From: Candidatus Binataceae bacterium
Lineage (GTDB): Bacteria > Desulfobacterota > Binatia > Binatales > Binataceae
DNA: 64,000 bases
NCBI GenBank assembly: GCA_030041155.1
Contig: JASHOJ010000078.1
Span: 1 to 64,000 of the forward strand
Direction of reading: 5' to 3'
Below the pieces are notes generated by a model, which saw nothing but the letters and a program-made list of their open reading frames with translations, ran no database searches and had not been told where the DNA came from. Position numbers and translations under genes: made by a program. Shown here in pieces: positions 1-64,000 of the stretch. Each line of letters begins with the position of its first letter. The first letter of the stretch is position 1.

Positions 1-275
1 CCGCCGCCTCCGCCGCCGAAACCCGGCTCGCGAGGCTTCGCCTCGTTAACCCGGATGTTGCGGCCCTTGAGCTCGGTCTCATTCAGAAGCTGGATAGCCT
101 TGGCTGCCTCCTCAGGGGTCGACATCTCCACGAAGCCGAAGCCCTTCGATTGACCTGAAAATTTGTCCGTGATCACGGCTGCGCTTTGCACCGCGCCGGC
201 CTGTGCGAACAGGTCTTCCAAGTCGTGGCTCGTAACCGAGTAGGCCAGATTGCCTACGTACAATTTGCTGGGCAT
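1..275 (-). CDS. RNA-binding protein with one RRM domain (3' end cut by window edge)
   Basis: The reading frame starts at ATG (complement of 273-275) and runs off the left edge, giving about 91 residues without the C-terminus. It begins MPSKLYVGNLAY, where LYVGNL is the RNP-2 motif. KGFGFVEM further on is the RNP-1 motif, and the visible end is turning into a glycine-rich tail (GFGGGGGG). This is the usual layout of small bacterial/cyanobacterial-type RRM proteins of about 90-130 aa that bind single-stranded RNA and are often cold-induced. A strong ribosome site (GGAGGGG in gene orientation, about 283-289) supports the start. No regulatory RNA was recognised in the 267 bases upstream. Confidence 0.88.
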   Translation of the reverse strand, partial: MPSKLYVGNLAYSVTSHDLEDLFAQAGAVQSAAVITDKFSGQSKGFGFVEMSTPEEAAKAIQLLNETELKGRNIRVNEAKPREPGFGGGGG

Positions 276-542
276 TGAGCGCCCCTCCATCAGTAATTGC
301 CGGGAAGCTATCGCACAGAAATCCGGGACCACCCCGAGTCTGTAAAGGAAGGCATCCGAGCGTTATGTAAAGACAGTAGAATATTTCTGAAGGTGATGAT
401 AGGGGAAAAGTTTGCTTGCCACTCCGGCAAATCGATCCAAGCTCGGGATCGGAATTGCGCGATGCCTATGTTGATGCGCCAACGCCCGCTTGCGTGATGG
501 TCAAAGATACCGCGCAAGCCGTAGCCTTCAGGGCGTTCTGCG

Positions 543-1760
543 CTAATCGGTTGCGAGATTCAGGTGCTCCAGGCCGCGCAAAAAGTACGATCCCTTGTAC
601 TTCAGCACCGCGCCGGGATCGGCAAGCTCAAGGTGCGGATAGCGTTCCAGCATCGCGCTGAACGCCACCGCTCCCTCCAGCCGCGCCAGGCCCGCGCCGA
701 TGCAGAAATGGATTCCCTCGCCGAACGCAACATGGTCGTTCGGCGAGCGCGTGATATCGAAACGCTCCGGACTTGCGAATATCGCGGGATCGCGATTGGC
801 CGCCGCCAGAATCACGAACATCCCGGTCTTCGCCGCAAGCGGCTTTCCGCCGACCTCGCAGTCGCGCGTCGCGGTGCGAAAAGTGGATTGCACCGGACCG
901 TCATACCGCAGCATTTCCTCGATCGCGCCGCCGAGCAGCGACGGAGTTTTGCGCAGCAGTTCGAGCTGATCGCGATGCCGCATCAGGGCGAGCATGCCGT
1001 TGCCGATGAGATTAGTGGTGGTCTCGTTGCCCGCGAGTAGCAGCAGCACCACGAACTGGAGCAGTTCGCCGGCGCTCAGCGCCTCGGCGGTGTCGTGCGC
1101 GGCTACCAGGGCGCTCACCAGGTCGGGGCCGGGCGTCTTGCGCCGCAGCTCGATTTGGACCGCGAAATAATCCGACAGCTCCTTGAACGCGGTCTTGATA
1201 TCGTCCGGTATCGGCATGCCGGGCAGAGTATTGTCGGATTCGACCACCTTGTCCGACCAATGCTTGAAACGCGGATACATCTCGGGCGGCACGCCAAGCA
1301 TCTCCGCGATCACCATCACCGGCAGCGGATTGGCAAGATCCGCCATTACGTCAAACGAACCCTTTGCGGAGGCGCGGTCGAGCAACTCCTTCGCAATCTG
1401 GCGGATTCGCGGCTCCAACTCGCGTATCCGGCGCGGCGTGAAATCGCGCGAAACCAGCCGCCGAAGCCGCGTGTGCACGGGCGGATCGGATTGAAGCACG
1501 GTGGGCGCGTCGGCCAGGATATCGTTCTGGTCGCCGAGCGCGTTCTCCGTGGGCAGCACGCTTGAAAACGTCGCGGCATCGAGCAGCACCGACTTCACAT
1601 CTGCATAGCGGGCGACCAGTGCGACCGGCGCCAGCAAATCGATCGTGCGCGGCGCACCGTTATATAGAGGCAGATAGTGCGGGTATGGATTCGCGCGAAA
1701 CGCTTCGTCCCACGGATTGAAGTAAAAGTCCTGCGCGGGGGCTGCCTGGATCTCGCTCAT
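543..1760 (-). CDS. Cytochrome P450 (405 aa)
   Basis: Soluble class I bacterial P450, a heme monooxygenase that would take electrons from a ferredoxin. Visible motifs are the I-helix AGNETT (residues 243-248) for oxygen activation, ExxR at E282-R285, and the heme loop FGEGIHFCIG with axial Cys353. Length is normal and there is no membrane anchor. It lies 26 bases downstream of a TetR regulator on the same strand, so the two are probably co-transcribed and the regulator may control it. The second P450 at 42424-43620 is a close paralogue with the same I-helix and heme-loop wording. The substrate cannot be read from sequence; sterol-, terpene- or hydrocarbon-type substrates are all possible. No ferredoxin or reductase gene is adjacent. 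Confidence 0.95.
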   Translation of the reverse strand: MSEIQAAPAQDFYFNPWDEAFRANPYPHYLPLYNGAPRTIDLLAPVALVARYADVKSVLLDAATFSSVLPTENALGDQNDILADAPTVLQSDPPVHTRLRRLVSRDFTPRRIRELEPRIRQIAKELLDRASAKGSFDVMADLANPLPVMVIAEMLGVPPEMYPRFKHWSDKVVESDNTLPGMPIPDDIKTAFKELSDYFAVQIELRRKTPGPDLVSALVAAHDTAEALSAGELLQFVVLLLLAGNETTTNLIGNGMLALMRHRDQLELLRKTPSLLGGAIEEMLRYDGPVQSTFRTATRDCEVGGKPLAAKTGMFVILAAANRDPAIFASPERFDITRSPNDHVAFGEGIHFCIGAGLARLEGAVAFSAMLERYPHLELADPGAVLKYKGSYFLRGLEHLNLATD

Positions 1761-1786
1761 CGCAATACTCCTTTCGGTTCACCGGC

Positions 1787-2404
1787 TCACAATTCCATCG
1801 CCCGCAACATCACCACAGCGATCGACTTGAGCATCCGGATAGCGTTGGTAAAAACCGGCGGATCGTCGTCTTCCGTGTAAAGAATCCGCTCCATCGCCAG
1901 CGCTTCAAGCTGCCCGAAAATCAACCATACAAGCTGTTCCAGTTCGACCGCTCGATTCGACGGACAATCCAGCAGATTCGCAATTCCGGTCAGCACGCCC
2001 TCGGTCAGACGGTCGCTCGCCGCGCGAACCGCGCTCTTAAGCGCCGGGTCAGTGCGGCTGGCCACGACCAATTCCAGCCACGCGTAAAAGGTCGGACCCT
2101 TGCAAATCGGCCATAGCAAATCGATGAAAGCGATCAGCCGCGCTTCGCGATCGCCGGGCGGCCGCTCGGCGGTAAGCGCGTGTAGCTCCTCGATCCGCCG
2201 GTTGAAGACATAGTTGAGCGCGCTTATGACCAGCTCATCCTTGTGCGGAAAGTGATGCAGTTGCGCTCCGCGCGAGACTCCCGCGCGGGTCGCGATTTCG
2301 GTGGTGGTGGTTCCGACGTAGCCGCGCTCGTAGAGGCAGTCGACCGTCGCATCCATCAGACGGCGGCGGGTTTCCGCGCTGCGTTCATCCTGCAATGAGG
2401 ACAT
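1787..2404 (-). CDS. TetR/AcrR family transcriptional regulator (205 aa)
   Basis: The N-terminal helix-turn-helix is clear (TTTTEIATRAGVSRGAQLHHF, about residues 35-55), followed by a variable ligand-binding helical domain. I chose the ATG at 2404 over an upstream TTG at 2419 because a GGAG lies nine bases before the ATG. It sits immediately upstream of the P450 at 543-1760 (26-base gap) and 104 bases downstream of the ring-hydroxylating dioxygenase operon on the same strand. By family habit it is a ligand-released repressor of one or both of these. Which operator it binds was not resolved. Confidence 0.9.
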   Translation of the reverse strand: MSSLQDERSAETRRRLMDATVDCLYERGYVGTTTTEIATRAGVSRGAQLHHFPHKDELVISALNYVFNRRIEELHALTAERPPGDREARLIAFIDLLWPICKGPTFYAWLELVVASRTDPALKSAVRAASDRLTEGVLTGIANLLDCPSNRAVELEQLVWLIFGQLEALAMERILYTEDDDPPVFTNAIRMLKSIAVVMLRAMEL

Positions 2405-2508
2405 ACTCGGAATCTCCAAAGTCGGAACCTAGCAGGCAATCATCACTGATGCAAGCAGTCTTGCTTGTTTGTTGTTTTAAGTCGCGTTTTGACCGTCTCG
2501 ACTCCGCG

Positions 2509-3315
2509 TCACAGATTCCGGCCGCCTGCCGCGTCGACGAAGCCTCGGACGCCGATGCCGCCCTCGCAGATGATCACGCCGCCGGTCGCGGTCGAGGAAT
2601 TCTCCGCCGAGGCGAGTAGTACGTACGGACCCGTGTAGTCACCGGGTTCAGGCAGTTTGCCGAGCGGCAGTCCGCGCTCGACCGCTTCCTTGAGCGGGAT
2701 TTGCGCGATCGATCGCTGTGCCATCGAAAGCGATGACGGTCCTCGCAAATCAGTCGGGATAGCGCCGGGCGCAACTCCATTGACGCGGATCTTCGGCGCA
2801 AGCTCATACGCGAGCTGGCGAATCAGTCCCACGACCGCGTGTTTGGACGCCGTGTATAGCGGCCCGCCACCGCATGGATAGAAGCCCGCATTCGAGACAG
2901 TGAAGACGATCGAGCCGCGAGTTTTAGCAAGTTCACGATAGGCCGCTTTGGCCCCGAGCAGATAGCCTTTGACGTTGATGCCGAACAGCTCGTCGAATGC
3001 GGCGCCGATTCGATCTTCGGGCAAGTCAACCAGCGCCATGTTGAAATCCCAGATCCCGGCATTACCGACGAAGCAATCGAGTTTTCCGTAACGCTTTACT
3101 GTTTCGTCGACCGCACGGCGATTGTCGGCAGGGATAGTTACGTCGCCGACGATTGTCGCGATTCCCAACTTCGATGCGAGCTGTTCGCTGCGCTCGCGCG
3201 ATCGGTCCAGGATCGCGACTTTCGCGCCTTCCTGGAGAAATCGCTCCACGATCGCCCGTCCCAAGCCGGACGCTCCTCCGGTAACCAGCGCGACTTTGTT
3301 TTCCAGCCAGCCCAT
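2509..3315 (-). CDS. cis-2,3-dihydrodiol-2,3-dehydrogenase, BphB-like SDR (268 aa)
   Basis: NAD-dependent oxidation of an aromatic cis-dihydrodiol to a catechol, the step after Rieske dioxygenation. Cofactor motif TGGASGLG is at residues 12-19, then NAG at 85-87, and the catalytic set Ser141-Tyr154-Lys158 (GGPLYTASKHA). The stretch VGNAGIWDF and the order SNAGFYP / VNGVAPGAIPTDLRGPSSL closely match what I know of the BphB/NahB group rather than generic SDRs. The start is ATG at 3315, two bases after the stop of the dioxygenase beta subunit, so translation is coupled. A longer in-frame extension to 3486 would overlap the beta gene and lacks family similarity. The dehydrogenase class is secure; the aromatic substrate is unknown. 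Confidence 0.9.
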   Translation of the reverse strand: MGWLENKVALVTGGASGLGRAIVERFLQEGAKVAILDRSRERSEQLASKLGIATIVGDVTIPADNRRAVDETVKRYGKLDCFVGNAGIWDFNMALVDLPEDRIGAAFDELFGINVKGYLLGAKAAYRELAKTRGSIVFTVSNAGFYPCGGGPLYTASKHAVVGLIRQLAYELAPKIRVNGVAPGAIPTDLRGPSSLSMAQRSIAQIPLKEAVERGLPLGKLPEPGDYTGPYVLLASAENSSTATGGVIICEGGIGVRGFVDAAGGRNL

Positions 3316-3317
3316 AT

Positions 3318-3881
3318 TCAGAAGAAATTGCTCAGGTTGCGTGACAGCAGCACGGTTTGTTCGAGAAAGATCTTGCGATCGGCGATCTGAAACGATTCTC
3401 CCGCACGGCGCAGCACGTCGCGGCGCGATCCGATCCACGAAGTTTCTTCGGAATGGAGCCGCGTGCGATAAAGATGGAAGTTGCACTCCACTTCGAGCGT
3501 GCGGCCGTCATCTCTAATGACCCGAACATTCGTAATCAGGTGCCGCGTGCGAGACGGCGGATCCTCGGCCCACGCGCGGCCGGTCTTGAGTTTGGCGACC
3601 CGCGCCGCGAGCTGCTCTCTCGTGTCATCGAAGAATGCCATCTCTCCCGGCCGAGTAAATTCCTTGTCCAGTTCCCGTTGAGTACGGGTACGCCGTATCG
3701 GCATGAAGTAGTGCGCGTCGTCCGCAAACAGCGCAAGCCACTCCTCATAGCGATGGGCGTCGAGGAGCGCGGCCTCGTCGTAATAGAAGCGTTCGACTTC
3801 GCGATCGCGCAGCATCGCCGCGATGCGGCTATCGCTCGATCTCGCTTCGTTATCGTTCGGCATCGGAGTGCGCTCGCTCAC
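3318..3881 (-). CDS. Aromatic-ring-hydroxylating dioxygenase beta subunit
   Basis: Small structural subunit of a Rieske non-heme iron oxygenase (alpha3beta3 type), a cone-shaped NTF2-like fold with no catalytic metal. Typical beta-subunit phrases are seen: VERFYYDEAALLDAHRYEEWLALFADDAHYFMPI, split here as an N-terminal half, and AEDPPSRTRHLITNV in the middle; the C-terminus is LLSRNLSNFF, typical of BphA2/HcaF relatives. The start used is GTG at 3881, overlapping the alpha stop as GTGA. ATG at 3863 and TTG at 3887 are alternatives. It is flanked by alpha upstream and a BphB-like dehydrogenase two bases downstream, so it belongs to one operon for attack on an aromatic acid or biphenyl-like compound. 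Confidence 0.92.
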   Translation of the reverse strand: MSERTPMPNDNEARSSDSRIAAMLRDREVERFYYDEAALLDAHRYEEWLALFADDAHYFMPIRRTRTQRELDKEFTRPGEMAFFDDTREQLAARVAKLKTGRAWAEDPPSRTRHLITNVRVIRDDGRTLEVECNFHLYRTRLHSEETSWIGSRRDVLRRAGESFQIADRKIFLEQTVLLSRNLSNFF

Positions 3882-5242
3882 ATGCAATCACCAGGTGTAG
3901 TCGCGTTCTTGAGTTCATCCCAAGGTAAACCTTTCATCCATTGCGCCCACGAATGATAGGTCCACAACTGAGCGTACTCGCTGGTAAGCCCTTCGATTCG
4001 CGATAGACCACCCTCCTTCTTGATCCTGCCCCGGCCCAGGCCCATGCCGAGCAGATGCTTCATCCGCCGGCTCGCGACACCACGGGTTTGAGCCGTGGCT
4101 TGCGCCCAATTTTCGCCGTCGTCCTGCTCAAGCAGTCCCGCGGCACCGAAGATCCGATTCGCGAACGAGATCAAAATGTCGCGCGACTCGCGCGGCATGT
4201 TGCGATCGACCAATGTAAACCACCAGATCTCGGTGCGGCCTGGTTCGCGCGGGATGCGGAGCGAGATCTGCTGCCCGGTAGTCACCCAGGTGGTCGGAAA
4301 GAGATTTGGATGCCCCGCCACGTTGATCCCGACCGGACCGAGCGCGGCCTTGGCTTGCGGCGTATCGCGCCACTCCGGGAATAGCTCAAAGTAACCGGAT
4401 GAAGAGGTTGAGGGGCCGCCAATCGCATGTCCATATTCGCCGAGCACCACGACCGTTTCAAATTTCGAGCCTATTATACCCCCCGCGGCAAGCTCCAGGT
4501 TGGCTCCGCTCTGCATGTTAACGTCGGACATATCGATTTTTCCGCCGTCCCGGCGCTCTCCCACCCTTGGCAGAACGTTGGACTCGAATGCGGACGCGTG
4601 GGTTATCTGCGGATGGTACCAGTCGAACAGGTTGTCGACCGCGATTTTCCAGTTGCACTCGATCACGAATTTCTGGATGCCCGGTACGACCTCCATGTCC
4701 CCGCGCATCGCGATCAAATCGAGCCCGAGCCGTCCGGTTGCGCCCAGATATTCCTCCAACGGCGGCGCGGAAGCGTCGTGGGTGCCGAAGATGAACCCCT
4801 TGTAGTTGGCAACTTGAGCCACCTGCGCCAGCCCATGTCGTGATTTGTCGAGCTGTCCATTGTAGAAGGTGCCGTGTCCCGGAACGCCGTTCAGCCGGCC
4901 GTCAATTCCATACGACCAGCCGTGATAGGTGCATAGAAAACTCCTCGCGTTGCCTTCTTCCGCGCGGCAGACGGCGTTGCCGCGATGCGCGCAGGTGTTG
5001 AGCATCGCTTTTATCGAGCGATCCTTCTGCCGAACGACGAGGATGTTGTCGCGGCCCATCACCGATTGGAAAAAGTCGCCAGGCTCGGGAATCTGCGACT
5101 CGTGACAGAGGAACAGCCAGGCGCGCGCGAAGATTCGCTCCATTTCGAGTTCAAAGATCGCCGGGTCGCTGTAAATGCGCCGGTCTATTTCACCTCGTTC
5201 GAGCGAAACCAGCTTGTCTATCTCGCCGTTTGCCAAAGCCAT
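3878..5242 (-). CDS. Aromatic-ring-hydroxylating dioxygenase alpha subunit, Rieske type (454 aa)
   Basis: Catalytic subunit adding both atoms of O2 to an aromatic ring to give a cis-dihydrodiol. The Rieske [2Fe-2S] ligands are Cys84-x-His86 and Cys104-x2-His107 (CAHRG ... CTYHGW). The mononuclear iron site has His210 and His215, with Asp207 as the likely bridge to the neighbouring Rieske centre (NLFDWYHPQITH). Length fits the family. ATG at 5242 is preceded by AGGGAG in gene orientation. The gene is second in a minus-strand operon with a crotonase-like protein upstream and beta plus cis-diol dehydrogenase downstream. Ferredoxin and reductase components are not in the operon, so electrons must come from elsewhere in the genome. 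Confidence 0.95.
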   Translation of the reverse strand: MALANGEIDKLVSLERGEIDRRIYSDPAIFELEMERIFARAWLFLCHESQIPEPGDFFQSVMGRDNILVVRQKDRSIKAMLNTCAHRGNAVCRAEEGNARSFLCTYHGWSYGIDGRLNGVPGHGTFYNGQLDKSRHGLAQVAQVANYKGFIFGTHDASAPPLEEYLGATGRLGLDLIAMRGDMEVVPGIQKFVIECNWKIAVDNLFDWYHPQITHASAFESNVLPRVGERRDGGKIDMSDVNMQSGANLELAAGGIIGSKFETVVVLGEYGHAIGGPSTSSSGYFELFPEWRDTPQAKAALGPVGINVAGHPNLFPTTWVTTGQQISLRIPREPGRTEIWWFTLVDRNMPRESRDILISFANRIFGAAGLLEQDDGENWAQATAQTRGVASRRMKHLLGMGLGRGRIKKEGGLSRIEGLTSEYAQLWTYHSWAQWMKGLPWDELKNATTPGDCM

Positions 5243-5299
5243 GTCGGTTTCTCCCTGAAAAGAGTTCTATCGCGACCGGCAAGCTTTTTGGAATGACTT

Positions 5300-6100
5300 T
5301 TACTTGCCCTTGAAGACCGGGCGGCGCTTCTCGATGAAGGCGCGCACGCCTTCGCGATAATCCTCGCTGTCAAAGCATCGCGCGACCAGTTCACGCACCG
5401 AGTCCGAGTCCCGATCCGCGTGATCCTTGAGCGCCTCGCCGATTGCGCGCTTGGCCGCCTGCATCGTCAGCGGAGCATTACCCGCCATCCGAGTCGCGTA
5501 ATCGCGGACATTCGCCTCAAGCTCCGCGCCCTCGACCACTCGATTCACCAGCCCCATCTGGAGCGCCTCGTCGGCCTCGAACAACCGCGCCGATATCAGG
5601 ATTTCGCGCGCGTTGGCGTGCCCGACCGTATTCATCAGCATCGTCACGCCGTCGAGCGGATACGCGAGGCCAAGCCGCGCCGCCGGGATGCCCATGCGGG
5701 TGCCGCGCGCCGCAATTCTGACGTCGCATGAGAGCGCGACCTGCACCCCGCCGCCAATACATACGCCCGAAATCATCGCGACGATCGGCTTCGTGCAGTT
5801 AAGCATCGCGCTGATTGCGTTGCCCGGCGCGTCGCGATAGGAGCGCGCCTGCGCGGCGTCGGCGCGCAGGCTCGGGAACTCGCTGATATCGGCGCCGGAG
5901 ATGAACGCCTCCGGCGTTGCGCCGCGCATCACCAGCACCCGCACGGAATCGTCGGCCTCAAGCTCGGCGACCGCTTCCGCGATTCTCTGCCAGCTTCTAA
6001 GATTGAGCGCGTTGCGCACCTGCGGCCGATTTAGCACGATCCATCCAAGCGGCGCTTCGTGCCGGACAATCAATGGGTCTGAGGAATCGCTTTTAGTCAT
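5300..6100 (-). CDS. Enoyl-CoA hydratase/isomerase family protein without the usual glutamates (266 aa)
   Basis: Crotonase fold: the oxyanion-hole segments SGADISEF and GVCIGGGVQVALSCD and the helix MGLVNRVV are clear, and the C-terminus EGVRAFIEKRRPVFKGK is typical. Aligned by eye with rat mitochondrial hydratase, Glu144 (GGGCE) falls on Gln here (GGGVQ) and Glu164 (QPE) falls on Ala (IPA). The acid/base pair for water addition is therefore absent. Many proteobacterial paralogues with IPAARLGLAY share this. A CoA-ester lyase, isomerase or thioesterase-like role is more likely than hydratase. It is first gene of the Rieske operon (57 bases to alpha), suggesting a CoA-thioester step in the same pathway. 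Confidence 0.88.
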   Translation of the reverse strand: MTKSDSSDPLIVRHEAPLGWIVLNRPQVRNALNLRSWQRIAEAVAELEADDSVRVLVMRGATPEAFISGADISEFPSLRADAAQARSYRDAPGNAISAMLNCTKPIVAMISGVCIGGGVQVALSCDVRIAARGTRMGIPAARLGLAYPLDGVTMLMNTVGHANAREILISARLFEADEALQMGLVNRVVEGAELEANVRDYATRMAGNAPLTMQAAKRAIGEALKDHADRDSDSVRELVARCFDSEDYREGVRAFIEKRRPVFKGK

Positions 6101-6148
6101 GATGCTTTCTACCTGGAGCGTTGATTTGCGCTGGAGCTTTGAATTGCG

Positions 6149-6574
6149 ATGGTGATTATCGATCGGGCTCTAAGCGGGGATTTTGAGCACATTTGCGAGC
6201 TGGACGAAATGGTCCGTAGCGAGCCGTCGCGGCGCGGATTTATCGGCCGCGCGCTCGCTGAGCGGCGATGCGCGGTCGCGCGGGTCGACGGCGCGATACG
6301 CGGATACGTCATCGTCGGCGAATTTTTCAGCCACGCGTTTATCGAGCTGTTGCTGGTGCATCCCGATTTCCGGCGCCGCGGTATCGGCGCTTCGCTCATC
6401 CGGTCCGCCGAGATCGACGCGCCGACCGGGAAGCTCTTCACCTCGACCAACGAATCGAACCTGCCGATGCAGCGGCTGTGCGAGCGCGCGGGATTCGTCC
6501 GCAGCGGCATGGTCGAGAATCTGGACGAAGGCGACCCCGAGATTTTCTACTTCAAGCGCCTTGCGCCCGCGTAA
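6149..6574 (+). CDS. GNAT family N-acetyltransferase (141 aa)
   Basis: Acetyl-CoA-dependent acyltransferase of the small GNAT fold. The acetyl-CoA pyrophosphate-binding motif is RRRGIG within HPDFRRRGIGASLI (about residues 71-84), preceded by the beta-4 strand IELLLVHP. The later segment NLPMQRLCERAGF is the usual helix before the last strands. ATG at 6149; only 48 bases separate it from the divergent crotonase-like gene, so the dioxygenase operon and this gene share a short promoter region. The acceptor is unknown; antibiotic, amine or ribosomal protein N-terminus are all possible within the family. Confidence 0.88.
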   Translation: MVIIDRALSGDFEHICELDEMVRSEPSRRGFIGRALAERRCAVARVDGAIRGYVIVGEFFSHAFIELLLVHPDFRRRGIGASLIRSAEIDAPTGKLFTSTNESNLPMQRLCERAGFVRSGMVENLDEGDPEIFYFKRLAPA

Positions 6575-6634
6575 TCGTCCCGCGCCGAATTTCCTCCAAC
6601 CCGAAAAACAGCTCCGCTCGATGTCGGAAATTGG

Positions 6635-6667
6635 CGAGATCTCGTCAGCGGAATTGACGAGATCTCG
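6635..6667. promoter_or_regulatory. Paired palindromes CGAGATCTCG
   Basis: Two copies of the 10-base perfect palindrome CGAGATCTCG lie at 6635-6644 and 6658-6667, 23 bases apart start to start. The flanks also pair (CGAGATCTCGTC with GACGAGATCTCG, nine-base spacer), so the whole could fold as one hairpin. There is no T-run, which argues against a simple terminator for the GNAT gene. The same core recurs inside a longer palindrome at 38830-38843, between pccB and accC. A dimeric repressor site is the likeliest reading; the regulator is not identified. Confidence 0.4.
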
Positions 6668-6771
6668 TTATCGCCCGCCCATCCGCCCAACCGTCATCCA
6701 AACGCGATTCGCGGGATGCGAACGTTTCGCGGAAAGCGAAGGCGGAAGATTCCACACCGAGCAAGCTTGAT

Positions 6772-6790
6772 ATTTAGTTTAGTACTAAAT
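6772..6790. promoter_or_regulatory. Candidate MarR operator
   Basis: ATTTAGT (6772-6778) and ACTAAAT (6784-6790) form an inverted repeat with a five-base spacer. Nested in it is the perfect 12-base palindrome TTTAGTACTAAA (6778-6789). It lies 36 bases before the marR start in an AT-rich stretch, where a promoter is expected. MarR dimers commonly bind AT-rich imperfect palindromes and autoregulate, so this is the natural candidate for control of the marR-emrA-emrB operon. Confidence 0.55.
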
Positions 6791-6825
6791 AATCAATGGC
6801 ATGACTATCGCAACAGGAGGCTAGC

Positions 6826-7317
6826 ATGAAGTCGCCCGTTTCCTCGGAACCATCTCTTTTAGCGCAGACAATCGGGCCTGAAGATCGACCATACATGGAT
6901 GCCGCGCGGGCGCTGATCAGGCTGGGGTTCCTCTTTTCCAGTTATCCCGAGAGCGTCTTTCGGGCATTCGATCTTAATCTCGCGCAGATTGACGTGCTGG
7001 TCGCTCTGGCTAACGCGCCGGAGGCGACGCTCCGATGTTCTGAAATTGCCCAGAAGACCCTGATCACCAAGGGCGGCATCACTGGGGTTCTGGACCGGCT
7101 TGAGGCCCGTGGGTTGGTCAGACGAACGCCCGCCCGCGACGACCGGCGCAGTGTGCTGGTTCGATTGACCGCGAAAGGAATCGAATTCTTTCGGAAGTTC
7201 TATCCGAAACTGGTGGCCGGCAAGCGGACGTTGTTCGAAAAAGCCTTTCGACCCGAGCAGATGAAGGAGTTCGGCACATTTCTGGAACTCCTAACCCGCA
7301 CTGTGGAGGCCGAATAG
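6826..7317 (+). CDS. MarR family transcriptional regulator (163 aa)
   Basis: Winged helix-turn-helix dimeric regulator. The DNA-binding part is visible as LRCSEIAQKTLITKGGITGVLDRLEARGLV (recognition helix and following helix) with the wing RRTPARDDRRSVLVRLTAKG. A strong ribosome site AGGAGG (6815-6820) precedes ATG 6826. It is first gene of a three-gene operon with an EmrA-like adaptor (33-base gap) and an EmrB-like transporter, the same order as E. coli emrRAB. It most likely represses the pump until a hydrophobic or phenolic effector binds. Confidence 0.92.
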   Translation: MKSPVSSEPSLLAQTIGPEDRPYMDAARALIRLGFLFSSYPESVFRAFDLNLAQIDVLVALANAPEATLRCSEIAQKTLITKGGITGVLDRLEARGLVRRTPARDDRRSVLVRLTAKGIEFFRKFYPKLVAGKRTLFEKAFRPEQMKEFGTFLELLTRTVEAE

Positions 7318-7349
7318 CGGGCGCGAATCCATGCAATTGGAGTTCAGCG

Positions 7350-8633
7350 ATGGATACGGACCGATTTGATCAGGCAACCGGCAACATAGTGGCTCAAGAA
7401 CAGCGGTCCTCGGATCACGATAGCGCGGTCCGACCGAAGTCCTCGCCGCCAAAGGAACCATGGAATGTTTCCGAGAAGATAAGAGAGCTCCTGTCGGAAC
7501 TGGAAAGGCTGCGTGCTCAGCAATCTGCGTTGCAGCGTGCTCCGCAGCCGAACGCGCCGAAAATCGACGACGACGATGCTCCCTATGAACAAACCGACAG
7601 CTTACATCGCGGCGACGCGACCGTTCGTAGCCGAGTCAGCCGCCGCGCGCGCAGCCTGACAATCGCGCTCTTCGCCGCTGCTTTACTGTGCGTCGCGGGA
7701 CTTCGGCTTTGGAATTACATGCAATCGTACGAGTGGACCGACGACGCCGAAATCGACGGCCATCTCGATCCGATCAGCACCCGAATCAACGGCACGGTTG
7801 TTGGCGTGAAGGTCGAGAATACTTACCACGTCAAGCGGGGCCAGACGCTGGTCTATCTCGATCCCCGCGACTACCAGGTTGCGATCGAGAACGCGGCGGC
7901 CGATCTCGCTGAAGCGCAGCAGGGAGTGAAAGCCGCGCAGCAAAATTACGCTCTCAGCGTAGCCAATCTCGCCGCGGCTGTCGCGACGAATGCCAAGGCT
8001 CAGCTCGACGTGGCGCGCTATCGAGAACTGTTCAATCAGCAGGTCATCGCGCGCGAGAGGTATGACGAAATAATCAAGGTCGGCAAGGTCGATGCCGCGG
8101 CGGTCAATTCGAATCGCGCCGCCGTAGTCGCCGCCGCTCGGATGACCGGCCAGGCCGAAGCTGCTGTTGAGGCTGCACAGGCTTCGCTGGATCAGGCCAA
8201 ACTCAACCTGAGCTATACGCATATCCTCGCGCCGGCCGACGGAGTTGTAGGGGATAAAACCGTTCAGGTCGGCCAGCGGGTTCAACCGGGCGAGCAACTG
8301 CTTACCGTTGTTCCGCTCAACGACATCTGGATCACCGCGGATTTTCGTGAAACGCAGCTTCGCCGGATGCATCGCGGCCAGCCCGTCACGGTTCATGTCG
8401 ACACGACCGGACGCGACTATAAGGGCTACGTCGAAGGATTGCCGGGCGCGACTGGCGAACTTTACAGCCTGCTCCCTCCCGAAAACGCCACCGGCAACTA
8501 CGTGAAAGTCGTACAGCGATTGCCGGTGAGAATTCGTCTCTACTCCGGAGAGGATCCCGACCATCGCTTACGTCCAGGAATGTCTGTGGAATCCACAGTA
8601 TGGCTGGACGGCGGACCTCGCAGCCTGTGGTGA
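7350..8633 (+). CDS. emrA: EmrA/HlyD-family membrane fusion protein (427 aa)
   Basis: Periplasmic adaptor linking an inner-membrane MFS pump to an outer-membrane channel. A cytoplasmic N-terminal part of about 100 residues, longer than usual, contains a short coiled coil (about 41-62). Then come one membrane helix (about 103-120), YEWTDDAEIDGHLDPIS (the EmrA-type entry to the barrel), a lipoyl/barrel half-motif (GTVVGVKVENTYHVKRGQ), an Ala/Gln-rich coiled-coil hairpin (about 180-285), the second lipoyl half (ILAPADGVVGDKTVQVGQRV), and a C-terminal beta-barrel. It is placed between marR and emrB. Function as part of a tripartite drug or solvent efflux system is well supported; the substrate is not. 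Confidence 0.93.
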   Translation: MDTDRFDQATGNIVAQEQRSSDHDSAVRPKSSPPKEPWNVSEKIRELLSELERLRAQQSALQRAPQPNAPKIDDDDAPYEQTDSLHRGDATVRSRVSRRARSLTIALFAAALLCVAGLRLWNYMQSYEWTDDAEIDGHLDPISTRINGTVVGVKVENTYHVKRGQTLVYLDPRDYQVAIENAAADLAEAQQGVKAAQQNYALSVANLAAAVATNAKAQLDVARYRELFNQQVIARERYDEIIKVGKVDAAAVNSNRAAVVAAARMTGQAEAAVEAAQASLDQAKLNLSYTHILAPADGVVGDKTVQVGQRVQPGEQLLTVVPLNDIWITADFRETQLRRMHRGQPVTVHVDTTGRDYKGYVEGLPGATGELYSLLPPENATGNYVKVVQRLPVRIRLYSGEDPDHRLRPGMSVESTVWLDGGPRSLW

Positions 8634-8644
8634 GGTGATGAGCA

Positions 8645-10258
8645 ATGGGCGCCGCGGCTAAGATAGGAACTCAACGGCAATTTGCGGCAAAGCCCTCCGG
8701 GCGGATCAATCCCTGGATAATCGCGGCGGTCGTCTCGTTGGCGGCGTTCATGGAAGTGCTCGACACGAGCATCGCCAACGTGGCTTTGCCCTATATGGCG
8801 GGCGGACTGGCGGCCAGCGTCGATGACGCCAGTTGGGTCCTGACTTCCTATCTTGTCGCGAACGCGATCGTACTTCCTATCAGCGGATGGCTGTCAGTGC
8901 GCTTCGGGCGCAAGCGCTACTACATGGCGTCGGTAGCGGTGTTCACCGCCAGTTCATTTCTATGCGGAATAGCGCCATCGCTCGGCATGCTCATCATGTT
9001 TCGGATCCTGCAAGGCGCCGCTGGCGGCGGATTGCAGCCCGTGTCGCAGGCGATCCTCAAGGATACCTTTCCCGCCGAAGAATTGGGCACCGCCTTTGCC
9101 GTGTATGGAATGGTCGTAGTCCTGGCGCCCGCCATCGGGCCGACGGTTGGCGGCTGGATTACGGATCATTACCAGTGGCGATGGATCTTCTACATGAACG
9201 TGCCGATCGGGATCATCTCGCTGATGCTCGTCTCGCGCCTTATCGAAGATCCGGCTTATCTTCGCGAACAGATGAGAAAGGTGCGCGGCTTTCTGCGCTT
9301 CGATTACATCGGAATTGGCGTGCTCGCGCTTTGTCTGGGTTCTTTACAGGTCATGCTTGACAAGGGCCAGGAAGACAACTGGTTTTACTCGCCGCTGATT
9401 TCGACATTGGGCGTGATCTTTCCGATAGCGCTCGTGTTGTTTCTGGTATGGGAATTGACGCGCCGGAAACCCATGATGGATTTGCGGATGTTCAAGAATC
9501 CCAACTTTGCGGCGGCGGCGGCCATGATGTTCGTCTACGGTATCGAAGTATACGCCATCACGGTCTTTACCCCGCAGTTCGTCCAGGCGTTTATGGGATA
9601 CGACGCGGAGCTGGCCGGTCTTACGCAGGCGCCTGGAGCCGCGCTGCTCATCGTGCTGATGCCGATGGTCGGAAAGCTGGTGAAGAAGGTCGAGGCGCGC
9701 TGGCTTATCGGGTTGGGTTTTGTGTTTAGCGCTCTGGCCCTGTTTCAAATCAGCACGAATCTCGATCTCCAGATCAGCTTCTGGACCGCCGCAAATTACC
9801 GCGTGTACCAATCTCTAGGTCTTGCGCTGCTGTTCATTCCAATCAACACGGTGTCGTACGTAGGTGTACCGGAAGAAAAAGGCGGCGACGTTTCCGGCAC
9901 GATTAATCTGCTGCGCAATATCGGCGGCAGCGTGGGCATTTCACTGGTCGAAACGATGCTCGCGCGCCGCGCGCAGTTCCATCAGGATGAGCTGATAACT
10001 CACGTTACCCGCGCCCAGCAATCATTTCGCACTCTGAGCGGCGGCTTAAGCGCGCAACTGCTTCATCGCGGCCTAAGCCAGCCTCACGCTATGAGTCAGA
10101 GCTACTTACGCATCTATGACTCGGTGATCACTCAGGCGACGGTGCAGTCGTACATGGACGTGGCGTGGCTAATCGCGGTGATCTGCCTGGCGATGGTGCC
10201 GATCATTTTTCTGCTCAAGAAGAACAATCCAAATGCGGCGCACGTGAGCGTGGAGTAA
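8645..10258 (+). CDS. emrB: EmrB/QacA-type MFS efflux transporter, 14 TM (537 aa)
   Basis: Proton-driven DHA2-family exporter. Signature pieces are LDTSIANVALPYMAGGL in helix 1 (motif D1), SGWLSVRFGRKRYYM (motif A, cytoplasmic loop 2-3), RILQGAAGGGLQPVSQAIL, and the antiporter motif C region MVVLAPAIGPTVGGWITD. Length and hydrophobic pattern fit 14 helices. The gene begins 11 bases after emrA, so translation is likely coupled. Together with the adaptor it would export lipophilic compounds from inner membrane or cytoplasm across the periplasm. An outer-membrane TolC partner is not encoded here. Confidence 0.94.
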   Translation: MGAAAKIGTQRQFAAKPSGRINPWIIAAVVSLAAFMEVLDTSIANVALPYMAGGLAASVDDASWVLTSYLVANAIVLPISGWLSVRFGRKRYYMASVAVFTASSFLCGIAPSLGMLIMFRILQGAAGGGLQPVSQAILKDTFPAEELGTAFAVYGMVVVLAPAIGPTVGGWITDHYQWRWIFYMNVPIGIISLMLVSRLIEDPAYLREQMRKVRGFLRFDYIGIGVLALCLGSLQVMLDKGQEDNWFYSPLISTLGVIFPIALVLFLVWELTRRKPMMDLRMFKNPNFAAAAAMMFVYGIEVYAITVFTPQFVQAFMGYDAELAGLTQAPGAALLIVLMPMVGKLVKKVEARWLIGLGFVFSALALFQISTNLDLQISFWTAANYRVYQSLGLALLFIPINTVSYVGVPEEKGGDVSGTINLLRNIGGSVGISLVETMLARRAQFHQDELITHVTRAQQSFRTLSGGLSAQLLHRGLSQPHAMSQSYLRIYDSVITQATVQSYMDVAWLIAVICLAMVPIIFLLKKNNPNAAHVSVE

Positions 10259-10306
10259 AAGCAAAACGCGTGAAGGCTCAGAGAGCGAAATGGCCCGGCC
10301 GCCGCG

Positions 10307-11173
10307 TCACAGCTTCGCCAGGACCTCGCTCGCCAGCTTTTCGAGTCCGCGGGTCAGGCTTTCCTTGTCATTGCCCGGCGGCGCTACAACCACCCGCTTG
10401 ATGCCCATGTCGCGCTGCGCTTTCAGCAGGTCGAGCTTAGGAGCGCCCATGCATGACAGCTCGATCGCGGCTGGATTGCGCCCGGCCTTGCGCGCCTCCG
10501 CTTCGACCATCGCAAACAACTCCTTGAGCTTCGACGGGTCGCCGATCGCCGGAAAAAATCCGTCGCCGAACCGGCCGGCGCGCCGCGCCGCTGCCGGCGA
10601 ATGTCCGCCCACGATTATGGGCACGGTTTTTCGCACCGGCTTGGGAAAGCATTTCACCGGACCGAAATTGAAATGCTTGCCGTGAAAAGATGACGCGCCA
10701 TCACTCCATAGCGATCGCATCGCCTGGATCGCTTCGTCGGTGCGCCTGCCGCGCTGATGGAAATCGAGCCCGAGCGCCTGAAACTCCTCTTCCAGCCATC
10801 CGCTGCCGATTCCAAACAGCACGCGCCCGCCCGACAGCACGTCAAGCGTCGCCACCTGCTTTGCCACATACAGCGGATGCCGCTGCGGAAGAATCAGCAC
10901 GCCGGTGCCGAGCTTGAGATTTTTTGTGATCGCGGCCGCATACGCGAGTGGCAGCAGCGGGTCGGGTATCGGAACCTCTTCGGGCCCGGGAATTTTGCCG
11001 CTTTGCGAGTACGGGTACGGCGATTTGTAATCCTGCGGAATAACCACGTGCTCGACTGTCCAAATCGATTCGAAGCCGCATCGCTCCGCGGTTTGCGCAA
11101 GATGCGCAAACAGTTGCGGATCGGAAAATGGCCCCGAGTTGGCGAACATCAGACCGACATTCAATGACGGCAT
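10307..11173 (-). CDS. LLM class F420-dependent oxidoreductase (288 aa)
   Basis: Luciferase-like TIM-barrel flavin/F420 enzyme. The start MPSLNVGLMFANSGPFSDP, the segment GFESIWTVEHVVIP (F420/FMN pocket near strand 2), LGTGVLILPQRHPL and SGGRVLFGIGSGWLEEEF are all characteristic, and length is normal. ATG is at 11173. It is convergent with emrB and divergent from another LLM gene at 11298 with a 124-base shared spacer. The reaction (hydride transfer from F420H2 or monooxygenation with FMNH2) cannot be decided. Three other LLM proteins occur in the window and are not adjacent copies. Confidence 0.9.
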   Translation of the reverse strand: MPSLNVGLMFANSGPFSDPQLFAHLAQTAERCGFESIWTVEHVVIPQDYKSPYPYSQSGKIPGPEEVPIPDPLLPLAYAAAITKNLKLGTGVLILPQRHPLYVAKQVATLDVLSGGRVLFGIGSGWLEEEFQALGLDFHQRGRRTDEAIQAMRSLWSDGASSFHGKHFNFGPVKCFPKPVRKTVPIIVGGHSPAAARRAGRFGDGFFPAIGDPSKLKELFAMVEAEARKAGRNPAAIELSCMGAPKLDLLKAQRDMGIKRVVVAPPGNDKESLTRGLEKLASEVLAKL

Positions 11174-11297
11174 GGCGCAATCGACCTCGCGCGCTCGATT
11201 TTTTCGCTGCGGCGCGCTTTCAATCTATCGCGCGTGCCTGCCCGATGAAAAACGCTTTTCGCTTGTCCCGATGCGCGGACACAGCTAATGGTTGCTC

Positions 11298-12188
11298 ATG
11301 GAACTCGGAAAAGTCGGAATGTGGTTCTTCCTGGACGCGATGACCGCGCAAGAGAGCGCCGCGTACACGAAGAAAGTCGAAAGCGCCGGATACAAGACCA
11401 TGTGGATTCCAGAAGCGGTCGGACGCGAACCGTTCGCGCACGCCGCTTATCTGCTGTCCCATACCGATCGCCTGAACCTCGCCACTGGAATCGCGAATAT
11501 CTGGGCGCGCGACGCGGTGACCATGTCCGCGGCGGCAAAAACCGTGGCTGAGCTTTCCGGTGGCCGATTTCTGCTCGGGATTGGCGTAAGCCACAAACCG
11601 CTGGTCACCAATCTACGCGGCCATGCCTATGAAAAGCCCTACAGCTACATGAAGGAATACCTGCCCAAGCTGAAAGCGGCCCGCTATTTCGCTCCGATGC
11701 CAAAGGAGCCGGTGCCGATAGTGCTGGCGGCGCTGCATCCGAAAATGCTCAAGCTTGCCGCGACCGAAGCCGACGGAACCCATACCTATTTCGTTCCGCC
11801 GGAGCATACCGCGAAGGCGCGCGCCGCAATCGGACCCAAGCCGCTCATCTGCGCCGCGCAGGCGATTATCCTCGAAACCGACGCATCCAAGGCGCGAGCT
11901 GCCGCGCGCGAGTATATGAAGACCTACGTTCCGCGCCTGCCCAACTACACGAACAATCTGAAGGCGCTCGGATGGGCCGACGCGGAGTTCGAAAACGGAT
12001 GCAGCGATCGGCTGGTCGATGCGATTGTCGCGTGGGGAACCGAGGACAAGATCCGCGACCGTATCGAGGCGCATCTGAAAGCGGGCGCGTCGCAGGTGTG
12101 TATCCTGCCGATTCGCGCGGACAACGCTGCCCTGCCCGACATGCGCGCGGTTGAGGCGTTCGGCAAGCTCGCGCAGTCAAAGAGATAG
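11298..12188 (+). CDS. LLM class F420-dependent oxidoreductase (296 aa)
   Basis: Second luciferase-like TIM-barrel oxidoreductase. Recognisable parts are GKVGMWFFLDAMTAQESAAY, YKTMWIPEAVGREPF, LATGIANIWARDAVTM and AELSGGRFLLGIGVSH. The wording resembles the group of probable F420-dependent oxidoreductases of about 290 aa common in actinobacteria and Binatota-like genomes. I use ATG 11298; a TTG at 11292 in the same frame is possible, and no strong ribosome site is seen. It is divergent from the LLM gene at 10307-11173. Substrate and cofactor choice are unproven. Confidence 0.88.
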   Translation: MELGKVGMWFFLDAMTAQESAAYTKKVESAGYKTMWIPEAVGREPFAHAAYLLSHTDRLNLATGIANIWARDAVTMSAAAKTVAELSGGRFLLGIGVSHKPLVTNLRGHAYEKPYSYMKEYLPKLKAARYFAPMPKEPVPIVLAALHPKMLKLAATEADGTHTYFVPPEHTAKARAAIGPKPLICAAQAIILETDASKARAAAREYMKTYVPRLPNYTNNLKALGWADAEFENGCSDRLVDAIVAWGTEDKIRDRIEAHLKAGASQVCILPIRADNAALPDMRAVEAFGKLAQSKR

Positions 12189-12240
12189 ACGGCGCGCTGA
12201 TTTCACCCGCAAGACGACCAGACCAGGAGAATCGCCCGCG

Positions 12241-12741
12241 ATGCGCACACCGCCTGCACGCCGCCTCACACCGATAACCGCGCTGCTCTTGCCTGTAACC
12301 GCGCTGCTCTTGCCTATAACCGCGCTGCTCGTGCTTTCCGTCGCGCTGTCGGGATGCTTCCTGTCCGGGCAGGAGCAGCAGGCCGAGCGGGCCGAGGACG
12401 CTGCGTCAAAAGCGCAGGAGTCCGCCGCGCGTGCCGAAGACGCGGCGGCCAAGGCTCTGGTTTCCGCGCAGCAGGCGTCAGTAGCCGCGGATAAGGCCGC
12501 GGCCGCGGTCGAGGACGCGACGCGAGAACTCAATCAAGCCTCCGATCGTCTGGAGCAGATGCAACGGCGGCGCGAAGCAGCAACGCGGCATCGGCGCCGT
12601 CGGGTTGCGGCACGAAAACCGTCCGCGCCCGCCGCGATGGCCTCGAACGCGGCCCCGGCGACCGCGGCCGGCGCCGTATCCACACCATCCGCCGCGCCGA
12701 AAACACCGCCCGCCGCCGCGTCCGCGCCGCCCGCGGATTAG
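12241..12741 (+). CDS. Alanine-rich lipoprotein with triplicated signal segment (166 aa)
   Basis: The lipoprotein signal ends in the lipobox LSGC (VLSVALSGC), so the mature protein starts with a lipidated Cys. After this comes an Ala/Glu/Asp-rich heptad-like helix (AERAEDAASKAQESAARAED and on), similar in style to Lpp-type alanine zippers, then a basic stretch (RRRREAATRHRRRR pattern) and a Pro/Ala-rich tail. The hydrophobic part of the signal is made of three near-identical seven-residue units (P-I/V-T-A-L-L-L/V). AGGAG about 12 bases upstream supports ATG 12241 over an in-frame upstream start. Probably a periplasmic coiled-coil structural protein; the basic patch could bind peptidoglycan or polyanions. 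Confidence 0.75.
   Translation: MRTPPARRLTPITALLLPVTALLLPITALLVLSVALSGCFLSGQEQQAERAEDAASKAQESAARAEDAAAKALVSAQQASVAADKAAAAVEDATRELNQASDRLEQMQRRREAATRHRRRRVAARKPSAPAAMASNAAPATAAGAVSTPSAAPKTPPAAASAPPAD
12271..12333 (+). repeat. Three tandem 21-bp units inside a signal-peptide region
   Basis: Units at 12271-12291, 12292-12312 and 12313-12333 differ at only a few bases and each encodes P-(I/V)-T-A-L-L-(L/V). The period is a multiple of three, so the frame is preserved. Slippage here would change the length of the signal's hydrophobic core in seven-residue steps. Confidence 0.85.
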
Positions 12742-12806
12742 TGGCGGGTAATCTCCTGCCAATCCCGCTAGAATAATTGTCCAGGCAAGGGCCTGGACGA
12801 AACCCT

Positions 12807-13808
12807 GTGGCGGAACCATCGCGCAAGAAAACCGACGCCGAGATTCGCGCGGAAATCGCCGCGACCCCGATCAGGCGGCATGCATGGATCAATATCGCAG
12901 GCCCGATCTGCGCGGTGATCCTGGGAATCATCTGCGCCGCGTTTTATCTGAAACCAATCGGCACGCTCAGATGGGTTCAGCAGACGCGGCTTGCATGGAG
13001 CGGCGTCACCCAGAATGAAATCGCGCTGGACGACGGCCTGATGACCTACTACATCACCGGCGGCTACTGGGACCAGGACCCGGTGGTGATGGTGCACGGG
13101 CTCGGGCCGAACGCGGCGCTGGTATGGCGCGGCGTGATCGAGCCGATCTCCACCGCGCATTACAAAGTGGTCGCGCCCAATCTGTTCGGTTTCGCTTCAT
13201 CGGAACACAAGCAGGTGAACTACACCATCGCATACCAGGCGGGCGCGCTCGCCCAATTGATCGACAAACTCCAGATCGAGCACGTCAACCTGATCGGCTC
13301 CGACCTGGGCGCCGACGTGGTGCTCTATTACGCGGTCGAGCATCCGAACAACGTCGAGCGGATAATCCTGGTCAACGGCGGACTCTTCGGCTCCTCCGGC
13401 GCCGAGCGGCTGCGCAAGGGAATGCTCCCGACCACGCCCGACGAAATGCAGCAATACGTCGCGCAGAGCTTTTTCGATCTGCCGCCGATGCCGCAGTTCA
13501 TGAACGACCGGATGCTCGCGGCGCTGGCCGACGATCGGCAGGCGCAGACCGACATGTTGAACTCGATCCCTCGCGACGAGGCGCACATCCGCTCCAAGCT
13601 CGGGCAAATCTTCAACACGCTTACGATCGTGCTCTACAGCGGGCACGATCCGTATTACTCGCCGGGGCAGGCGGAGGCCCTGCATTCGGCGCTGCCGGGA
13701 TCGGCCACTGTGAAGTTCAAGACTTCAGGCGCGTTTCCACAGCTCGAGTATCCCGATGACTTCACCGAGTCGGTGGTTTTCATCCTGAAGCAAACAGAAG
13801 GCAGCTAA
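12807..13808 (+). CDS. Membrane-anchored alpha/beta hydrolase with Asp nucleophile and no catalytic His (333 aa)
   Basis: A cytoplasmic basic N-terminus is followed by one membrane helix (about residues 27-46) and an alpha/beta-hydrolase domain. HGLGPN is the oxyanion segment. The nucleophile elbow reads G-S-D-L-G, placing Asp166 at the nucleophile position, as in epoxide hydrolases and haloalkane dehalogenases rather than serine esterases. SGHDPYYSP supplies the acid (Asp281). Where the family has G-H-x-P-Q-x-E-x-P, this protein has GAFPQLEYP, so the general-base His is Ala309. GTG 12807 is used as start; TTG 12777 is also open. Without the His an alkyl-enzyme ester could form but not be hydrolysed, so the protein may be inactive, a binder, or use another base. 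Neighbours give no hint. Confidence 0.8.
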   Translation: MAEPSRKKTDAEIRAEIAATPIRRHAWINIAGPICAVILGIICAAFYLKPIGTLRWVQQTRLAWSGVTQNEIALDDGLMTYYITGGYWDQDPVVMVHGLGPNAALVWRGVIEPISTAHYKVVAPNLFGFASSEHKQVNYTIAYQAGALAQLIDKLQIEHVNLIGSDLGADVVLYYAVEHPNNVERIILVNGGLFGSSGAERLRKGMLPTTPDEMQQYVAQSFFDLPPMPQFMNDRMLAALADDRQAQTDMLNSIPRDEAHIRSKLGQIFNTLTIVLYSGHDPYYSPGQAEALHSALPGSATVKFKTSGAFPQLEYPDDFTESVVFILKQTEGS

Positions 13809-13996
13809 GTCTCGGACACTTCTCGCGACCGCCGACAAAGAGCATCCTCTGCGCCGCGGCACTGTTTGTCGTTCTCGCGCATCTCAAGTTGTTCCGGCGC
13901 GCGAGGAATCCCGGCGCCGACGTCTTATCGAGTTGTATTTGCACTCGCAATGTAATAATTATTTCCTTAATCCTCTTTCGCTGGAGCGTAAATCCA

Positions 13997-14395
13997 ATGA
14001 GTTCAATCGTGCCCAACCCGGATGCTTTCCAGGCGCTCGCCGCCGACCCCGACCAGGGCCCGCTCGTGATGCTCAATCTGCTCAAATTCAAGCCGCGCGC
14101 CGACGGCGAAGCCGGATCCGGCGCCGACGCATACCGCCGCTATGGAGAGGCGGCGCAAAAGATGATCGAAGCGCGCGGCGGCCGCGTGCTATGGATGGGC
14201 CGTCCCGCGCATCTGCTGGTCGGCGAGGAAAGCGACCGATGGGACGCGGTCGCGATCGTTCAGTATCCGAGTCCGCGGGCATTCATGGAGATGGTCACGA
14301 GCACCGATTACCAGCGCATTCATGCGCATCGCGAGGCCGGCCTCGAACGCACCGCACTAATCGCCTGCCGCACGATCACCACGATTCAAGGCTGA
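13997..14395 (+). CDS. DUF1330 family protein (132 aa)
   Basis: Small alpha/beta protein of the dimeric ferredoxin-like (EthD/NIPSNAP-like) type. PLVMLNLLKFKPRA near residue 25, AYRRYGEAAQKMIEARGGRVLWMG and the segment AVAIVQYPSPRAFMEMV are the usual DUF1330 landmarks. I use ATG 13997, which has GGAG 11 bases upstream, rather than a longer in-frame form from 13889 whose extra residues look unrelated. Function of the family is unknown; related domains act in small-molecule turnover. It precedes the sulfatase gene by 28 bases on the same strand. Confidence 0.8.
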   Translation: MSSIVPNPDAFQALAADPDQGPLVMLNLLKFKPRADGEAGSGADAYRRYGEAAQKMIEARGGRVLWMGRPAHLLVGEESDRWDAVAIVQYPSPRAFMEMVTSTDYQRIHAHREAGLERTALIACRTITTIQG

Positions 14396-14423
14396 ATTCT
14401 TCTGAACTCTTCGCGGGGAACCG

Positions 14424-16001
14424 ATGGGACGGAAAATCCTGTTCATCACCACCGACCAGCAGCGCTACGATGCGCTGAGATGCAACGGCGGCAGGATCGC
14501 GCGCACGCCTACTGCCGACGCGCTCGCGGCGCACGGCATCAATTATCGCCGCGCTTACAATCAGAACACCGTCTGCACGCCCGCGCGCTCCACGATGATC
14601 ACCGGGCAGTACGTGCGCACGCACGGCGTTACCGCCAACGGCGTTCCGCTTCCCGCCGATGCGCCGAGCGTCGCAGCGCTGCTGCACGAACGCGCGGGCT
14701 ATCGCACCGCGCTTATCGGCAAGGCGCACTTCGAGCCGCTGTTCGATCCCGCGCAGCGTTTTTTCGAAAATCGAATGGCCGACGAGGGGAAATTCGGTCC
14801 GTACCGCGGCTTCGAGTACATGGAACTCGCGATGCACGGGCCGCTTGGCCGGTGGCACTATACGAAATGGCTGCGCGAGAACTTTCCGCGCGAGGCCGAT
14901 GGCTTCCTGGTCATGATGCGCTCGGGGCCAGGCGGCGACACCGGCGCTATCGAGACGAATTACAATCCGGTGCCGCGCGGCCATTACCATACAGATTGGA
15001 TTGCGGACCGCACTATCGCCTACATGGATCGGCTCGCGGCCGACGACGACTGGTTCATCTGGATGAGTTTTCCCGACCCGCATCATCCGTGGGACCCGCC
15101 CGAAAGCGAAGCACGCCGCATCAACTGGCGCGACCTGGATCTTCCGCCTGGGCATCCGGGCTCTCGCGAGAAGATCGAAAAAATCCTCGCGCAGAAGCCG
15201 CGCCATTGGCTCGACTGGTACCAGGGGCGCTATCGCAATGACGAAGGCGGTCCGATGGCTTTCGTGCCGTGCGAGATGACTCACGACCAGGTGCGGGAAA
15301 TCAATGCGCTGATCCACGTTAAGAACGAACTTATCGATGAGGCGTGCGGGCGCGTGATCAAACGGATCGCCGAGCGCGGATGGGATCGCGACACCGACAT
15401 CTTTTTCACCACCGATCACGGCGAACTGCAGGGGGACTTTGGCCTGTTGTTCAAGGGACCGTACCACGTCGATGCGCTGATGCGGGTGCCGCTTATCTGG
15501 CGGCCGGCGCCGTCGGCAAACGTCGCGCCGGCGCAGATTTCGGATCCAGTGGGGCACGTCGATCTGGCGCCGACCTTCTGCGAGATCGCCGGAGTGCCGC
15601 GCGCCGAATGGATGCAGGGCGCGCCACTGCCGCGTTCTTCAAACTCAGGCCGCCAGCGCGCGATCACCGAATGGGACAGCCAATTCGCGCAAATCGGGAT
15701 GCATCTGCGGTCGATCTATCGCGACGGATGGATGCTCACGGCGTACGAAAAATCGACCCGCGATATCGGCTTCGATCTGTCGTTCCTTTACCGGGCGTTG
15801 CAGGAAAAGCGCCCGCTGCCGGATATCCGCTACGACGGCACCGAGGGCGAACTCTACAATCTTACCGAAGACCCGCACCAGTGGCGCAATTTGTGGAACG
15901 ATCCCGCGCGAGCAAAAATCAAGTCGGACCTGATCGCCGATCTCTACGACAATCTTCCGCCCGCGCGCGTTCCAGCGCTCGCGGTTGAAGCGCCTGCCTG
16001 A
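14424..16001 (+). CDS. Sulfatase (arylsulfatase-type, 525 aa)
   Basis: Alkaline-phosphatase-superfamily sulfatase or phosphonate hydrolase. The formylglycine motif C-T-P-A-R begins at Cys51 (TVCTPARSTMITGQY), which must be oxidised to Ca-formylglycine by a maturase. Metal ligands are in ITTDQQRYD near the N-terminus and FFTTDHGELQGD in the C-terminal half, and the segment FPDPHHPWDPP is typical. No signal peptide is visible, so it is cytoplasmic. It cleaves sulfate (or phosphate/phosphonate) esters; the substrate is open. It overlaps nothing and meets the convergent methyltransferase gene with one base between stops. Confidence 0.92.
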   Translation: MGRKILFITTDQQRYDALRCNGGRIARTPTADALAAHGINYRRAYNQNTVCTPARSTMITGQYVRTHGVTANGVPLPADAPSVAALLHERAGYRTALIGKAHFEPLFDPAQRFFENRMADEGKFGPYRGFEYMELAMHGPLGRWHYTKWLRENFPREADGFLVMMRSGPGGDTGAIETNYNPVPRGHYHTDWIADRTIAYMDRLAADDDWFIWMSFPDPHHPWDPPESEARRINWRDLDLPPGHPGSREKIEKILAQKPRHWLDWYQGRYRNDEGGPMAFVPCEMTHDQVREINALIHVKNELIDEACGRVIKRIAERGWDRDTDIFFTTDHGELQGDFGLLFKGPYHVDALMRVPLIWRPAPSANVAPAQISDPVGHVDLAPTFCEIAGVPRAEWMQGAPLPRSSNSGRQRAITEWDSQFAQIGMHLRSIYRDGWMLTAYEKSTRDIGFDLSFLYRALQEKRPLPDIRYDGTEGELYNLTEDPHQWRNLWNDPARAKIKSDLIADLYDNLPPARVPALAVEAPA

Positions 16002-16002
16002 A

Positions 16003-16608
16003 TTATCTTCGCGCCTTTACGATCGCGAGCGGCGCCTGCTCCCATGCGCACTCCACGGATTCAAACCCCGCCTGCTTAATCGCGCTCAGATGCTTCTCAA
16101 CCCCGCCCGCGACCGCGAATAAATCGCAATCCAGAAATAGAGCGCCGGGTTTCAGAATCCGGCGGATGCCGCGATAGCATTCCTCGATAAATTTCATCCC
16201 GCGCAAATTGTGAATCGCAATTGCCGAGACCGCGAGATCGAAGCTCTTGCCAATCCTATCCGGCCATGACTTGTCGCACAGGTCGGATTGCACGAAATCT
16301 ACCCGATCCGCATGCGCCGAAAGCCGCGTCCGGGCCCGCGCGAGCATCGGCTCCGAGTAATCCTGCAGCGTCACGCGCGCATGCGGAAACGCGCCGAGCA
16401 CTTCCTCGGTGACCACGCCGTAGCCGCCGCCAACGTCGAGGACTGAGATCGCGGCGTCGCGCTGACACTCAGCAAGCGCGAGCATCCTGCGCAGAATCGG
16501 ACGGCGCTGCGCGTCGCGCTGGATGTCCTTGTCGATCCATTGCTGGACGTACGTTTCGGAATGCCAGTCATGCTCTGTAACCGAAATGTCTTCGCGTTTC
16601 TTTTCCAT
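16003..16608 (-). CDS. Class I SAM-dependent methyltransferase (201 aa)
   Basis: Rossmann-fold methyltransferase. Motif I is VLDVGGGYGVV, followed by acidic DYSEP at the end of strand 2 and FVQSDLCDKSWPD around motif II/III; LKPGALFLDCD is the late strand. GGAGG in gene orientation supports ATG 16608 over an in-frame start at 16656. It lies tail-to-tail with the sulfatase and opens toward a 214-base spacer before the divergent phosphoesterase gene. The acceptor is not identifiable. Confidence 0.85.
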   Translation of the reverse strand: MEKKREDISVTEHDWHSETYVQQWIDKDIQRDAQRRPILRRMLALAECQRDAAISVLDVGGGYGVVTEEVLGAFPHARVTLQDYSEPMLARARTRLSAHADRVDFVQSDLCDKSWPDRIGKSFDLAVSAIAIHNLRGMKFIEECYRGIRRILKPGALFLDCDLFAVAGGVEKHLSAIKQAGFESVECAWEQAPLAIVKARR

Positions 16609-16822
16609 CGCGAAACCTCCTCGCGCCGGTCGCGGGCGGTAAACCGCGTGCGGCATGCCAATGGACCACGAAAGCGCCTGAAGTTATCGACATGCTTCAC
16701 CATCGCGCCGCACGATCGCATTCCGATCTTCATCGCGAGCTAATTTTCCTTTCACAAAACTCCTTTATACGCCGTAGCGCAGAGTTGAAAACGGCAGCAC
16801 CGCTGCCCTTTTGGGAGGACAT

Positions 16823-18460
16823 ATGCGCCATCGACAGAAGTTCAAGAGAATCGTCGCGACAGCCACCAGCGCGGCCCTTCTGTGCCTGACCAGCGGCATC
16901 GCCGCGGCACGGCCCGGAAGCAGTCCCAAAGAGCCGCCCACCGCAACTCCGATCAAGCATCTGGTCGTCATCTTTCAGGAAAACGTCTCCTTCGATCACT
17001 ACTTTGCAACCTATCCTATCGCGGCTAACCCCTCCGGCGAGCCGCGGTTCAATGCCGCGGCGGGGACGCCAACCGTTAATGGACTCAGCGGAGGACTTCT
17101 GACCAACAACCCGAATCTCCTGAACGCAACCAACGGCACCGGCGCCACGAACCCGTTCCGGCTCGATCGATCGCAGGCGGCAACCGCCGACCAAGATCAT
17201 GATTACGAGCCCGAGCAGGAAGCATTCGATCACGGCCTGATGGATTTGTTTCCGTTTTCGGTCGGCACCGCCGGCACTCCGCCCAACCCGCCGCCGAACG
17301 CGGTCACCACGACCGGCCTGACGATGGGTTACTTTGACGGCAACACCGTGACCGCGCTCTGGAATTACGCGCAGAACTTCGCGCTGAACGATAACGCGTA
17401 CGGTACCACCTTCGGCCCGTCCTCGCCTGGCGCGATCAATCTGATCTCCGGTCAGACCAACGGAGCGATTCCGGGAAAAAATATCAGCGCGGTCACCGTA
17501 CCCAACACCGACGGCTCCTTTACTCTTATCAGCGACGCCGACCCGTCGGGCGACGTTTGCTCGACGTCGAGCAACCAGGTTTCCATCACCGGCTTAAATA
17601 TCGGCAACCTGCTCAGCGACGCGGATATCACCTGGGGATGGTTTCAAGGCGGTTTCGATCTGAGCCTCAAAAACGCGAACGGAACCACCGGATGCATGCG
17701 CAGCACCACCTCGCAAGTAACCGGCGAAACCGAGAACGACTACATTCAGCATCACGAACCTTTTCAGTTCTACGCCTCGACCGCCAATCTGACTCATGCC
17801 CGTCCTTCCTCGCTGGCGGCAATCGGCAGCAACAACGACGGCGCAAATCACCAGTACGACATCAATGACTTTTTCAGCGCGGTCAGCGCCGGCAATTTTC
17901 CCGCTGTCAGCTTTCTCAAAGCGCCCGGCTACGAGGACGGCCACGCGGGATACTCGGATCCGCTGGACGAGCAGACCTTTATCGTGAACGTGATCAACTT
18001 TCTTGAAACCCAGCCGGAATGGGACGAGACCGCGGTCGTAATCAACTGGGACGACTCCGACGGATGGTACGATCATCAGATCGGGCCGATCCTCAACCAA
18101 TCGACCAGCGCCTCCGACGCGCTCACCGCGCCCGGCGCCTGCGGCAACGGCGATAGCGCCCTGCCGGGCGTAAATGCTGCGCTTGATCATGCGCAGGGGC
18201 GATGCGGCTACGGCCCGCGTATCCCGATGTTGGTCATCTCACCGTACGCTCGCGTCAACTTTGTCGATCACACACCCCTCAGCCAGACTTCGATCATCCA
18301 TTTCGTCGAGGACAACTGGCTCGGCGGCGCGCGTATCGGGCAGGGTTCCTACGATGCGATCACCAACTCGATTGACGGAATGTTCAACTTCAATCAGCGT
18401 CAGCTCGCCGGCACTCTGTTCCTGGATCCGGATTCCGGCGAGCCGGCGAAGGGTCATTGA
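16823..18460 (+). CDS. Secreted phosphoesterase of the phospholipase C / acid phosphatase family (545 aa)
   Basis: Sec-type signal peptide at residues 1 to about 29 (basic start, then ATSAALLCLTSGIAAA). The mature protein begins with HLVVIFQENVSFDHYFATYP, the hallmark of the phosphoesterase family that includes non-hemolytic phospholipase C and acid phosphatases; the ENxSFDHYF Asn/Asp are metal or nucleophile-site residues. VINWDDSDGWYDHQ and the late GYGPRIPMLVISPYA segment are further family marks. GGGAGG directly before ATG 16823 fixes the start. It would hydrolyse phosphomonoesters or phospholipids in the periplasm or outside. A multicopper oxidase follows 165 bases later. Confidence 0.88.
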   Translation: MRHRQKFKRIVATATSAALLCLTSGIAAARPGSSPKEPPTATPIKHLVVIFQENVSFDHYFATYPIAANPSGEPRFNAAAGTPTVNGLSGGLLTNNPNLLNATNGTGATNPFRLDRSQAATADQDHDYEPEQEAFDHGLMDLFPFSVGTAGTPPNPPPNAVTTTGLTMGYFDGNTVTALWNYAQNFALNDNAYGTTFGPSSPGAINLISGQTNGAIPGKNISAVTVPNTDGSFTLISDADPSGDVCSTSSNQVSITGLNIGNLLSDADITWGWFQGGFDLSLKNANGTTGCMRSTTSQVTGETENDYIQHHEPFQFYASTANLTHARPSSLAAIGSNNDGANHQYDINDFFSAVSAGNFPAVSFLKAPGYEDGHAGYSDPLDEQTFIVNVINFLETQPEWDETAVVINWDDSDGWYDHQIGPILNQSTSASDALTAPGACGNGDSALPGVNAALDHAQGRCGYGPRIPMLVISPYARVNFVDHTPLSQTSIIHFVEDNWLGGARIGQGSYDAITNSIDGMFNFNQRQLAGTLFLDPDSGEPAKGH

Positions 18461-18625
18461 TGCTGGCGGGCGGGGCCAATAAATCGCGAGAGCTGTAGCA
18501 TCGGCCCGCACGCTCGATAAATGAGTAAGGCGAAGCGGCGGAGGGCGCGCTCTAAGCGTGTCCTCCGCATTTTGCCACTTGCGCATTTTTCCTTCTGCGC
18601 ACTCTGCAATTTATGAGAATAGACT

Positions 18626-20311
18626 TTGAAATCGAAAACTGAATTGATCACGCGCCGGAAGTTCCTGCGCGATACCGCGCTGGCCGGCGCCGCGGCGATT
18701 GCCACCGGCGCAAGCCTGACAATTTATCCCGGGCACGTCTTCTCACAATCCGTCTTTCCTAAATCCGTTCTGCCGCAGCCTGTTTTCCGCTCGATGCTCA
18801 ATGCGAACAAGCTGGCGCGATTCGTCGATCCGCTGCCCATTCCACCTCGCGCCAGAAGCAAGGGATCGCGACCCAGTCCGCAAAACCCTTCTACCCGCCT
18901 GCCGTACTATCGGCTCGAGATGCGCGAGTTCCAAACCCGGCTTCACCGCGATCTGAAGCCCACGCGCCAATGGGGCTTCGAAGGCGTTGCGCCCGGTCCG
19001 ATTTTCGAAGTGCAAGGCGGACAGGAAATCCTGGTCGAATGGGTCAACCGCCTGCCCGCCGTTCACTTTCTGCCAATCGATCACTCGATCGCGGGCGCAG
19101 AAGCGAAGACACCCAGCGTCCGCACGGTCGTGCATCTGCACGGCGCTAAAACGCCGCCGGCGAGCGACGGCTTTCCGGAAGACTGGTTCCAGCCCGGAGC
19201 GTCGGCGCTCTGTCATTATCCAAATCAACAGGACGCCGCGATGCTCTGGTATCACGACCACGCGATGGGGATTAATCGCCTCAACATCTATGCGGGATTG
19301 GTTGGAGCGTACGTGATTCGGGACGACGTGGAAACGGCGCTCAAGCTTCCCGCCGGCCCTTACGAAATTCCGCTGGTGATCTACGATCGATCCTTCGACC
19401 CGCAGGGGGCGCTCTATTACCCGGTCTCCGGCAAACCCGGCCATCCGTGGGTGTCCGAATTTTATGGCGATGCGATGCTCGTCAACGGCAAGGTGTTTCC
19501 CTATCTGGAAGTCGAGCCGCGCAAGTATCGCTTCCGAGTCCTGAATGCGGCCAACGCCCGCGACTTCAACCTGACGCTTTCAAAAAGCCTGCCGATTTAT
19601 CAGATCGGAACCGATTTGGGCTTGTTGCCGGCGCCGGTGCCCATCAAAAATCTGGAGCTGTTTCCCGGCGAGCGCGCCGACTTGATCGTCGATTTCGCGG
19701 GCAATTCGGGCCACTCAATCGTGCTTAAAGACGAAAGCATCGAGGTGATGCAGTTTCGCGTCGGCCACGGTTCTGCCGGCAAAGACTTTTCTCTGCCCGC
19801 GACGCTTCGCCCGGTCACCAAATTGCGTGAGACCGACGCCGTCAAGAGCCGAGAGCTGACGCTGGTTGAGTACAACACATTTGGCGGCAGTTCGTTGGTG
19901 ATGCTGTTGAACGATACCCATTGGCATATGCCAATTACCGAGAAGCCGGTGCTCAATTCCGTCGAAATCTGGAACTTGATCAATCTGACCGAGGATGCGC
20001 ACCCGATTCATCTGCATCTGGTGCGCATGCAGATTCTCGATCGCCGACCCTTCGATCAGTTCGCCTTCACCATGCACCACAAGCTTCGCTTTCTCGGTCC
20101 TCCAATTCCGCCCGCGCCCAACGAAGCGGGATGGAAAGATACCGTTCGATGCGAATCGGGAATGGTGACGCGCATTATCGCGCGGTTCGAAGGCTACCCC
20201 GGCCGCTACGTCTGGCACTGCCATATTCTAGAGCACGAGGATAACGAGATGATGCGCCCGTACGAAGTGATTACTCCGCAGCAGGCCGCTCGCGAACTTG
20301 CCTCACGCTGA
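18626..20311 (+). CDS. Multicopper oxidase, CotA/bilirubin-oxidase type, Tat-exported (561 aa)
   Basis: Three-cupredoxin laccase-like enzyme oxidising phenols, metals or bilirubin-like compounds with O2. The Tat motif TRRKFLRD and hydrophobic AGAAAIATGASL make a signal of about 30-40 residues. The four copper motifs are VHLHGAK, WYHDHAMGINRLN, HPIHLHLVRMQ and WHCHILEHEDNEMM; the last contains the T1 Cys and axial Met. The only workable starts in frame are TTG 18626 or TTG 18644, as an ATG at 18613 is in another frame. A seven-base inverted repeat follows the stop directly. Export as a folded copper protein to the periplasm is expected. Confidence 0.92.
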   Translation: MKSKTELITRRKFLRDTALAGAAAIATGASLTIYPGHVFSQSVFPKSVLPQPVFRSMLNANKLARFVDPLPIPPRARSKGSRPSPQNPSTRLPYYRLEMREFQTRLHRDLKPTRQWGFEGVAPGPIFEVQGGQEILVEWVNRLPAVHFLPIDHSIAGAEAKTPSVRTVVHLHGAKTPPASDGFPEDWFQPGASALCHYPNQQDAAMLWYHDHAMGINRLNIYAGLVGAYVIRDDVETALKLPAGPYEIPLVIYDRSFDPQGALYYPVSGKPGHPWVSEFYGDAMLVNGKVFPYLEVEPRKYRFRVLNAANARDFNLTLSKSLPIYQIGTDLGLLPAPVPIKNLELFPGERADLIVDFAGNSGHSIVLKDESIEVMQFRVGHGSAGKDFSLPATLRPVTKLRETDAVKSRELTLVEYNTFGGSSLVMLLNDTHWHMPITEKPVLNSVEIWNLINLTEDAHPIHLHLVRMQILDRRPFDQFAFTMHHKLRFLGPPIPPAPNEAGWKDTVRCESGMVTRIIARFEGYPGRYVWHCHILEHEDNEMMRPYEVITPQQAARELASR

Positions 20312-20328
20312 TCCCGCTCAGGCGGGAT
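20311..20328 (+). terminator. Hairpin after multicopper oxidase, no T-run
   Basis: ATCCCGC (20311-20317) and GCGGGAT (20322-20328) form a seven-base stem with loop TCAG, starting in the stop codon of the preceding gene. No T-run follows, so it may stabilise the mRNA end or act with other factors rather than being a true intrinsic terminator. The next 255 bases up to 20584 hold no recognisable gene. Confidence 0.3.
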
Positions 20329-20583
20329 TATCGGCGGTAAAACGGCGCGATTTTGCGCAGGCCACGATTTGGATGTCGATCGATCGAAGGCCGAATCGCG
20401 GATGGCAAAAGTGCATGAATTTCAGGCACTATTCGCGTGGATCGGGCTGGGTCGGCTACCTAACGACTGTTAGGTTTTTTGCCAATTTTGTTCATGGCTG
20501 AACTGTTCAGCCTTACGCAATCAGCATCGATACGCTAAGGTGTGCGGCGATGAACCACGGCGAAAAAACAGGACAATTTTGAG

Positions 20584-21381
20584 ATGCCGCGACAAAGAGT
20601 CAACGACATAGAAATCTACTACGAAATTCACGGCGGCGGTCCGCAAACGCTGGTGATGATTCGCGGACTCGGGTCGAATTTGACCGCGTGGTACGAACAG
20701 ACGCCCGAGCTCGCGCGCCACTTCCGTGTGCTGGTGTTCGATAATCGCGGCGCGGGACGCACCGACAAACCCGATTCGCCGTACTCGATTCGGCAGATGG
20801 CGGATGACACGGCGGGTCTCGTCGCGGCGCTCGGCATTAAGCGCCTCGCGCTGCTCGGCATCTCGATGGGCGGGATGATCGCGCAGGAATTCGCGCTTAA
20901 GTATCAGCACATGCTCTCGTGCCTGATTCTGGGATGCACGATGTTCGGCGGCTCGGACGCGATTCGCGCCGCGCCGGAAGTTCTGGACGCGTTGCTTGCG
21001 GGCGATAAGGCAACCCCGGCGCAGCGGCGCGTGCAGCAGCGGTCGGTATTCACCGATCACGCAATCGATTCACGTCCCGAACTGATCGCAAATCACGAAC
21101 GAATCGCGATGCAGTATCCAATTCCTCCGTTCGCTTACCAGCGGCAGATTCAAGCGGTAATGGGATTCGACGCGAGTGCGCGACTGGGCGAAATTCATGT
21201 GCCTACGCTGGTGATGACCGGACGCGACGATATCTTGGTGCCGCCAGAGAACTCGCGCAAAATCGCCGAGCGCATCGCGGACGCCGAGTTGAAAGAGCTT
21301 CCCGGTGGGCATCTGTTCTTCACTGAATATCCCGCCGAATTTAACACTGCGGCGATCGCATTCATAAAGGCGCACCCGTAA
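20584..21381 (+). CDS. Alpha/beta hydrolase (265 aa)
   Basis: Compact serine hydrolase. The nucleophile elbow is G-I-S-M-G (LLGISMGGMIAQEF), the acid lies in TGRDDILVPPENS, and the base His in LPGGHLFFTEYP, so the triad is complete. RGLGSN holds the oxyanion hole and FDNRGAGRTDKPD is the usual loop. Length and pattern resemble 3-oxoadipate enol-lactonase/esterase-like enzymes. Its TAA stop overlaps the next ATG (TAATG at 21379-21383), so it is coupled to the M23 gene. The substrate is unknown. Confidence 0.88.
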   Translation: MPRQRVNDIEIYYEIHGGGPQTLVMIRGLGSNLTAWYEQTPELARHFRVLVFDNRGAGRTDKPDSPYSIRQMADDTAGLVAALGIKRLALLGISMGGMIAQEFALKYQHMLSCLILGCTMFGGSDAIRAAPEVLDALLAGDKATPAQRRVQQRSVFTDHAIDSRPELIANHERIAMQYPIPPFAYQRQIQAVMGFDASARLGEIHVPTLVMTGRDDILVPPENSRKIAERIADAELKELPGGHLFFTEYPAEFNTAAIAFIKAHP

Positions 21382-22553
21382 TGAAAACCCGGAAATATTC
21401 CTTGAGCGCCGCGGTCGCCACTGTCGTCGCGCTTCTGGTGGCACCGGCAATCGCGATTGCGGCGGGCCTGCCGCTCAAGATCGCCGTGATCGCGCGCCCG
21501 CAACCGACGATCGTCTTCGAAGGTGACGGCAAGCCGCACGTCGCGTACGAGCTTTACGTCGCGAACTTCACGAATTCGGTGGTCAGAATCGATTCGCTCA
21601 CCGCTTCGTGGAAAGCGATTCCGGACGCGTCGATTCCGGCCGCCAGCGTGAAGTTTTCCGGCGACCAACTGAAAGCGATGTTCAGCTCGATTGGCGGCAA
21701 CGCGATGAAGCCGCAGGACCCGGTGCTGAATCCAAGCGTCACGGGTGTGCTGTATGTGTTCCTCAATCAGAATCCGGGCACGCCGATCACGAACCGCCTT
21801 GAGGTTGAAGTGAACGGCAAGCCCGACACTAGACAAACCGTGATGCCGCCGACGCCAATCAACGTGAGCCATCAGCAGCCGATCGTCATCGCGCCGCCGC
21901 TGTCCGGCGATAACTGGTGGACGCCGAACGGTCCATCCAACAACTCAATCCATCGCCGCATCATAATCGCGATGGGTCCGAAAATAATCCTTCCCGAGCG
22001 CTACGCCGTTGATTGGGTAAAGCTCGGGCCGGACGGCAACACCTTTCACGGCGATAAGAGCATCAACAAGAGCTACTACGCGTATGGCGCGAGCATCCAC
22101 GCGGTCGCGGATGGCACGATCGTCAGCACCCTGGACGGCATCCCCGAGAACACGCCGCAGTCGCCGAAGATGGCGGTCACAATTACGCTCGGCAATATCG
22201 TGGGAAACGCGATCGTCGAGGATGTGGGCGATGGCCGCTACGCGATGTATGCGCATCTGATTCCCGGCAGCCTGCGCGTGCGCAAGGGCGAGCGCGTGAC
22301 GCGCGGCCAGGTGCTCGGATTGCTCGGCAATTCAGGCAATTCGAGCGAGCCGCATCTTCATTTCCAGATCTCGAACTCGGCCGGGTATCTTGACGGCGAG
22401 GGATTGCCGTTCCTCCTCGACCATTTTACCCGCCGCGATTATCACATGGTGATGAGGGGCGAGACTCCGGTCAGCATGACCCTTGGCGCATCGCACAATC
22501 TCACCGATCAAATCTTCATGAGCGACGACCTGGGGAATTTTTCCGGCAAATGA
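21381..22553 (+). CDS. Secreted M23-family (LytM-like) peptidase domain protein (390 aa)
   Basis: Signal peptide about 1-28 ([20 protein letters not shown]). An Ig-like/CARDB-like region follows (about 40-160), then an M23 domain. The C-terminal metal motif HxH is present as [10 protein letters not shown] (His325, His327), after [13 protein letters not shown]. The first metal-binding part reads [13 protein letters not shown], with Asp but no His four residues before it, a wording seen in a divergent M23 subgroup. It may cut peptidoglycan cross-links in the periplasm or act as a regulator; loss of the first His leaves activity uncertain. Translationally coupled to the upstream hydrolase. Confidence 0.82.
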
Positions 22554-22575
22554 CAGCAATGCCGATGCTATTCAG

Positions 22576-23685
22576 ATGAAAGTCAAAGCCGCAGTCGCAT
22601 TTCGCGCCGAAGCTCCCCTGGAAATTGTCGAGGTCGATCTCGCACCGCCACGCGTCGGCGAAGTGCTGATCGAGATCAAGGCAAGCGGCGTATGCCATAC
22701 CGATGCGTATACGCTTTCGGGCAAGGATCCGGAGGGCCTGTTCCCCTCGATCCTCGGACACGAAGGCGCGGGCATGGTCGTCGAAGCCGGCACGGGTGTG
22801 GCATCGCTTCGTCCGGGCGATCACGTAATACCGCTCTACATTCCCGAGTGCCGCAACTGCGAGGCCTGCCTTTCCGGCAAGACGAATCTCTGCATCGCGA
22901 TTCGCGAGACTCAAGGCAAAGGCGTCATGCCCGACGGGACCAGCCGCTTCTCGCTGGACGGCAAACCGATTCATCACTACATGGGGACGTCGACCTTCGC
23001 GAACTACACGGTCGTACCTGAGATCGCGTTGGCGAAAGTTCGAGCCGACGCGCCATTTGACAAGATTTGCTACATCGGATGCGGCGTGACCACGGGAATC
23101 GGCGCGGTGATCAACACGGCGAAGGTCGCGCCGGGTGATCGGGTGGTGGTTTTCGGGGTCGGCGGAATCGGGCTTAACGTTATTCAGGGCGCGCGGATGG
23201 CGGGCGCGTCGATGATCGTCGCTATCGACTTGAATCCCGCGCGCGAGCCGATCGCGCGGAAATTCGGCGCAACCGATTTCATCAATCCAGCCGAACTCAA
23301 AAATGACCTGGTGCAGCATCTCATCGGACTCACCCGCGGCGGCGCCGATTTCGCGTTCGAATGCGTCGGCAGCGTGAAGCTGATGCGCCAGGCGCTGGAA
23401 TGCTGCCATCGCGGATGGGGCACGTGTGTGATAATCGGGGTGGCGGGCGCGGGCGAAGAAATCTCCACGCGGCCGTTTCAGCTAGTAACCGGCCGCACCT
23501 GGAAGGGCACCGCGTTCGGCGGCGCGCGCGGACGCCGTGACGTGCCGCGCATCGTCGATTGGTACATGCAGCGGCGCATCAATATCGACGATCTGATTAC
23601 CCATACGATGCCAATCGAGAGGATCAACGAGGCGTTCGAACTGATGCACGCGGGCAAATCGATTCGCAGCGTGGTGACGTTCTGA
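22576..23685 (+). CDS. frmA: Class III alcohol dehydrogenase / S-(hydroxymethyl)glutathione dehydrogenase-like (369 aa)
   Basis: Zinc-dependent MDR enzyme oxidising S-hydroxymethylglutathione (formaldehyde adduct) or long-chain alcohols with NAD. Catalytic zinc ligands are Cys40, His62 and the Cys of [11 protein letters not shown]; the structural zinc set is Cys92, 95, 98 and 106 ([16 protein letters not shown]). [20 protein letters not shown] is the Rossmann motif, and [14 protein letters not shown] is typical of class III. No S-formylglutathione hydrolase gene is next to it. A two-base gap to the following small lipoprotein suggests one transcript. Formaldehyde detoxification is the family's main role; a general alcohol dehydrogenase role remains possible. 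Confidence 0.85.
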
Positions 23686-23687
23686 TC

Positions 23688-24083
23688 ATGCGATTTTCTG
23701 CGGCCGTGGCGCTCGGATGTGCGGTTATGGCGCTCGCGTTATGCGGATGCTGGCCGTTTCATCATCAACCGACGCCGCAGCAGCAATTTCTCGACGCTCT
23801 GAATCACGGTCATTCGGCGGAAGCGAGCCAGATTTGGCTTAAGATGTCGGAGAAAGATCGCGAGAAATGGGCGCGCGGCCAGGGACTATCGCCACAGTCT
23901 TCTCCGGACCAAATCAAAAAACAAATCATGCAGCATTACCAGAACGAAGCCGGCGGCGAGCAGGAAGGCGAAAGCGGAGTCGTGCAGATTAATCCCGGAC
24001 CGCCGGCGGGGCTTCAGAACTTGCCGTCGCTGATGCAGGCCTCGCCTTCCGGCAATCCAGCGCCGCCTGGCACATCCGAATAA
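23688..24083 (+). CDS. Small putative lipoprotein (131 aa)
   Basis: ATG 23688 starts two bases after the alcohol dehydrogenase stop. The signal MRFSAAVALGCAVMALALCGC ends in a lipobox-like L-C-G-C. The mature part has a short helical, charged region (HSAEASQIWLKMSEKDREKWARGQGLS) and a Pro/Gly-rich, low-complexity end (PPAGLQNLPSLMQASPSGNPAPPG). I do not recognise the family. It sits between the alcohol dehydrogenase and an interrupted acyl-CoA dehydrogenase, all on one strand with tiny gaps. Confidence 0.7.
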   Translation: MRFSAAVALGCAVMALALCGCWPFHHQPTPQQQFLDALNHGHSAEASQIWLKMSEKDREKWARGQGLSPQSSPDQIKKQIMQHYQNEAGGEQEGESGVVQINPGPPAGLQNLPSLMQASPSGNPAPPGTSE

Positions 24084-24085
24084 CG

Positions 24086-25240
24086 ATGGATTTTGGATTA
24101 TCTCCCGATCAGGAACTGCTGAGAACAACCCTGCGTGACTTCGCGGCGCGCGAACTTATGCCGCATTATCAGTCGCGCGATCGCGACGCCGATCTTCCCG
24201 CGGCGCTGGTTCGCCGGCTTGGAGACCTGGGCGTGCTCGCGCCGATGGCGGCGCCGGAGCACGGCGGCGCGGGACTGGATTTTGTCTCGCTTGGAATCGC
24301 GCACGAGGAAATCTCGCGCGGCGATTTCAACGCGGCGTATGTGCTGCTGCTGTCAGCGCTGGTCGGCGCGATCGTGTCGAAAAGCGGTGATGAGACGCAA
24401 AAAAAATCGTATCTGCCGCCAATCTGCCGCGGCGAGATAATCGCGGCGCTGGCGGTTACCTAGCCGGCCGGCGGCTCCGATGCCGCGCACGTGAAACTGA
24501 GCGCGCGCCGCGACGGCGATCAGTACGTTCTTAATGGCGAGAAAACCTCGATCTCGTTTTCCTCGTCGGCATCGACCGCGCTGATGATGGCGCGGACCGG
24601 CACGCCGGAATCCGGCGCGCACGGCGTGAGCGCCTTCTATGTTGATTTGAATTCTCCTGGCGTCTCGCGCACGCGATTTCGCGATCTGGGTTCGCGCGCG
24701 ATTGGGCGCGGATCGTTGTTCTTCGATTCGGTGAAGGTGCCGGTCTCCGCCCGAATCGGCGCCGAGGGCGCGGGTTTCGTGCAGGTGATGCAAGGCTTCG
24801 ATTTCAGCCGCGCGCTAATCGGCCTGATGTGTATCGGCGCGGCGCAGCAGAGCGTGGATGAAACGTGCAGGTTCGTTGCGGAGCGCGAAGCGTTTGGCGG
24901 ATCGCTCGCGCGCTTTGAGGGCGTGTCGTTTCCGCTCGCGGAAGCCGCGGTGGAGCTGCGCGCGGCGCGGCTGCTCTGCTACGAGGCGCTATGGCTGCGC
25001 GACCGAGGCATGCCGCATGGATGGCTCGCGGCGGGGGCTAAGTGGCTTGCGCCGGAGTTGTGCGCGCGTGTGCTCCATCAATGCCTGCTTTTGCACGGAC
25101 ACACCGGTTTCAGCCTCGATTTGCCGCATCAGCAGCGCATGCGCGACGTAATCGGCCTTGAGATTGGCGATGGCACCGCGCAGATCATGAAGCTGCTGGT
25201 CGCGCGCGAGATAATCGGCAAATCCGCCCGCCCTTATTGA
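24086..25240 (+). pseudogene. Acyl-CoA dehydrogenase interrupted by one in-frame TAG
   Basis: Residues 1-125 are an N-terminal acyl-CoA dehydrogenase (FGLSPDQELLRTTLRDFAAREL ...). The frame stops at TAG 24461-24463 and resumes in the same frame as PAGGSDAAHVKLSARRDG through to a normal C-terminus, 384 codons in all, which is full family length. The TAG stands exactly at the Glu of the conserved T-E-P-x-x-G-S-D substrate/FAD motif, so one G-to-T change (GAG to TAG) explains it. The rest of the gene looks undamaged, so the lesion is recent or a sequencing error. In the C-terminus the usual catalytic Glu-Gly-Thr reads D-G-T (EIGDGTAQIMK), as in cyclic acyl-CoA dehydrogenases. TAG ends several intact genes here, which argues against routine readthrough. 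Confidence 0.85.
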
Positions 25241-25252
25241 TTTGCGCGGCTG

Positions 25253-26278
25253 TCAGCCGTTGGAATCTCCGTCGCCGCTGGGAAACGGCACCGCAACCTT
25301 GTGGAGCTTGGTCACGGTACTCGCACACGCGTCGCTGACCCAAAGATCGCCTTTGGAATCGATCGCCATGTTCTCAGGACATCCGCCCACCTTGTAATGG
25401 GCTACCTCGTTGCCCGAGGAATCGAACTTGAACACGTCATTGGATTCCTGGTTGGCGACAAATATGTTGTCCGCGTGATCGATAGTCACACCACGAGGCC
25501 CGAGTCCGACCGGATGGGTTCCCATCGAAGCGAAGGACGGCGAGGCCTCGAAACCCGCGACGACATCGAGGCTCTGCACTGACTGCCACAGGTTGCCTTC
25601 CGAATCGATGCTGTTGCCGGTTGGCTGCAGGCCGACTTCCGCAACAGTCGAGAGCTCCAGGCCAAGGGCGCTCAGCACCGTGATGGTGCCGTCATAATAA
25701 TTACCGATCCAGAAATTGCCGGACTGATCGACCGCGATTGCGTGCGGATTCTTTCCAGTGTTGAAGGTGTTGAGCAAAGCGCCGGAGCCGTTCAGTTCGG
25801 CGACTGTGTTGCTGCCTTGATTGGTGACCCAGACGTCGCCCGAGGAATCAAACTGCGCGTGCTGCGGCGCGTCGCCATCCGTGCAGAACGTTCCGATCAG
25901 CGTTCCGCCGGAGTCGAGCGCGGTAACCGTACCCGTCGTGCCGCTCGGACATGCGGGAGCATCGGGACCGCCACCGACAGTATTCTCGACCCAGATATTT
26001 TGAGTGTTGCCGCGGTCGATCTTGAGTCCGTGCGGGCGCACGCCTACCGGGAAGGTCGCAAGAACCTTGCCCGAGTTGCTTAGCTCCGCAACGCTGTTGC
26101 TGTATCGGTTTGCGACCCAGACGTTATCTGATGCGTCGACGCCGATTCCTTCGGGATAATTCCCTCCCGATTTGAATGTCTCGACCGATGCGCTTTGATT
26201 CGCGGATGAGCCTCCGCCGCTGCTGCCGCATCCCCACGCGAACACCATCAGGCAAGCCAGAATTGCCACGCTCCTCAT
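25253..26278 (-). CDS. NHL/Vgb-type beta-propeller lipoprotein (341 aa)
   Basis: A lipoprotein signal (MRSVAILACLMVFAWGC) and a Gly/Ser linker are followed by about six repeats, each with an aspartate-containing blade such as GIGVDASDNVWVANRYSNSVAEL or AIAVDQSGNFWIGNYYDGTI. This is the pattern of NHL/streptogramin-lyase-like propellers, which are mostly extracellular or periplasmic binding proteins. No lyase catalytic His/Glu set was confirmed. ATG 26278 is chosen because the signal peptide starts there and GGGGGTGGGG precedes it; a 77-residue upstream extension looks non-coding. Role unknown. Confidence 0.82.
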   Translation of the reverse strand: MRSVAILACLMVFAWGCGSSGGGSSANQSASVETFKSGGNYPEGIGVDASDNVWVANRYSNSVAELSNSGKVLATFPVGVRPHGLKIDRGNTQNIWVENTVGGGPDAPACPSGTTGTVTALDSGGTLIGTFCTDGDAPQHAQFDSSGDVWVTNQGSNTVAELNGSGALLNTFNTGKNPHAIAVDQSGNFWIGNYYDGTITVLSALGLELSTVAEVGLQPTGNSIDSEGNLWQSVQSLDVVAGFEASPSFASMGTHPVGLGPRGVTIDHADNIFVANQESNDVFKFDSSGNEVAHYKVGGCPENMAIDSKGDLWVSDACASTVTKLHKVAVPFPSGDGDSNG

Positions 26279-26447
26279 GCCCCACCCCCGTTCGCAGCCG
26301 TAAAGAAAACGATAAGAAGTTAAGCGTAGCGCACCGCGACCGCAAGATAGTCTGCCGCCGGCGGTTAGACTGCGATCCTTACGAACTCTCAAGCTTAAGT
26401 GCGATAATCCGCGCCGGACAGTTGTGACGAAGCGAGGCTCGACTGTG

Positions 26448-28871
26448 ATGAAAGACAAGCGATGGCCGATCGGATGGGACGCGCGATGGATCTGGGCTGC
26501 GCCCGCCATAAAACCCGCTTCGCCGATTTCAGCCAGTCCGAATCCGCCGCCGGAGAGCTGGAACCGGTTCTGCTATCTGCGCAAGACGATCGATTTGCTG
26601 GGCGCGCCCGAATCGGCGCCGACGCGGGTGACAGCCGATTCTCGCTTCATCCTTTACGTGAACGGCATCGAAGTCGGGCGCGGCCCGGCGCGATCGATTC
26701 CTGCACGGCTTGCGTGGAGTGAAATCGACCTCGCGCCTTTTCTGCGTGCGGGACGCAACGCGATTTGCGCGCTTGCGCGGTTCTATGGAATGGCGGTGCC
26801 ATGGTGGATTCCCGCGCCGGCGAATTATCAGCTCGGTTTCGGATCGTTCGCGATCGAAGCGCCGGCAATCGGGCTTAAGTCCGACGGTTCATGGAAAGCA
26901 ATGGCGGCACCGTATCGGCAGCAGGCCTTCTGGCGCTCCGCGCTCGGGCAGCCGCCGACCGAAATTGTTGACGGCGCGGCGGCGCCCGAAGGATGGACGA
27001 GATCCGATTTCGATGACGCCGGCTGGCAGGCGGCTATCGAACTCAGATCGGGAACGCTCGCGCCGAACCGCGGCGAAATTCCGGTTGAGCCGTTCACCGC
27101 GCCCGAACCCGCGGACATCGCGCCGCTTACCTCGCTCGCGATCGAATTGACGGAGATCGCGCGCCCTCAGGTTGCCGCATCCTCCGCCGATTTCCCGCAG
27201 GATGCATTCCCGCGCCGCGGCGCATCCGCAAAAGACTCAGTCGAGACCGCGCTCACCTTTGATGCGGGCAAGATCACGCTCGCGACGCCGTGGGCCGAGG
27301 TGCGCGGGCCGCGGGGCGCGGTGATCGACTTTTATGTTGGTGAAGATTTGCGCGATGACATGCTTGCCGAGATAGCGCCGCGCTTCTATGGGATGCGCTA
27401 CAGCATTGGCGGGCGGGAGCGCGAGCGAATCGAGGCATTCGAGGCGGTTGGCTTCCGCTATCTGACGGTGGTGCCGCGAAATGGGGCGCAAATTCTTTCG
27501 ATCGGAGCGACCGAGCGGCGCTATCCGCGCAGCGGCGACGCCCGTTTCGAATGCGACGATCTGCGGCTGAATAAAATCTGGAATGTCGGTGCGCGAACCC
27601 TGGATCTCTGTTCCTCAGACGCATTCCTGGATTGCCCCGGGCGCGAGCAGCGCGCATGGCTCGGCGATTCATACATCCACGCCCTGCTTACGTTCGTGAC
27701 CAATACTGATTGGGCGCTGGTGGCGCGGCATCTGCGAATCTGCGCGCACGGCGTTCGAGGCGACGGTTTGCTGGGGATGGTTGCCGCGGGCGACATGACC
27801 TTTTCCGCAACCACGATTCCGGATTATTCGCTGCATTGGATTCGCGCGCTGGCGCGCTACTACCAATACTCCGGGGACCGCGATTTGGTGCGCGAACTGG
27901 CGCCTGTCGCGAGCGGCATCTCCGACGCATTCGAGCGTTATCGCGGCGACGACGGGCTTATCAGGCGAATGCCGGGGTGGATGTTCGTCGATTGGGCGAT
28001 GACCGAGCGGTCGGATGTGGTTGGGGCTGTCGACGCGCTTTACGCCGCCGCCCTCGATGATTTCGCGTGGCTCGCCGAAACGGCGCTGGCGGATAGCCGC
28101 GCCGCCGCCGAAGCTCGATCCAAAGCCGCACGCACGCACGCCGCTTTTGGTCTTCTGTGGAACGAGCTTGCCGGCGCATACGTCGATGCCGCCGACCGCA
28201 ATGGCCCGCTTCGCAGAATAAGCCAGCAGACGAACGCGATCGCGATCGTCAGCCGGTGCGCGCCCGCCGATCGCTGGCAGCGGATGCTCGAATGCGTGCT
28301 GGACAGCTCGCGGGTGGTGATTACGCCCACTATTTCCGACCAGCCCACGGCTTACATGCTGCAGCGAATGGACCCGGCGGAATACGGCGATTTCGATCCC
28401 GAGCGCAACGTCGTGGCGGCGCAGCCATTTTTCTCGCATCTGCTGCACGACGCGATTGTGCGCGCGGGTCGGCGCGACCTAATCGTGGAGCGGTGTCTCA
28501 AATGGTGGCCGCAGATCGAACGCGGAGACACCTGCTTTGAGGAATATTGGGACGCGAATTCGGGCACCGGCAGCCGCTGTCATGCATGGTCCGCCACTCC
28601 GACCTACGATCTCACGACTCATGTGCTCGGGGTACGTCCAGCCGCGCCTGGTTACTCGAGCGCGGAGATCGCGCCGTGGTTCGGTCCGCTGCGGCATCTG
28701 GAGGGCGCGGTGCCGACGCCTAAGGGGATGATCACCGTCACTCTGGATCGCGATCGCGGCGGCGAAATCGCGATTCCCGCCGGCATTGCAGCGTTGGTTC
28801 GGTTCGATGACGCGAAGCTGGCAGGAGCGCAGTTGGGTCCGGGACATCATCGGATATTGCCCCTCACCTGA
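26448..28871 (+). CDS. Alpha-L-rhamnosidase-like glycoside hydrolase, GH78-type (807 aa)
   Basis: A multi-domain protein: an N-terminal beta-sandwich (RFCYLRKTIDL, FILYVNGIEVGRGPARS), a second sandwich, then an (alpha/alpha)6 barrel. The barrel begins with the GH78-like sequence LDLCSSDAFLDCPGREQRAW followed by LGDSYIHA; Glu in GREQR is the likely general acid. A C-terminal sandwich follows (SSAEIAPWFGPLRHLEGAVPTPKG). No signal peptide is seen. Likely hydrolyses an inverting alpha-linked rhamnoside or related sugar in the cytoplasm. ATG 26448 has a weak GAGG upstream; GTG 26424 is an alternative. It is a lone sugar gene here. Confidence 0.82.
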   Translation: MKDKRWPIGWDARWIWAAPAIKPASPISASPNPPPESWNRFCYLRKTIDLLGAPESAPTRVTADSRFILYVNGIEVGRGPARSIPARLAWSEIDLAPFLRAGRNAICALARFYGMAVPWWIPAPANYQLGFGSFAIEAPAIGLKSDGSWKAMAAPYRQQAFWRSALGQPPTEIVDGAAAPEGWTRSDFDDAGWQAAIELRSGTLAPNRGEIPVEPFTAPEPADIAPLTSLAIELTEIARPQVAASSADFPQDAFPRRGASAKDSVETALTFDAGKITLATPWAEVRGPRGAVIDFYVGEDLRDDMLAEIAPRFYGMRYSIGGRERERIEAFEAVGFRYLTVVPRNGAQILSIGATERRYPRSGDARFECDDLRLNKIWNVGARTLDLCSSDAFLDCPGREQRAWLGDSYIHALLTFVTNTDWALVARHLRICAHGVRGDGLLGMVAAGDMTFSATTIPDYSLHWIRALARYYQYSGDRDLVRELAPVASGISDAFERYRGDDGLIRRMPGWMFVDWAMTERSDVVGAVDALYAAALDDFAWLAETALADSRAAAEARSKAARTHAAFGLLWNELAGAYVDAADRNGPLRRISQQTNAIAIVSRCAPADRWQRMLECVLDSSRVVITPTISDQPTAYMLQRMDPAEYGDFDPERNVVAAQPFFSHLLHDAIVRAGRRDLIVERCLKWWPQIERGDTCFEEYWDANSGTGSRCHAWSATPTYDLTTHVLGVRPAAPGYSSAEIAPWFGPLRHLEGAVPTPKGMITVTLDRDRGGEIAIPAGIAALVRFDDAKLAGAQLGPGHHRILPLT

Positions 28872-28896
28872 TCGCCCGAACCCGGATGCGCTGAAG

Positions 28897-29661
28897 CTAG
28901 GAAGCGAGACGCGCGGAAAAACGCAGGCGGATGTAATCCGCCGTCCACCTTTCGCGCTCGTCGCACAGCACAGGGCGCAACAACTCGACCGCCTCGGCCA
29001 CGGCGCGTTTGCGATCCGCCGGTTGAAGCGGCTTCAGAAGATTCTCCGCAAAGGTATCGAGCCATCCTTCAAGACCGGTCGGCAGCGGCGTGGGACGCGG
29101 AATCAGCTCGATATAGTCGACCGTAAAGCCCGCTCGTTCGAGCCGCGCGCGGTAATCCGCCGCGGTCGGAAAATACCACGGAATATGCGCGGCACCGTTG
29201 ATGCCGCGGCGGGCCAGCACCGCTTCCAGCGCGACAATGATTGCGGCAACGCATCCGTGCCCGCCAAGTTCCGCGACAAACCGGCCGCCCGGCTTGAGCG
29301 CGCGCGAAACCGCCGCGAGCACGGCGTCCGGCTCGCGCATCCAGTGCAGAGCAGCATTCGAGAACACCGCGTCGAACTCGCGCTCGAACCTCATCGAATG
29401 GCCGTTGGCAAGACGCGCGTCGATGCCGCGCTGGCGCGCCGCCGCGACCATCGCTTCTGACGCGTCCACGCCGACAACGATAGCTCCGCTCGCGGCGATC
29501 TTCTCGGTCAGCACCCCATCGCCGCATCCGAGATCCAAGATCCGCTCGCCGGGCGACGGCTGAAGCATCGCAAGCACAGGCGATCCGAGATCGCTTACGA
29601 AGCGCGCGTTGCGGTCATAGATATCCGGCTGCCAGGTGTTGAGTTGCTGCTCTGAATCCAT
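28897..29661 (-). CDS. Class I methyltransferase, trans-aconitate-methyltransferase-like (254 aa)
   Basis: SAM-binding motif I is ILDLGCGDGVLTEKI, with Asp in GVDASEAMV at strand 2 and FSNAALHWMREPDAVL around motif post-I/II. These phrases are common to Tam-like and UbiE/BioC-like enzymes. The start DSEQQLNTWQPDIYDRNARFVSDLG after ATG 29661 is the usual beginning of this group; an in-frame start at 29688 is possible. The substrate is not known. It is convergent with the GH78-like gene (25 bases between stops). Confidence 0.85.
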   Translation of the reverse strand: MDSEQQLNTWQPDIYDRNARFVSDLGSPVLAMLQPSPGERILDLGCGDGVLTEKIAASGAIVVGVDASEAMVAAARQRGIDARLANGHSMRFEREFDAVFSNAALHWMREPDAVLAAVSRALKPGGRFVAELGGHGCVAAIIVALEAVLARRGINGAAHIPWYFPTAADYRARLERAGFTVDYIELIPRPTPLPTGLEGWLDTFAENLLKPLQPADRKRAVAEAVELLRPVLCDERERWTADYIRLRFSARLAS

Positions 29662-29849
29662 CGAAAAAAGGCAGGTCTGAAGCCTCAATCCAATTTGCTA
29701 TATGTCCTCACGATCCGAGGCAACCGACTGGAGTCGGCGCCCACAGCTCTGCTCAGGTTGGCGACTCCTTGCTGTATCGGCGCGACGCTAGTAAGCGGAT
29801 CGTAGCTTCAGGAGCGCCGCCAAACGGAGGTCAGCGAACGGAGGTCGCG

Positions 29850-30617
29850 ATGTTCACCGGAATCGATCATATCGTGGTGGCAGTTCAGGACCTGGAAACG
29901 GCTATCCGAGAGTTCGGCGCGGCCGGATTCACAGTGGTCCGCGGCGGAAGACACAACATCGGAACGCATAACGCTCTCATCGCGTTCGCCGACGGAAGCT
30001 ACATTGAACTGATCGCGTTTCTTACGCCCATACCCGCCCATCCGTGGTATCGGGCGCTCGAGCGCGGCGGCGGACTGGTCGATTTCTGTATGCGAACCAC
30101 CGACCTTGGCCGCGATGCGGAGGTGATGCGGCGCGCCGGTGCGAGTATTGGCGACGCGGCCGCGATGACGCGCGATCGCCCTGACGGATATCGCCTCGTC
30201 TGGAAGCTTGCGATCCCGCAGGCACCGATGAACGGGCAGCTCCCGTTTCTTATCGAGGATCAAACCCCGCGCGACGAGCGCGTGCCGCGCGAGCGGAGCC
30301 ATCCTAATGGTGCGATCGGGATCGCTCGGGTGACACTTGCGGTTGAAAATCCGGGGACGACAAGCGCGGCGTATGCGCGCGTGCTCGGCAGACCGGGTGC
30401 GCCGGCCAATCGCACGGACCTGGATGCATTCGGAGTTCGCTTCACGATCGGCGAAAACGAGATCGAGCTGGTCGCGCCGAAATCATCGTCAGGGCCGATT
30501 CGCGACTGGATCGATTCACGCGGCGCGTCTCCATTTGCGGCGCGCCTTTTACTCACCGGCGGCGCGGGGACATCCGAGAGCCGGTTGCTCGAGCGGGCGC
30601 GGCTGACATTCGCGTAG
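29850..30617 (+). CDS. VOC/glyoxalase-like domain protein (255 aa)
   Basis: N-terminal vicinal-oxygen-chelate half: FTGIDHIVVAVQDLETAIREF, then HNIGTHNALIAFADGSYIELIAF, with His and Glu as possible metal ligands. A second VOC-like half follows (IGIARVTLAVENPGTTSAAYARVLG ... GENEIELVAP). The overall shape matches glyoxalase-like (PF13468-type) proteins of 230-290 aa. ATG 29850 is preceded by a doubled Shine-Dalgarno (ACGGAGGTC at 29824-29832 and 29838-29846, 14-base period); an in-frame start at 29769 is less likely. Reaction unknown. Confidence 0.82.
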   Translation: MFTGIDHIVVAVQDLETAIREFGAAGFTVVRGGRHNIGTHNALIAFADGSYIELIAFLTPIPAHPWYRALERGGGLVDFCMRTTDLGRDAEVMRRAGASIGDAAAMTRDRPDGYRLVWKLAIPQAPMNGQLPFLIEDQTPRDERVPRERSHPNGAIGIARVTLAVENPGTTSAAYARVLGRPGAPANRTDLDAFGVRFTIGENEIELVAPKSSSGPIRDWIDSRGASPFAARLLLTGGAGTSESRLLERARLTFA

Positions 30618-30655
30618 AAAAATCCGCATAGATAAAAATGCTGGGAGAGGCTGCG

Positions 30656-31630
30656 ATGGCATCAGCACGGGTAAAATTCGGCTTCACGATTCCGCAGCGC
30701 GCCGCTTTTTTTGGCGTCGCGACCTGGCCGGAGATGCTCGCGATGGCGCACGAGGCTGATCAGATCGCGGCCTTCGACTCGGTGTGGGTGGGAGACAGCG
30801 TGATGGCGAAGCCGCGACCGGAGTCGATTGCGCTTCTGGGTGCGCTCGCATCGGCAACTTCGCGAGTCAAGCTCGGGGTTGGATGTATGGCCAGCTTTCC
30901 GATTCGCGACCCGATCGTGTTCGCGTATCAGTGGGCGACGCTGGACATGATTTCCGGCGGTAGGATGTGGCTTGCGGTGTGCACCGGAATAGTTGCGGGC
31001 GGCGTGAGCGCGAAGGAAGGCGGCGTGTGGGGAATCAAGGATGGCGCGCGCGGAAACCGGATGGCGGAGAATATCGAAATTTGCCGCCGGCTGTGGAGCG
31101 AGGATGACGTATCGTTCGAGGGCAAATATCACAAGTTCAGCGCGGTGACGATCAAGCCGCGCCCAATGCAGCAACCCTGTCCAATCTGGATCGCGGCAAA
31201 TCCGCAGCCAAATCAGGCCGAGAAGCCGCTGAGACGGGTGGCGAAAATCGCGGACGGCTGGATGACGGTGAACATCTTCCCGGAGTTGTTCGCGACCAAC
31301 TGGAAGGCGCTGGAAAAATACATCCGCGACGAGGGCAAGGATCCTGCCGCTTTTCCAAACATCCTGTATCACAACGTCAACATCAATCCGGATCGCGCGG
31401 CGGCGCTGGAGGAATCGAAACGCTTCCTCGACGAGTACTACGGACCGGTGATGTCGCCGGTGATGGTCGAGGCGTGGACGGCATCGGGAACGCCCGAGCA
31501 ATGCGCGGAACAACTCCGCGCCCTGATTCGGGCGGGAGCCAGGGAAATAACCCTGCGTATCACGTCCTGGGATCAAGCGGGACAATTCAAGAAACTGATT
31601 CACGAAGTGCTGCCGCGGCTGCTCGACTGA
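30656..31630 (+). CDS. LLM class flavin/F420-dependent oxidoreductase (324 aa)
   Basis: Luciferase-like TIM barrel: VKFGFTIPQRAAFFG, ADQIAAFDSVWVGDSVMAKPRPE, LGVGCMASFPIRDP, DMISGGRMWLAVCTG and PIWIAANPQP are the conserved pieces. GGGAG before ATG 30656 supports that start over ATG 30638. It is followed 46 bases later by cobB on the same strand. Likely reduces or monooxygenates a small organic compound using F420H2 or FMNH2; substrate unknown. Confidence 0.88.
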   Translation: MASARVKFGFTIPQRAAFFGVATWPEMLAMAHEADQIAAFDSVWVGDSVMAKPRPESIALLGALASATSRVKLGVGCMASFPIRDPIVFAYQWATLDMISGGRMWLAVCTGIVAGGVSAKEGGVWGIKDGARGNRMAENIEICRRLWSEDDVSFEGKYHKFSAVTIKPRPMQQPCPIWIAANPQPNQAEKPLRRVAKIADGWMTVNIFPELFATNWKALEKYIRDEGKDPAAFPNILYHNVNINPDRAAALEESKRFLDEYYGPVMSPVMVEAWTASGTPEQCAEQLRALIRAGAREITLRITSWDQAGQFKKLIHEVLPRLLD

Positions 31631-31676
31631 GCGCGCGGATTCAAGTCTCGCGTGCGAGGAGTAGAGTAGCGGATAG

Positions 31677-33101
31677 ATGGTTGCCCGGCTTTCCATTCCC
31701 AGAATCGTGGTCGGCGCGACGGGAAGCGGATGCGGCAAAACCACGGTTAGCCTCGCGATCGCGGCGGCGCTGCGGGCGCGCGGCATCAAGGTAGCCGCTT
31801 TCAAGTGCGGGCCCGATTATCTTGACCCGAGCTATCACGCGCGCGTGCTGGGACACACGTCGCAGAACCTCGACAGTTGGATGATGGGGCGCGAAGCGGT
31901 GCTCGCAACCGTCGCTCGCGCGGCGCGTGGATCCGATCTCGCGATCATTGAAGGAATGATGGGGCTCTTCGATGGAGCCACACCCGACAGCGACGAGGGA
32001 TCGACGGCCGAAATCGCAAAATGGCTCGATGCGCCGGTGCTACTGGTGCTCGATGCGTCGGGAATCGCGAGGACGGTTTCAGCGATCGCGGCCGGATTCG
32101 CGGGCTTCGATCGAGCGCTGAAAGTCGCAGGCCTCATCTGCAATCGCGTGGGCGGCAAGGGCCATCTCGACCTGCTGCGCGCGGCAAATTCGGAAACGCC
32201 GATCGTAGGCGGTCTTCCATTCGAAGCCGCGGTCGCATTTCCGGAGCGCCACCTGGGACTGATGCGAGCCGATGAAAAATCCGTTCCGGATGGGGTAATA
32301 GAACGGCTGGCGGACCTCGGCACACGATGGCTCGACCTGGACGCGGTTGTCGCGCTTGCGAAATCCGCGCCGCCGCTTGAGGTTCCGGAGCGGGAAGACG
32401 CAGGACCGCGCGCGACACCTCGATGCACAATCGCCGTTGCATATGACGACGCTTTTCATTTCTACTACGAAGATAATCTGCGCCGCCTCGAAGAATCCGG
32501 CGCTGAGCTGGTGCGATTCTCGCCGGCTTTCGATTCAGAGCCGCCGCGCGCCGACGGTATCTATATCGGCGGCGGCTATCCCGAAGCGCTCGCAAACGAG
32601 CTTTCATCGAACCGATCGATGCTCGCGGGAATACGAGAATTCGCGACGGGCGGGGGACCAATTTACGCCGAGTGCGGCGGGTTGATGTATCTGTGCGAAG
32701 GAATTCGCACAATTGATGGGAGGTTGTGGCCGATGGCCGGACTGATTGCGGGAATCGCTGTGATGCGCGATCGACTGCAGGCGATCGGATACGTGGAAGT
32801 TGAGACGCGCGCTCCGACATTAATCGGCGTGGCAGGACTTCGATTTCGAGGGCATCAGTTTCGCTACTCGGAGCTTCAGCAATCGAGCATTGAGGTCGAG
32901 CGCACCATAAAGGCCTATCACGTGGTGTCGCGATGGACCGGCGCAGCGTTTGAAGAGGGATTCGCTTTCCGCAATGTGCTTGGCTCCTACGTTCATGCGC
33001 ACTGGGCGTCGAACGGGTTGGCGGCAGAGGGCTTCGTTGAATCGTGCGCGCGATTTCACCAATCTGGACGTGAGGATCTTCGGGTCCGAAACTTTCGATG
33101 A
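31677..33101 (+). CDS. cobB: Cobyrinate a,c-diamide synthase (474 aa)
   Basis: ATP- and glutamine-dependent amidation of the a and c carboxylates of (hydrogeno)cobyrinic acid in B12 synthesis. N-terminal dethiobiotin-synthetase-like P-loop GATGSGCGKTT (near residues 13-23) and FKCGPDYLDPSYH; C-terminal class I glutamine amidotransferase domain with nucleophile Cys333 (YAECGGLMYLCEG) and the conserved GFAFRNVLGSYVHAHW near the end. Length is normal. It overlaps hemQ by ATGA and faces the methylmalonyl-CoA mutase operon, whose product needs B12. No other cobalamin gene and no B12 riboswitch was seen in the 46-base leader. Confidence 0.93.
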   Translation: MVARLSIPRIVVGATGSGCGKTTVSLAIAAALRARGIKVAAFKCGPDYLDPSYHARVLGHTSQNLDSWMMGREAVLATVARAARGSDLAIIEGMMGLFDGATPDSDEGSTAEIAKWLDAPVLLVLDASGIARTVSAIAAGFAGFDRALKVAGLICNRVGGKGHLDLLRAANSETPIVGGLPFEAAVAFPERHLGLMRADEKSVPDGVIERLADLGTRWLDLDAVVALAKSAPPLEVPEREDAGPRATPRCTIAVAYDDAFHFYYEDNLRRLEESGAELVRFSPAFDSEPPRADGIYIGGGYPEALANELSSNRSMLAGIREFATGGGPIYAECGGLMYLCEGIRTIDGRLWPMAGLIAGIAVMRDRLQAIGYVEVETRAPTLIGVAGLRFRGHQFRYSELQQSSIEVERTIKAYHVVSRWTGAAFEEGFAFRNVLGSYVHAHWASNGLAAEGFVESCARFHQSGREDLRVRNFR

Positions 33102-33949
33102 AAGCCGACCAGGAAAACTCGCTGTCAAAAAGCCGCGACGCGGTTCCGTCCGCGCCTCTTACGCTCGAAGGCTACGCGATTTTGCATCAGATGTTCCGGA
33201 TTCGGCGGACGAAGTGGCGCTCCGCGGATAGCAAGGAGCGCGCATCGATAATTGCCGAAGCGGAGGCGGCGCTTTCCGCGATGGCGCCTGGGAGCGACGG
33301 CGAATCGGCGGCATTCTCAGTCCTCGGCCACAAGAGCGACCTTCTGCTGATTCATTTTCGGCGCGGATTCGACGAGCTTGGCGAGGTGGAGCAAGAGATC
33401 GGAGCACTTGCGCTAAGCGATTTCCTTGAACCGGTGACATCATACCTTTCGATGATCGAGATTGGGCTCTACGAGGCGACGGTCGCGATGCACACGCGCC
33501 TTGATCGCGAAAACATTCGTCCTCGCACGCCCGAATGGAGCCAGGCAGTTGCGGCGGAGCTGTCGGCGCAGCGTCAAAAGCTGGGGACGCGGCTGTATCC
33601 GAAAATTCCCGCGCGGCGCTACTTGTGCTTCTATCCGATGGACAAGAAGCGCGAGGGCGACGACAACTGGTATCGCCTGCCAATCGAGGAACGCCGCCGG
33701 CTGATGCACGAGCATGGGATGGTTGGGCGGCGATTCGCGGGAGAGGTAACTCAGATAATTTCCGGATCGATCGGTTTCGACGACTTCGAGTGGGGAGTGG
33801 ATCTGTTCGCAGACGACCCGCTGGTGTTCAAGAAACTGATTTACGAGATGCGTTTCGACGAGGCGAGCGCAGGCTATGCGAAATTCGGCCCCTTCTATGT
33901 TGGAATCCGAACCGAGGCGCAGGAACTCGGCGAGCTGATGCCCGCCTGA
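33098..33949 (+). CDS. hemQ: Coproheme decarboxylase HemQ/ChdC (chlorite-dismutase family, 283 aa)
   Basis: Converts coproheme to protoheme in the coproporphyrin-dependent heme route. The second half is highly characteristic: RRYLCFYPMDKKREGDDNWY, with Tyr179 at the position of the catalytic YPM tyrosine of Bacillus-type enzymes, HEHGMVGRRF with the likely heme-ligand His206, then IISGSIGFDDFEWGVDLFADD and YEMRFDEASAGYAKFGPFYVG. No chlorite-dismutase-specific arginine pocket can be claimed from reading. ATG 33098 overlaps the cobB stop by four bases, so cobB and hemQ are translated together, linking two tetrapyrrole end-steps. Confidence 0.92.
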   Translation: MKADQENSLSKSRDAVPSAPLTLEGYAILHQMFRIRRTKWRSADSKERASIIAEAEAALSAMAPGSDGESAAFSVLGHKSDLLLIHFRRGFDELGEVEQEIGALALSDFLEPVTSYLSMIEIGLYEATVAMHTRLDRENIRPRTPEWSQAVAAELSAQRQKLGTRLYPKIPARRYLCFYPMDKKREGDDNWYRLPIEERRRLMHEHGMVGRRFAGEVTQIISGSIGFDDFEWGVDLFADDPLVFKKLIYEMRFDEASAGYAKFGPFYVGIRTEAQELGELMPA

Positions 33950-34015
33950 GCGCCACACGCGACGCTTCGAAATTAACAGCGGTGATTAATTGGCGGAGAC
34001 CTCAGGCCGTCGCGC

Positions 34016-34246
34016 TTAACGCTTGCGCCGCGACTCGAGCTCATCCTCGACTTCATCGCGAATCGGAAAGCGCCCGGTCTTCGCCTTGGAAAAGATAAGG
34101 CTGCCGTCGGCGATTACGTCGAACTGGCCTGACTTTCCGGGAGTGATCTCCACGCTGTAACCGAAGCGATCCTTGATGGATGCGGCCAGACTGGCCGCCT
34201 GAGGCTTATAGCCTCAAGCCGAGCAATAGAGAATTTCAATAGCCAT
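34016..34246 (-). CDS. selW: SelW-like (Rdx family) selenoprotein with in-frame TGA as Sec codon (76 aa)
   Basis: Reading ATG 34246 on the minus strand gives MAIEILYCSA, then TGA (34214-34216) at residue 11, then GYKPQAASLAASIKDRFGYS and on to TAA at 34016-34018. The result is a C-S-A-U motif followed by GYKPQA, the SelW/Rdx signature (CxxU-GYK). The later part ITPGKSGQFDVIADGSLIFS then KAKTGRFPIRDEVEDELESR matches the family's PGxxGxFxVxxDGxxIxSKxxxGRFP. The frame would be senseless with TGA as stop: only ten residues before it, but a full conserved domain after it. A hairpin fitting a bacterial SECIS starts 19 bases from the TGA. It is the last gene of the run pccB-accC-BCCP-mcm-pdaD, 72 bases after pdaD. 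The role is a thioredoxin-fold thiol/selenol redox protein. Confidence 0.88.
34182..34198 (-). promoter_or_regulatory. Candidate bacterial SECIS hairpin
   Basis: In gene orientation GCGGCCA (bases 19-25 counted from the T of TGA) pairs perfectly with TGGCCGC (29-35), leaving a GTC apical loop at 26-28. An apical loop carrying G-U about 16-37 bases after UGA is what bacterial SelB recognises. A second, shorter stem TGAGGC-TATAA-GCCTCA includes the TGA itself and could compete or stack below it. Confidence 0.7.
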
Positions 34247-34318
34247 GATTTGAGGCTAGCGCTCTACTGCGATTCCCTCAACGATCGCCGGTGTGTGCGC
34301 ACCATCAGTGCGCGCGAG

Positions 34319-34882
34319 CTAGCGCCCGTTTGGCAGGTCCACAAAGACCGCGGCCGCAACCACAGAGGACCACAGGCCATCGCGATCACCTATCGCGGAC
34401 TGGGTGACATTGCGGGTGGTGATGATCTTATCGGAGAGGCGCCAGACGTCCTTACGCTCGTCGTAACTCGCGTTAGGATCGAAATCGACGCCCAAGATGG
34501 TCGCGAGCATCTGCGCGGCAAGATCCTCAGCATAATCGCCGGCTTTCTGATCCGTCTCGCCGAAGCTGTGATGCTCCGAAAGGTAACCGTACTGATCTGG
34601 GTTGGCGGGAATCGCGACGCCGACCGAAGCGGCAATGAGCCGATGGGGCTCGTTGATCGCGTTCTCGCTCATCACCGCATAGACAATCTGGCCGGGGCTC
34701 AGGTACTTGAGTCCTTCCTGCTGGCTGATAAGCCGGCAGCGCGGCGGAAAAATGGATTTTACGCGAACGAGATTGTATTCCGCGATTCCGGCGGAACGCA
34801 GCGACATCTCGAACGCGGTGAGTTTCTCGCGATGTTTGCCGACACCTTTGGTGAGAAATGCGGCCTTCGGAAGCGGTCCCAT
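34319..34882 (-). CDS. pdaD: Pyruvoyl-dependent arginine decarboxylase (187 aa)
   Basis: Makes agmatine from arginine for polyamine synthesis. The chain is made as a proenzyme and cleaves itself before a Ser that becomes the pyruvoyl group. Compared with the Methanocaldococcus enzyme (RISSIMPP), the site here reads RVKSIFPP, so Ser43 is kept but the preceding Ser is Lys. GQIVYAVMSENAINEPHRLIAASVGVAIP, read as two halves around SENA, is the conserved core. Length is normal. AGGAGAG lies about ten bases before ATG 34882. It sits between the mutase gene and the selenoprotein gene on one strand, an unusual neighbourhood. Confidence 0.88.
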   Translation of the reverse strand: MGPLPKAAFLTKGVGKHREKLTAFEMSLRSAGIAEYNLVRVKSIFPPRCRLISQQEGLKYLSPGQIVYAVMSENAINEPHRLIAASVGVAIPANPDQYGYLSEHHSFGETDQKAGDYAEDLAAQMLATILGVDFDPNASYDERKDVWRLSDKIITTRNVTQSAIGDRDGLWSSVVAAAVFVDLPNGR

Positions 34883-35027
34883 CTACGTTGGTTCTCTCCT
34901 GAGTAAGCGGCCTGATCCCGCCGCGCAGCGCTTCATTACGACACGCAATCCATCAAAACAGCCAATCGAGCGCGCCGGCGATCCGAACCGAGATCGTCTA
35001 TTATACAATGCCGGGAGCGGGCGCTAC

Positions 35028-36704
35028 TCATAGGGTATTGACGGGCTGATATTCGCCGAACACGCGGCGCATCGCATCCGCGATCTCGCCGAGCGTGCAC
35101 CATGCGCGCACCGCATCGACGATGGCGGGCATCAGGTTGGTGCCATTGCGCGCCGCCGCCTCGACGCGCTTCAGGCCGGCGCGAGCCCTGGCACCATCGC
35201 GTTCGGCGCGAACCCTGGCGAGGCTTCGCTTCTGTTTTTCCTCCAGCTCGGGATTCACCTTGAGAATATCCTTCGGCAGCTCGCCGCCGTCGGTGAATTG
35301 ATTGACGCCGACGATGATTCTTTGTTTCGTTTCGATTTCGCGCTGATAGAGATACGCAGCGTTCTGAATTTCGCGCTGCTGATACCCGCGTTCGATCGCT
35401 GCGACCGCGCCGCCCAGGTCGTCGATACGGGAAAGATATTCGCGGGCGCGCGCTTCCAGCTCGTCGGTCAGCTTCTCGAGGAAGTACGCGCCGCCGAGCG
35501 GATCGATCGTGTCCGCGACGCCGGATTCGTAGGCGATCAACTGCTGAGTGCGCAGGGCGAGCAACACCGAAGATTCGGTTGGCAGCGCCAGCGCCTCGTC
35601 GCGGGAGTTGGTGTGCAGCGACTGCGCGCCCCCAAGCACGGCCGCCATCGCCTGCATCGCAACCCGCACGACGTTGTTGTCAACCTGCTGGGCCGTCAGA
35701 GTTGACCCCGCAGTTTGCGCATGAAACCGCATCATCATCGAGCGCTCGTCGGCGGCGCCGAAGCGTTCTTTCATAATCCGCGCCCACATCCGGCGGGCGG
35801 CTCGGAATTTCGCAATCTCCTCGAAGAAATTGTTGTGAACATTGAAAAAGAACGAAAGCCGGCTTGCGAAGCTGTCGACCTTGAGCCCCGCTTTAACCGC
35901 GGCGTCGACATACGCGATCGCATCGGCGAGCGTGAACGCCAGCTCCTGTGCCGCGGTCGAGCCCGCCTCACGAATGTGGTACCCGGAAATCGAAATCGTG
36001 TTCCAATTCGGCACTTCCTTCGATGCGAAGCTGAAGATGTCGGTGATTATCCGCATCGAGCCGCGCGGCGGATAAATATAAGTGCCGCGCGCAATGTATT
36101 CTTTCAGCAAATCGTTCTGGATGGTGCCGTTCACCTTGTCCCACCCGACTCCGCGCCGCTCGGCCGCGACCAGATAGAGCGCCAGCAGAATCGAGGCGGT
36201 CGCGTTTATCGTCATCGAGGTGGAAATTCGATCGAGGGGCAAATCCGAGAGCAGCGTCTCCATATCGGCGAGCGATCCGATCGAGACGCCGACCCGCCCC
36301 ACTTCGCCGGCGGCAAGTGGATGATCCGAATCGCGGCCCATCTGGGTCGGGAGGTCGAACGCTACCGACAGTCCGGTCTGCCCCTGCTCGAAGAGGTAGC
36401 GGTAGCGGCGGTTCGATTCCTCAGCGGTACCGAAGCCCGCGTACTGGCGCATCGTCCACATACGTCCGCGATACATGGTGGGCTGCACGCCGCGGGTAAA
36501 AGGATACTGGCCGGGAAATCCGAGCTCGGTCGCGTAGTCGAAACCATCTAGATCGGCGGGATCGTAGGTCCGCTTAATCTCGATATCCGAGCTGGTGGTG
36601 AATTTTTCCTTGCGCTCCTTGCCGCGTTTGAGGGCGGGCGCGAGTTTCTGTTCCTGCCACTGTTTGCGCGCGGAGTCGAGCGCCTTGGATTTGGGATCAG
36701 CCAT
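35028..36704 (-). CDS. mcmA: Methylmalonyl-CoA mutase large subunit, catalytic TIM-barrel domain only (558 aa)
   Basis: B12-dependent rearrangement of (R)-methylmalonyl-CoA to succinyl-CoA. The substrate-channel start [20 protein letters not shown], then [18 protein letters not shown] and [17 protein letters not shown] are typical; the Tyr of TMY is the position that is Tyr89 in classical mutase and differs in hydroxyisobutyryl- and isobutyryl-CoA mutases. The C-terminus ends [12 protein letters not shown], so the separate cobalamin-binding domain (about 130 aa) is not attached and no gene for it is in the window. It is fourth in the operon after pccB, accC and the biotin carrier (26-base gap). 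Substrate assignment rests on this context. Confidence 0.9.
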
Positions 36705-36730
36705 TGCTCTTCCGCTAGTTGATTCCTGCG

Positions 36731-37234
36731 CTATTCGATAACGATCAGGAGCTCGCCCTTCTCCACGGTCTGACCCGCCACAACTCTGACCTCGATCACC
36801 TTGCCGTTCTTTGGACTCTTGAGCTCATTCTCCATCTTCATGGCTTCGATAGTAACAACTCCAGCGCCTGATTTAACGGTATCTCCCGCCGCGACCAGCA
36901 CGTTGACGACTCGTCCCGGCATCGCGGCCTTGATTTCCGCTCGGCCGCTGACCTCGCGGCCGGATGACGCAGCTTTGCGCCGTCTGCGCGCGGCGTCCAC
37001 CAGCGTAAGACGCGTCGCGCCCGCTCTTGATGCAACCACTATCTCTTCGCCGTCGCGCGCAACATCAAAATCGAACGAGCGTCCGTTCACGATCACCGAA
37101 AACGCCTCAGGCCCGACCTTTCGCAGGTCCGCTTCGAATCGATGCGCACCGAAACGAATTTCGAAGTTACCGGCGGAGAGTTCCTCGACCTCGATCTCGT
37201 GCTCCCTCTCGGCAAGCATGGCCAGGTAGCGCAT
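36731..37234 (-). CDS. Biotin carboxyl carrier protein of acyl-CoA carboxylase (167 aa)
   Basis: Carries carboxybiotin between the biotin carboxylase and carboxyltransferase subunits. The C-terminal biotinyl domain has the target Lys in [12 protein letters not shown] and ends [11 protein letters not shown]. The N-terminal half (ISM... [18 protein letters not shown]) resembles the beta-sheet BT-like region between BC and BCCP in fused PCC alpha chains. Here that part is split off from accC as its own gene. ATG 37234 lies 13 bases after accC; a longer in-frame start would overlap accC. Confidence 0.9.
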
Positions 37235-37247
37235 GGATATAACGTTC

Positions 37248-38762
37248 CTATCTTCGCAGCGCGTCAATTCGGGCGAGATTGCGCCACGGCGACATCGCGG
37301 ACTGAGCAGGGCGCGCGGGCATCTGGCCGTTAGAGTGGTTGGCGCCATTCTGCGACGCTATGGCGGCCAAAAAAATGGCAGCCGTCCGCGCAGGATCTTC
37401 GGCGTTCGGCGCCGCGCTAGGATGGAATTCCTGGCTGATAAAGTTGGTATCGAAATCGCCGTTCAAAAACCGCGGGTGACGCAGAATCCATCTGTGAAAC
37501 GACAAATTGGTCACGAGCTCGCCGGTGATGATGAATTCATCGAGCGCGCGGCGCATACGATCGGCGGCTTCGGCGCGATTGGCTCCCCAAGCCGCCAGCT
37601 TGGAGATCATCGGGTCGTAAAACATCGGCACTTCAGAACCCGCGTACACGCCCGCGTCATTTCGAACTCCGGGACCCTCGGGAAATCGCAGAGTCTGGAT
37701 TTTCCCCGGTGCCGGCACGAATCCGGCATCGGGGTCCTCGGCGTAGATGCGGCACTCGATTGCCCATCCGCGCTGCGTGAGATCCGACTGCTTCCAGCCA
37801 AGTTTCTTACCTGCCGCAATCTCAATCTGCGCGCGCACCAGGTCGATGCCGGTGACCATCTCGGTTACCGGATGCTCAACCTGGATACGCGTGTTCATTT
37901 CAAGAAAGTAGAAGTTCCGGTCTGCGTCGGCGAGAAACTCGACCGTTCCGGCGCTCGTGTAACCTACCGCTTTCGCTGCCTGCACCGCGACCGCGCCCAT
38001 CTTCGCGCGCATCGCGGGCGTCACGAATGGCGACGGCGACTCCTCGACGACCTTCTGATGGCGCCGCTGAATGGAACATTCACGTTCGAAAAGATGGATG
38101 GTGTTGCCGTGCTCGTCGGCAAGCACCTGCACTTCGATGTGGCGCGGCTTGCGCACGAACTTTTCAACATAGAATCTGCCGTCGCCGAATGACGATCTTG
38201 CCTCGCTCGAAACAGTGCGCACGATCGACCCGAGATCCTTGTCGGACTCGACCATCCGCATTCCCTTGCCGCCACCGCCGGCAGCCGCCTTGATCATGAT
38301 CGGAAATCCGATCTGGTTCGCTATTTCACGCACCTGGGCTTCGGTTTCGAGTGTCCCCGGAGAACCGGGAACGACCGGCACGCCTGCATTCGCCATCAGC
38401 TTTCGCGCCTCGACCTTGTCGCCCATGTGCTCGATCGCGTCCGGCGGCGGCCCGATCCAAACCAGTCCAGCATTCCTGACGGCGCGCGCGAATTCGGCAT
38501 TTTCGGAAAAGAATCCATAGCCCGGATGCACGGCGTCGGCGCCGGTCTTCCTGGCGGCCTCGAGAATCCGATCGATTCTGAGGTAGCTCTCGGCGGCCGG
38601 CGCCGCACCGACCAAGGCGGCGTAATCCGCCTGGCGAACGTGCAGCGCACCGCGATCCGCCTCGGAGTAGATCGCGACGGATTCGAGACCCAACTCGCGG
38701 CACGCGCGAATAATCCTGACCGCGATCTCGCCGCGGTTGGCAATTAGAACTCGCTTAAGCAT
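37248..38762 (-). CDS. accC: Biotin carboxylase subunit of propionyl/acetyl-CoA carboxylase (504 aa)
   Basis: ATP-dependent carboxylation of biotin. N-terminal RVLIANRGEIAVRIIRACREL, ATP-grasp glycine loop IKAAAGGGGKGMRMV, catalytic FLEMNTRIQVEHPVTE and the RRHQKVVEE motif are all intact. It lacks the fused biotinyl domain of a classical PccA alpha chain; that is supplied by the next gene. Its own neighbours, pccB upstream (107-base spacer with palindromes) and BCCP plus mutase downstream, make it the alpha part of a three-gene propionyl-CoA carboxylase. Confidence 0.94.
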   Translation of the reverse strand: MLKRVLIANRGEIAVRIIRACRELGLESVAIYSEADRGALHVRQADYAALVGAAPAAESYLRIDRILEAARKTGADAVHPGYGFFSENAEFARAVRNAGLVWIGPPPDAIEHMGDKVEARKLMANAGVPVVPGSPGTLETEAQVREIANQIGFPIMIKAAAGGGGKGMRMVESDKDLGSIVRTVSSEARSSFGDGRFYVEKFVRKPRHIEVQVLADEHGNTIHLFERECSIQRRHQKVVEESPSPFVTPAMRAKMGAVAVQAAKAVGYTSAGTVEFLADADRNFYFLEMNTRIQVEHPVTEMVTGIDLVRAQIEIAAGKKLGWKQSDLTQRGWAIECRIYAEDPDAGFVPAPGKIQTLRFPEGPGVRNDAGVYAGSEVPMFYDPMISKLAAWGANRAEAADRMRRALDEFIITGELVTNLSFHRWILRHPRFLNGDFDTNFISQEFHPSAAPNAEDPARTAAIFLAAIASQNGANHSNGQMPARPAQSAMSPWRNLARIDALRR

Positions 38763-38829
38763 CGGTGTTTCAACCAGTCTGTCCGTAGAGGAACAGGGCG
38801 CTCCTGCTTAGCCTGTTTATACTCAATCG

Positions 38830-38855
38830 CGCGAGATCTCGCGACATTTGTCGCG
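38830..38855. promoter_or_regulatory. Overlapping palindromes between pccB and accC
   Basis: CGCGAGATCTCGCG (38830-38843) is a perfect 14-base palindrome. It overlaps a second inverted repeat, CGCGACA-TT-TGTCGCG (38840-38855). The core CGAGATCTCG is the same as in the pair at 6635-6667. The elements may be an operator or an mRNA hairpin controlling the ratio of PccB to the downstream subunits. No T-run follows. Confidence 0.4.
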
Positions 38856-38869
38856 CTGCACCCGCTCCA

Positions 38870-40420
38870 TCAGAGAGGGATGTTGCCGTGCTTGCGCGCG
38901 GGATTGGTCTCACGCTTGTTTTCCACGGCGCGCAGCGCGCTGATGAGGCGCGGGCGCGTATCGCGCGGAAATATCACCTCATCAACGTAGCCCAACTCGG
39001 CGGCCTTGAACGGATTGGCGAACCGGGCGCGGTAGTCCGCGGTCAGGCGCGCTCTTTCCGCGGCAACGTCTTTGGCGTTTGCGATTTCGTTTCGGAACAC
39101 GATGTTGATCGCCTGCTCGGGGCCCATCACGGCGATCTCCGCGGTCGGATAGGCAAAGTTGAAATCGCCGCGGATATTCTTCGACGACATCACATCATAT
39201 GCGCCGCCGTATGCCTTGCGCGTGATTACCGTCACCTTGGGAACAGTCGCTTCGCAGAAAGCAAACAGCAGTTTCGCGCCATGGCGAATTATTCCGCTGA
39301 ACTCCTGGCCGGTGCCGGGCAGAAAGCCTGGCACGTCAACCAGTGTCACCAGCGGAATGTTGAACGAGTCGCAGAAGCGCACGAATCGAGCGGCCTTGAC
39401 CGACGCGTCGATGTCCAATGCTCCGGCGAGAAAAGCGGGCTGGTTTGCGACAATACCCACGGAATAGCCACCGAGACGCGCAAATCCGATCAGGATATTG
39501 CGTGCATAGTCGCGCTGGATTTCGAGGAAATGACCGTCATCGACAACCCGCCGGATTATTTCGCCCATGTCATACGGTTTGCTGGGATTCTCGGGAACGA
39601 TCGAGTCGAGCGCGGCGTCAGTGCGATTAATATCGTCGCTGGTCGCGACGAACGGCGGATCTTCGACGTTGTTGGACGGAATAAAAGACAGCAGTTCGCG
39701 CAGCACCAGCAGGGCGCTCTGATCGTCTTCCGCCTCCAAGTGGCAAACGCCTGATTTCTGCGAGTGTGTATCGGCCCCGCCCAGCTCCTGCATCGTAACT
39801 TCTTCGTGAGTTGCCGCCCGGATCACGTCCGGTCCGGTCAGGAACATGTACGACGTGTCGCGCACCATCACGACAAAGTCCGTGATCGCTGGTGAATAGA
39901 CCGCGCCGCCAGCGCATGGCCCCATGATCGCAGAGAGTTGCGGCACCACGCCCGAGGCCATCACGTTGCGCAGAAAAATATCCGCATAGCCTGCGAGCGA
40001 CACGACTCCTTCCTGAATCCGTGCGCCGCTGCCGTCATTGAGTCCAATAACGGGGCATCCGGTCTTGGTGGCCAGATCCATCACTTTGCAGACTTTCTCC
40101 GCGAACGCTCCGGACAAGCTTCCGCCAAAAACCGTGAAATCGTGTGAGAAGACGCAGACCTGGCGGCCCTCGATCGTGCCGTATCCGGTCACGACCCCAT
40201 CGCCAGGGATCTTCTTGCCGGCCATGTCAAAGTCCGTAATGCGATGGGTCTTGAACTTGTCGAGTTCGACGAACGAGCCGCGATCGAGCAGAAAGTCGAC
40301 TCGTTCGCGCGCGGTGAGGCGGCCATTCTGGCGCTGCTTCTTGAGCCGCTCTTCGCCCCCGCCAACCTCTGCCTCGCGGGAGAGTTTACCTATCCGATCG
40401 ATGTTTTCTTTAAGACCCAT
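38870..40420 (-). CDS. pccB: Propionyl-CoA carboxylase carboxyltransferase (beta) subunit (516 aa)
   Basis: Transfers CO2 from carboxybiotin to propionyl-CoA giving methylmalonyl-CoA. Two crotonase-like halves are visible: [19 protein letters not shown] with [16 protein letters not shown], and [20 protein letters not shown] with [17 protein letters not shown]. The Asp after AYGGAY corresponds to the residue (422 in Streptomyces PccB) that selects propionyl-CoA over acetyl-CoA. First gene of the minus-strand operon; the 157 bases upstream to DUF192 probably hold its promoter, though I could not pick reliable boxes. Confidence 0.94.
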
Positions 40421-40577
40421 GCGCAGTTTCCATCCGGCAAATGAACGAGATGCAAACGATCACGGAATGATACGGCAGGCCCGCCCGCTCGCGCAACGCC
40501 GAAGAAGACGGCGCGCGAGAATGCGGCAACATGAGGATACAGCAATGTAGGGCCAGCGGCGTTTGCTGGCTTATTCG

Positions 40578-41039
40578 TCAATCCTGCGCTCGAGGGACGA
40601 ATCCGCTGAATTTCAGATAATCACCCGCTGTCACGTGATGACGTGCGCAGAAGCCGCCGTTCACCTCAAGAACATAACTCGCATCGGCGTCGACACCGCG
40701 GGAACTCTCGTCATAAGGCCGCGCATTCTCCACGATACCGACGATCTTGCCGGAAGGATCAGCGAAAATCATGTCGAGCGGAATCTCCGTGTTCTTCATC
40801 CAGAACTTAAGCCGCGAGGGCGCCGCGAACACGAAGATCATACCTGCGTTTTCGTCCAGATGGCTGCGGTACATCAGACCTGTCTCTCGCTTCGGGTTGG
40901 TGTCCGCGATTTCAACCTTCACCGACTGAATCGGCTTGCCATCGGGTGTGATGATGTCGACGCGCGGTCCATCCGAGCACGCAAACAAGGCAAATGCGAG
41001 GATAAGGATCAGGGCACGAAGCTTCGTGGTCACTTGCAT
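40578..41039 (-). CDS. DUF192 family lipoprotein (153 aa)
   Basis: A lipoprotein-like signal (LRALILILAFALFACSDG) is followed by the DUF192 beta-rich domain: VKVEIADTNPKRETGLMYRSHLDENAGMIF, then FWMKNTEIPLDMIFADPSGKIVGI, and VLEVNGGFCARHHVTAGDYL. The family is widespread, exported and of unknown function. ATG 41039 lies 20 bases after the MFS stop; a longer in-frame start at 41111 overlaps that gene. It ends the P450-MFS-DUF192 run. Confidence 0.85.
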   Translation of the reverse strand: MQVTTKLRALILILAFALFACSDGPRVDIITPDGKPIQSVKVEIADTNPKRETGLMYRSHLDENAGMIFVFAAPSRLKFWMKNTEIPLDMIFADPSGKIVGIVENARPYDESSRGVDADASYVLEVNGGFCARHHVTAGDYLKFSGFVPRAQD

Positions 41040-41058
41040 CGACAAGACGGGACGATGA

Positions 41059-42405
41059 TCAATGCGCTGGATCAACAACCGATGGCATTTTCTCGGGCGA
41101 TATATTCTCAAGCTCCTGGCCGGCCGTTTCCGGAAATCCGAAGTACATCACAAACGGCGCCATCGCCCAGAACACGGTCAACATGCTGACCGAGGTCCAG
41201 TGCGAATGGAAGTACGAGTACAGCACGCCCTCAAGCAGCAATCCGATTGCGCCGCCAGTTGTTCCCGCAACCGAGAGCGCGCTGCCGGCGGTCGATCGAT
41301 GCGAAGTCGGAAACAGCTCCGCGCTATACGCGGTCACGATGGTGCTCGACGCAGTATCGAAAAACAGTTCGATAACCCACGCGGCGATTACGAACGTGCC
41401 CGAGGTGTTATAGATCCAGACGGTAAGAAGCGGCGCAAGCAGATAGCACGCTGATCCCATTGTGCGCCGCCCGATCCTGTCGCTCAACCGACCCGCGATG
41501 ATGTTGCCCAAAATGCCGATGCCGCCGCCGATAAGATAGAGCAGCGACACGTTGCTGGGCGAATAGTGATGAACTTCCTGGAGGTATTTCGGGAAGAACA
41601 TTCCCGCCGCGTTGCCGCCCATGCTGCCCAGGAAAGAAACCGACATGAGCAGCGCGAGCCGCCCCGGATACGCCTTGAACAGCGCGACAACCGGCCGCAG
41701 CGGATTTGAGCTGTGCTCCTCATCGTCGTGCGTGGTGTCTTCGAAACGGTGGCTTTCGGGCAGCGCACGGCGCAGCGGTATTATCAACACCAGCGGAATC
41801 AGCGCGAGCGCATATAAGCCGCGCCATCCGTAGGGCATGACGTTAATCAGCGCGAACACCCCTGCCGCCGCTCCGTAGCCGCAGGCGGTCAGCGCGCCCA
41901 GCAGGCCGACCGTCCATCCGCGAACGTCCGCGTCGACTTCCTCGACCAGGATAACGAGCGCCACAGTCGCCTCGGCCCCGGCGAACGCGCGCGCGAGAAT
42001 CTGAAAGATCACGAAGCTGCGCTCGCTGGGCGCCAGCGCGCTTATGCCGGTGAAAATTGTGTAACCGAAAATGGTATAGAGCAGCAGCCGACGGCGTCCG
42101 AAGACATCAGCCAGGGGCGTCAGCAGAAAGGTCAGGATGTAGCCAAACCGGATGAACGAGAGCATCGCGCCCAGCCGGTCCTCGGCAATATCAAGCCCCT
42201 TCTGAATCTGTTTGAGCGCAAGACTGAGCAGCGCACGGTCGTAGTTGTCGAAGAATCCGGCGGTGCACGCGATCAGAAACACCCGCCATTGGCGGCGAGT
42301 AAAGGGCGGGGTTCGACCGAAAAAACCCAGCGAGATCCGCTCGCGAGCCTCTGAAGCCCCGTCCGACTCGGTGGATACTACGACGCTCTGTTGTGAGTCG
42401 GCCAT
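41059..42405 (-). CDS. MFS transporter, metabolite/proton symporter type (448 aa)
   Basis: Twelve-helix major facilitator with motif A in LLTPLADVFGRRRLLLYT (after helix 2) and its repeat IAGRLSDRIGRRTMG in the second half. PESHRF-like ALPESHRFED after helix 6 and the acidic middle loop are typical of the sugar/aromatic-acid symporter group. ATG 42405 is 18 bases after the stop of a P450, so the two are probably co-expressed; the transporter may bring in the P450's substrate or export its product. The substrate is not readable from sequence. Confidence 0.9.
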   Translation of the reverse strand: MADSQQSVVVSTESDGASEARERISLGFFGRTPPFTRRQWRVFLIACTAGFFDNYDRALLSLALKQIQKGLDIAEDRLGAMLSFIRFGYILTFLLTPLADVFGRRRLLLYTIFGYTIFTGISALAPSERSFVIFQILARAFAGAEATVALVILVEEVDADVRGWTVGLLGALTACGYGAAAGVFALINVMPYGWRGLYALALIPLVLIIPLRRALPESHRFEDTTHDDEEHSSNPLRPVVALFKAYPGRLALLMSVSFLGSMGGNAAGMFFPKYLQEVHHYSPSNVSLLYLIGGGIGILGNIIAGRLSDRIGRRTMGSACYLLAPLLTVWIYNTSGTFVIAAWVIELFFDTASSTIVTAYSAELFPTSHRSTAGSALSVAGTTGGAIGLLLEGVLYSYFHSHWTSVSMLTVFWAMAPFVMYFGFPETAGQELENISPEKMPSVVDPAH

Positions 42406-42423
42406 GATTACGCTTCGCGTCCG

Positions 42424-43620
42424 TCAAGCTATCATCATAGTCAGAGACTCGAGGCCGCGAAGAAAATACGAGCCTTTATACTTTAAGGGACCGCCCGGGA
42501 GCTTGATATGAAGCGCCGGAAAACGGCGCAGCGTCTCGCCTATCGCGATTGCGCCTTCGAGTCGAGCAAGCGGCGCGCCGATACAGAAATGTATTCCTTC
42601 GCCGAACGCCACGTGGTCACGCGGCTCGCGCGTGATATCGAACTTCTCGGGCTCCGAAAATTGCGCCGGATCGCGATTCGCCGCCGCCAACACAACGAAG
42701 CACAGGGTTCCCGCGGGAATACTCGTACCTCCGATACTCACAGCCTCCGTGCTGATTCGCGTGGTCGACTGGACTGGACCGTCGAACCGCAGGATTTCCT
42801 CGATCGCGCGCGGCATCAGTGCGGGATCGCGGCGCAGCAGATTCATCTGCTCGGGGTTTCGCGACAGAGCGAGCATTCCATTGCCAATCAGATTAGTGGT
42901 GGTCTCGTTACCCGCCAGGAGCAGAAGAACGACGAATGCGAGCAGCTCTTCCGCGGTCAGCGCTTCGCTATCTTGATGAGCGGCGACAAGAGCGCTCACC
43001 AAATCGGAACCGGGACGGGCTCGCCGCTTCTCAATTTCGATTGAGAAGTAGGCGCGCAGTTCATCGCCCGCAGCTTTGACCTCGGGCGGTATCGGCTGTC
43101 CTGGGAGTGCGTTCCCGCCGCCGATAACGACGTCCGACCAGTGTTTGAACCGCGCATATTCCGCAGGGGGCACACCGAGCATCTCCGCTATCACCATGAC
43201 CGGCAGAGCGTTCGCCAAATCGCTCATGACTTCGAGCTCGCCCTTGCGCGCGGCACTATCCAGAAGTTCAGTCGCGATTGCGCGAATCCTGGGTTCGAGA
43301 TCGCGAATCCGGCGCGGCGTGAAATCGCGCGCGACCAACCGTCTGAGTCGCGTGTGGACCGGGGGATCCGAATCGAGCATCGTCGGCGCTCCCCGAAACA
43401 CCCCTTCATTGCGAACTTCGGGTGTGATCGGATCAACGCTGGAAAAGCGCTGCTGATCTTTCAGAACCGCGCATACGTCCGCATACCGGGCAATCAGGGC
43501 GGCAGATCCGAAGAGTTCGATAATCTTCGGGGGACCATTCAGAATAGGGCCATAATGTGGATACGGGTTTGCTCGGAATTCAGGATCCCAGGGATTGAAG
43601 TAGATCTGCGATTCGCTCAT
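42424..43620 (-). CDS. Cytochrome P450, paralogue of the 543-1760 enzyme (398 aa)
   Basis: Class I bacterial P450. I-helix LLLAGNETTTNLIGNG (about 234-248), ExxR in EEILRFD (about 274-279), heme loop FGEGIHFCIGAPLARLEG with axial Cys346. GGAGGGG in gene orientation precedes ATG 43620; an in-frame upstream start at 43686 adds a non-conserved lysine-rich piece. It shares long identical stretches with the P450 at 543-1760 (for example DPPVHTRLRRLV and ARDFTPRRIR against SRDFTPRRIR). The partners differ: a TetR there, an MFS transporter here. Confidence 0.95.
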   Translation of the reverse strand: MSESQIYFNPWDPEFRANPYPHYGPILNGPPKIIELFGSAALIARYADVCAVLKDQQRFSSVDPITPEVRNEGVFRGAPTMLDSDPPVHTRLRRLVARDFTPRRIRDLEPRIRAIATELLDSAARKGELEVMSDLANALPVMVIAEMLGVPPAEYARFKHWSDVVIGGGNALPGQPIPPEVKAAGDELRAYFSIEIEKRRARPGSDLVSALVAAHQDSEALTAEELLAFVVLLLLAGNETTTNLIGNGMLALSRNPEQMNLLRRDPALMPRAIEEILRFDGPVQSTTRISTEAVSIGGTSIPAGTLCFVVLAAANRDPAQFSEPEKFDITREPRDHVAFGEGIHFCIGAPLARLEGAIAIGETLRRFPALHIKLPGGPLKYKGSYFLRGLESLTMMIA

Positions 43621-44072
43621 TTCGACCCCTCCAGGAAAAATCTGTTCGCCCGCTTTTGCCCGCTTTTTCTGTTGCGCAGCGCTCATTCGCTGCGAGCAAC
43701 GGAGATGCCAGTATCAAACCATCGCAAACTCGCTGAATAATCAGTTGCTGCATACTCCTGCATGCAGTCCTTCAACTGCACTGATCGGTAGCGTGAGGTC
43801 AAACAGGCGGAACGCGAGAAGACACTTAAGCGGAATTATCATTTACTAATGCAGCTCGGCACTCGTATTCTGATCTTAACAATCGGGCGCGAAGTCTCGG
43901 TGTGCCGCCAGCGTCGCCGGCGAGAGTAGCTATTACACCACCACTAGGCTTTGGCCAGTTCCTAATAGATATAAACGAGTGTTAATTCTCCTAATACAGC
44001 TTTTATATGCTATATTTTCTGCCTCCGTGGCTTCTTTCCTGCCGCTGAACCTCTGATGAAGGAGAAACCCTT
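43621..44072. other. Intergenic region, AT-rich, divergent promoters expected
   Basis: 452 bases between the P450 and the flavoprotein genes, which point away from each other. No gene was recognised. The right end is clearly richer in A/T than its surroundings. TTAATT (43982-43987) and TATATG (44004-44009) with a 16-base spacer are a possible weak promoter for the plus-strand flavoprotein cluster; GAAGGAGA just before 44073 is its ribosome site. Confidence 0.45.
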
Positions 44073-45629
44073 GTGGATCGTAGCCGGATAGCCGTCATCG
44101 GCGGCGGGCTGGGTGGGATTCTGACCGCTTATTTCATTGAAGCGCGAACCAAAGTTGCCTGTGATATTACTGTTTTCGAGGCGACCCATCGCCTCGGCGG
44201 GAAAATAGTTACCCGGCAGTTCGATTTCGCGCCCGTCAGCTACGAAGCGGGAGTCGCCGAGCTTTATGACTACTCCCAGTTGGGTCCCGACCCATTGCGG
44301 CAACTAATTGCGGATCTCGGTCTTTCGACTCTGCCTATCGAGGGTCAAACAGTTGTTCAGGACGGCCGAATCCTGAGATCACCAGCCGACCTTGGCCGCG
44401 AATTCGGAGACTTGGCCGAGGGAGCGCTTGCGCGATTCGATGCGAGGGCTAAAGCCGCGATCAGCCCTTCGGTGTACTACGAATCCGATTGGACATCCGG
44501 CACCCATAGTTCCCTAGCCTACCGCACGTTCCGCGACCTGCTGGAAAGCATCGACAACCAGGCGGCGCGCCGATATCTCGACATAATGATCCATAGCGAT
44601 CTGGCCACGGAGCCGCATCTGACCAGCGCGATCTACGGTTTGCAGAACTATCTGATGAACGATCCCAACTACATGCGTCTTTATACGATCGAAGGAGGTA
44701 TTGAGCAGTTGCCTTTGGAACTTGCCAGGCGTATCCGGGCGCAAGTTCGTTTGGAACATTGTGTAACCCGGATAGAAAAGACCAGCGAAGGTAACTATCG
44801 GACCTTGGCACGAAATAACGGAAGGCTCATTCAGGATGAGTTCGACTACATAGTCGTGGCTTTGCCGAACAATTGGCTAACGTCGATCTCCTGGGGAGAT
44901 GACAAGCTTAGCAGCGCGATACATGAACATCATGTGTACTACGACTATCCCGCTCACTATCTACGGGTGAGTATCTTATTCAGCGAACCTTTCTGGCGTG
45001 AACAGCTCGCCGGGTCCTATTTCATGCTCGACGCGTTCGGCGGTTGCTGTGTCTATGATGAAAGCTATCGAAATCACGCTTCGAAATACGGCGCGCTTGG
45101 ATGGCTGCTAGCCGGCGATGCGGCGATGTCGATGGGGAACCTCGACGACCAAGCACTAATAAAAGCAGTGCTGGATTCACTTCCAGCATCGCTGGCGCAT
45201 GGTCGGGCGCGCTATCTGGAGGGCCGCGTTCACCGCTGGGTGGGCGCGGTAAACGGAATGCCGGGCGGACGCCCGCCGCGCGATCCGGATTCACGTCATC
45301 AGCCTGAGCCCGAGGAGCATCAGGATGTGCTGCTGGTCGGTGATTATCTGTTCGATTCGACCATTAATGGCGTGCTGGACTCCGCCGATCTCGTCTCGGA
45401 TTGGATAGTTGAGTGCGTGCAGGAAGACGCCGAGCAACTAACGCTCTCAGATCAGTCGCAGCTTACGGTGAATGGACGCGCAAACGGTCTCGCCTATGAG
45501 GCGAACGGTAATGGCGCTAACAGAAACAGCGGTTGCACCAGTGAGAACGGCTTTGACCGGCACGACGAACGTGACCCGGCGGCCTTCTCTGAGGCACGCG
45601 ATCTTTCCAAGCGGCTTCCATCAGGATGA
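44073..45629 (+). CDS. FAD-dependent oxidoreductase, amine-oxidase/desaturase-like (518 aa)
   Basis: N-terminal dinucleotide fold IAVIGGGLGGILTAYFIEAR (residues 6-25) with the acidic end of strand 2 in VFEATHRLGGKI, the pattern of flavin amine oxidases, protoporphyrinogen oxidases and phytoene desaturases. A late FAD-binding motif is LVGDYLFDSTINGVLDSA. The last 60 residues are Asn/Gly/Ala-rich low complexity (NGRANGLAYEANGNGANRN) and look like a linker tail. GTG 44073 is chosen for its ribosome site GAAGGAGA seven bases upstream. It is followed three bases later by a membrane protein gene. The substrate is unknown; codon use looks less GC-biased than in neighbours. Confidence 0.85.
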   Translation: MDRSRIAVIGGGLGGILTAYFIEARTKVACDITVFEATHRLGGKIVTRQFDFAPVSYEAGVAELYDYSQLGPDPLRQLIADLGLSTLPIEGQTVVQDGRILRSPADLGREFGDLAEGALARFDARAKAAISPSVYYESDWTSGTHSSLAYRTFRDLLESIDNQAARRYLDIMIHSDLATEPHLTSAIYGLQNYLMNDPNYMRLYTIEGGIEQLPLELARRIRAQVRLEHCVTRIEKTSEGNYRTLARNNGRLIQDEFDYIVVALPNNWLTSISWGDDKLSSAIHEHHVYYDYPAHYLRVSILFSEPFWREQLAGSYFMLDAFGGCCVYDESYRNHASKYGALGWLLAGDAAMSMGNLDDQALIKAVLDSLPASLAHGRARYLEGRVHRWVGAVNGMPGGRPPRDPDSRHQPEPEEHQDVLLVGDYLFDSTINGVLDSADLVSDWIVECVQEDAEQLTLSDQSQLTVNGRANGLAYEANGNGANRNSGCTSENGFDRHDERDPAAFSEARDLSKRLPSG

Positions 45630-45632
45630 CTC

Positions 45633-46508
45633 ATGAACGAGCCGACCGTCATGGTTGCTGATCGCGCGGCCGTGGAGAGAGGCGGCCCAGCGCTCGACGT
45701 GTGTCAGGTCCGGTTTGTTGCGGATGCTCCTCCGAACGCGATCGTGCTGCGGCGCTACCTTCAACCGCGTCTGTGCTTCGCGGTTGAAACCGCGCTCGAC
45801 TCGCAAAATCTTCCGGCGCAGAGCCAGGAGCCTGAGCCGACAGACAATCTGACGGTTATCCTGATTCCCGCGTCCGAGGCAAAGGGATCGGCTAAGGAAC
45901 TAGCCGAGAGATGGATGACACGTCCGCCGCGCGCCGAGGCGGTTGCCACCGTTGAGGTGAACCACAGGTCAAATCGAATACAATGGCGTCCCGGCCGCGC
46001 GCTCGTCCAGGGACCACCGGAGGGGTTCCCGTCGGCGCTGGCAGCTCTGGCGGATTTCGCGTTCTACGAAGGCGAGCTGCGTCAGCTGGAAGATGATCTC
46101 GCCAGCCGCGAGGTACAGGCTCAGGCAGACGCGCTCCGGGCGCATCGGATTCGGCTTCGCGATCGAAAGCATTGGAGTCGATTTGGAGAGTCAATCGAGC
46201 AGTTCTATCGTATGAGGCTCAACTACGCGCGGCTGCAACCGCATCTTGCCAGCGCGTCGCGCGCGCTTGGGCCGGATGCGCGTTCGATAATGAAGCGCTT
46301 GCTGCGCGAGGCTGATATGGACACCAGGCTGGAAGCGCTCTCCAACCGGCTCGAGGTTTGCGAAGATCTGTACGAGGGCGCTAACGACAGAGTTTCCGAT
46401 TTTAGATGGTACGTCGCGAGTCAGTGGCTGGAGGTTACCATTATCGTGTTGCTGCTGATCGAAATCGCGATACTGGCCACTGAGTTCTATTCTCGACACG
46501 CGCATTAG
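45633..46508 (+). CDS. Membrane protein with C-terminal helix, RMD1/DUF155-like (291 aa)
   Basis: A soluble N-terminal part of mixed alpha/beta type is followed by a charged helical region (EGELRQLEDDLASREVQAQADA) and a C-terminal membrane helix (about 264-284, LEVTIIVLLLIEIAILATEF). The stretch SNRLEVCEDLYEGANDRVSDF before the helix resembles the RMD1/YagE (DUF155) C-terminus, which ends in the same way, but I did not see a decisive motif in the N-terminal half. ATG 45633 follows the flavoprotein stop by three bases, so the two are coupled. Function unknown. Confidence 0.6.
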   Translation: MNEPTVMVADRAAVERGGPALDVCQVRFVADAPPNAIVLRRYLQPRLCFAVETALDSQNLPAQSQEPEPTDNLTVILIPASEAKGSAKELAERWMTRPPRAEAVATVEVNHRSNRIQWRPGRALVQGPPEGFPSALAALADFAFYEGELRQLEDDLASREVQAQADALRAHRIRLRDRKHWSRFGESIEQFYRMRLNYARLQPHLASASRALGPDARSIMKRLLREADMDTRLEALSNRLEVCEDLYEGANDRVSDFRWYVASQWLEVTIIVLLLIEIAILATEFYSRHAH

Positions 46509-46558
46509 CTGTTTCTCTCCACTCCGCACGCGGTCCGATACGCGGGAGGTCAGCGGTT

Positions 46559-47458
46559 GTGCCACGCGGCAGGCTTAAGATTTCGGCGATCGATCTCGTC
46601 GCTGCCTGCGCGCTGATGCTTTTTGTCCAGGTAACCAAAGCGGCGGCAACCGGCCAACTCCCGCTTATTTCCGAAGATCCGAGCAGCCCCTGCGCCCAAA
46701 CCCTCAACACGGACGTGGCCTACTCGCTCGACCTTGTCGGTCCCGGGCGCGATCAGCTTGGACGGCAACAATTCAGAAGCCACGTCGATATGTCCGCGCC
46801 TATCGTGCAGCTCAACTACGGCATCACGGGCCGTGTGCAAGCCCGGGTTGAGAGCGAGAACGCGGTTACCACCGTGGCTCCGGACAACGGCGGGCTTGCG
46901 ACTGGAATCGGCGATACGACAGTTGGACTCAAGTACCGCTTCATGGATCAGAGCGGCGGGTACGAGTTCAGCGATGCCTGCGATCCTCATCAGAGCGACG
47001 CGGGCTTTGGTCTGGTCGGGCCGGTCTCACTCTCGATTTTTCCGCAGTTTACGTTCCCTTCAGGCTCCGAAAGGCAAGGACTGGGCGCGGGTGAGTATGA
47101 AGTGGAGTTCCCGCTTGATGTCGCCTGGGAGATCGGAAATTGGTACCTGGTCGGAGAAGGCGATTTTATCTGGAACTATCACGACCGAACGTCGCCAAAC
47201 GAATTCGATTTTGGTATCGCGGCGTACTACTCAATAACCGACAACCTGGACCTTCTCGGCGAGCAGCGGGTGGATATTGAGACTGCGGACCGCGGACCAA
47301 CCGTCTGGCTGATGAATCTGGGCGCTTCGTATCAATGGACCGATCGCCTCGGCATCTTCGGCTCGGTAGGAACCAGCGTTGGCGCAACATCGACCGTTGC
47401 GGCTTCATATGTGATGACGATCGTTGGGGTTGTGATCACCGAACCAGTCCCGTGGTAG
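46559..47458 (+). CDS. Outer-membrane beta-barrel-like protein (299 aa)
   Basis: An N-terminal signal (AIDLVAACALMLFVQVTKAAA) is followed by alternating amphipathic strands ending in aromatic residues, such as VQLNYGITGRVQARVESEN, TTVGLKYRFMD, GPVSLSIFPQFTFPSGSE and WYLVGEGDFIWNYH. This resembles the transporter/MetA-pathway phenol-degradation type of outer-membrane proteins of about 280-300 aa. GTG 46559 has GGGAGG about ten bases upstream. It is third in a cluster with the flavoprotein and the membrane protein, so a role in an envelope-linked process is plausible. Family assignment is by pattern only. Confidence 0.65.
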   Translation: MPRGRLKISAIDLVAACALMLFVQVTKAAATGQLPLISEDPSSPCAQTLNTDVAYSLDLVGPGRDQLGRQQFRSHVDMSAPIVQLNYGITGRVQARVESENAVTTVAPDNGGLATGIGDTTVGLKYRFMDQSGGYEFSDACDPHQSDAGFGLVGPVSLSIFPQFTFPSGSERQGLGAGEYEVEFPLDVAWEIGNWYLVGEGDFIWNYHDRTSPNEFDFGIAAYYSITDNLDLLGEQRVDIETADRGPTVWLMNLGASYQWTDRLGIFGSVGTSVGATSTVAASYVMTIVGVVITEPVPW

Positions 47459-47530
47459 CGCTCCCATTCGGCTCGCGCGAGGCATGCGTTCGGGTTGACG
47501 CGCGGATGAATCGCGGCCTTTAATGCGCTC

Positions 47531-48940
47531 ATGACCGGAATCGTTTCATATGGCTCATACATTCCTTACCGGCGTCTGAAGCGTGCCGCGATCTCTCAGG
47601 TGCTCGGCGTCGCAGCCTCCAAGGGCGAGCGCTCGGTCGCAAGCTTTGATGAGGACTCGGCATCGATGGCGGTTGAGGCGGTGCGATCGGCGCTGAAGGC
47701 TGCGCCCGCCGCCACCTTCGGCACCCTCCTGTTCGCGACGACAACCCCGCCCTATGGCGAGAAGCTCAATGCGGCTATCGTCGCCGCGGCGACGCGGATG
47801 CCGCGAAATCTGCGCGCGCTGGATCTGACCGGCTCGGTGCGCGCCGGAATCTCCGCCATCCTGCAGGGCGTCGACGCGGCAGCGAACTCGAATTTGTGCG
47901 CCGTCGTCGCGATAAGTGATGCCCGCCTCGGCGCGCCTGAGGGCAAAGCCGAGCAGCAGAACGGCGATGGCGCCGTCGCTTTCGTGCTCGGGACCGAAGG
48001 GGTAATTGCCGAGATCGAGGCTTCCGCTTCTCTGACGCGCGAATTCATGGATACCTGGCGCGCCCCAGGCGAGCGATTCGCACATTCGTGGGAAGAACGC
48101 TTCACGATAACCCAGGCGTATTCGCCCTTGCTCGGCAAGGCTATCCAGGACGTTCTTGCCAAAGCCAAGCTGACGCCGGGCGACCTCGCCAGAGTCGTAA
48201 TTGATTCGCCCAACCCCCGTGCGGTTGACGAGATAGCCCGTTCGATGAAGCTGGACCCTGCGAAGCTCGCTGACAATTTCGCCGTGACTATCGGTCAGAC
48301 CGGCGCAGCCCACGCCGGTCTGATGCTTGCGGGCGTAATGCCTACGCTAAAGCCGGGCGATCGCGTGCTGGTTGCCGCAGTGGCCGACGGAGCTGACGCG
48401 ATGGTGCTGCGCGCAACACCGGCGATTGCCAGCTTCAAGCCGGCGAAATCCGTCGGCAGACAGATTGAATCCAAGGGCGACGTCAGCTACGGCAACTATC
48501 TGAAATGGCGGGAGATTCTTCCGACCGAACCGCCTCGCCGCCCCGATCCGGATCGTCCCGCCGGACCGCCGATGCTCCGCTCGCAATCGTGGAAATTCGG
48601 GTTCGTAGGTTCCAAATGTACCGCCTGCGGCACTCCGCAGCTTCCGCCACAGCGGGTATGCGTCCATTGTCGCGCGTTCGACAATATGGAGCCGTACGAG
48701 TTCGCCGACCGCTCAGCAAAAATAGCCACTTACGCAATCGATCGCCTCGCATACTCGCTTAATCCCCCCACGATCAATGTTGTGATAGACTTTGAGGGCG
48801 GTGGCCGCTTTCTGTCCGAGATGACCGACTGCGAACCGGAAAAGGTCGCAATCGGCGATGAGGTTGAAATGACCTTTCGCCGCCTCTTTACTGCCGACGG
48901 CGTTCATAATTATTTCTGGAAAGCACGGCCCAAGCGCTAG
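47531..48940 (+). CDS. HMG-CoA synthase-like thiolase-fold protein fused to zinc-ribbon/OB-fold domain (469 aa)
   Basis: The first about 330 residues have the thiolase fold of HMG-CoA synthase/KAS III (GIVSYGSYIPYRRLKR start; QNGDGAVAFVLG; TIGQTGAAHAGLMLAGVM). The usual active-site Cys position, in an LxxACxxx strand, here reads LDLTGSVRAGI and carries no Cys, so normal acyl transfer is not expected. The C-terminal part is a DUF35-type domain with a zinc ribbon (Cys363, Cys366, Cys377, Cys380) and an OB fold (SAKIATYAIDRLAYS ... VEMTFRRLF). It lies 18 bases before a thiolase gene. The pair likely forms one complex, as DUF35 proteins do with thiolases in archaea and in steroid side-chain enzymes. 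Confidence 0.85.
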   Translation: MTGIVSYGSYIPYRRLKRAAISQVLGVAASKGERSVASFDEDSASMAVEAVRSALKAAPAATFGTLLFATTTPPYGEKLNAAIVAAATRMPRNLRALDLTGSVRAGISAILQGVDAAANSNLCAVVAISDARLGAPEGKAEQQNGDGAVAFVLGTEGVIAEIEASASLTREFMDTWRAPGERFAHSWEERFTITQAYSPLLGKAIQDVLAKAKLTPGDLARVVIDSPNPRAVDEIARSMKLDPAKLADNFAVTIGQTGAAHAGLMLAGVMPTLKPGDRVLVAAVADGADAMVLRATPAIASFKPAKSVGRQIESKGDVSYGNYLKWREILPTEPPRRPDPDRPAGPPMLRSQSWKFGFVGSKCTACGTPQLPPQRVCVHCRAFDNMEPYEFADRSAKIATYAIDRLAYSLNPPTINVVIDFEGGGRFLSEMTDCEPEKVAIGDEVEMTFRRLFTADGVHNYFWKARPKR

Positions 48941-48958
48941 ACCCTCAGGAGGGACTTC

Positions 48959-50143
48959 ATGGCAAGCAGAGGAATAAAGGATCGCGTCGCGATTATCGGC
49001 ATGGGATGCACCAAGTTCGGAGAGCATTGGGACAAAGGTCCCGAAGATCTCCTCTGCGAAGCCGCTTATGAGGCGTATGCCTCCGCAGGCGTGCAACCCG
49101 ACGACATCGATGCGTATTGGCTCGGGACGATGGGCTCTGGCGTGTCGGGGCTGCTTCTCTCGGAACCGCTCAAGATCCAGTACAAGCCCGTCACCCGAGT
49201 CGAGAATATGTGCGCGACTGGTTCCGAGGCGATGCGCCAGGCGTGTTATGCGGTCGCTTCCGGCGCCTTCGACATCGTGATGGCGATCGGGGTCGAGAAG
49301 CTTAAAGATTCCGGATACTCGGGTCTGGTCGGCAACGCGCCGCCCAACGACGGCACCGAAGGCAACATGACCGCGCCGGCATCTTTCTCGCTGCTCGCGC
49401 CCGCGTACTTCAAGAAGTACGGACTCGATCCCGACAAGGGAAAGGATGTTCTCTCGCGCATCGCGTGGAAAAATCACCGCAACGGCGCACGTAATCCGAA
49501 GGCTCAATTCCAGAAAGAGGTCCCGATCGAGACCATCAAGAATTCGCCTAAAATAGCCGATCCGCTCGGAATAATGGATTGCTCCGGCGTCTCAGATGGC
49601 TCGGCGGCAGCAATAATCGTTCGAGCCGAAGACGCGCACAAATACTGCAAGAAACCCATTTACATCAAGGCGCTGTCGTTCGTCGCCGGACCGGCCGAGG
49701 GTCCGCTTTCGTCCGACTATGATTTCACCACCTTCCGCGAAGTGGTTGCGTCGGCCAAGGACGCGTACTCGCAAGCCGGGATCACGGACGCGCGAGCACA
49801 GGTCAGCATGGCCGAGGTTCACGACTGCTTTACTCCGACCGAGTTGGTGCTCTACGAGGATCTGGGGTTCAGCAAGCGCGGTACCGCGTGGCAAGACGTA
49901 CTCGACGGTTATTTCGATCTCGAAGGCAAGCTGCCGGTCAATCCTGACGGCGGGTTAAAGTCGTTCGGGCATCCGATCGGAGCGTCGGGCCTGCGGATGA
50001 TGTACGAGATGTGGTTGCAGTTCCGTGGCGAAGCAGGACCGCGCCAGATAAAGGATCCAAAGATCGGGCTGACTCACAATCTCGGCGGAGCGCCAGGCAG
50101 ATGCGTCAGCTTTGTGTCAGTGGTCGGCAAGAATCTCGGCTGA
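48959..50143 (+). CDS. Thiolase, SCP-x/acetyl-CoA acetyltransferase-like (394 aa)
   Basis: Active-site Cys85 in VENMCATGSEAMRQA and His338 in SFGHPIGASGLRM, plus VHDCFTPTELVLYEDLG and a glycine-rich end HNLGGAPGRCV. These identify the thiolase lineage related to SCP-x and to non-decarboxylating condensing/thiolytic enzymes. A strong ribosome site AGGAGGG (48947-48953) precedes the ATG. It is paired with the OB-fold protein upstream and followed by a strong terminator, so the two make a transcription unit. It may cleave or form a beta-ketoacyl-CoA; direction and chain length are open. Confidence 0.9.
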   Translation: MASRGIKDRVAIIGMGCTKFGEHWDKGPEDLLCEAAYEAYASAGVQPDDIDAYWLGTMGSGVSGLLLSEPLKIQYKPVTRVENMCATGSEAMRQACYAVASGAFDIVMAIGVEKLKDSGYSGLVGNAPPNDGTEGNMTAPASFSLLAPAYFKKYGLDPDKGKDVLSRIAWKNHRNGARNPKAQFQKEVPIETIKNSPKIADPLGIMDCSGVSDGSAAAIIVRAEDAHKYCKKPIYIKALSFVAGPAEGPLSSDYDFTTFREVVASAKDAYSQAGITDARAQVSMAEVHDCFTPTELVLYEDLGFSKRGTAWQDVLDGYFDLEGKLPVNPDGGLKSFGHPIGASGLRMMYEMWLQFRGEAGPRQIKDPKIGLTHNLGGAPGRCVSFVSVVGKNLG

Positions 50144-50170
50144 CCGCTTTTCAACCGTTTGTGAGCTACA

Positions 50171-50201
50171 GGGCGATCCTACTCGGATCGCCCTTTTTTT
50201 T
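50171..50201 (+). terminator. Rho-independent terminator after thiolase
   Basis: GGGCGATCC (50171-50179) and GGATCGCCC (50185-50193) form a perfect nine-base stem with loop TACTC, followed directly by eight T (50194-50201). It lies 28 bases after the thiolase stop. From here to 50482 (about 280 bases) no gene was recognised. Confidence 0.93.
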
Positions 50202-50482
50202 GGTTCGCCACATGTAGCTTCTACCAGACAGTCCCCGCGTCGAGCATAATCGCGACCGGCACTCATCCCAGTTCGATCCTGATTGCGATCGGTTCGCTTC
50301 CGAAGCAGTTTGCAGAATCGCGATGAATCGGTTGGACGGGTTCTCCTGGACCGCGACCTCTCCCTAGAATCTTCTGGCCGAGATTCGCGGCTGAAATTGA
50401 ACTTGTCGCGCGTCTTGACATCCGGCGCAGCGTTCGCGATCCAGCCGGCGCGGCGGCGAGAGTTGATACGCCAACGTGCCGC

Positions 50483-50794
50483 TTAAGGATTAGCGCCGCC
50501 GCGCTGAACGAAGATGCTGCCTTTGGGGCCTGTCCGCACGCAATTAACGTCGGTGCGAACGAACTCCGGTGTACAGATCGGCTCATCAATAGCCGGACAC
50601 TTGTACAGATTTGCTTCGAGCTGCTGGCACTTATCAAGCCTCAAGTTCACCGCCACGGGTGAGGAGGTTGGCTGGTCCGCGCCCTGTGACCAGCACCCTC
50701 CGAGCGCAAACATCCCGATCGATGCGAATACGGCTGCTCCAAGCAGTAGGCGCCGCTTGAGATCATTCGCGATTACCATTTTTCGTCCCCTCAT
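50483..50794 (-). CDS. Small Cys-rich putative lipoprotein (103 aa)
   Basis: Signal RRLLLGAAVFASIGMFALGGC ends in lipobox L-G-G-C. The mature part is short, with Cys residues at regular places (LDKCQQLEANLYKCPAIDEPICTPEF ... VNCVRTGPKG), suggesting a disulfide-stabilised exported protein. GGGAGGAG precedes ATG 50794; a second in-frame ATG at 50779 with GAGGGG upstream is an alternative. Family unknown. It points leftward, toward the thiolase terminator. Confidence 0.7.
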   Translation of the reverse strand: MRGRKMVIANDLKRRLLLGAAVFASIGMFALGGCWSQGADQPTSSPVAVNLRLDKCQQLEANLYKCPAIDEPICTPEFVRTDVNCVRTGPKGSIFVQRGGANP

Positions 50795-51169
50795 CGAGTT
50801 CTCCTCCCATTCTGTCTCAGGCTGCTATCCGCGTGTCTCACAGCATTTGCGACCGACGCGATTCCGCCAAAGATAGTGCTTCCGGGGCGATAACCGCAAC
50901 CCAGTCTGGCCGCCAGACCCTGTGCCCCGAACGCGGGTTGCAGACGGCAGCATCGGATCTGAAGCGACTGGATCAACCAGGAGTCAAGCGCGCGTTCGTT
51001 ATCTTCAATAACTGCTGTCAGAACTTCGCTGTGATAAAACGCGGCAGCCATGGCCGCTATCTTGCGGAATCGATAAGCGCGAACAGCGTCTACCCAGAGC
51101 TTGACGAACCGCCAGTATCTCTGAGTTGATCGCGATTGGCTTCGTAAACCAGTGCGCATGGGATGTTCA
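50795..51169. other. Non-coding or decayed stretch
   Basis: About 375 bases with no recognisable gene. Open frames on both strands (for example minus 50791-51294) lack any family resemblance and overlap the relic at 51170-51297. The stretch ends in the SDR relic, so decay of a once larger locus is plausible. Confidence 0.45.
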
Positions 51170-51297
51170 ATGATACTTGAGGGTAAAGTTGCACTGATAA
51201 GCGGTGTCGGGCCGCGCCGCCTAGATTCTGTTTGCCAGGGAAGGTGCGAAAATCCTTGGCTGCGATAGTGGTCGACGGCGGCATCACCGCGCACTAG
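51170..51297 (+). pseudogene. Relic of a short-chain dehydrogenase gene with large internal deletion
   Basis: From ATG 51170 the translation is MILEGKVALISGVGPRRLD, the start of an SDR (family form LEGKVALISGVGPGLG). In a shifted frame follows AREGAKILGCD, the next conserved SDR piece, and then, in yet another frame, VVDGGITAH and TAG (51295-51297), the usual SDR C-terminus. So the two ends of the gene are present within 128 bases, while about 200 codons in the middle and the frame have been lost. Confidence 0.7.
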
Positions 51298-51354
51298 GCT
51301 TGGGAATCGGGATTCGTCCGCTCAAAACGGAGGATCTGCCCGGGAGATTTGCGA

Positions 51355-52647
51355 ATGAAATTTCACTGGTTCGCTGAAGTTACCTATCCGCATCTGCCGC
51401 AGGATTTCCGGGAAAGTTATCCGTCCGCATGGGTCACGCCCCCGGCTCATCTGATCGATCCAGTTAAGATGGGAGAGACCTATCGGATGTTCATCCGCCT
51501 GATGCAGCTCGCGGATAAGGTTGGGTTCGACGGACTTACCGTGAATGAGCATCATCAGACGCCGCTGGCGGTAACACCGTCACCCAATCTGCTCGCGGCG
51601 AGCCTCGCCTCGACCACCAGCAACGCCGCGATAACGATCGTTGGCAACTCGCTCGCGCTCTACAATCCGCCGACCCGAATCGCGGAGGAATACGCGTATA
51701 TCGATTGTCTCTCGGGCGGCCGGCTGACCGCTGGATTCGTGCTCGGCACTCCGATGGACTCCACTTTCTCCTATGGGATGCCGCCGGTTGAGATGCGCGA
51801 ACGATTCGAGGAGGCGCGCCAGCTCATTCTGCGCGCGTGGAACGAACCGGAGCCGTTCGCGTTCAACGGCAAATACAATCAGCTTCGATACATCAACATC
51901 TGGCCGCGTCCGATCCAGAAACGCCTGCCCATATGGGTGCCGGGCGGCGGTGGCAGTGTCGAGACGTGGGACATGGTGATCGACCATGATTATTGCTACG
52001 GCCACCTCTCCTTTTCGGGACTCTATTCTTCCAAGCCGCTGGTTGACGCGTTCTGGGAATATGTGGCGAAGCGCGGCGGCACCATGAATCCTCATCGGAT
52101 GGCGTTTACGCAGGTCGTGTGCCTGGCGAATACCGACGCCGAAGCTGAAAAGCAGTATTACGAGGCGGTCAGATACTTTCATCGCAACGCGGCGCCCTCG
52201 GCGGGCTTTCTCAACCCGCCCGGCTACACGACCCTGCGCTCCATAAAAGCGATGGGCGAGATGCAGAAGATCGGGCGGACAAAACTCACGCCTGAAGATC
52301 GAATTCGCGCCGGCAAGGGCGAGATGAGCTTCTGGGAATACGATGAAAAGGGCTACATTATCGCCGGCACTCCCGCCCGAGTTCGCCAGCGGCTGCGCGA
52401 GTTGATCAAGGATCTGCGGGTGGGGCAGCTAATCGCAACGCCGCACGTCGGCAATCTGCCCGAGGAAATGGGAGCCGAGAACACCCGCCTGTTCGGATAC
52501 GAGGTAGCACCCTACTTGCGGGATCTATGGGCCGACGAACCCGATCACTGGACTCCGGCCGCAAGTCAAAAGCTGGTCGCCGCCAATGCTCCCAGGCAAG
52601 GAGCCGGAAACGGACGCGAGTCCGCATCACAGACTCAAGCCCGTTGA
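51355..52647 (+). CDS. LLM class flavin-dependent oxidoreductase, alkanal-monooxygenase-like (430 aa)
   Basis: Luciferase-like TIM barrel, larger than the other three in this window. Landmarks are FHWFAEVTYPHLP at the start, GFDGLTVNEHHQTPLAVTPSPNL (the bacterial luciferase alpha-like EHH piece), ALYNPPTRIAEEYAYIDCLSGGRLTAGFV and PIWVPGGGGSVETWDMV. The C-terminal 60 residues (FGYEVAPYLRDLWADEPDHW and a Gln/Ala tail) extend beyond the barrel. GGGAG before ATG 51355. It heads a run of acyl-CoA genes (CoA-transferase, acyl-CoA dehydrogenase), so it may oxidise an aldehyde or a lipid-derived compound to an acid. Confidence 0.88.
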   Translation: MKFHWFAEVTYPHLPQDFRESYPSAWVTPPAHLIDPVKMGETYRMFIRLMQLADKVGFDGLTVNEHHQTPLAVTPSPNLLAASLASTTSNAAITIVGNSLALYNPPTRIAEEYAYIDCLSGGRLTAGFVLGTPMDSTFSYGMPPVEMRERFEEARQLILRAWNEPEPFAFNGKYNQLRYINIWPRPIQKRLPIWVPGGGGSVETWDMVIDHDYCYGHLSFSGLYSSKPLVDAFWEYVAKRGGTMNPHRMAFTQVVCLANTDAEAEKQYYEAVRYFHRNAAPSAGFLNPPGYTTLRSIKAMGEMQKIGRTKLTPEDRIRAGKGEMSFWEYDEKGYIIAGTPARVRQRLRELIKDLRVGQLIATPHVGNLPEEMGAENTRLFGYEVAPYLRDLWADEPDHWTPAASQKLVAANAPRQGAGNGRESASQTQAR

Positions 52648-52710
52648 ATTTGGCGGGTTGCTTGTCGCGCGGGCGCTGACCCGAGCATGGCACTGACCAC
52701 GGAGGAAAGC

Positions 52711-53853
52711 ATGAGCTCTGGACCTTTCTCCGACATTCTGGTCGTGGATCTAACCCATATTCTGTCCGGACCGTATTGCACGATGTATCTTGCGGAGCTC
52801 GGCGCGCGAGTGATCAAGGTCGAGCACGCTGGCCACGGCGACGATACCCGCGCCTTCTCGCCCAAGCACGAGGGCATGTCGATCTTCTTCGCGTCGGTCA
52901 ATCGGGGCAAAGAATCGATCGCGCTCGATTTCGAGCAGCCCAACGATCGCGCGCTGCTGCTAGAGATGATTCGCCGCGCCGACGTGCTGGTTGAAAACCT
53001 CCGCTTTGCAACTATCGAGCATCTGGGCCTCGACTATCAGCAGTTGCGGACAATCAACCCGCGCCTCATCTATGCGGCTATTTCCGGGTTCGGCCAGAGC
53101 GGACCGATGAACAACCGGCCCGCCTACGATCCTATCATTCAGGCGACGGGCGGTTTGATGAGCCTGAACGGCCAGCCCAATGATCCGCCGACCAAGGTCG
53201 GAGTTTCGGTGGTTGATTACATCAGCGGACTGTTCTGCCTGGCCGGAATCGAGGCAGCGCTCTATCAGCGCGAGCGGACGAATAAAGGAACCCGCATCGA
53301 TATCGCGATGCTCGACGCGCAGGTCGCGATGTTGGAAGCCGCTCTGAATAACGCGCTCAACGGCGAACCTGCCATCACGAGGGTCGGCAGCCGCCATCCG
53401 GTGGTGACCCCATCGGATTTGTTCGACACCGCCGACCGGCCGATCTATCTCATCGGCGCAAACGATGAGATGTTTGCGCGCCTGTGCAACGCGATTGGCC
53501 GTCCCGAGCTCAAAAGCGATCCGCGCTTTACGACCACCGCCAGCCGCACCGTGAACGAGCGCGCTCTCAAAACCGAGATCCAGAATGCGCTGAGCGCGCG
53601 GCCGGCTGCCGAATGGATCGGAATCTTGAACGATGCTCTGATACCTTGCAGTCTGGTCAATTCAGTCGAGGAGATGACCCAGCTTCCTCAGATTTCCGAG
53701 CGCAACATGATCGTGAGCGCCGGCGGCATCCGCATGGCCGGCAATCCAATTAAGATGATCAATCTGCCCGACAACCCCACTCGGTCCGCCGCCCCAGCAC
53801 TTGACGCCGACGGCGATCGCATCCGCGCCGAGTTCCTTCCAAAGAAGAGTTGA
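52711..53853 (+). CDS. CoA transferase, family III (CaiB/BaiF/formyl-CoA transferase type, 380 aa)
   Basis: Moves CoA between acids. N-terminal LVVDLTHILSGPYCTMYLAELGA and VIKVEHAGHGDDTR are diagnostic. The catalytic Asp is Asp140 in PAYDPIIQATGGLMS. A GGAGGA at 52701-52706 right before ATG 52711 decides the start over ATG 52687. Placed between the LLM monooxygenase and an acyl-CoA dehydrogenase; it would activate the carboxylic acid substrate before beta-oxidation-type steps. Donor and acceptor acids are not known. Confidence 0.92.
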   Translation: MSSGPFSDILVVDLTHILSGPYCTMYLAELGARVIKVEHAGHGDDTRAFSPKHEGMSIFFASVNRGKESIALDFEQPNDRALLLEMIRRADVLVENLRFATIEHLGLDYQQLRTINPRLIYAAISGFGQSGPMNNRPAYDPIIQATGGLMSLNGQPNDPPTKVGVSVVDYISGLFCLAGIEAALYQRERTNKGTRIDIAMLDAQVAMLEAALNNALNGEPAITRVGSRHPVVTPSDLFDTADRPIYLIGANDEMFARLCNAIGRPELKSDPRFTTTASRTVNERALKTEIQNALSARPAAEWIGILNDALIPCSLVNSVEEMTQLPQISERNMIVSAGGIRMAGNPIKMINLPDNPTRSAAPALDADGDRIRAEFLPKKS

Positions 53854-53909
53854 CAAATATCGACGTGCGGATTTCCATGAATTTTCCATTTGCGCAGTGA
53901 GATGCCCCG

Positions 53910-55103
53910 ATGAACCAGATCCATACCGAACGCGAGCAGCGCTTCATCGATCTTGCCGCCACTCTTGCAGACGATTTCGCAACCCGCGCCGCGGTTCACG
54001 ATCGCGACGCTTCGTTCCCGCACGAGAACTATGCGCGGATGAAGGATAGCGGTTACACCGTCCTCACTATCCCCGATAAATTCGGCGGCATGGACGCGAC
54101 GCTCCTTGAGCGAATCAAGGCGCAGGAGCGGCTGGCCCAGGGATGCGGCGCAACGGCGCTCGCGATCAACATGCATTTCAATACAATAGGCTTGTTGTGC
54201 GACTTGTATCGCAAGTTCAAGGCGCCCAATGTCGAGGAGAAGCTCTATCGGATCGTCAAAGATCGCCTGATTTGCGCCGGATCTGGATCGGAACCGGACA
54301 ATGCCGTGATTAATCTGCGGCCGCGCACCGTCGCGCGCCGGGTCGATGGCGGATGGATCGTTAACGGACGCAAGATTTTCGGCACCCAGAGCATCGCGGC
54401 TGATTTGTTTTTCTTCGAAGCGCTGTGGGAGGACGCTCCCGAGCGCGCAACGATCATCACCTGCTTCATCGCGCCGCGCGAAACGCCTGGACTCTCGTTC
54501 AAGGACGATTGGGACGTAATGGGGATGCGATCGACGCAGTCGCGCAGCTCGGAGCTGAAGGATGCTTTCGTGCCGGAGTCCGATGTTGTGTTGGAGCGTC
54601 CGGTTTCGCGCAGCGGACGCGTGACTAAGGTGTTTGCCAAGGCGCCATTCGCAATCGGTGCGCCATACATCGGCATCGCGGTCGCGGCGCGCAATTTCAC
54701 GGTCGATTTCATGCGCGATCGCAGGCGCTATCCGCTGAAACACCCGATGAGCCATCTGCCGAGCGTGTATAACAAGGTCGGCGAGATGGATTTGCTGATT
54801 GAAGGCGCACGCGCCGCGATGTGGAAGGCGGCCGCGGAGGTCGATCGCGACGATCCGATAAGCTGGTCGCGCAAAGCGGTCGCCGCTCGGATGATCGCGG
54901 TTGAAAATTCAGTTCGGGTGGTGGATCTGGCGCTGCGCGCGGTCGGCGGCGCATCGTATTTCCGGCGTCTGCCGCTGGAGCGTCTGTTTCGCGACGTGCG
55001 CGCCGGCCTTTATCATCCCCTGGACAGCGATGAGAGCCTTGAGTTTCTCGGCCGCAGCGCCTTCGGACTGACCGAAGTGCTGGGCTCCTCCGAAGAAAGT
55101 TGA
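53910..55103 (+). CDS. Acyl-CoA dehydrogenase (397 aa)
   Basis: FAD-dependent alpha,beta-dehydrogenation of an acyl-CoA. N-terminal helical domain (TEREQRFIDLAATLADDFATRA ... ESYARMKDSGYTVLTIPDKFGG pattern), middle strand domain with ICAGSGSEPDNAV at the TEPxxGSD position and GWIVNGRKIFGTQS, then a C-terminal helical domain with LRAVGGASYFRRLPLERLFRDVRAG. The catalytic Glu in the late helix was not located with confidence. Follows the CoA-transferase by 56 bases and is part of the same plus-strand run. Confidence 0.9.
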   Translation: MNQIHTEREQRFIDLAATLADDFATRAAVHDRDASFPHENYARMKDSGYTVLTIPDKFGGMDATLLERIKAQERLAQGCGATALAINMHFNTIGLLCDLYRKFKAPNVEEKLYRIVKDRLICAGSGSEPDNAVINLRPRTVARRVDGGWIVNGRKIFGTQSIAADLFFFEALWEDAPERATIITCFIAPRETPGLSFKDDWDVMGMRSTQSRSSELKDAFVPESDVVLERPVSRSGRVTKVFAKAPFAIGAPYIGIAVAARNFTVDFMRDRRRYPLKHPMSHLPSVYNKVGEMDLLIEGARAAMWKAAAEVDRDDPISWSRKAVAARMIAVENSVRVVDLALRAVGGASYFRRLPLERLFRDVRAGLYHPLDSDESLEFLGRSAFGLTEVLGSSEES

Positions 55104-55148
55104 TCCAGGAAGTCCGAGCGGCGGCGCCGATGCGCGCGCGTCGCTTTC

Positions 55149-55940
55149 TCACCATTCCGGTCCGGTACCGCTGAGACTCGGCATCCCGGTGTGCGCCCAT
55201 AATCCGCCGTCCGCGACCACGTATGCTCCGGTCACGAACGATGCTTCGTCTGAGGCTAAGAACAACACCACATTGGCGATTTCCTGAGGCTCGCCAAGCC
55301 GGCCCATCGGAATCGCCTCACGCACTCGGCCGACAATTTCCGGCCGCGCCTTTTCCATGCGCAAGAGTGGCGGCGTTCCGATCGGCCCCGGACAAACCGC
55401 GTTGCATCGAATTCCCTTGCGCGCGTATTCGATTCCGGTCACGCGAGTCAGGTTCACGACGCCGGCCTTGATAGCGTTGTACGCTCCCAACCCGTAATCG
55501 CCGGCAAGCCCCGAAACCGAGGCGGTATTGACGATCGCGCCGTATTTCCGAGGCAGCATCGCGCCGATCGCGCATTTGGTCGCATACCAGTACGCGGTGA
55601 GACCCACATCGAGCGTCTTCTGCCAGCCTTCGAGCGTCAGATCGCCGACATGCCCCGCCGTCGTGAACACGGCATTGTTGTGCAGAATGTCGAGGCGGCC
55701 GAAATGGCTGGTCGCAAACCCGATCATTGCCTCAACTTCGCGCGGATTGCCGACATCGGCACGATAAAATTCCGCGGTGCCGCTCCGACCGCGAATCTCC
55801 GAAACAACGCGGCTGCCACCCTTCTCATCAAGGTCGACCACGACCACTGCCGCCCCCTCGCGTGCGAATGTCTTTGCGGTAGCCTCGCCGATACCCGATC
55901 CCGACCCGGTGATAAGCGCAACTTTGTTTTCCAGCCGCAT
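55149..55940 (-). CDS. Short-chain dehydrogenase/reductase (263 aa)
   Basis: Classical SDR: TGSGSGIGEATA cofactor motif, LHNNAVF in place of the usual NNAG, catalytic Ser in TASVSGLAG and Tyr-x3-Lys in GAYNAIKAG, and PGPIGTPPL before the C-terminal VTGAYVVADGGL. Length is normal. It likely oxidises a hydroxyacyl or alcohol group using NAD(P). It points leftward, convergent with the acyl-CoA dehydrogenase; the amidohydrolase lies 31 bases upstream on the same strand. Confidence 0.9.
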   Translation of the reverse strand: MRLENKVALITGSGSGIGEATAKTFAREGAAVVVVDLDEKGGSRVVSEIRGRSGTAEFYRADVGNPREVEAMIGFATSHFGRLDILHNNAVFTTAGHVGDLTLEGWQKTLDVGLTAYWYATKCAIGAMLPRKYGAIVNTASVSGLAGDYGLGAYNAIKAGVVNLTRVTGIEYARKGIRCNAVCPGPIGTPPLLRMEKARPEIVGRVREAIPMGRLGEPQEIANVVLFLASDEASFVTGAYVVADGGLWAHTGMPSLSGTGPEW

Positions 55941-55970
55941 CGCGCCTGACCGATCGGCCCGAGCCGTGTA

Positions 55971-57068
55971 TTAGATGCTTATCCCATACAGTTCGGCGCA
56001 ATTATCGTGCAGCACGTAGTCCTTCTCCCGGTCGCTGAGTCCGGTGGTGTGCTTGCTCAGGATTTCCTGCGACCACGGCCACGTCGAATCGCTATGCGGG
56101 AAGTCATTCGCCCACATCAGCCGGCGAATATTGCACATATCCTTCATCTGGAACGCGACCCAGTCATCCTGAAAAGTCGTGTAGATGTTCTCGCGAAAAT
56201 ATTCGCTCGGCATTTTCGAGAGCGCTCCGGCCGGAAGCCAATAGCGATGCCGGTCGTACGCATGATCCATCCGGTACATGTAGTGCGGCACCCAGCCCGC
56301 ATCCGCTTCCACGCATACGACTCTGAGTTTCGGATGGCGCTCGAAGACTCCGCCCAGAATGAACGTGCCCATGATGTCCTGGCATCCGCGGATGATCGAC
56401 AGGAAGCTGTTGAGCTTCGGTCCGCGAGTCCGGAAGTTATCCTGAGAACTGGTCAGAATATGGAAACTGAGCGGCATGCCGAGATCGATGGCAGCCTCAT
56501 AAAACGGATCATACGCGGTGCTGTCATAGTCCTCGACCGCGGGATTTCCCGGCATCATCACTCCACTCAGTCCGAGCTCCTTCATCTTGCGCAGGTCGGC
56601 GATACCCTCCTCGACCGATCGCATCGCGGTCTGACCGACGCCGATCAGGCGATCAGGATGTGTGCCGCAGTACTCCGCGATCCACAAGTTGTAGGCGTCG
56701 AAACAGGCTTTCTTGTAATCGAAATCGCGATGGTTACAAAGAATCATCCCGACGGTTGGATAGATGACCTCGGCGGAGACGCCGTCGCGGTCCTGATCGG
56801 CGAGTCGCGCGTTGGGATCCCATCCGCCGCGATGCATGTCCTCGAATTTCGCGCCGAAGATTCGCAGCTTCTCGGCGTCGAGCCCGGCGGCAGCGGCAAG
56901 GCCAATTGTCACCGGTCGGGGAAAATCCTTGACCATGAAAACGTCGCCGAGCTTCTCGTCGCGCACCAGGTGGGGCGCGCTATCCTTGTACTTGTGGTCG
57001 ATCCGGTCCACGTAGGTGCCGGCCGGCTCAGTGACATGCGAATCGGCTGAGATAATTGTCTTTTTCAT
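55971..57068 (-). CDS. Amidohydrolase-2 family metalloprotein (365 aa)
   Basis: Metal-dependent TIM-barrel hydrolase or decarboxylase of the amidohydrolase-2 (ACMSD-like) group. N-terminal SADSHVTEP has the His of the metal site; PLSFHIL carries a mid-barrel His; LMWANDFPHSDSTWPWSQE near the end has the Asp. GAGGAT in gene orientation is before ATG 57068; the upstream in-frame extension to 57122 is rejected. The gene is divergent from the D-aminoacylase-like gene across a 503-base region with an 18-base palindrome. Confidence 0.87.
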   Translation of the reverse strand: MKKTIISADSHVTEPAGTYVDRIDHKYKDSAPHLVRDEKLGDVFMVKDFPRPVTIGLAAAAGLDAEKLRIFGAKFEDMHRGGWDPNARLADQDRDGVSAEVIYPTVGMILCNHRDFDYKKACFDAYNLWIAEYCGTHPDRLIGVGQTAMRSVEEGIADLRKMKELGLSGVMMPGNPAVEDYDSTAYDPFYEAAIDLGMPLSFHILTSSQDNFRTRGPKLNSFLSIIRGCQDIMGTFILGGVFERHPKLRVVCVEADAGWVPHYMYRMDHAYDRHRYWLPAGALSKMPSEYFRENIYTTFQDDWVAFQMKDMCNIRRLMWANDFPHSDSTWPWSQEILSKHTTGLSDREKDYVLHDNCAELYGISI

Positions 57069-57571
57069 TTTTGATCCTCGACTGTTGCGCCTAAGACGTT
57101 TGCCGGGAATTTCAATATACAACCGCTCATAGCCGATCCGCGAGCGATTTCAAACCCGCCCGCGTCACCCGTATCGGTCCAGAATATGCGAATCCGGCCA
57201 CCCGCCATCCCGAAACACGCTGGATCGCTTGCGGGCGAAAATTGCGCCTGCCTGACGGCTTGAACGAAACGCGCCAGAGCGCTTTTAGGCCACCGACCCG
57301 TGTATACTTTTACCCATAAAAAGCGTTGCAACGCTTTCTGGGGCATTTCTGACCCCTTGGCGGGCCATCCCCGACTCGGTTGCCAACCGTAAAACCCGGT
57401 TCTCGGACCATCGGGATTCCCGAGCACCGGAAATGCGGCGTTTGTCCGACTGTATCGATTGTGGAATAAGGGGGATCATAGAGCGTGAACGATGAGCTCA
57501 CTTCCAAGGTTAGAGCCCACGCGACGCCGCATCGCGCTTGCGCCTGCACGCGCTGAGGGCACGGAGGATTC
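57069..57571. other. Divergent intergenic region between two amidohydrolase genes
   Basis: 503 bases with no recognised gene; open frames on both strands show no family features. The main structure is the palindrome at 57320-57337. TATACT (57303-57308) on the plus strand could be a -10 box, but I see no matching -35. GGAGGA at 57562-57567 is the ribosome site of the next gene. Confidence 0.45.
57320..57337. promoter_or_regulatory. Perfect 18-base palindrome, candidate operator
   Basis: AAAGCGTTGCAACGCTTT reads the same on both strands with no mismatch. It lies near the middle of the spacer between the divergent amidohydrolase genes, next to a TATACT. A symmetric dimeric repressor of the TetR, LacI or GntR kind would be expected; no regulator gene is adjacent. 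Confidence 0.5.
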
Positions 57572-59284
57572 ATGTACGACATAATCGTTCGCAATGGCAG
57601 CGTGATTGACGGTTCGGGAATGCCGCGTTTTCGCGCCGACGTCGGTATCGCGAATGGAAAGATCGCCGCGATCGGAAAAATCCGCGATTCCGCGCGCGAA
57701 ACTATCGATGCCGAGGGGCATATCGTTTCGCCCGGAATTGTCGATGCCCACACCCATATGGATGCCCAGGTGTTCTGGGACCCGATCGGCACCTGCTCCT
57801 GCTGGCACGGCATCACGTCCGTGGTGATGGGCAACTGCGGCTTCTCGCTCGCGCCATGCGCCGAGAAGGACAAGCTCCTGGTGATGCGAAATCTCGAGCG
57901 CGCGGAAGATATCGCGCCCGAAGCGATGGAAGCCGGCATCAAATGGAGTTGGGAAACCTTCCCGCAATACCTCGACGCGGTCGAGCGCACTCCCAAGGGC
58001 ATCAACTACGCCGCCTACATGGGGCACTCGGCATTGCGCACCTATGTGATGGGCGAGCGCGCGTTCGACAGCGAGGCCAATTCCGAAGACCTGTCGGCGA
58101 TGAAGCGCGAGGTGCGCGCGGCGGTTCGCGCCGGCGCGATCGGCTTCACCACATCGCGCACCCGCAACCATCAGACTCCCGATGGGCATCCGGTTGCGAG
58201 CCGCCTCGCGAATTGGGACGAAGTTCGGCAACTTGTCGGCGTGATGGGTGAGGAAGGCGCGGGCGTGTTCGAGATCGCGGGCGAGGATACCGGGATGAAT
58301 CCCGACAATATCAAGGATTATCTCGGCCGCCTGAAAGCGCTGGCGGTGGATACTGGAGTTCCCGTCACGTTCGGGATGTTCGGCTCTCGGCGCGCGCCTG
58401 ACTACTGGCGTCCGTTCTTCAAGCTCGCCGACGAGACCGCGGCTGCCGGTGGCCGCATGTTTATCCAGGTTCACAGCCGGTCGCTGAACCTGGTGCTATC
58501 GTTCGAGACTGTAACGCCGTTTGATCGGATGCCGGTGTGGCGCGAGGTTCGCAAGCTGCCGCTTGCCGAGCAGGAGGCGGCGATGCGAAATCCTGAAACG
58601 CGCCGCGCGATGGTTCAGGCGACCCGCGAGAACGACGCGCGTAATCGAGAGGCGGTCGGCGCCGAGCCGCGCGGCGTGAATTTCAGATATTTGTACCTGA
58701 TGGATAAAGCGACGCCGCCGTGGCGCTCGATCGAGGAGATTGCGGCGGAAGCCGGCAAGGATCCGGTCGATGCTTTTATCGATCTCGCGCTGGCGAAGAA
58801 TCTCAAGCAGTTCTTCCTGCAGCCGCTCGCCAACGAGAATCAGGATCACGTGCTCGAGATGATGCGGCATCAGCGATCGGTGGTGACCTTCTCCGATTCG
58901 GGCGCGCATGTCTCCCAGATCATGGATTCGTCGCTACAGACGCACGTACTGAGTCACTGGGTGCGCGACAAGCAGGCGTTCTCGCTTGAAGAGGCGATCC
59001 GGCTGCTGACTCTGGTGCCCGCGTCATATTGGGGATTGAAGAATCGCGGAATGCTGCGCGAGGGGTGGGCCGCGGACGTGATCATCTTTGATGGGGACAA
59101 AATCGCGCCGATGCTGCCGGTGCTCGATCACGATCTTCCCGCCGGCGCGCGGCGCCTGAAGCAGAAAGCGACCGGACTTAAAACCACCATCGTCAATGGC
59201 GAAGTGCTGCTTCGCGATAACGAACACACGGGCGCGCTGCCAGGTAAATTGTTGCGTGGCCCGCTCGCTGCCACACGCGCCTGA
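57572..59284 (+). CDS. N-acyl-D-amino-acid deacylase / D-aminoacylase-like amidohydrolase (570 aa)
   Basis: Zinc TIM-barrel hydrolase with a flanking beta domain. Metal residues are His60 and His62 (VDAHTHMDAQVFWDP), Cys89 in MGNCGFSLAPC is the bridging Cys typical of D-aminoacylases, and SDSGAHVSQIMDSS is near the end. The C-terminus GWAADVIIFDGDKIAPM closes the beta domain. GGAGGA precedes the ATG. Divergent from the amidohydrolase at 55971 and closed by a strong terminator. Hydrolyses an N-acyl or related amide; the true substrate is open. Confidence 0.9.
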   Translation: MYDIIVRNGSVIDGSGMPRFRADVGIANGKIAAIGKIRDSARETIDAEGHIVSPGIVDAHTHMDAQVFWDPIGTCSCWHGITSVVMGNCGFSLAPCAEKDKLLVMRNLERAEDIAPEAMEAGIKWSWETFPQYLDAVERTPKGINYAAYMGHSALRTYVMGERAFDSEANSEDLSAMKREVRAAVRAGAIGFTTSRTRNHQTPDGHPVASRLANWDEVRQLVGVMGEEGAGVFEIAGEDTGMNPDNIKDYLGRLKALAVDTGVPVTFGMFGSRRAPDYWRPFFKLADETAAAGGRMFIQVHSRSLNLVLSFETVTPFDRMPVWREVRKLPLAEQEAAMRNPETRRAMVQATRENDARNREAVGAEPRGVNFRYLYLMDKATPPWRSIEEIAAEAGKDPVDAFIDLALAKNLKQFFLQPLANENQDHVLEMMRHQRSVVTFSDSGAHVSQIMDSSLQTHVLSHWVRDKQAFSLEEAIRLLTLVPASYWGLKNRGMLREGWAADVIIFDGDKIAPMLPVLDHDLPAGARRLKQKATGLKTTIVNGEVLLRDNEHTGALPGKLLRGPLAATRA

Positions 59285-59310
59285 CGAATTTTCAACTACG
59301 AGCATGAACG

Positions 59311-59341
59311 GCCGGCCGGGATTGTTCCCGGCCGGCTTTTT
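59311..59341 (+). terminator. Rho-independent terminator after D-aminoacylase-like gene
   Basis: GCCGGCCGGG (59311-59320) and CCCGGCCGGC (59327-59336) make a ten-base stem, with one extra A-T pair and a TTGT loop, followed by five T (59337-59341). It lies 27 bases after the stop codon. Confidence 0.9.
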
Positions 59342-59387
59342 CGTGCTATCGATGCAATGAGGCTATGGCTCGGAAAGGACGACTCAC

Positions 59388-60629
59388 ATGAGTAACCGCA
59401 TGATCTCCGTTGGCACCAGCGCCGGTCAGATCGAAGGCGAATGCGATCCGAAATTCGAGGGCGTTCTGCACGCTTTCGTTGAGAATTTCGAGCGGCGCGA
59501 CGAACTGGGTGCAAGCGTCTGCATCTCAATTGAAGGGCGTCCCGTGGTCGATTTGTGGGGCGGCAAAGTAACGGAGAGCGGCGCGCCGTGGAAGCGTGAC
59601 ACCGTGTCAATCGTGTTTTCCGCTACTAAGGGTGCAACCGCGCTCTGCGCGCATATGGCCGCGGATCGCGGGCTGCTCGACTTCGATGCCCCCGTCACGC
59701 GCTATTGGCCCGAGTTCGGACAGGCGGGAAAGGAAGGCGCGCTCACCTCGATGATACTCGATCACTCGGTCGGAGTGCCTCATCTGCGCGAACCGCTCAA
59801 GAACGGCGCGTTCTATGACTACGATCACATGATCGGTCTTATTGAGCGCGAGCGTCCGTTCTGGGAGCCCGGCACGCGCAACGGCTATCACGGTATCACG
59901 CTCGCGTGGACAGCCGGCGAGTTGGTACATCGCACGAGCGGAAAGCGGCTCGGCGAGTTTTTTCGCGATGAGGTCGCGAAACCGCTCGGAATCGATTTCT
60001 GGATCGGGCTGCCAGAGGCAATCGAATCGCGCGTCGCGCCGATGATCTTTCCTCCAGTGACCGACGATGTTCGCAACAGCCGTATCTCGCAGGCCGCTGC
60101 GCGCGAAAAGGATTCCGCGACTCACTATTTCATCTTCAACATGGGCGGCTTCAATCCCAACTCGCGCGAGGCGCATGCCGCCGAGATAGGATCGGCCAAT
60201 GGCATCTCGAATGCGCGCGGACTCGCTGGAGTCTACGCGCCGCTCGCCAATGGCGGAGAGCTGGGCGGCGTACGGCTGGTGAGTCGCGACGCACTGGTGC
60301 GGATGAGTCTATGCTCGGTCGCAACGCACGAGGACGTAACGCTCAGAATTCCGACCCGCTTTTCGCTTGGCTTCATGAAAGCGATGGATAATCGGCGGCT
60401 CGAAAACGCAAAACATTGCTCGCTCTTAATCTCCGACTCCGCATTCGGGCATGTCGGCGCGGGCGGCTCGATTGGCTTCGCGGATCCGGCATGCCGCATG
60501 AGCTTCGGTTATTCGATGAACCGGATGGGCTTCGGAATCCTGATGAACGATCGGGGTCAGTCCTTGATCGATGCGGCTTATCGCGCGATCGGCTACCGTT
60601 CTGACGCGGGCGGCGTGTGGGCGAATTAG
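59388..60629 (+). CDS. Serine hydrolase, class C beta-lactamase/EstB-type (413 aa)
   Basis: Penicillin-binding-protein-like esterase. The catalytic Ser78-x-x-Lys81 is in VFSATKGATAL; the Tyr is in NGYHGITLAWTAGELV, and GHVGAGGS is the equivalent of the KTG/HxG box. SVGVPHLREP is typical of class VIII esterases. No signal peptide, so cytoplasmic. ATG 59388 after a 103-base spacer with the terminator of the previous gene. Likely hydrolyses small esters or amides; beta-lactam hydrolysis is not implied. Confidence 0.9.
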   Translation: MSNRMISVGTSAGQIEGECDPKFEGVLHAFVENFERRDELGASVCISIEGRPVVDLWGGKVTESGAPWKRDTVSIVFSATKGATALCAHMAADRGLLDFDAPVTRYWPEFGQAGKEGALTSMILDHSVGVPHLREPLKNGAFYDYDHMIGLIERERPFWEPGTRNGYHGITLAWTAGELVHRTSGKRLGEFFRDEVAKPLGIDFWIGLPEAIESRVAPMIFPPVTDDVRNSRISQAAAREKDSATHYFIFNMGGFNPNSREAHAAEIGSANGISNARGLAGVYAPLANGGELGGVRLVSRDALVRMSLCSVATHEDVTLRIPTRFSLGFMKAMDNRRLENAKHCSLLISDSAFGHVGAGGSIGFADPACRMSFGYSMNRMGFGILMNDRGQSLIDAAYRAIGYRSDAGGVWAN

Positions 60630-60696
60630 ATTAAGAGTCCGAGATCAGCCGCACTAGCAGGCCTCCTCGCAGGCAAGTGAACCGGAGACATTAAAG

Positions 60697-61311
60697 ATGA
60701 TAACGCTGCCAAGCCGCGTTGAATTTCTTTCCGACGAATGGCTCGACGAGGCACGCGGATTTCTCGAACGGGAATGCAGGAACCGCAAGGACCAACTCGC
60801 GGGAAGTGCTTTCTCGCTAAGCGAGCGATTCACCTCCGCTCCGCCGCATCTCAAGCTGGAATCGGACGTGGCGGCATGGACGATGCGCTATGACGGAGAA
60901 AACGTGTCGGCCTCGCGCGGCTTCGATCAGCGCGCCGACCTGACTGTAGAGGGCGATTATCAGGCGGCGCTTTCAGCGGTGCAGTTCGTCGGGGTGCTCG
61001 CGCCCGGAGCCATGGAGGCGATGGCGCGCGAGGTCGCGGTCATGTTCGGCAAAGACGCGATCCGAATGAAGGGCGCGCTTCGCGGCGAAACCGCGGGCGA
61101 GATCGTGGCATTACTGCACGATCACATGGGCCGCCGCACGGTCGAGAATCCCGACCTCGCCCATCGCGCCGCCCGGCAAGGACTTACCGGCAAGATCCGC
61201 GAGATGGAGGAGAACGGATACACCATCCTGGAGCATGCCATCTCGCCGCAATTCGCGGATCAGGTGCGCAGCGCAACGCTGCGCCTCGGCTCAGCGCGCG
61301 ATCAGGAGTAA
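60697..61311 (+). CDS. SCP2-like domain joined to a truncated PhyH (phytanoyl-CoA dioxygenase) start (204 aa)
   Basis: Residues 1 to about 140 look like an SCP-2 sterol/lipid-binding domain (RVEFLSDEWLDEARGFLERE at the start; RADLTVEGDYQAALSAVQF; VMFGKDAIRMKGAL). Residues from about 145 on (ARQGLTGKIREMEENGYTILEHAISPQFADQVRSAT) read like the first helix and strand of phytanoyl-CoA dioxygenase family proteins, after which the frame ends within 12 residues. So either a long SCP2-PhyH fusion lost its catalytic part, or the tail is a chance resemblance. The gene ends 69 bases before another truncated gene. Confidence 0.6.
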   Translation: MITLPSRVEFLSDEWLDEARGFLERECRNRKDQLAGSAFSLSERFTSAPPHLKLESDVAAWTMRYDGENVSASRGFDQRADLTVEGDYQAALSAVQFVGVLAPGAMEAMAREVAVMFGKDAIRMKGALRGETAGEIVALLHDHMGRRTVENPDLAHRAARQGLTGKIREMEENGYTILEHAISPQFADQVRSATLRLGSARDQE

Positions 61312-61380
61312 CAGCGTGGGCAGTATCACGATCTTAAAGCTGCTGATCGAAGCACCTAGAGACAAGGCGCGGCGGCTACG

Positions 61381-61680
61381 ATGACTCATCGGGTCGACTA
61401 CGACAAAATCGCGCCTACCTTTGACGCGCGGTACTCGGGTGGAGGTTATCGAGACCTGCTGCGGAAGATGCGCTCGAAGATCCTTGCCGCCAATCCCGCA
61501 TACACACTTGAGGTTGGTTGCGGCACGGGCTATTGGCTCTTCGGGCTCGGCGATCTGTTGCCGCATGTCTATGGCGTAGACTATTCGCTTCAGATGCTGC
61601 GCCAAGCCCGCGGCAGAGATCCTAATATCCAGGTAAGCGTCGATATAGCGATGATGTCGGTGCACGCGATCGTCGCTTAG
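61381..61680 (+). pseudogene. SAM methyltransferase, N-terminal fragment (99 aa)
   Basis: MTHRVDYDKIAPTFDARY and EVGCGTGYWLFGLGDLLPHV then VDYSLQMLRQARGRDPN are the start and motif I/post-I of a class I methyltransferase of about 250 aa. After RDPNIQV the sequence changes to residues without resemblance and stops at TAG 61678-61680, so the last two thirds are missing. Its stop overlaps the lptE stop on the other strand by three bases. The fragment is probably inactive. Confidence 0.75.
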
Positions 61681-62333
61681 ATTCCCCACGCCATGTCGGT
61701 GTAAAGCTCGCTTGCAAGGCTCTGCATCATTCGCTGCTTACCAACGGCCTGCTGAGTTGCCGCAACCTGCATGTCCGGCATTTTCGCAAGATCCTGCCCG
61801 CGCAGATTCTGCTGGAGCATCGCCGGGGTAGTGGGAATGATCGCCTGACTTATAACCGGGATGCTACCGCCGCGGCTGGCGATACCGGGGGTGCTCCACA
61901 CGACTTTTTTGGTCTTGCCATCGAGCAGCTTCGCGGTGATCGTCAGGGTGTCCACATAATCGAGCGGCTCCGCAATCGCGTTCGTGGTCTTTGCCGCGGT
62001 GCCATAATAAAGAATGGTACCGGTCAGGATCAGATCTGCGTCGGACTTATCCGAGACCACCACCAGCCGCCCGCGTGACGAGATCTCCTGCTTGATCGCA
62101 AGAGTCATCTGATCGTCGACACCCGGCACCCGCGTATTATTAACGAAGCGTTCAACATAAATGGTTTTTTCCGAGTCAGGCAAGGTTCCGTTCGCGGCTA
62201 TGCTGAGACTGCATCCCTGAACCACGATAATGGTGAGCAAGGCCAGCAAGCCAATTGAAAAAGTCATGAACTTCAGAAAGCCGGGCTTGGAATATGCGCC
62301 AGCAACGATGCCATGAACCAGGTTATTCATCAT
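61677..62333 (-). CDS. lptE: LPS-assembly lipoprotein LptE (218 aa)
   Basis: Outer-membrane lipoprotein plug of the LptD channel for lipopolysaccharide export. A long N-terminal hydrophobic segment ends in a lipobox with Cys41 (TIIVVQGC). The mature domain has the LptE pattern: KTIYVERFVNNTRVPGVDDQ, AIKQEISSRGRLVVVSDKSD and ADLILTGTILYYG. ATG 62333 overlaps the lptD stop (ATGA), so the two are coupled. The N-terminus before the signal is longer than usual and a start at one of the later Met residues (about 23) is possible. Confidence 0.85.
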   Translation of the reverse strand: MMNNLVHGIVAGAYSKPGFLKFMTFSIGLLALLTIIVVQGCSLSIAANGTLPDSEKTIYVERFVNNTRVPGVDDQMTLAIKQEISSRGRLVVVSDKSDADLILTGTILYYGTAAKTTNAIAEPLDYVDTLTITAKLLDGKTKKVVWSTPGIASRGGSIPVISQAIIPTTPAMLQQNLRGQDLAKMPDMQVAATQQAVGKQRMMQSLASELYTDMAWGI

Positions 62334-64000
62334 CGGATCTCCGGCGACGGAGCCTGAATGGTCGGTTGTTCAGGAGCGCGCGCCATCGGCAGAAGACCCA
62401 TGGCCTGAAATGGGTTTAGGCCAAAGGGTGCTTCGCCTATCGAACCCAGTCCGCCCAGAGTTACTTGAAACGAAACCGTGGTGTCGTTTGGGTTGTAGGT
62501 CTGAGTAAATCCAAGATCCAGGAACCAGCAATCACAAGCCGACTTGAGTCGTACTCCTATGATATCGTCCAGCAGGCGATGGGCGTCCACGTCGTAGACG
62601 GGAGCAAAGTATGCACCGAAGTAATGCGTCAGGTCTGTATAAGCCCGCGCGGTTACCATTGATGTAGCATTAGTCGAGGAACTTGGCGCCTGCAGCACCG
62701 CGTTGGGCGCCGCATAGGTGTATGATATTTGCAGATAGCTGCCGATCGATTCATGACCGATATAGATATTAGGAACGCTCTGGCCGGGAGGTTGAAATTG
62801 AAGCCCGAAGCTGGCCGCGTCGAGTCCCTGCGGCGAACGTGGGCTCCAGTCGACGCTGGTAACACCCGAAATCAGCCGATTAGGAAAAACGTTAAAGCCA
62901 GCAGCGATGTCTGACAGCCGCGCTCCATCCGGCGCTATCTGATAGTGGGTGTCGTAAGCCTCCTCGACACTGAAGCGCAGAAGCTCCGCGGTTCGGCCGC
63001 TTTCGGTGCTGAAGCTTGGTCCTACAAGACCTCGCGCGATGCTGTTGGAGTTGTTGGTGGCGGTCAGATCTTCGCTGGTGCTGCTTCCGCTGGTCATGAA
63101 TATTCGCGTCGAGAATCCATAAAAGACGATGCTCCGTGCGTTGATGCGGTCAGTCTCGTCGAACAGAGGAAAGCGGGTCTGATCAACGGGCGGAATGTAT
63201 TGGTACTCGACGGTTGGCACAGTCAGAGTGGTTATTTTGCCTAGCCCAATCGAGCTTAGATCGGAACGCCCCAATATAGCGGTGCGCACACCGGCATCGA
63301 CGTCTGGCACTACCTTCCCCATCAACCCTCCTTGCTCAAGCGGCCCCAGAGCAAGGTTGTTGTTGTAGATTCTCCCATGAGTGCCTACCGGAATGATTTT
63401 GACCTCATGGCCCGATACGTCATAACCGGTCGCGTCGAAACCGCCCGTAACCCAGCCATCAAGATAGTGGCTCAACGTCAACGGTATAGTCAGTTGCGGA
63501 TCGGCATCGACGCGGTATCCATCGACACCTTCCTGGCGCCAATAATCCACCGCCGATGCGGTGTAGGTCAGATATGCCAGACCGTTGGCGAGATTCTGAT
63601 AGCCGTTCCAGTTGTAGCCTGGTAGTGTCTGCAGCGCGAATCTCTGAGGCTGAATCAGGTCCTGGTTCCAGACCCCGCCAAGCTGCATGTAGCTATTATC
63701 AAACGACTGATGCAGCCCCAGATCGGACACCGCTTCACGGGTCGTGAGCCAGTTGCCGGTGTTCCATCCATAAAGGCCCGATAACGCGGGGGTAGCCGCC
63801 TCGCGAAAGAAAAGACTGTCACCTGAAGAGGTCGCGGTCCCATACGCATACAGGTCTGGGGTAAGGTGTTCCTCCATCAATCCTACAATCCCCCAACGAT
63901 TGATCGGGATGGTTGGATTAGCAATTTGCGGGTCTACGATGTCGCTTTGGCGATTGGCGTCGGAGCGAAAGCTCTCATTGTAGTAGCTGGTGGTGAACTG
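62330..64000 (-). CDS. lptD: LPS-assembly outer-membrane protein LptD (5' end beyond window)
   Basis: The frame is open from the right edge to the stop at 62330-62332, 556 codons. It is the beta-barrel part of LptD: repeated aromatic-rich strands, with NRQSDIVDPQIANPTIPINR (63897-63956 area) and VEYQYIPPVDQTRFPLFDET followed by DRINARSIVFYGFSTRIF as the most characteristic LptD pieces. The N-terminal OstA domain and signal peptide would lie beyond 64000. The Met encoded near 63880 is internal, not the start. Together with lptE it places LPS on the cell surface, so the organism is diderm. Confidence 0.88.
   Translation of the reverse strand, partial: QFTTSYYNESFRSDANRQSDIVDPQIANPTIPINRWGIVGLMEEHLTPDLYAYGTATSSGDSLFFREAATPALSGLYGWNTGNWLTTREAVSDLGLHQSFDNSYMQLGGVWNQDLIQPQRFALQTLPGYNWNGYQNLANGLAYLTYTASAVDYWRQEGVDGYRVDADPQLTIPLTLSHYLDGWVTGGFDATGYDVSGHEVKIIPVGTHGRIYNNNLALGPLEQGGLMGKVVPDVDAGVRTAILGRSDLSSIGLGKITTLTVPTVEYQYIPPVDQTRFPLFDETDRINARSIVFYGFSTRIFMTSGSSTSEDLTATNNSNSIARGLVGPSFSTESGRTAELLRFSVEEAYDTHYQIAPDGARLSDIAAGFNVFPNRLISGVTSVDWSPRSPQGLDAASFGLQFQPPGQSVPNIYIGHESIGSYLQISYTYAAPNAVLQAPSSSTNATSMVTARAYTDLTHYFGAYFAPVYDVDAHRLLDDIIGVRLKSACDCWFLDLGFTQTYNPNDTTVSFQVTLGGLGSIGEAPFGLNPFQAMGLLPMARAPEQPTIQAPSPEIR

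Follow-up and report, generated by a model that had tools for sequence, protein, structure and literature searches.

A probable SelW-family selenoprotein gene of the Binataceae with a predicted leaderless mRNA

The SelW-like selenoproteins form a family that has been known since 2005, when 48 SelW-like genes were reported from Sargasso Sea data (PMC1088965), with ten selenocysteine (Sec) members being listed in 2006 (PMC1794560), and it has since been studied in many bacteria. Its members, represented by the models TIGR02174, NF041051 and PF10262, are small CXXU proteins with an Rdx thioredoxin-like fold, and their genes carry a bacterial SECIS (bSECIS) element immediately 3' of the UGA. Annotation is known to overlook SelW genes (PMC4607533), as happened with the small, UGA-encoded SelW of Campylobacter jejuni found on CJnc60, for which translation past the UGA was demonstrated by Ribo-seq and proteomics (PMC11955535). 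A separate body of work describes leaderless bacterial genes, which show a TANNNT motif approximately 12 bp upstream of the start codon and no Shine-Dalgarno (SD) sequence, in ordinary genes from groups that include Actinobacteria and Deinococcus-Thermus (PMC3160421).

The selW gene described here was found in a window of 64,000 nucleotides (contig JASHOJ010000078.1, positions 1 to 64,000) belonging to a metagenome-assembled genome (MAG) of Candidatus Binataceae, which amounts to 4.5 Mb in 335 contigs, being fragmented, and is 94% complete. It is alike to the described SelW-like genes in size, CXXU motif, fold and bSECIS placement, and differs from them in its Binatota/Binataceae host and in its predicted leaderless mRNA. 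Like the C. jejuni gene it is small and UGA-encoded, but the evidence for it is comparative, whereas passage of the UGA in C. jejuni was shown by Ribo-seq and proteomics. A literature search found no published selenoprotein study on Binatota or Binataceae, and in the open-licence papers searched no report of a leaderless bacterial selenoprotein was found. The novelty of the locus is its predicted leaderless mRNA, which together with clean natural deletions raises the case above routine.

The gene lies on the minus strand (window 34016..34246) and comprises 76 codons and a TAA (codon 77), with a product of sequence MAIEILYCSAUGYKPQAASLAASIKDRFGYSVEITPGKSGQFDVIADGSLIFSKAKTGRFPIRDEVEDELESRRKR. 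The initial annotation had proposed an in-frame TGA at codon 11 of an Rdx/SelW domain continuing to this TAA, and this was borne out, with the Pfam model PF10262 (Rdx) spanning the TGA uninterrupted (E = 1.4e-17, 64.1 bits against a cut-off of 22.6). The NCBIfam model TIGR02174 (SelT/SelW/SelH) also matched the product above its cut-off (54.4 bits against 34.2), while the best match by E-value (4.9e-23) was to a Campylobacter-named NCBIfam model, slightly below that model's own cut-off. The redox motif C8-S-A-U11 is located at 34214..34225 (minus strand), with the UGA Sec codon occupying 34216-34214. An AlphaFold model of the protein (pLDDT 93.9) shows a strand at residues 3-7 and a helix at residues 14-28, and its top matches among PDB structures were the SelW-related 2fa8, 2ojl, 2oka and 2p0g (TM 0.87-0.91), with mouse SelW ranking lower. 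In this model the CXXU motif sits in the loop leading from the first strand to the first helix, which is the position of the thioredoxin active site. A redox role for the protein is inferred from the family (PMC1088965). The named organisms among the relatives of selW are Candidatus Binataceae and Candidatus Binatus MAGs, several of which are filed as 'Deltaproteobacteria'. It should also be noted that many orthologues possess a C-terminal extension with a conserved end motif resembling R-x-L-x-K-L/F-R-N, which is absent from the window protein.

Within the Binataceae, selW was present in 37 of 41 genomes, and each of the 37 genes contains a single in-frame stop codon, always TGA, with no Cys form among them. 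The TGA occupied the same aligned codon in all 30 orthologues that were read out. Outside the family, SelW often has Sec and in some cases Cys; the comparison with Cys homologues suggested by the initial annotation returned Cys only from other lineages. In close relatives the frame stays open past the TGA, where frame decay would have spoken against the gene, and a close-relative comparison of the codons past the hairpin gave a pN/pS of approximately 0.40, indicating purifying selection; the portion of selW beyond the TGA is therefore translated and selected. Some Sec SelW genes from outside the Binataceae (three loci) contain a TAG or TAA in frame in addition to the TGA, and these are possibly decaying copies, errors or matches overrunning the gene end.

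It had been proposed from the window alone that the host makes selenocysteine, and its gene content indicates that it does, with selA, selB, selD and a tRNA-Sec all present in the genome. SelB is encoded on contig C275 (356.6 bits against a cut-off of 242), and is followed on one strand by the gene for SelD (378.5 bits; L081, 5546-8630). SelA scores above its cut-off even though its gene is cut by a contig end. The tRNA-Sec scored 69 bits and its anticodon was identified as UCA by ARAGORN, while matches to the tRNA-Sec model of approximately 40-50 bits were assigned to serine tRNAs, given that the genome's 49-bit match is a tRNA-Ser according to ARAGORN.

Downstream of the UGA lies the hairpin GCGGCCA-GTC-TGGCCGC (34198-34182, minus strand). 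The perfect 7-bp stem with a GTC loop noted in the initial annotation is present, but it begins 15 bases past the last base of the TGA and not 19 as stated there. Its minimum free energy (MFE) was -12.0 kcal/mol, compared with -4.7 +/- 2.1 for shuffled sequences (z = -3.4). The published bSECIS model calls for a loop of 3-9 nt, a stem of 4-16 bp, a G within the first two loop positions, a distance of 16-37 nt between UGA and loop and an MFE of -7.5 or below (PMC13188914). The selW hairpin falls within all of these limits, having a 3-nt GUC loop with the G first, 7 bp, a gap of 22 bases from the TGA to the apical loop and the energy given above, and the suggestion of a bSECIS at this position thus holds. 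A scan of the region with Rfam returned chance-level matches alone, far under the gathering scores. A second 7-bp hairpin, TGAGGCT-ATA-AGCCTCA (34216-34200, minus strand), contains the UGA and lies directly 5' of the SECIS hairpin, the two together giving -23.2 kcal/mol. Something similar was seen in two orthologues only, and this second hairpin is probably incidental.

Conservation of the SECIS hairpin was examined at two levels. Pair counts within the Binataceae failed to beat shuffles (96/500), and are uninformative because the stem is nearly invariant within the family. A phylum-wide set of 25 sequences, including 16 added Sec SelW genes of other families, was 96.7% paired over its cells, with double-sided changes in 16 cells against 4.1 in shuffles and a covariation score matched by none of 500 shuffles. 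These shuffles leave sequence relatedness uncorrected; controls in which the pairing partner was slid retain relatedness, and in these the covariation signal was abolished. Codon usage across the hairpin was also distinctive. The codon for Ser19, which holds the loop G, was AGT in all 28 Ser-bearing sequences, although AGT accounts for only 5.1% of the Ser codons used by the window's genes, while Ser53 of the same gene used AGT in none of 30. In the stem, Ala18 was GCC in 19/19 and Ala21 was GCC in 27/30, with the codon for Ala22, whose third base falls outside the stem, being free. The hairpin RNA forces codon choice here, including the rare Ser codon AGT. Cys homologues carry different residues at the AASLAAS site of the Sec forms, a difference suggesting that the protein sequence of SelW has also been shaped by the RNA signal.

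Upstream of selW on the same strand is pdaD, encoding a pyruvoyl-dependent arginine decarboxylase (34319..34882, minus strand; PF01862, 3.5e-57), with a gap of 72 bp between the two genes, an adjacency that is kept in most Binataceae loci. Downstream is a convergent chlorite dismutase/HemQ-like gene (33098..33949, plus strand; PF06778, 1.4e-58). The gene order MCM, pdaD, selW and convergent chlorite dismutase/HemQ-like gene was likewise kept in most loci. Within the gap, a −35 element (TTGAGG, 34276..34281, minus strand) and a −10 element (TAGCCT, 34253..34258, minus strand) were identified, separated by a 17-nt spacer, with the −10 element lying 6 nt before the ATG and transcription being predicted to begin on the A of this ATG (34246). 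The promoter lies just outside the coordinates covered by the initial annotation, which mentioned neither a leaderless promoter, nor conserved synteny, nor natural deletions.

The arrangement TTGNNN-N16/17-TANNNT, located 6-7 bases 5' of the ATG, was found in 25 of 35 Binataceae orthologues, window selW included, where dinucleotide shuffles expect 0.06; the −10 element alone was present in 26 of the 35 (0.8 expected). None of the 25 promoter-bearing orthologues has an SD sequence. Nine of the 35 lack the −10 element, most of which carry an SD or closely follow pdaD, and a tenth lacks the −35. Control genes behaved differently: pdaD from the same genomes showed the promoter geometry in 0/25 and an SD in 21/25, and selB showed both elements in 0/19. 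Among 86 large ORFs in the stretches of the genome, both elements were found at a near-start ATG or GTG in none, and a looser scan which also allowed TTG starts gave 1/55. The selB gene of the host has a −10-like TATGCT 7 nt before an ATG. With the first T of its −10 lying 12-13 bp before the start codon and no SD, selW matches the signature of leaderless genes (PMC3160421), sharing both the −10 placement and the lack of an SD with them, although a selenoprotein example was not found among those genes. The conserved promoter geometry predicts that the Binataceae selW mRNA is probably leaderless and starts at the AUG. In such a transcript the UGA would fall at bases 31-33, with the SECIS following at bases 49-65. 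Most Sec SelW genes read from related lineages outside the Binataceae have an SD, and the predicted leaderless state is on this comparison derived within the Binataceae.

The four Binataceae genomes in which selW is missing are G026, G032, G003 and G011. Two of these, G026 and G032, share a genus with the selW-bearing G015 and G034, and both were found to be without selA, without selB above the cut-off and without tRNA-Sec (serine-like scores only). On the 3' flank of pdaD in G026 and G032, the sequence that precedes the −35 is fused directly to the sequence past the selW stop, a junction indicating that selW and its promoter were lost as a single unit by clean deletion, with the Sec machinery that the gene needs gone too. 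A second pdaD-like gene (75-76% identical) occurs in both of these species. Genome G003 has the Sec machinery and no selW; selW is therefore not essential to Sec use. Genome G011 is without both selW and pdaD, and this may be an assembly gap.

Taken at face value under code 11, the TGA is a stop, and the locus could be a decayed gene, or could encode a peptide of 10 residues and/or a protein initiated past the TGA. This is extremely improbable given the family-wide conservation of the frame after the TGA with its pN/pS of approximately 0.40, the single TGA in 37/37 genes with Cys in none, and the joint loss of selW and Sec machinery in G026 and G032; a start past the TGA would moreover cost the protein its CXXU motif and the first strand of the AlphaFold model. 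An open frame does not by itself name the residue inserted, and with Cys forms in other lineages the TGA might be read as Cys or Trp through general reassignment or near-cognate read-through. Such a reading can scarcely be credited in a genome with tRNA-Sec(tca), selA, selB and selD, in which the other in-frame TGAs observed coincide with the established Sec sites of SelD and FdhA, and with a conserved SECIS hairpin at the canonical distance. The hairpin itself lies entirely inside coding sequence, and could be seen as a by-product of a conserved AASLAAS peptide with no role as an RNA signal, as the Binataceae-only pair counts would allow. This is very unlikely, for synonymous choice is frozen precisely in the stem and loop and relaxed at Ala22, the phylum-wide pairs covary, and AASLAAS is not kept in Cys homologues. 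For these reasons all three readings were rejected. Comparative genomics documents the UGA and its open frame, the hairpin, the Sec machinery and the reliance of selW on that machinery, and selW is very probably a genuine selenoprotein gene whose UGA, to judge from the family, would be read as Sec.

The form of the transcript is a separate matter. A true selenoprotein could also be made from a pdaD-selW read-through mRNA or one with a short leader, the promoter match then being a secondary or internal start. The same-strand pdaD 72 bp upstream, with its conserved adjacency, would suit this explanation, as would the approximately ten orthologues without the full promoter, several of which have an SD. 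It is nonetheless judged rather unlikely, since the −35/−10 geometry recurs in 25/35 orthologues where 0.06 would be expected, none of these 25 has an SD, all 25 adjacent pdaD genes are without the geometry, and the promoter was removed together with selW by the deletion in G026 and G032.

Under the favoured explanation of a leaderless selenoprotein mRNA, selW would have a sigma-70-type promoter of its own (TTGAGG-N17-TAGCCT), and the ribosome would initiate directly at the 5' AUG. At codon 11, Sec-tRNA(UCA) would then be brought to the UGA by SelB, itself bound to the hairpin whose loop lies 22 nt further on, and translation would continue to the TAA, giving a CXXU redox protein of 76 residues with a thioredoxin fold. 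Should the leaderless start be true, AUG, UGA and SECIS all fall within 65 bases of the 5' end, making this a minimal natural system of approximately 65 bases for asking whether Sec recoding operates on leaderless mRNAs, and SelB-dependent recoding must work on a ribosome that initiated without an SD and has so far linked no more than ten residues. The Sec users are extended by this locus to the Binatota, a soil phylum without known isolates, with a gain of 37 SelW genes which standard-code gene callers would cut or drop. The family also offers natural experiments in the form of two species lacking the Sec machinery in which selW was cleanly lost as well.

The search for selenoproteins in the host was made through selected families and the resulting list is partial. 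Besides SelW, two further selenoproteins are probable. SelD has an in-frame TGA (U40 of the stretch read), Sec-containing SelD being well known, with 38 listed in PMC1794560. The alpha subunit of a formate dehydrogenase-N-like enzyme (FdhA; contig C228, approximately 20042-20794, minus strand) likewise contains a TGA in frame (U142 in the portion read). Downstream of the FdhA TGA is a hairpin with the apex CC-GGUCU-GG, while that of selW has CC-AGUCU-GG, with C-GGUCU-GG or C-GGUUU-GG in two orthologues. One SelB could plausibly read both the SelW and the FdhA hairpins.
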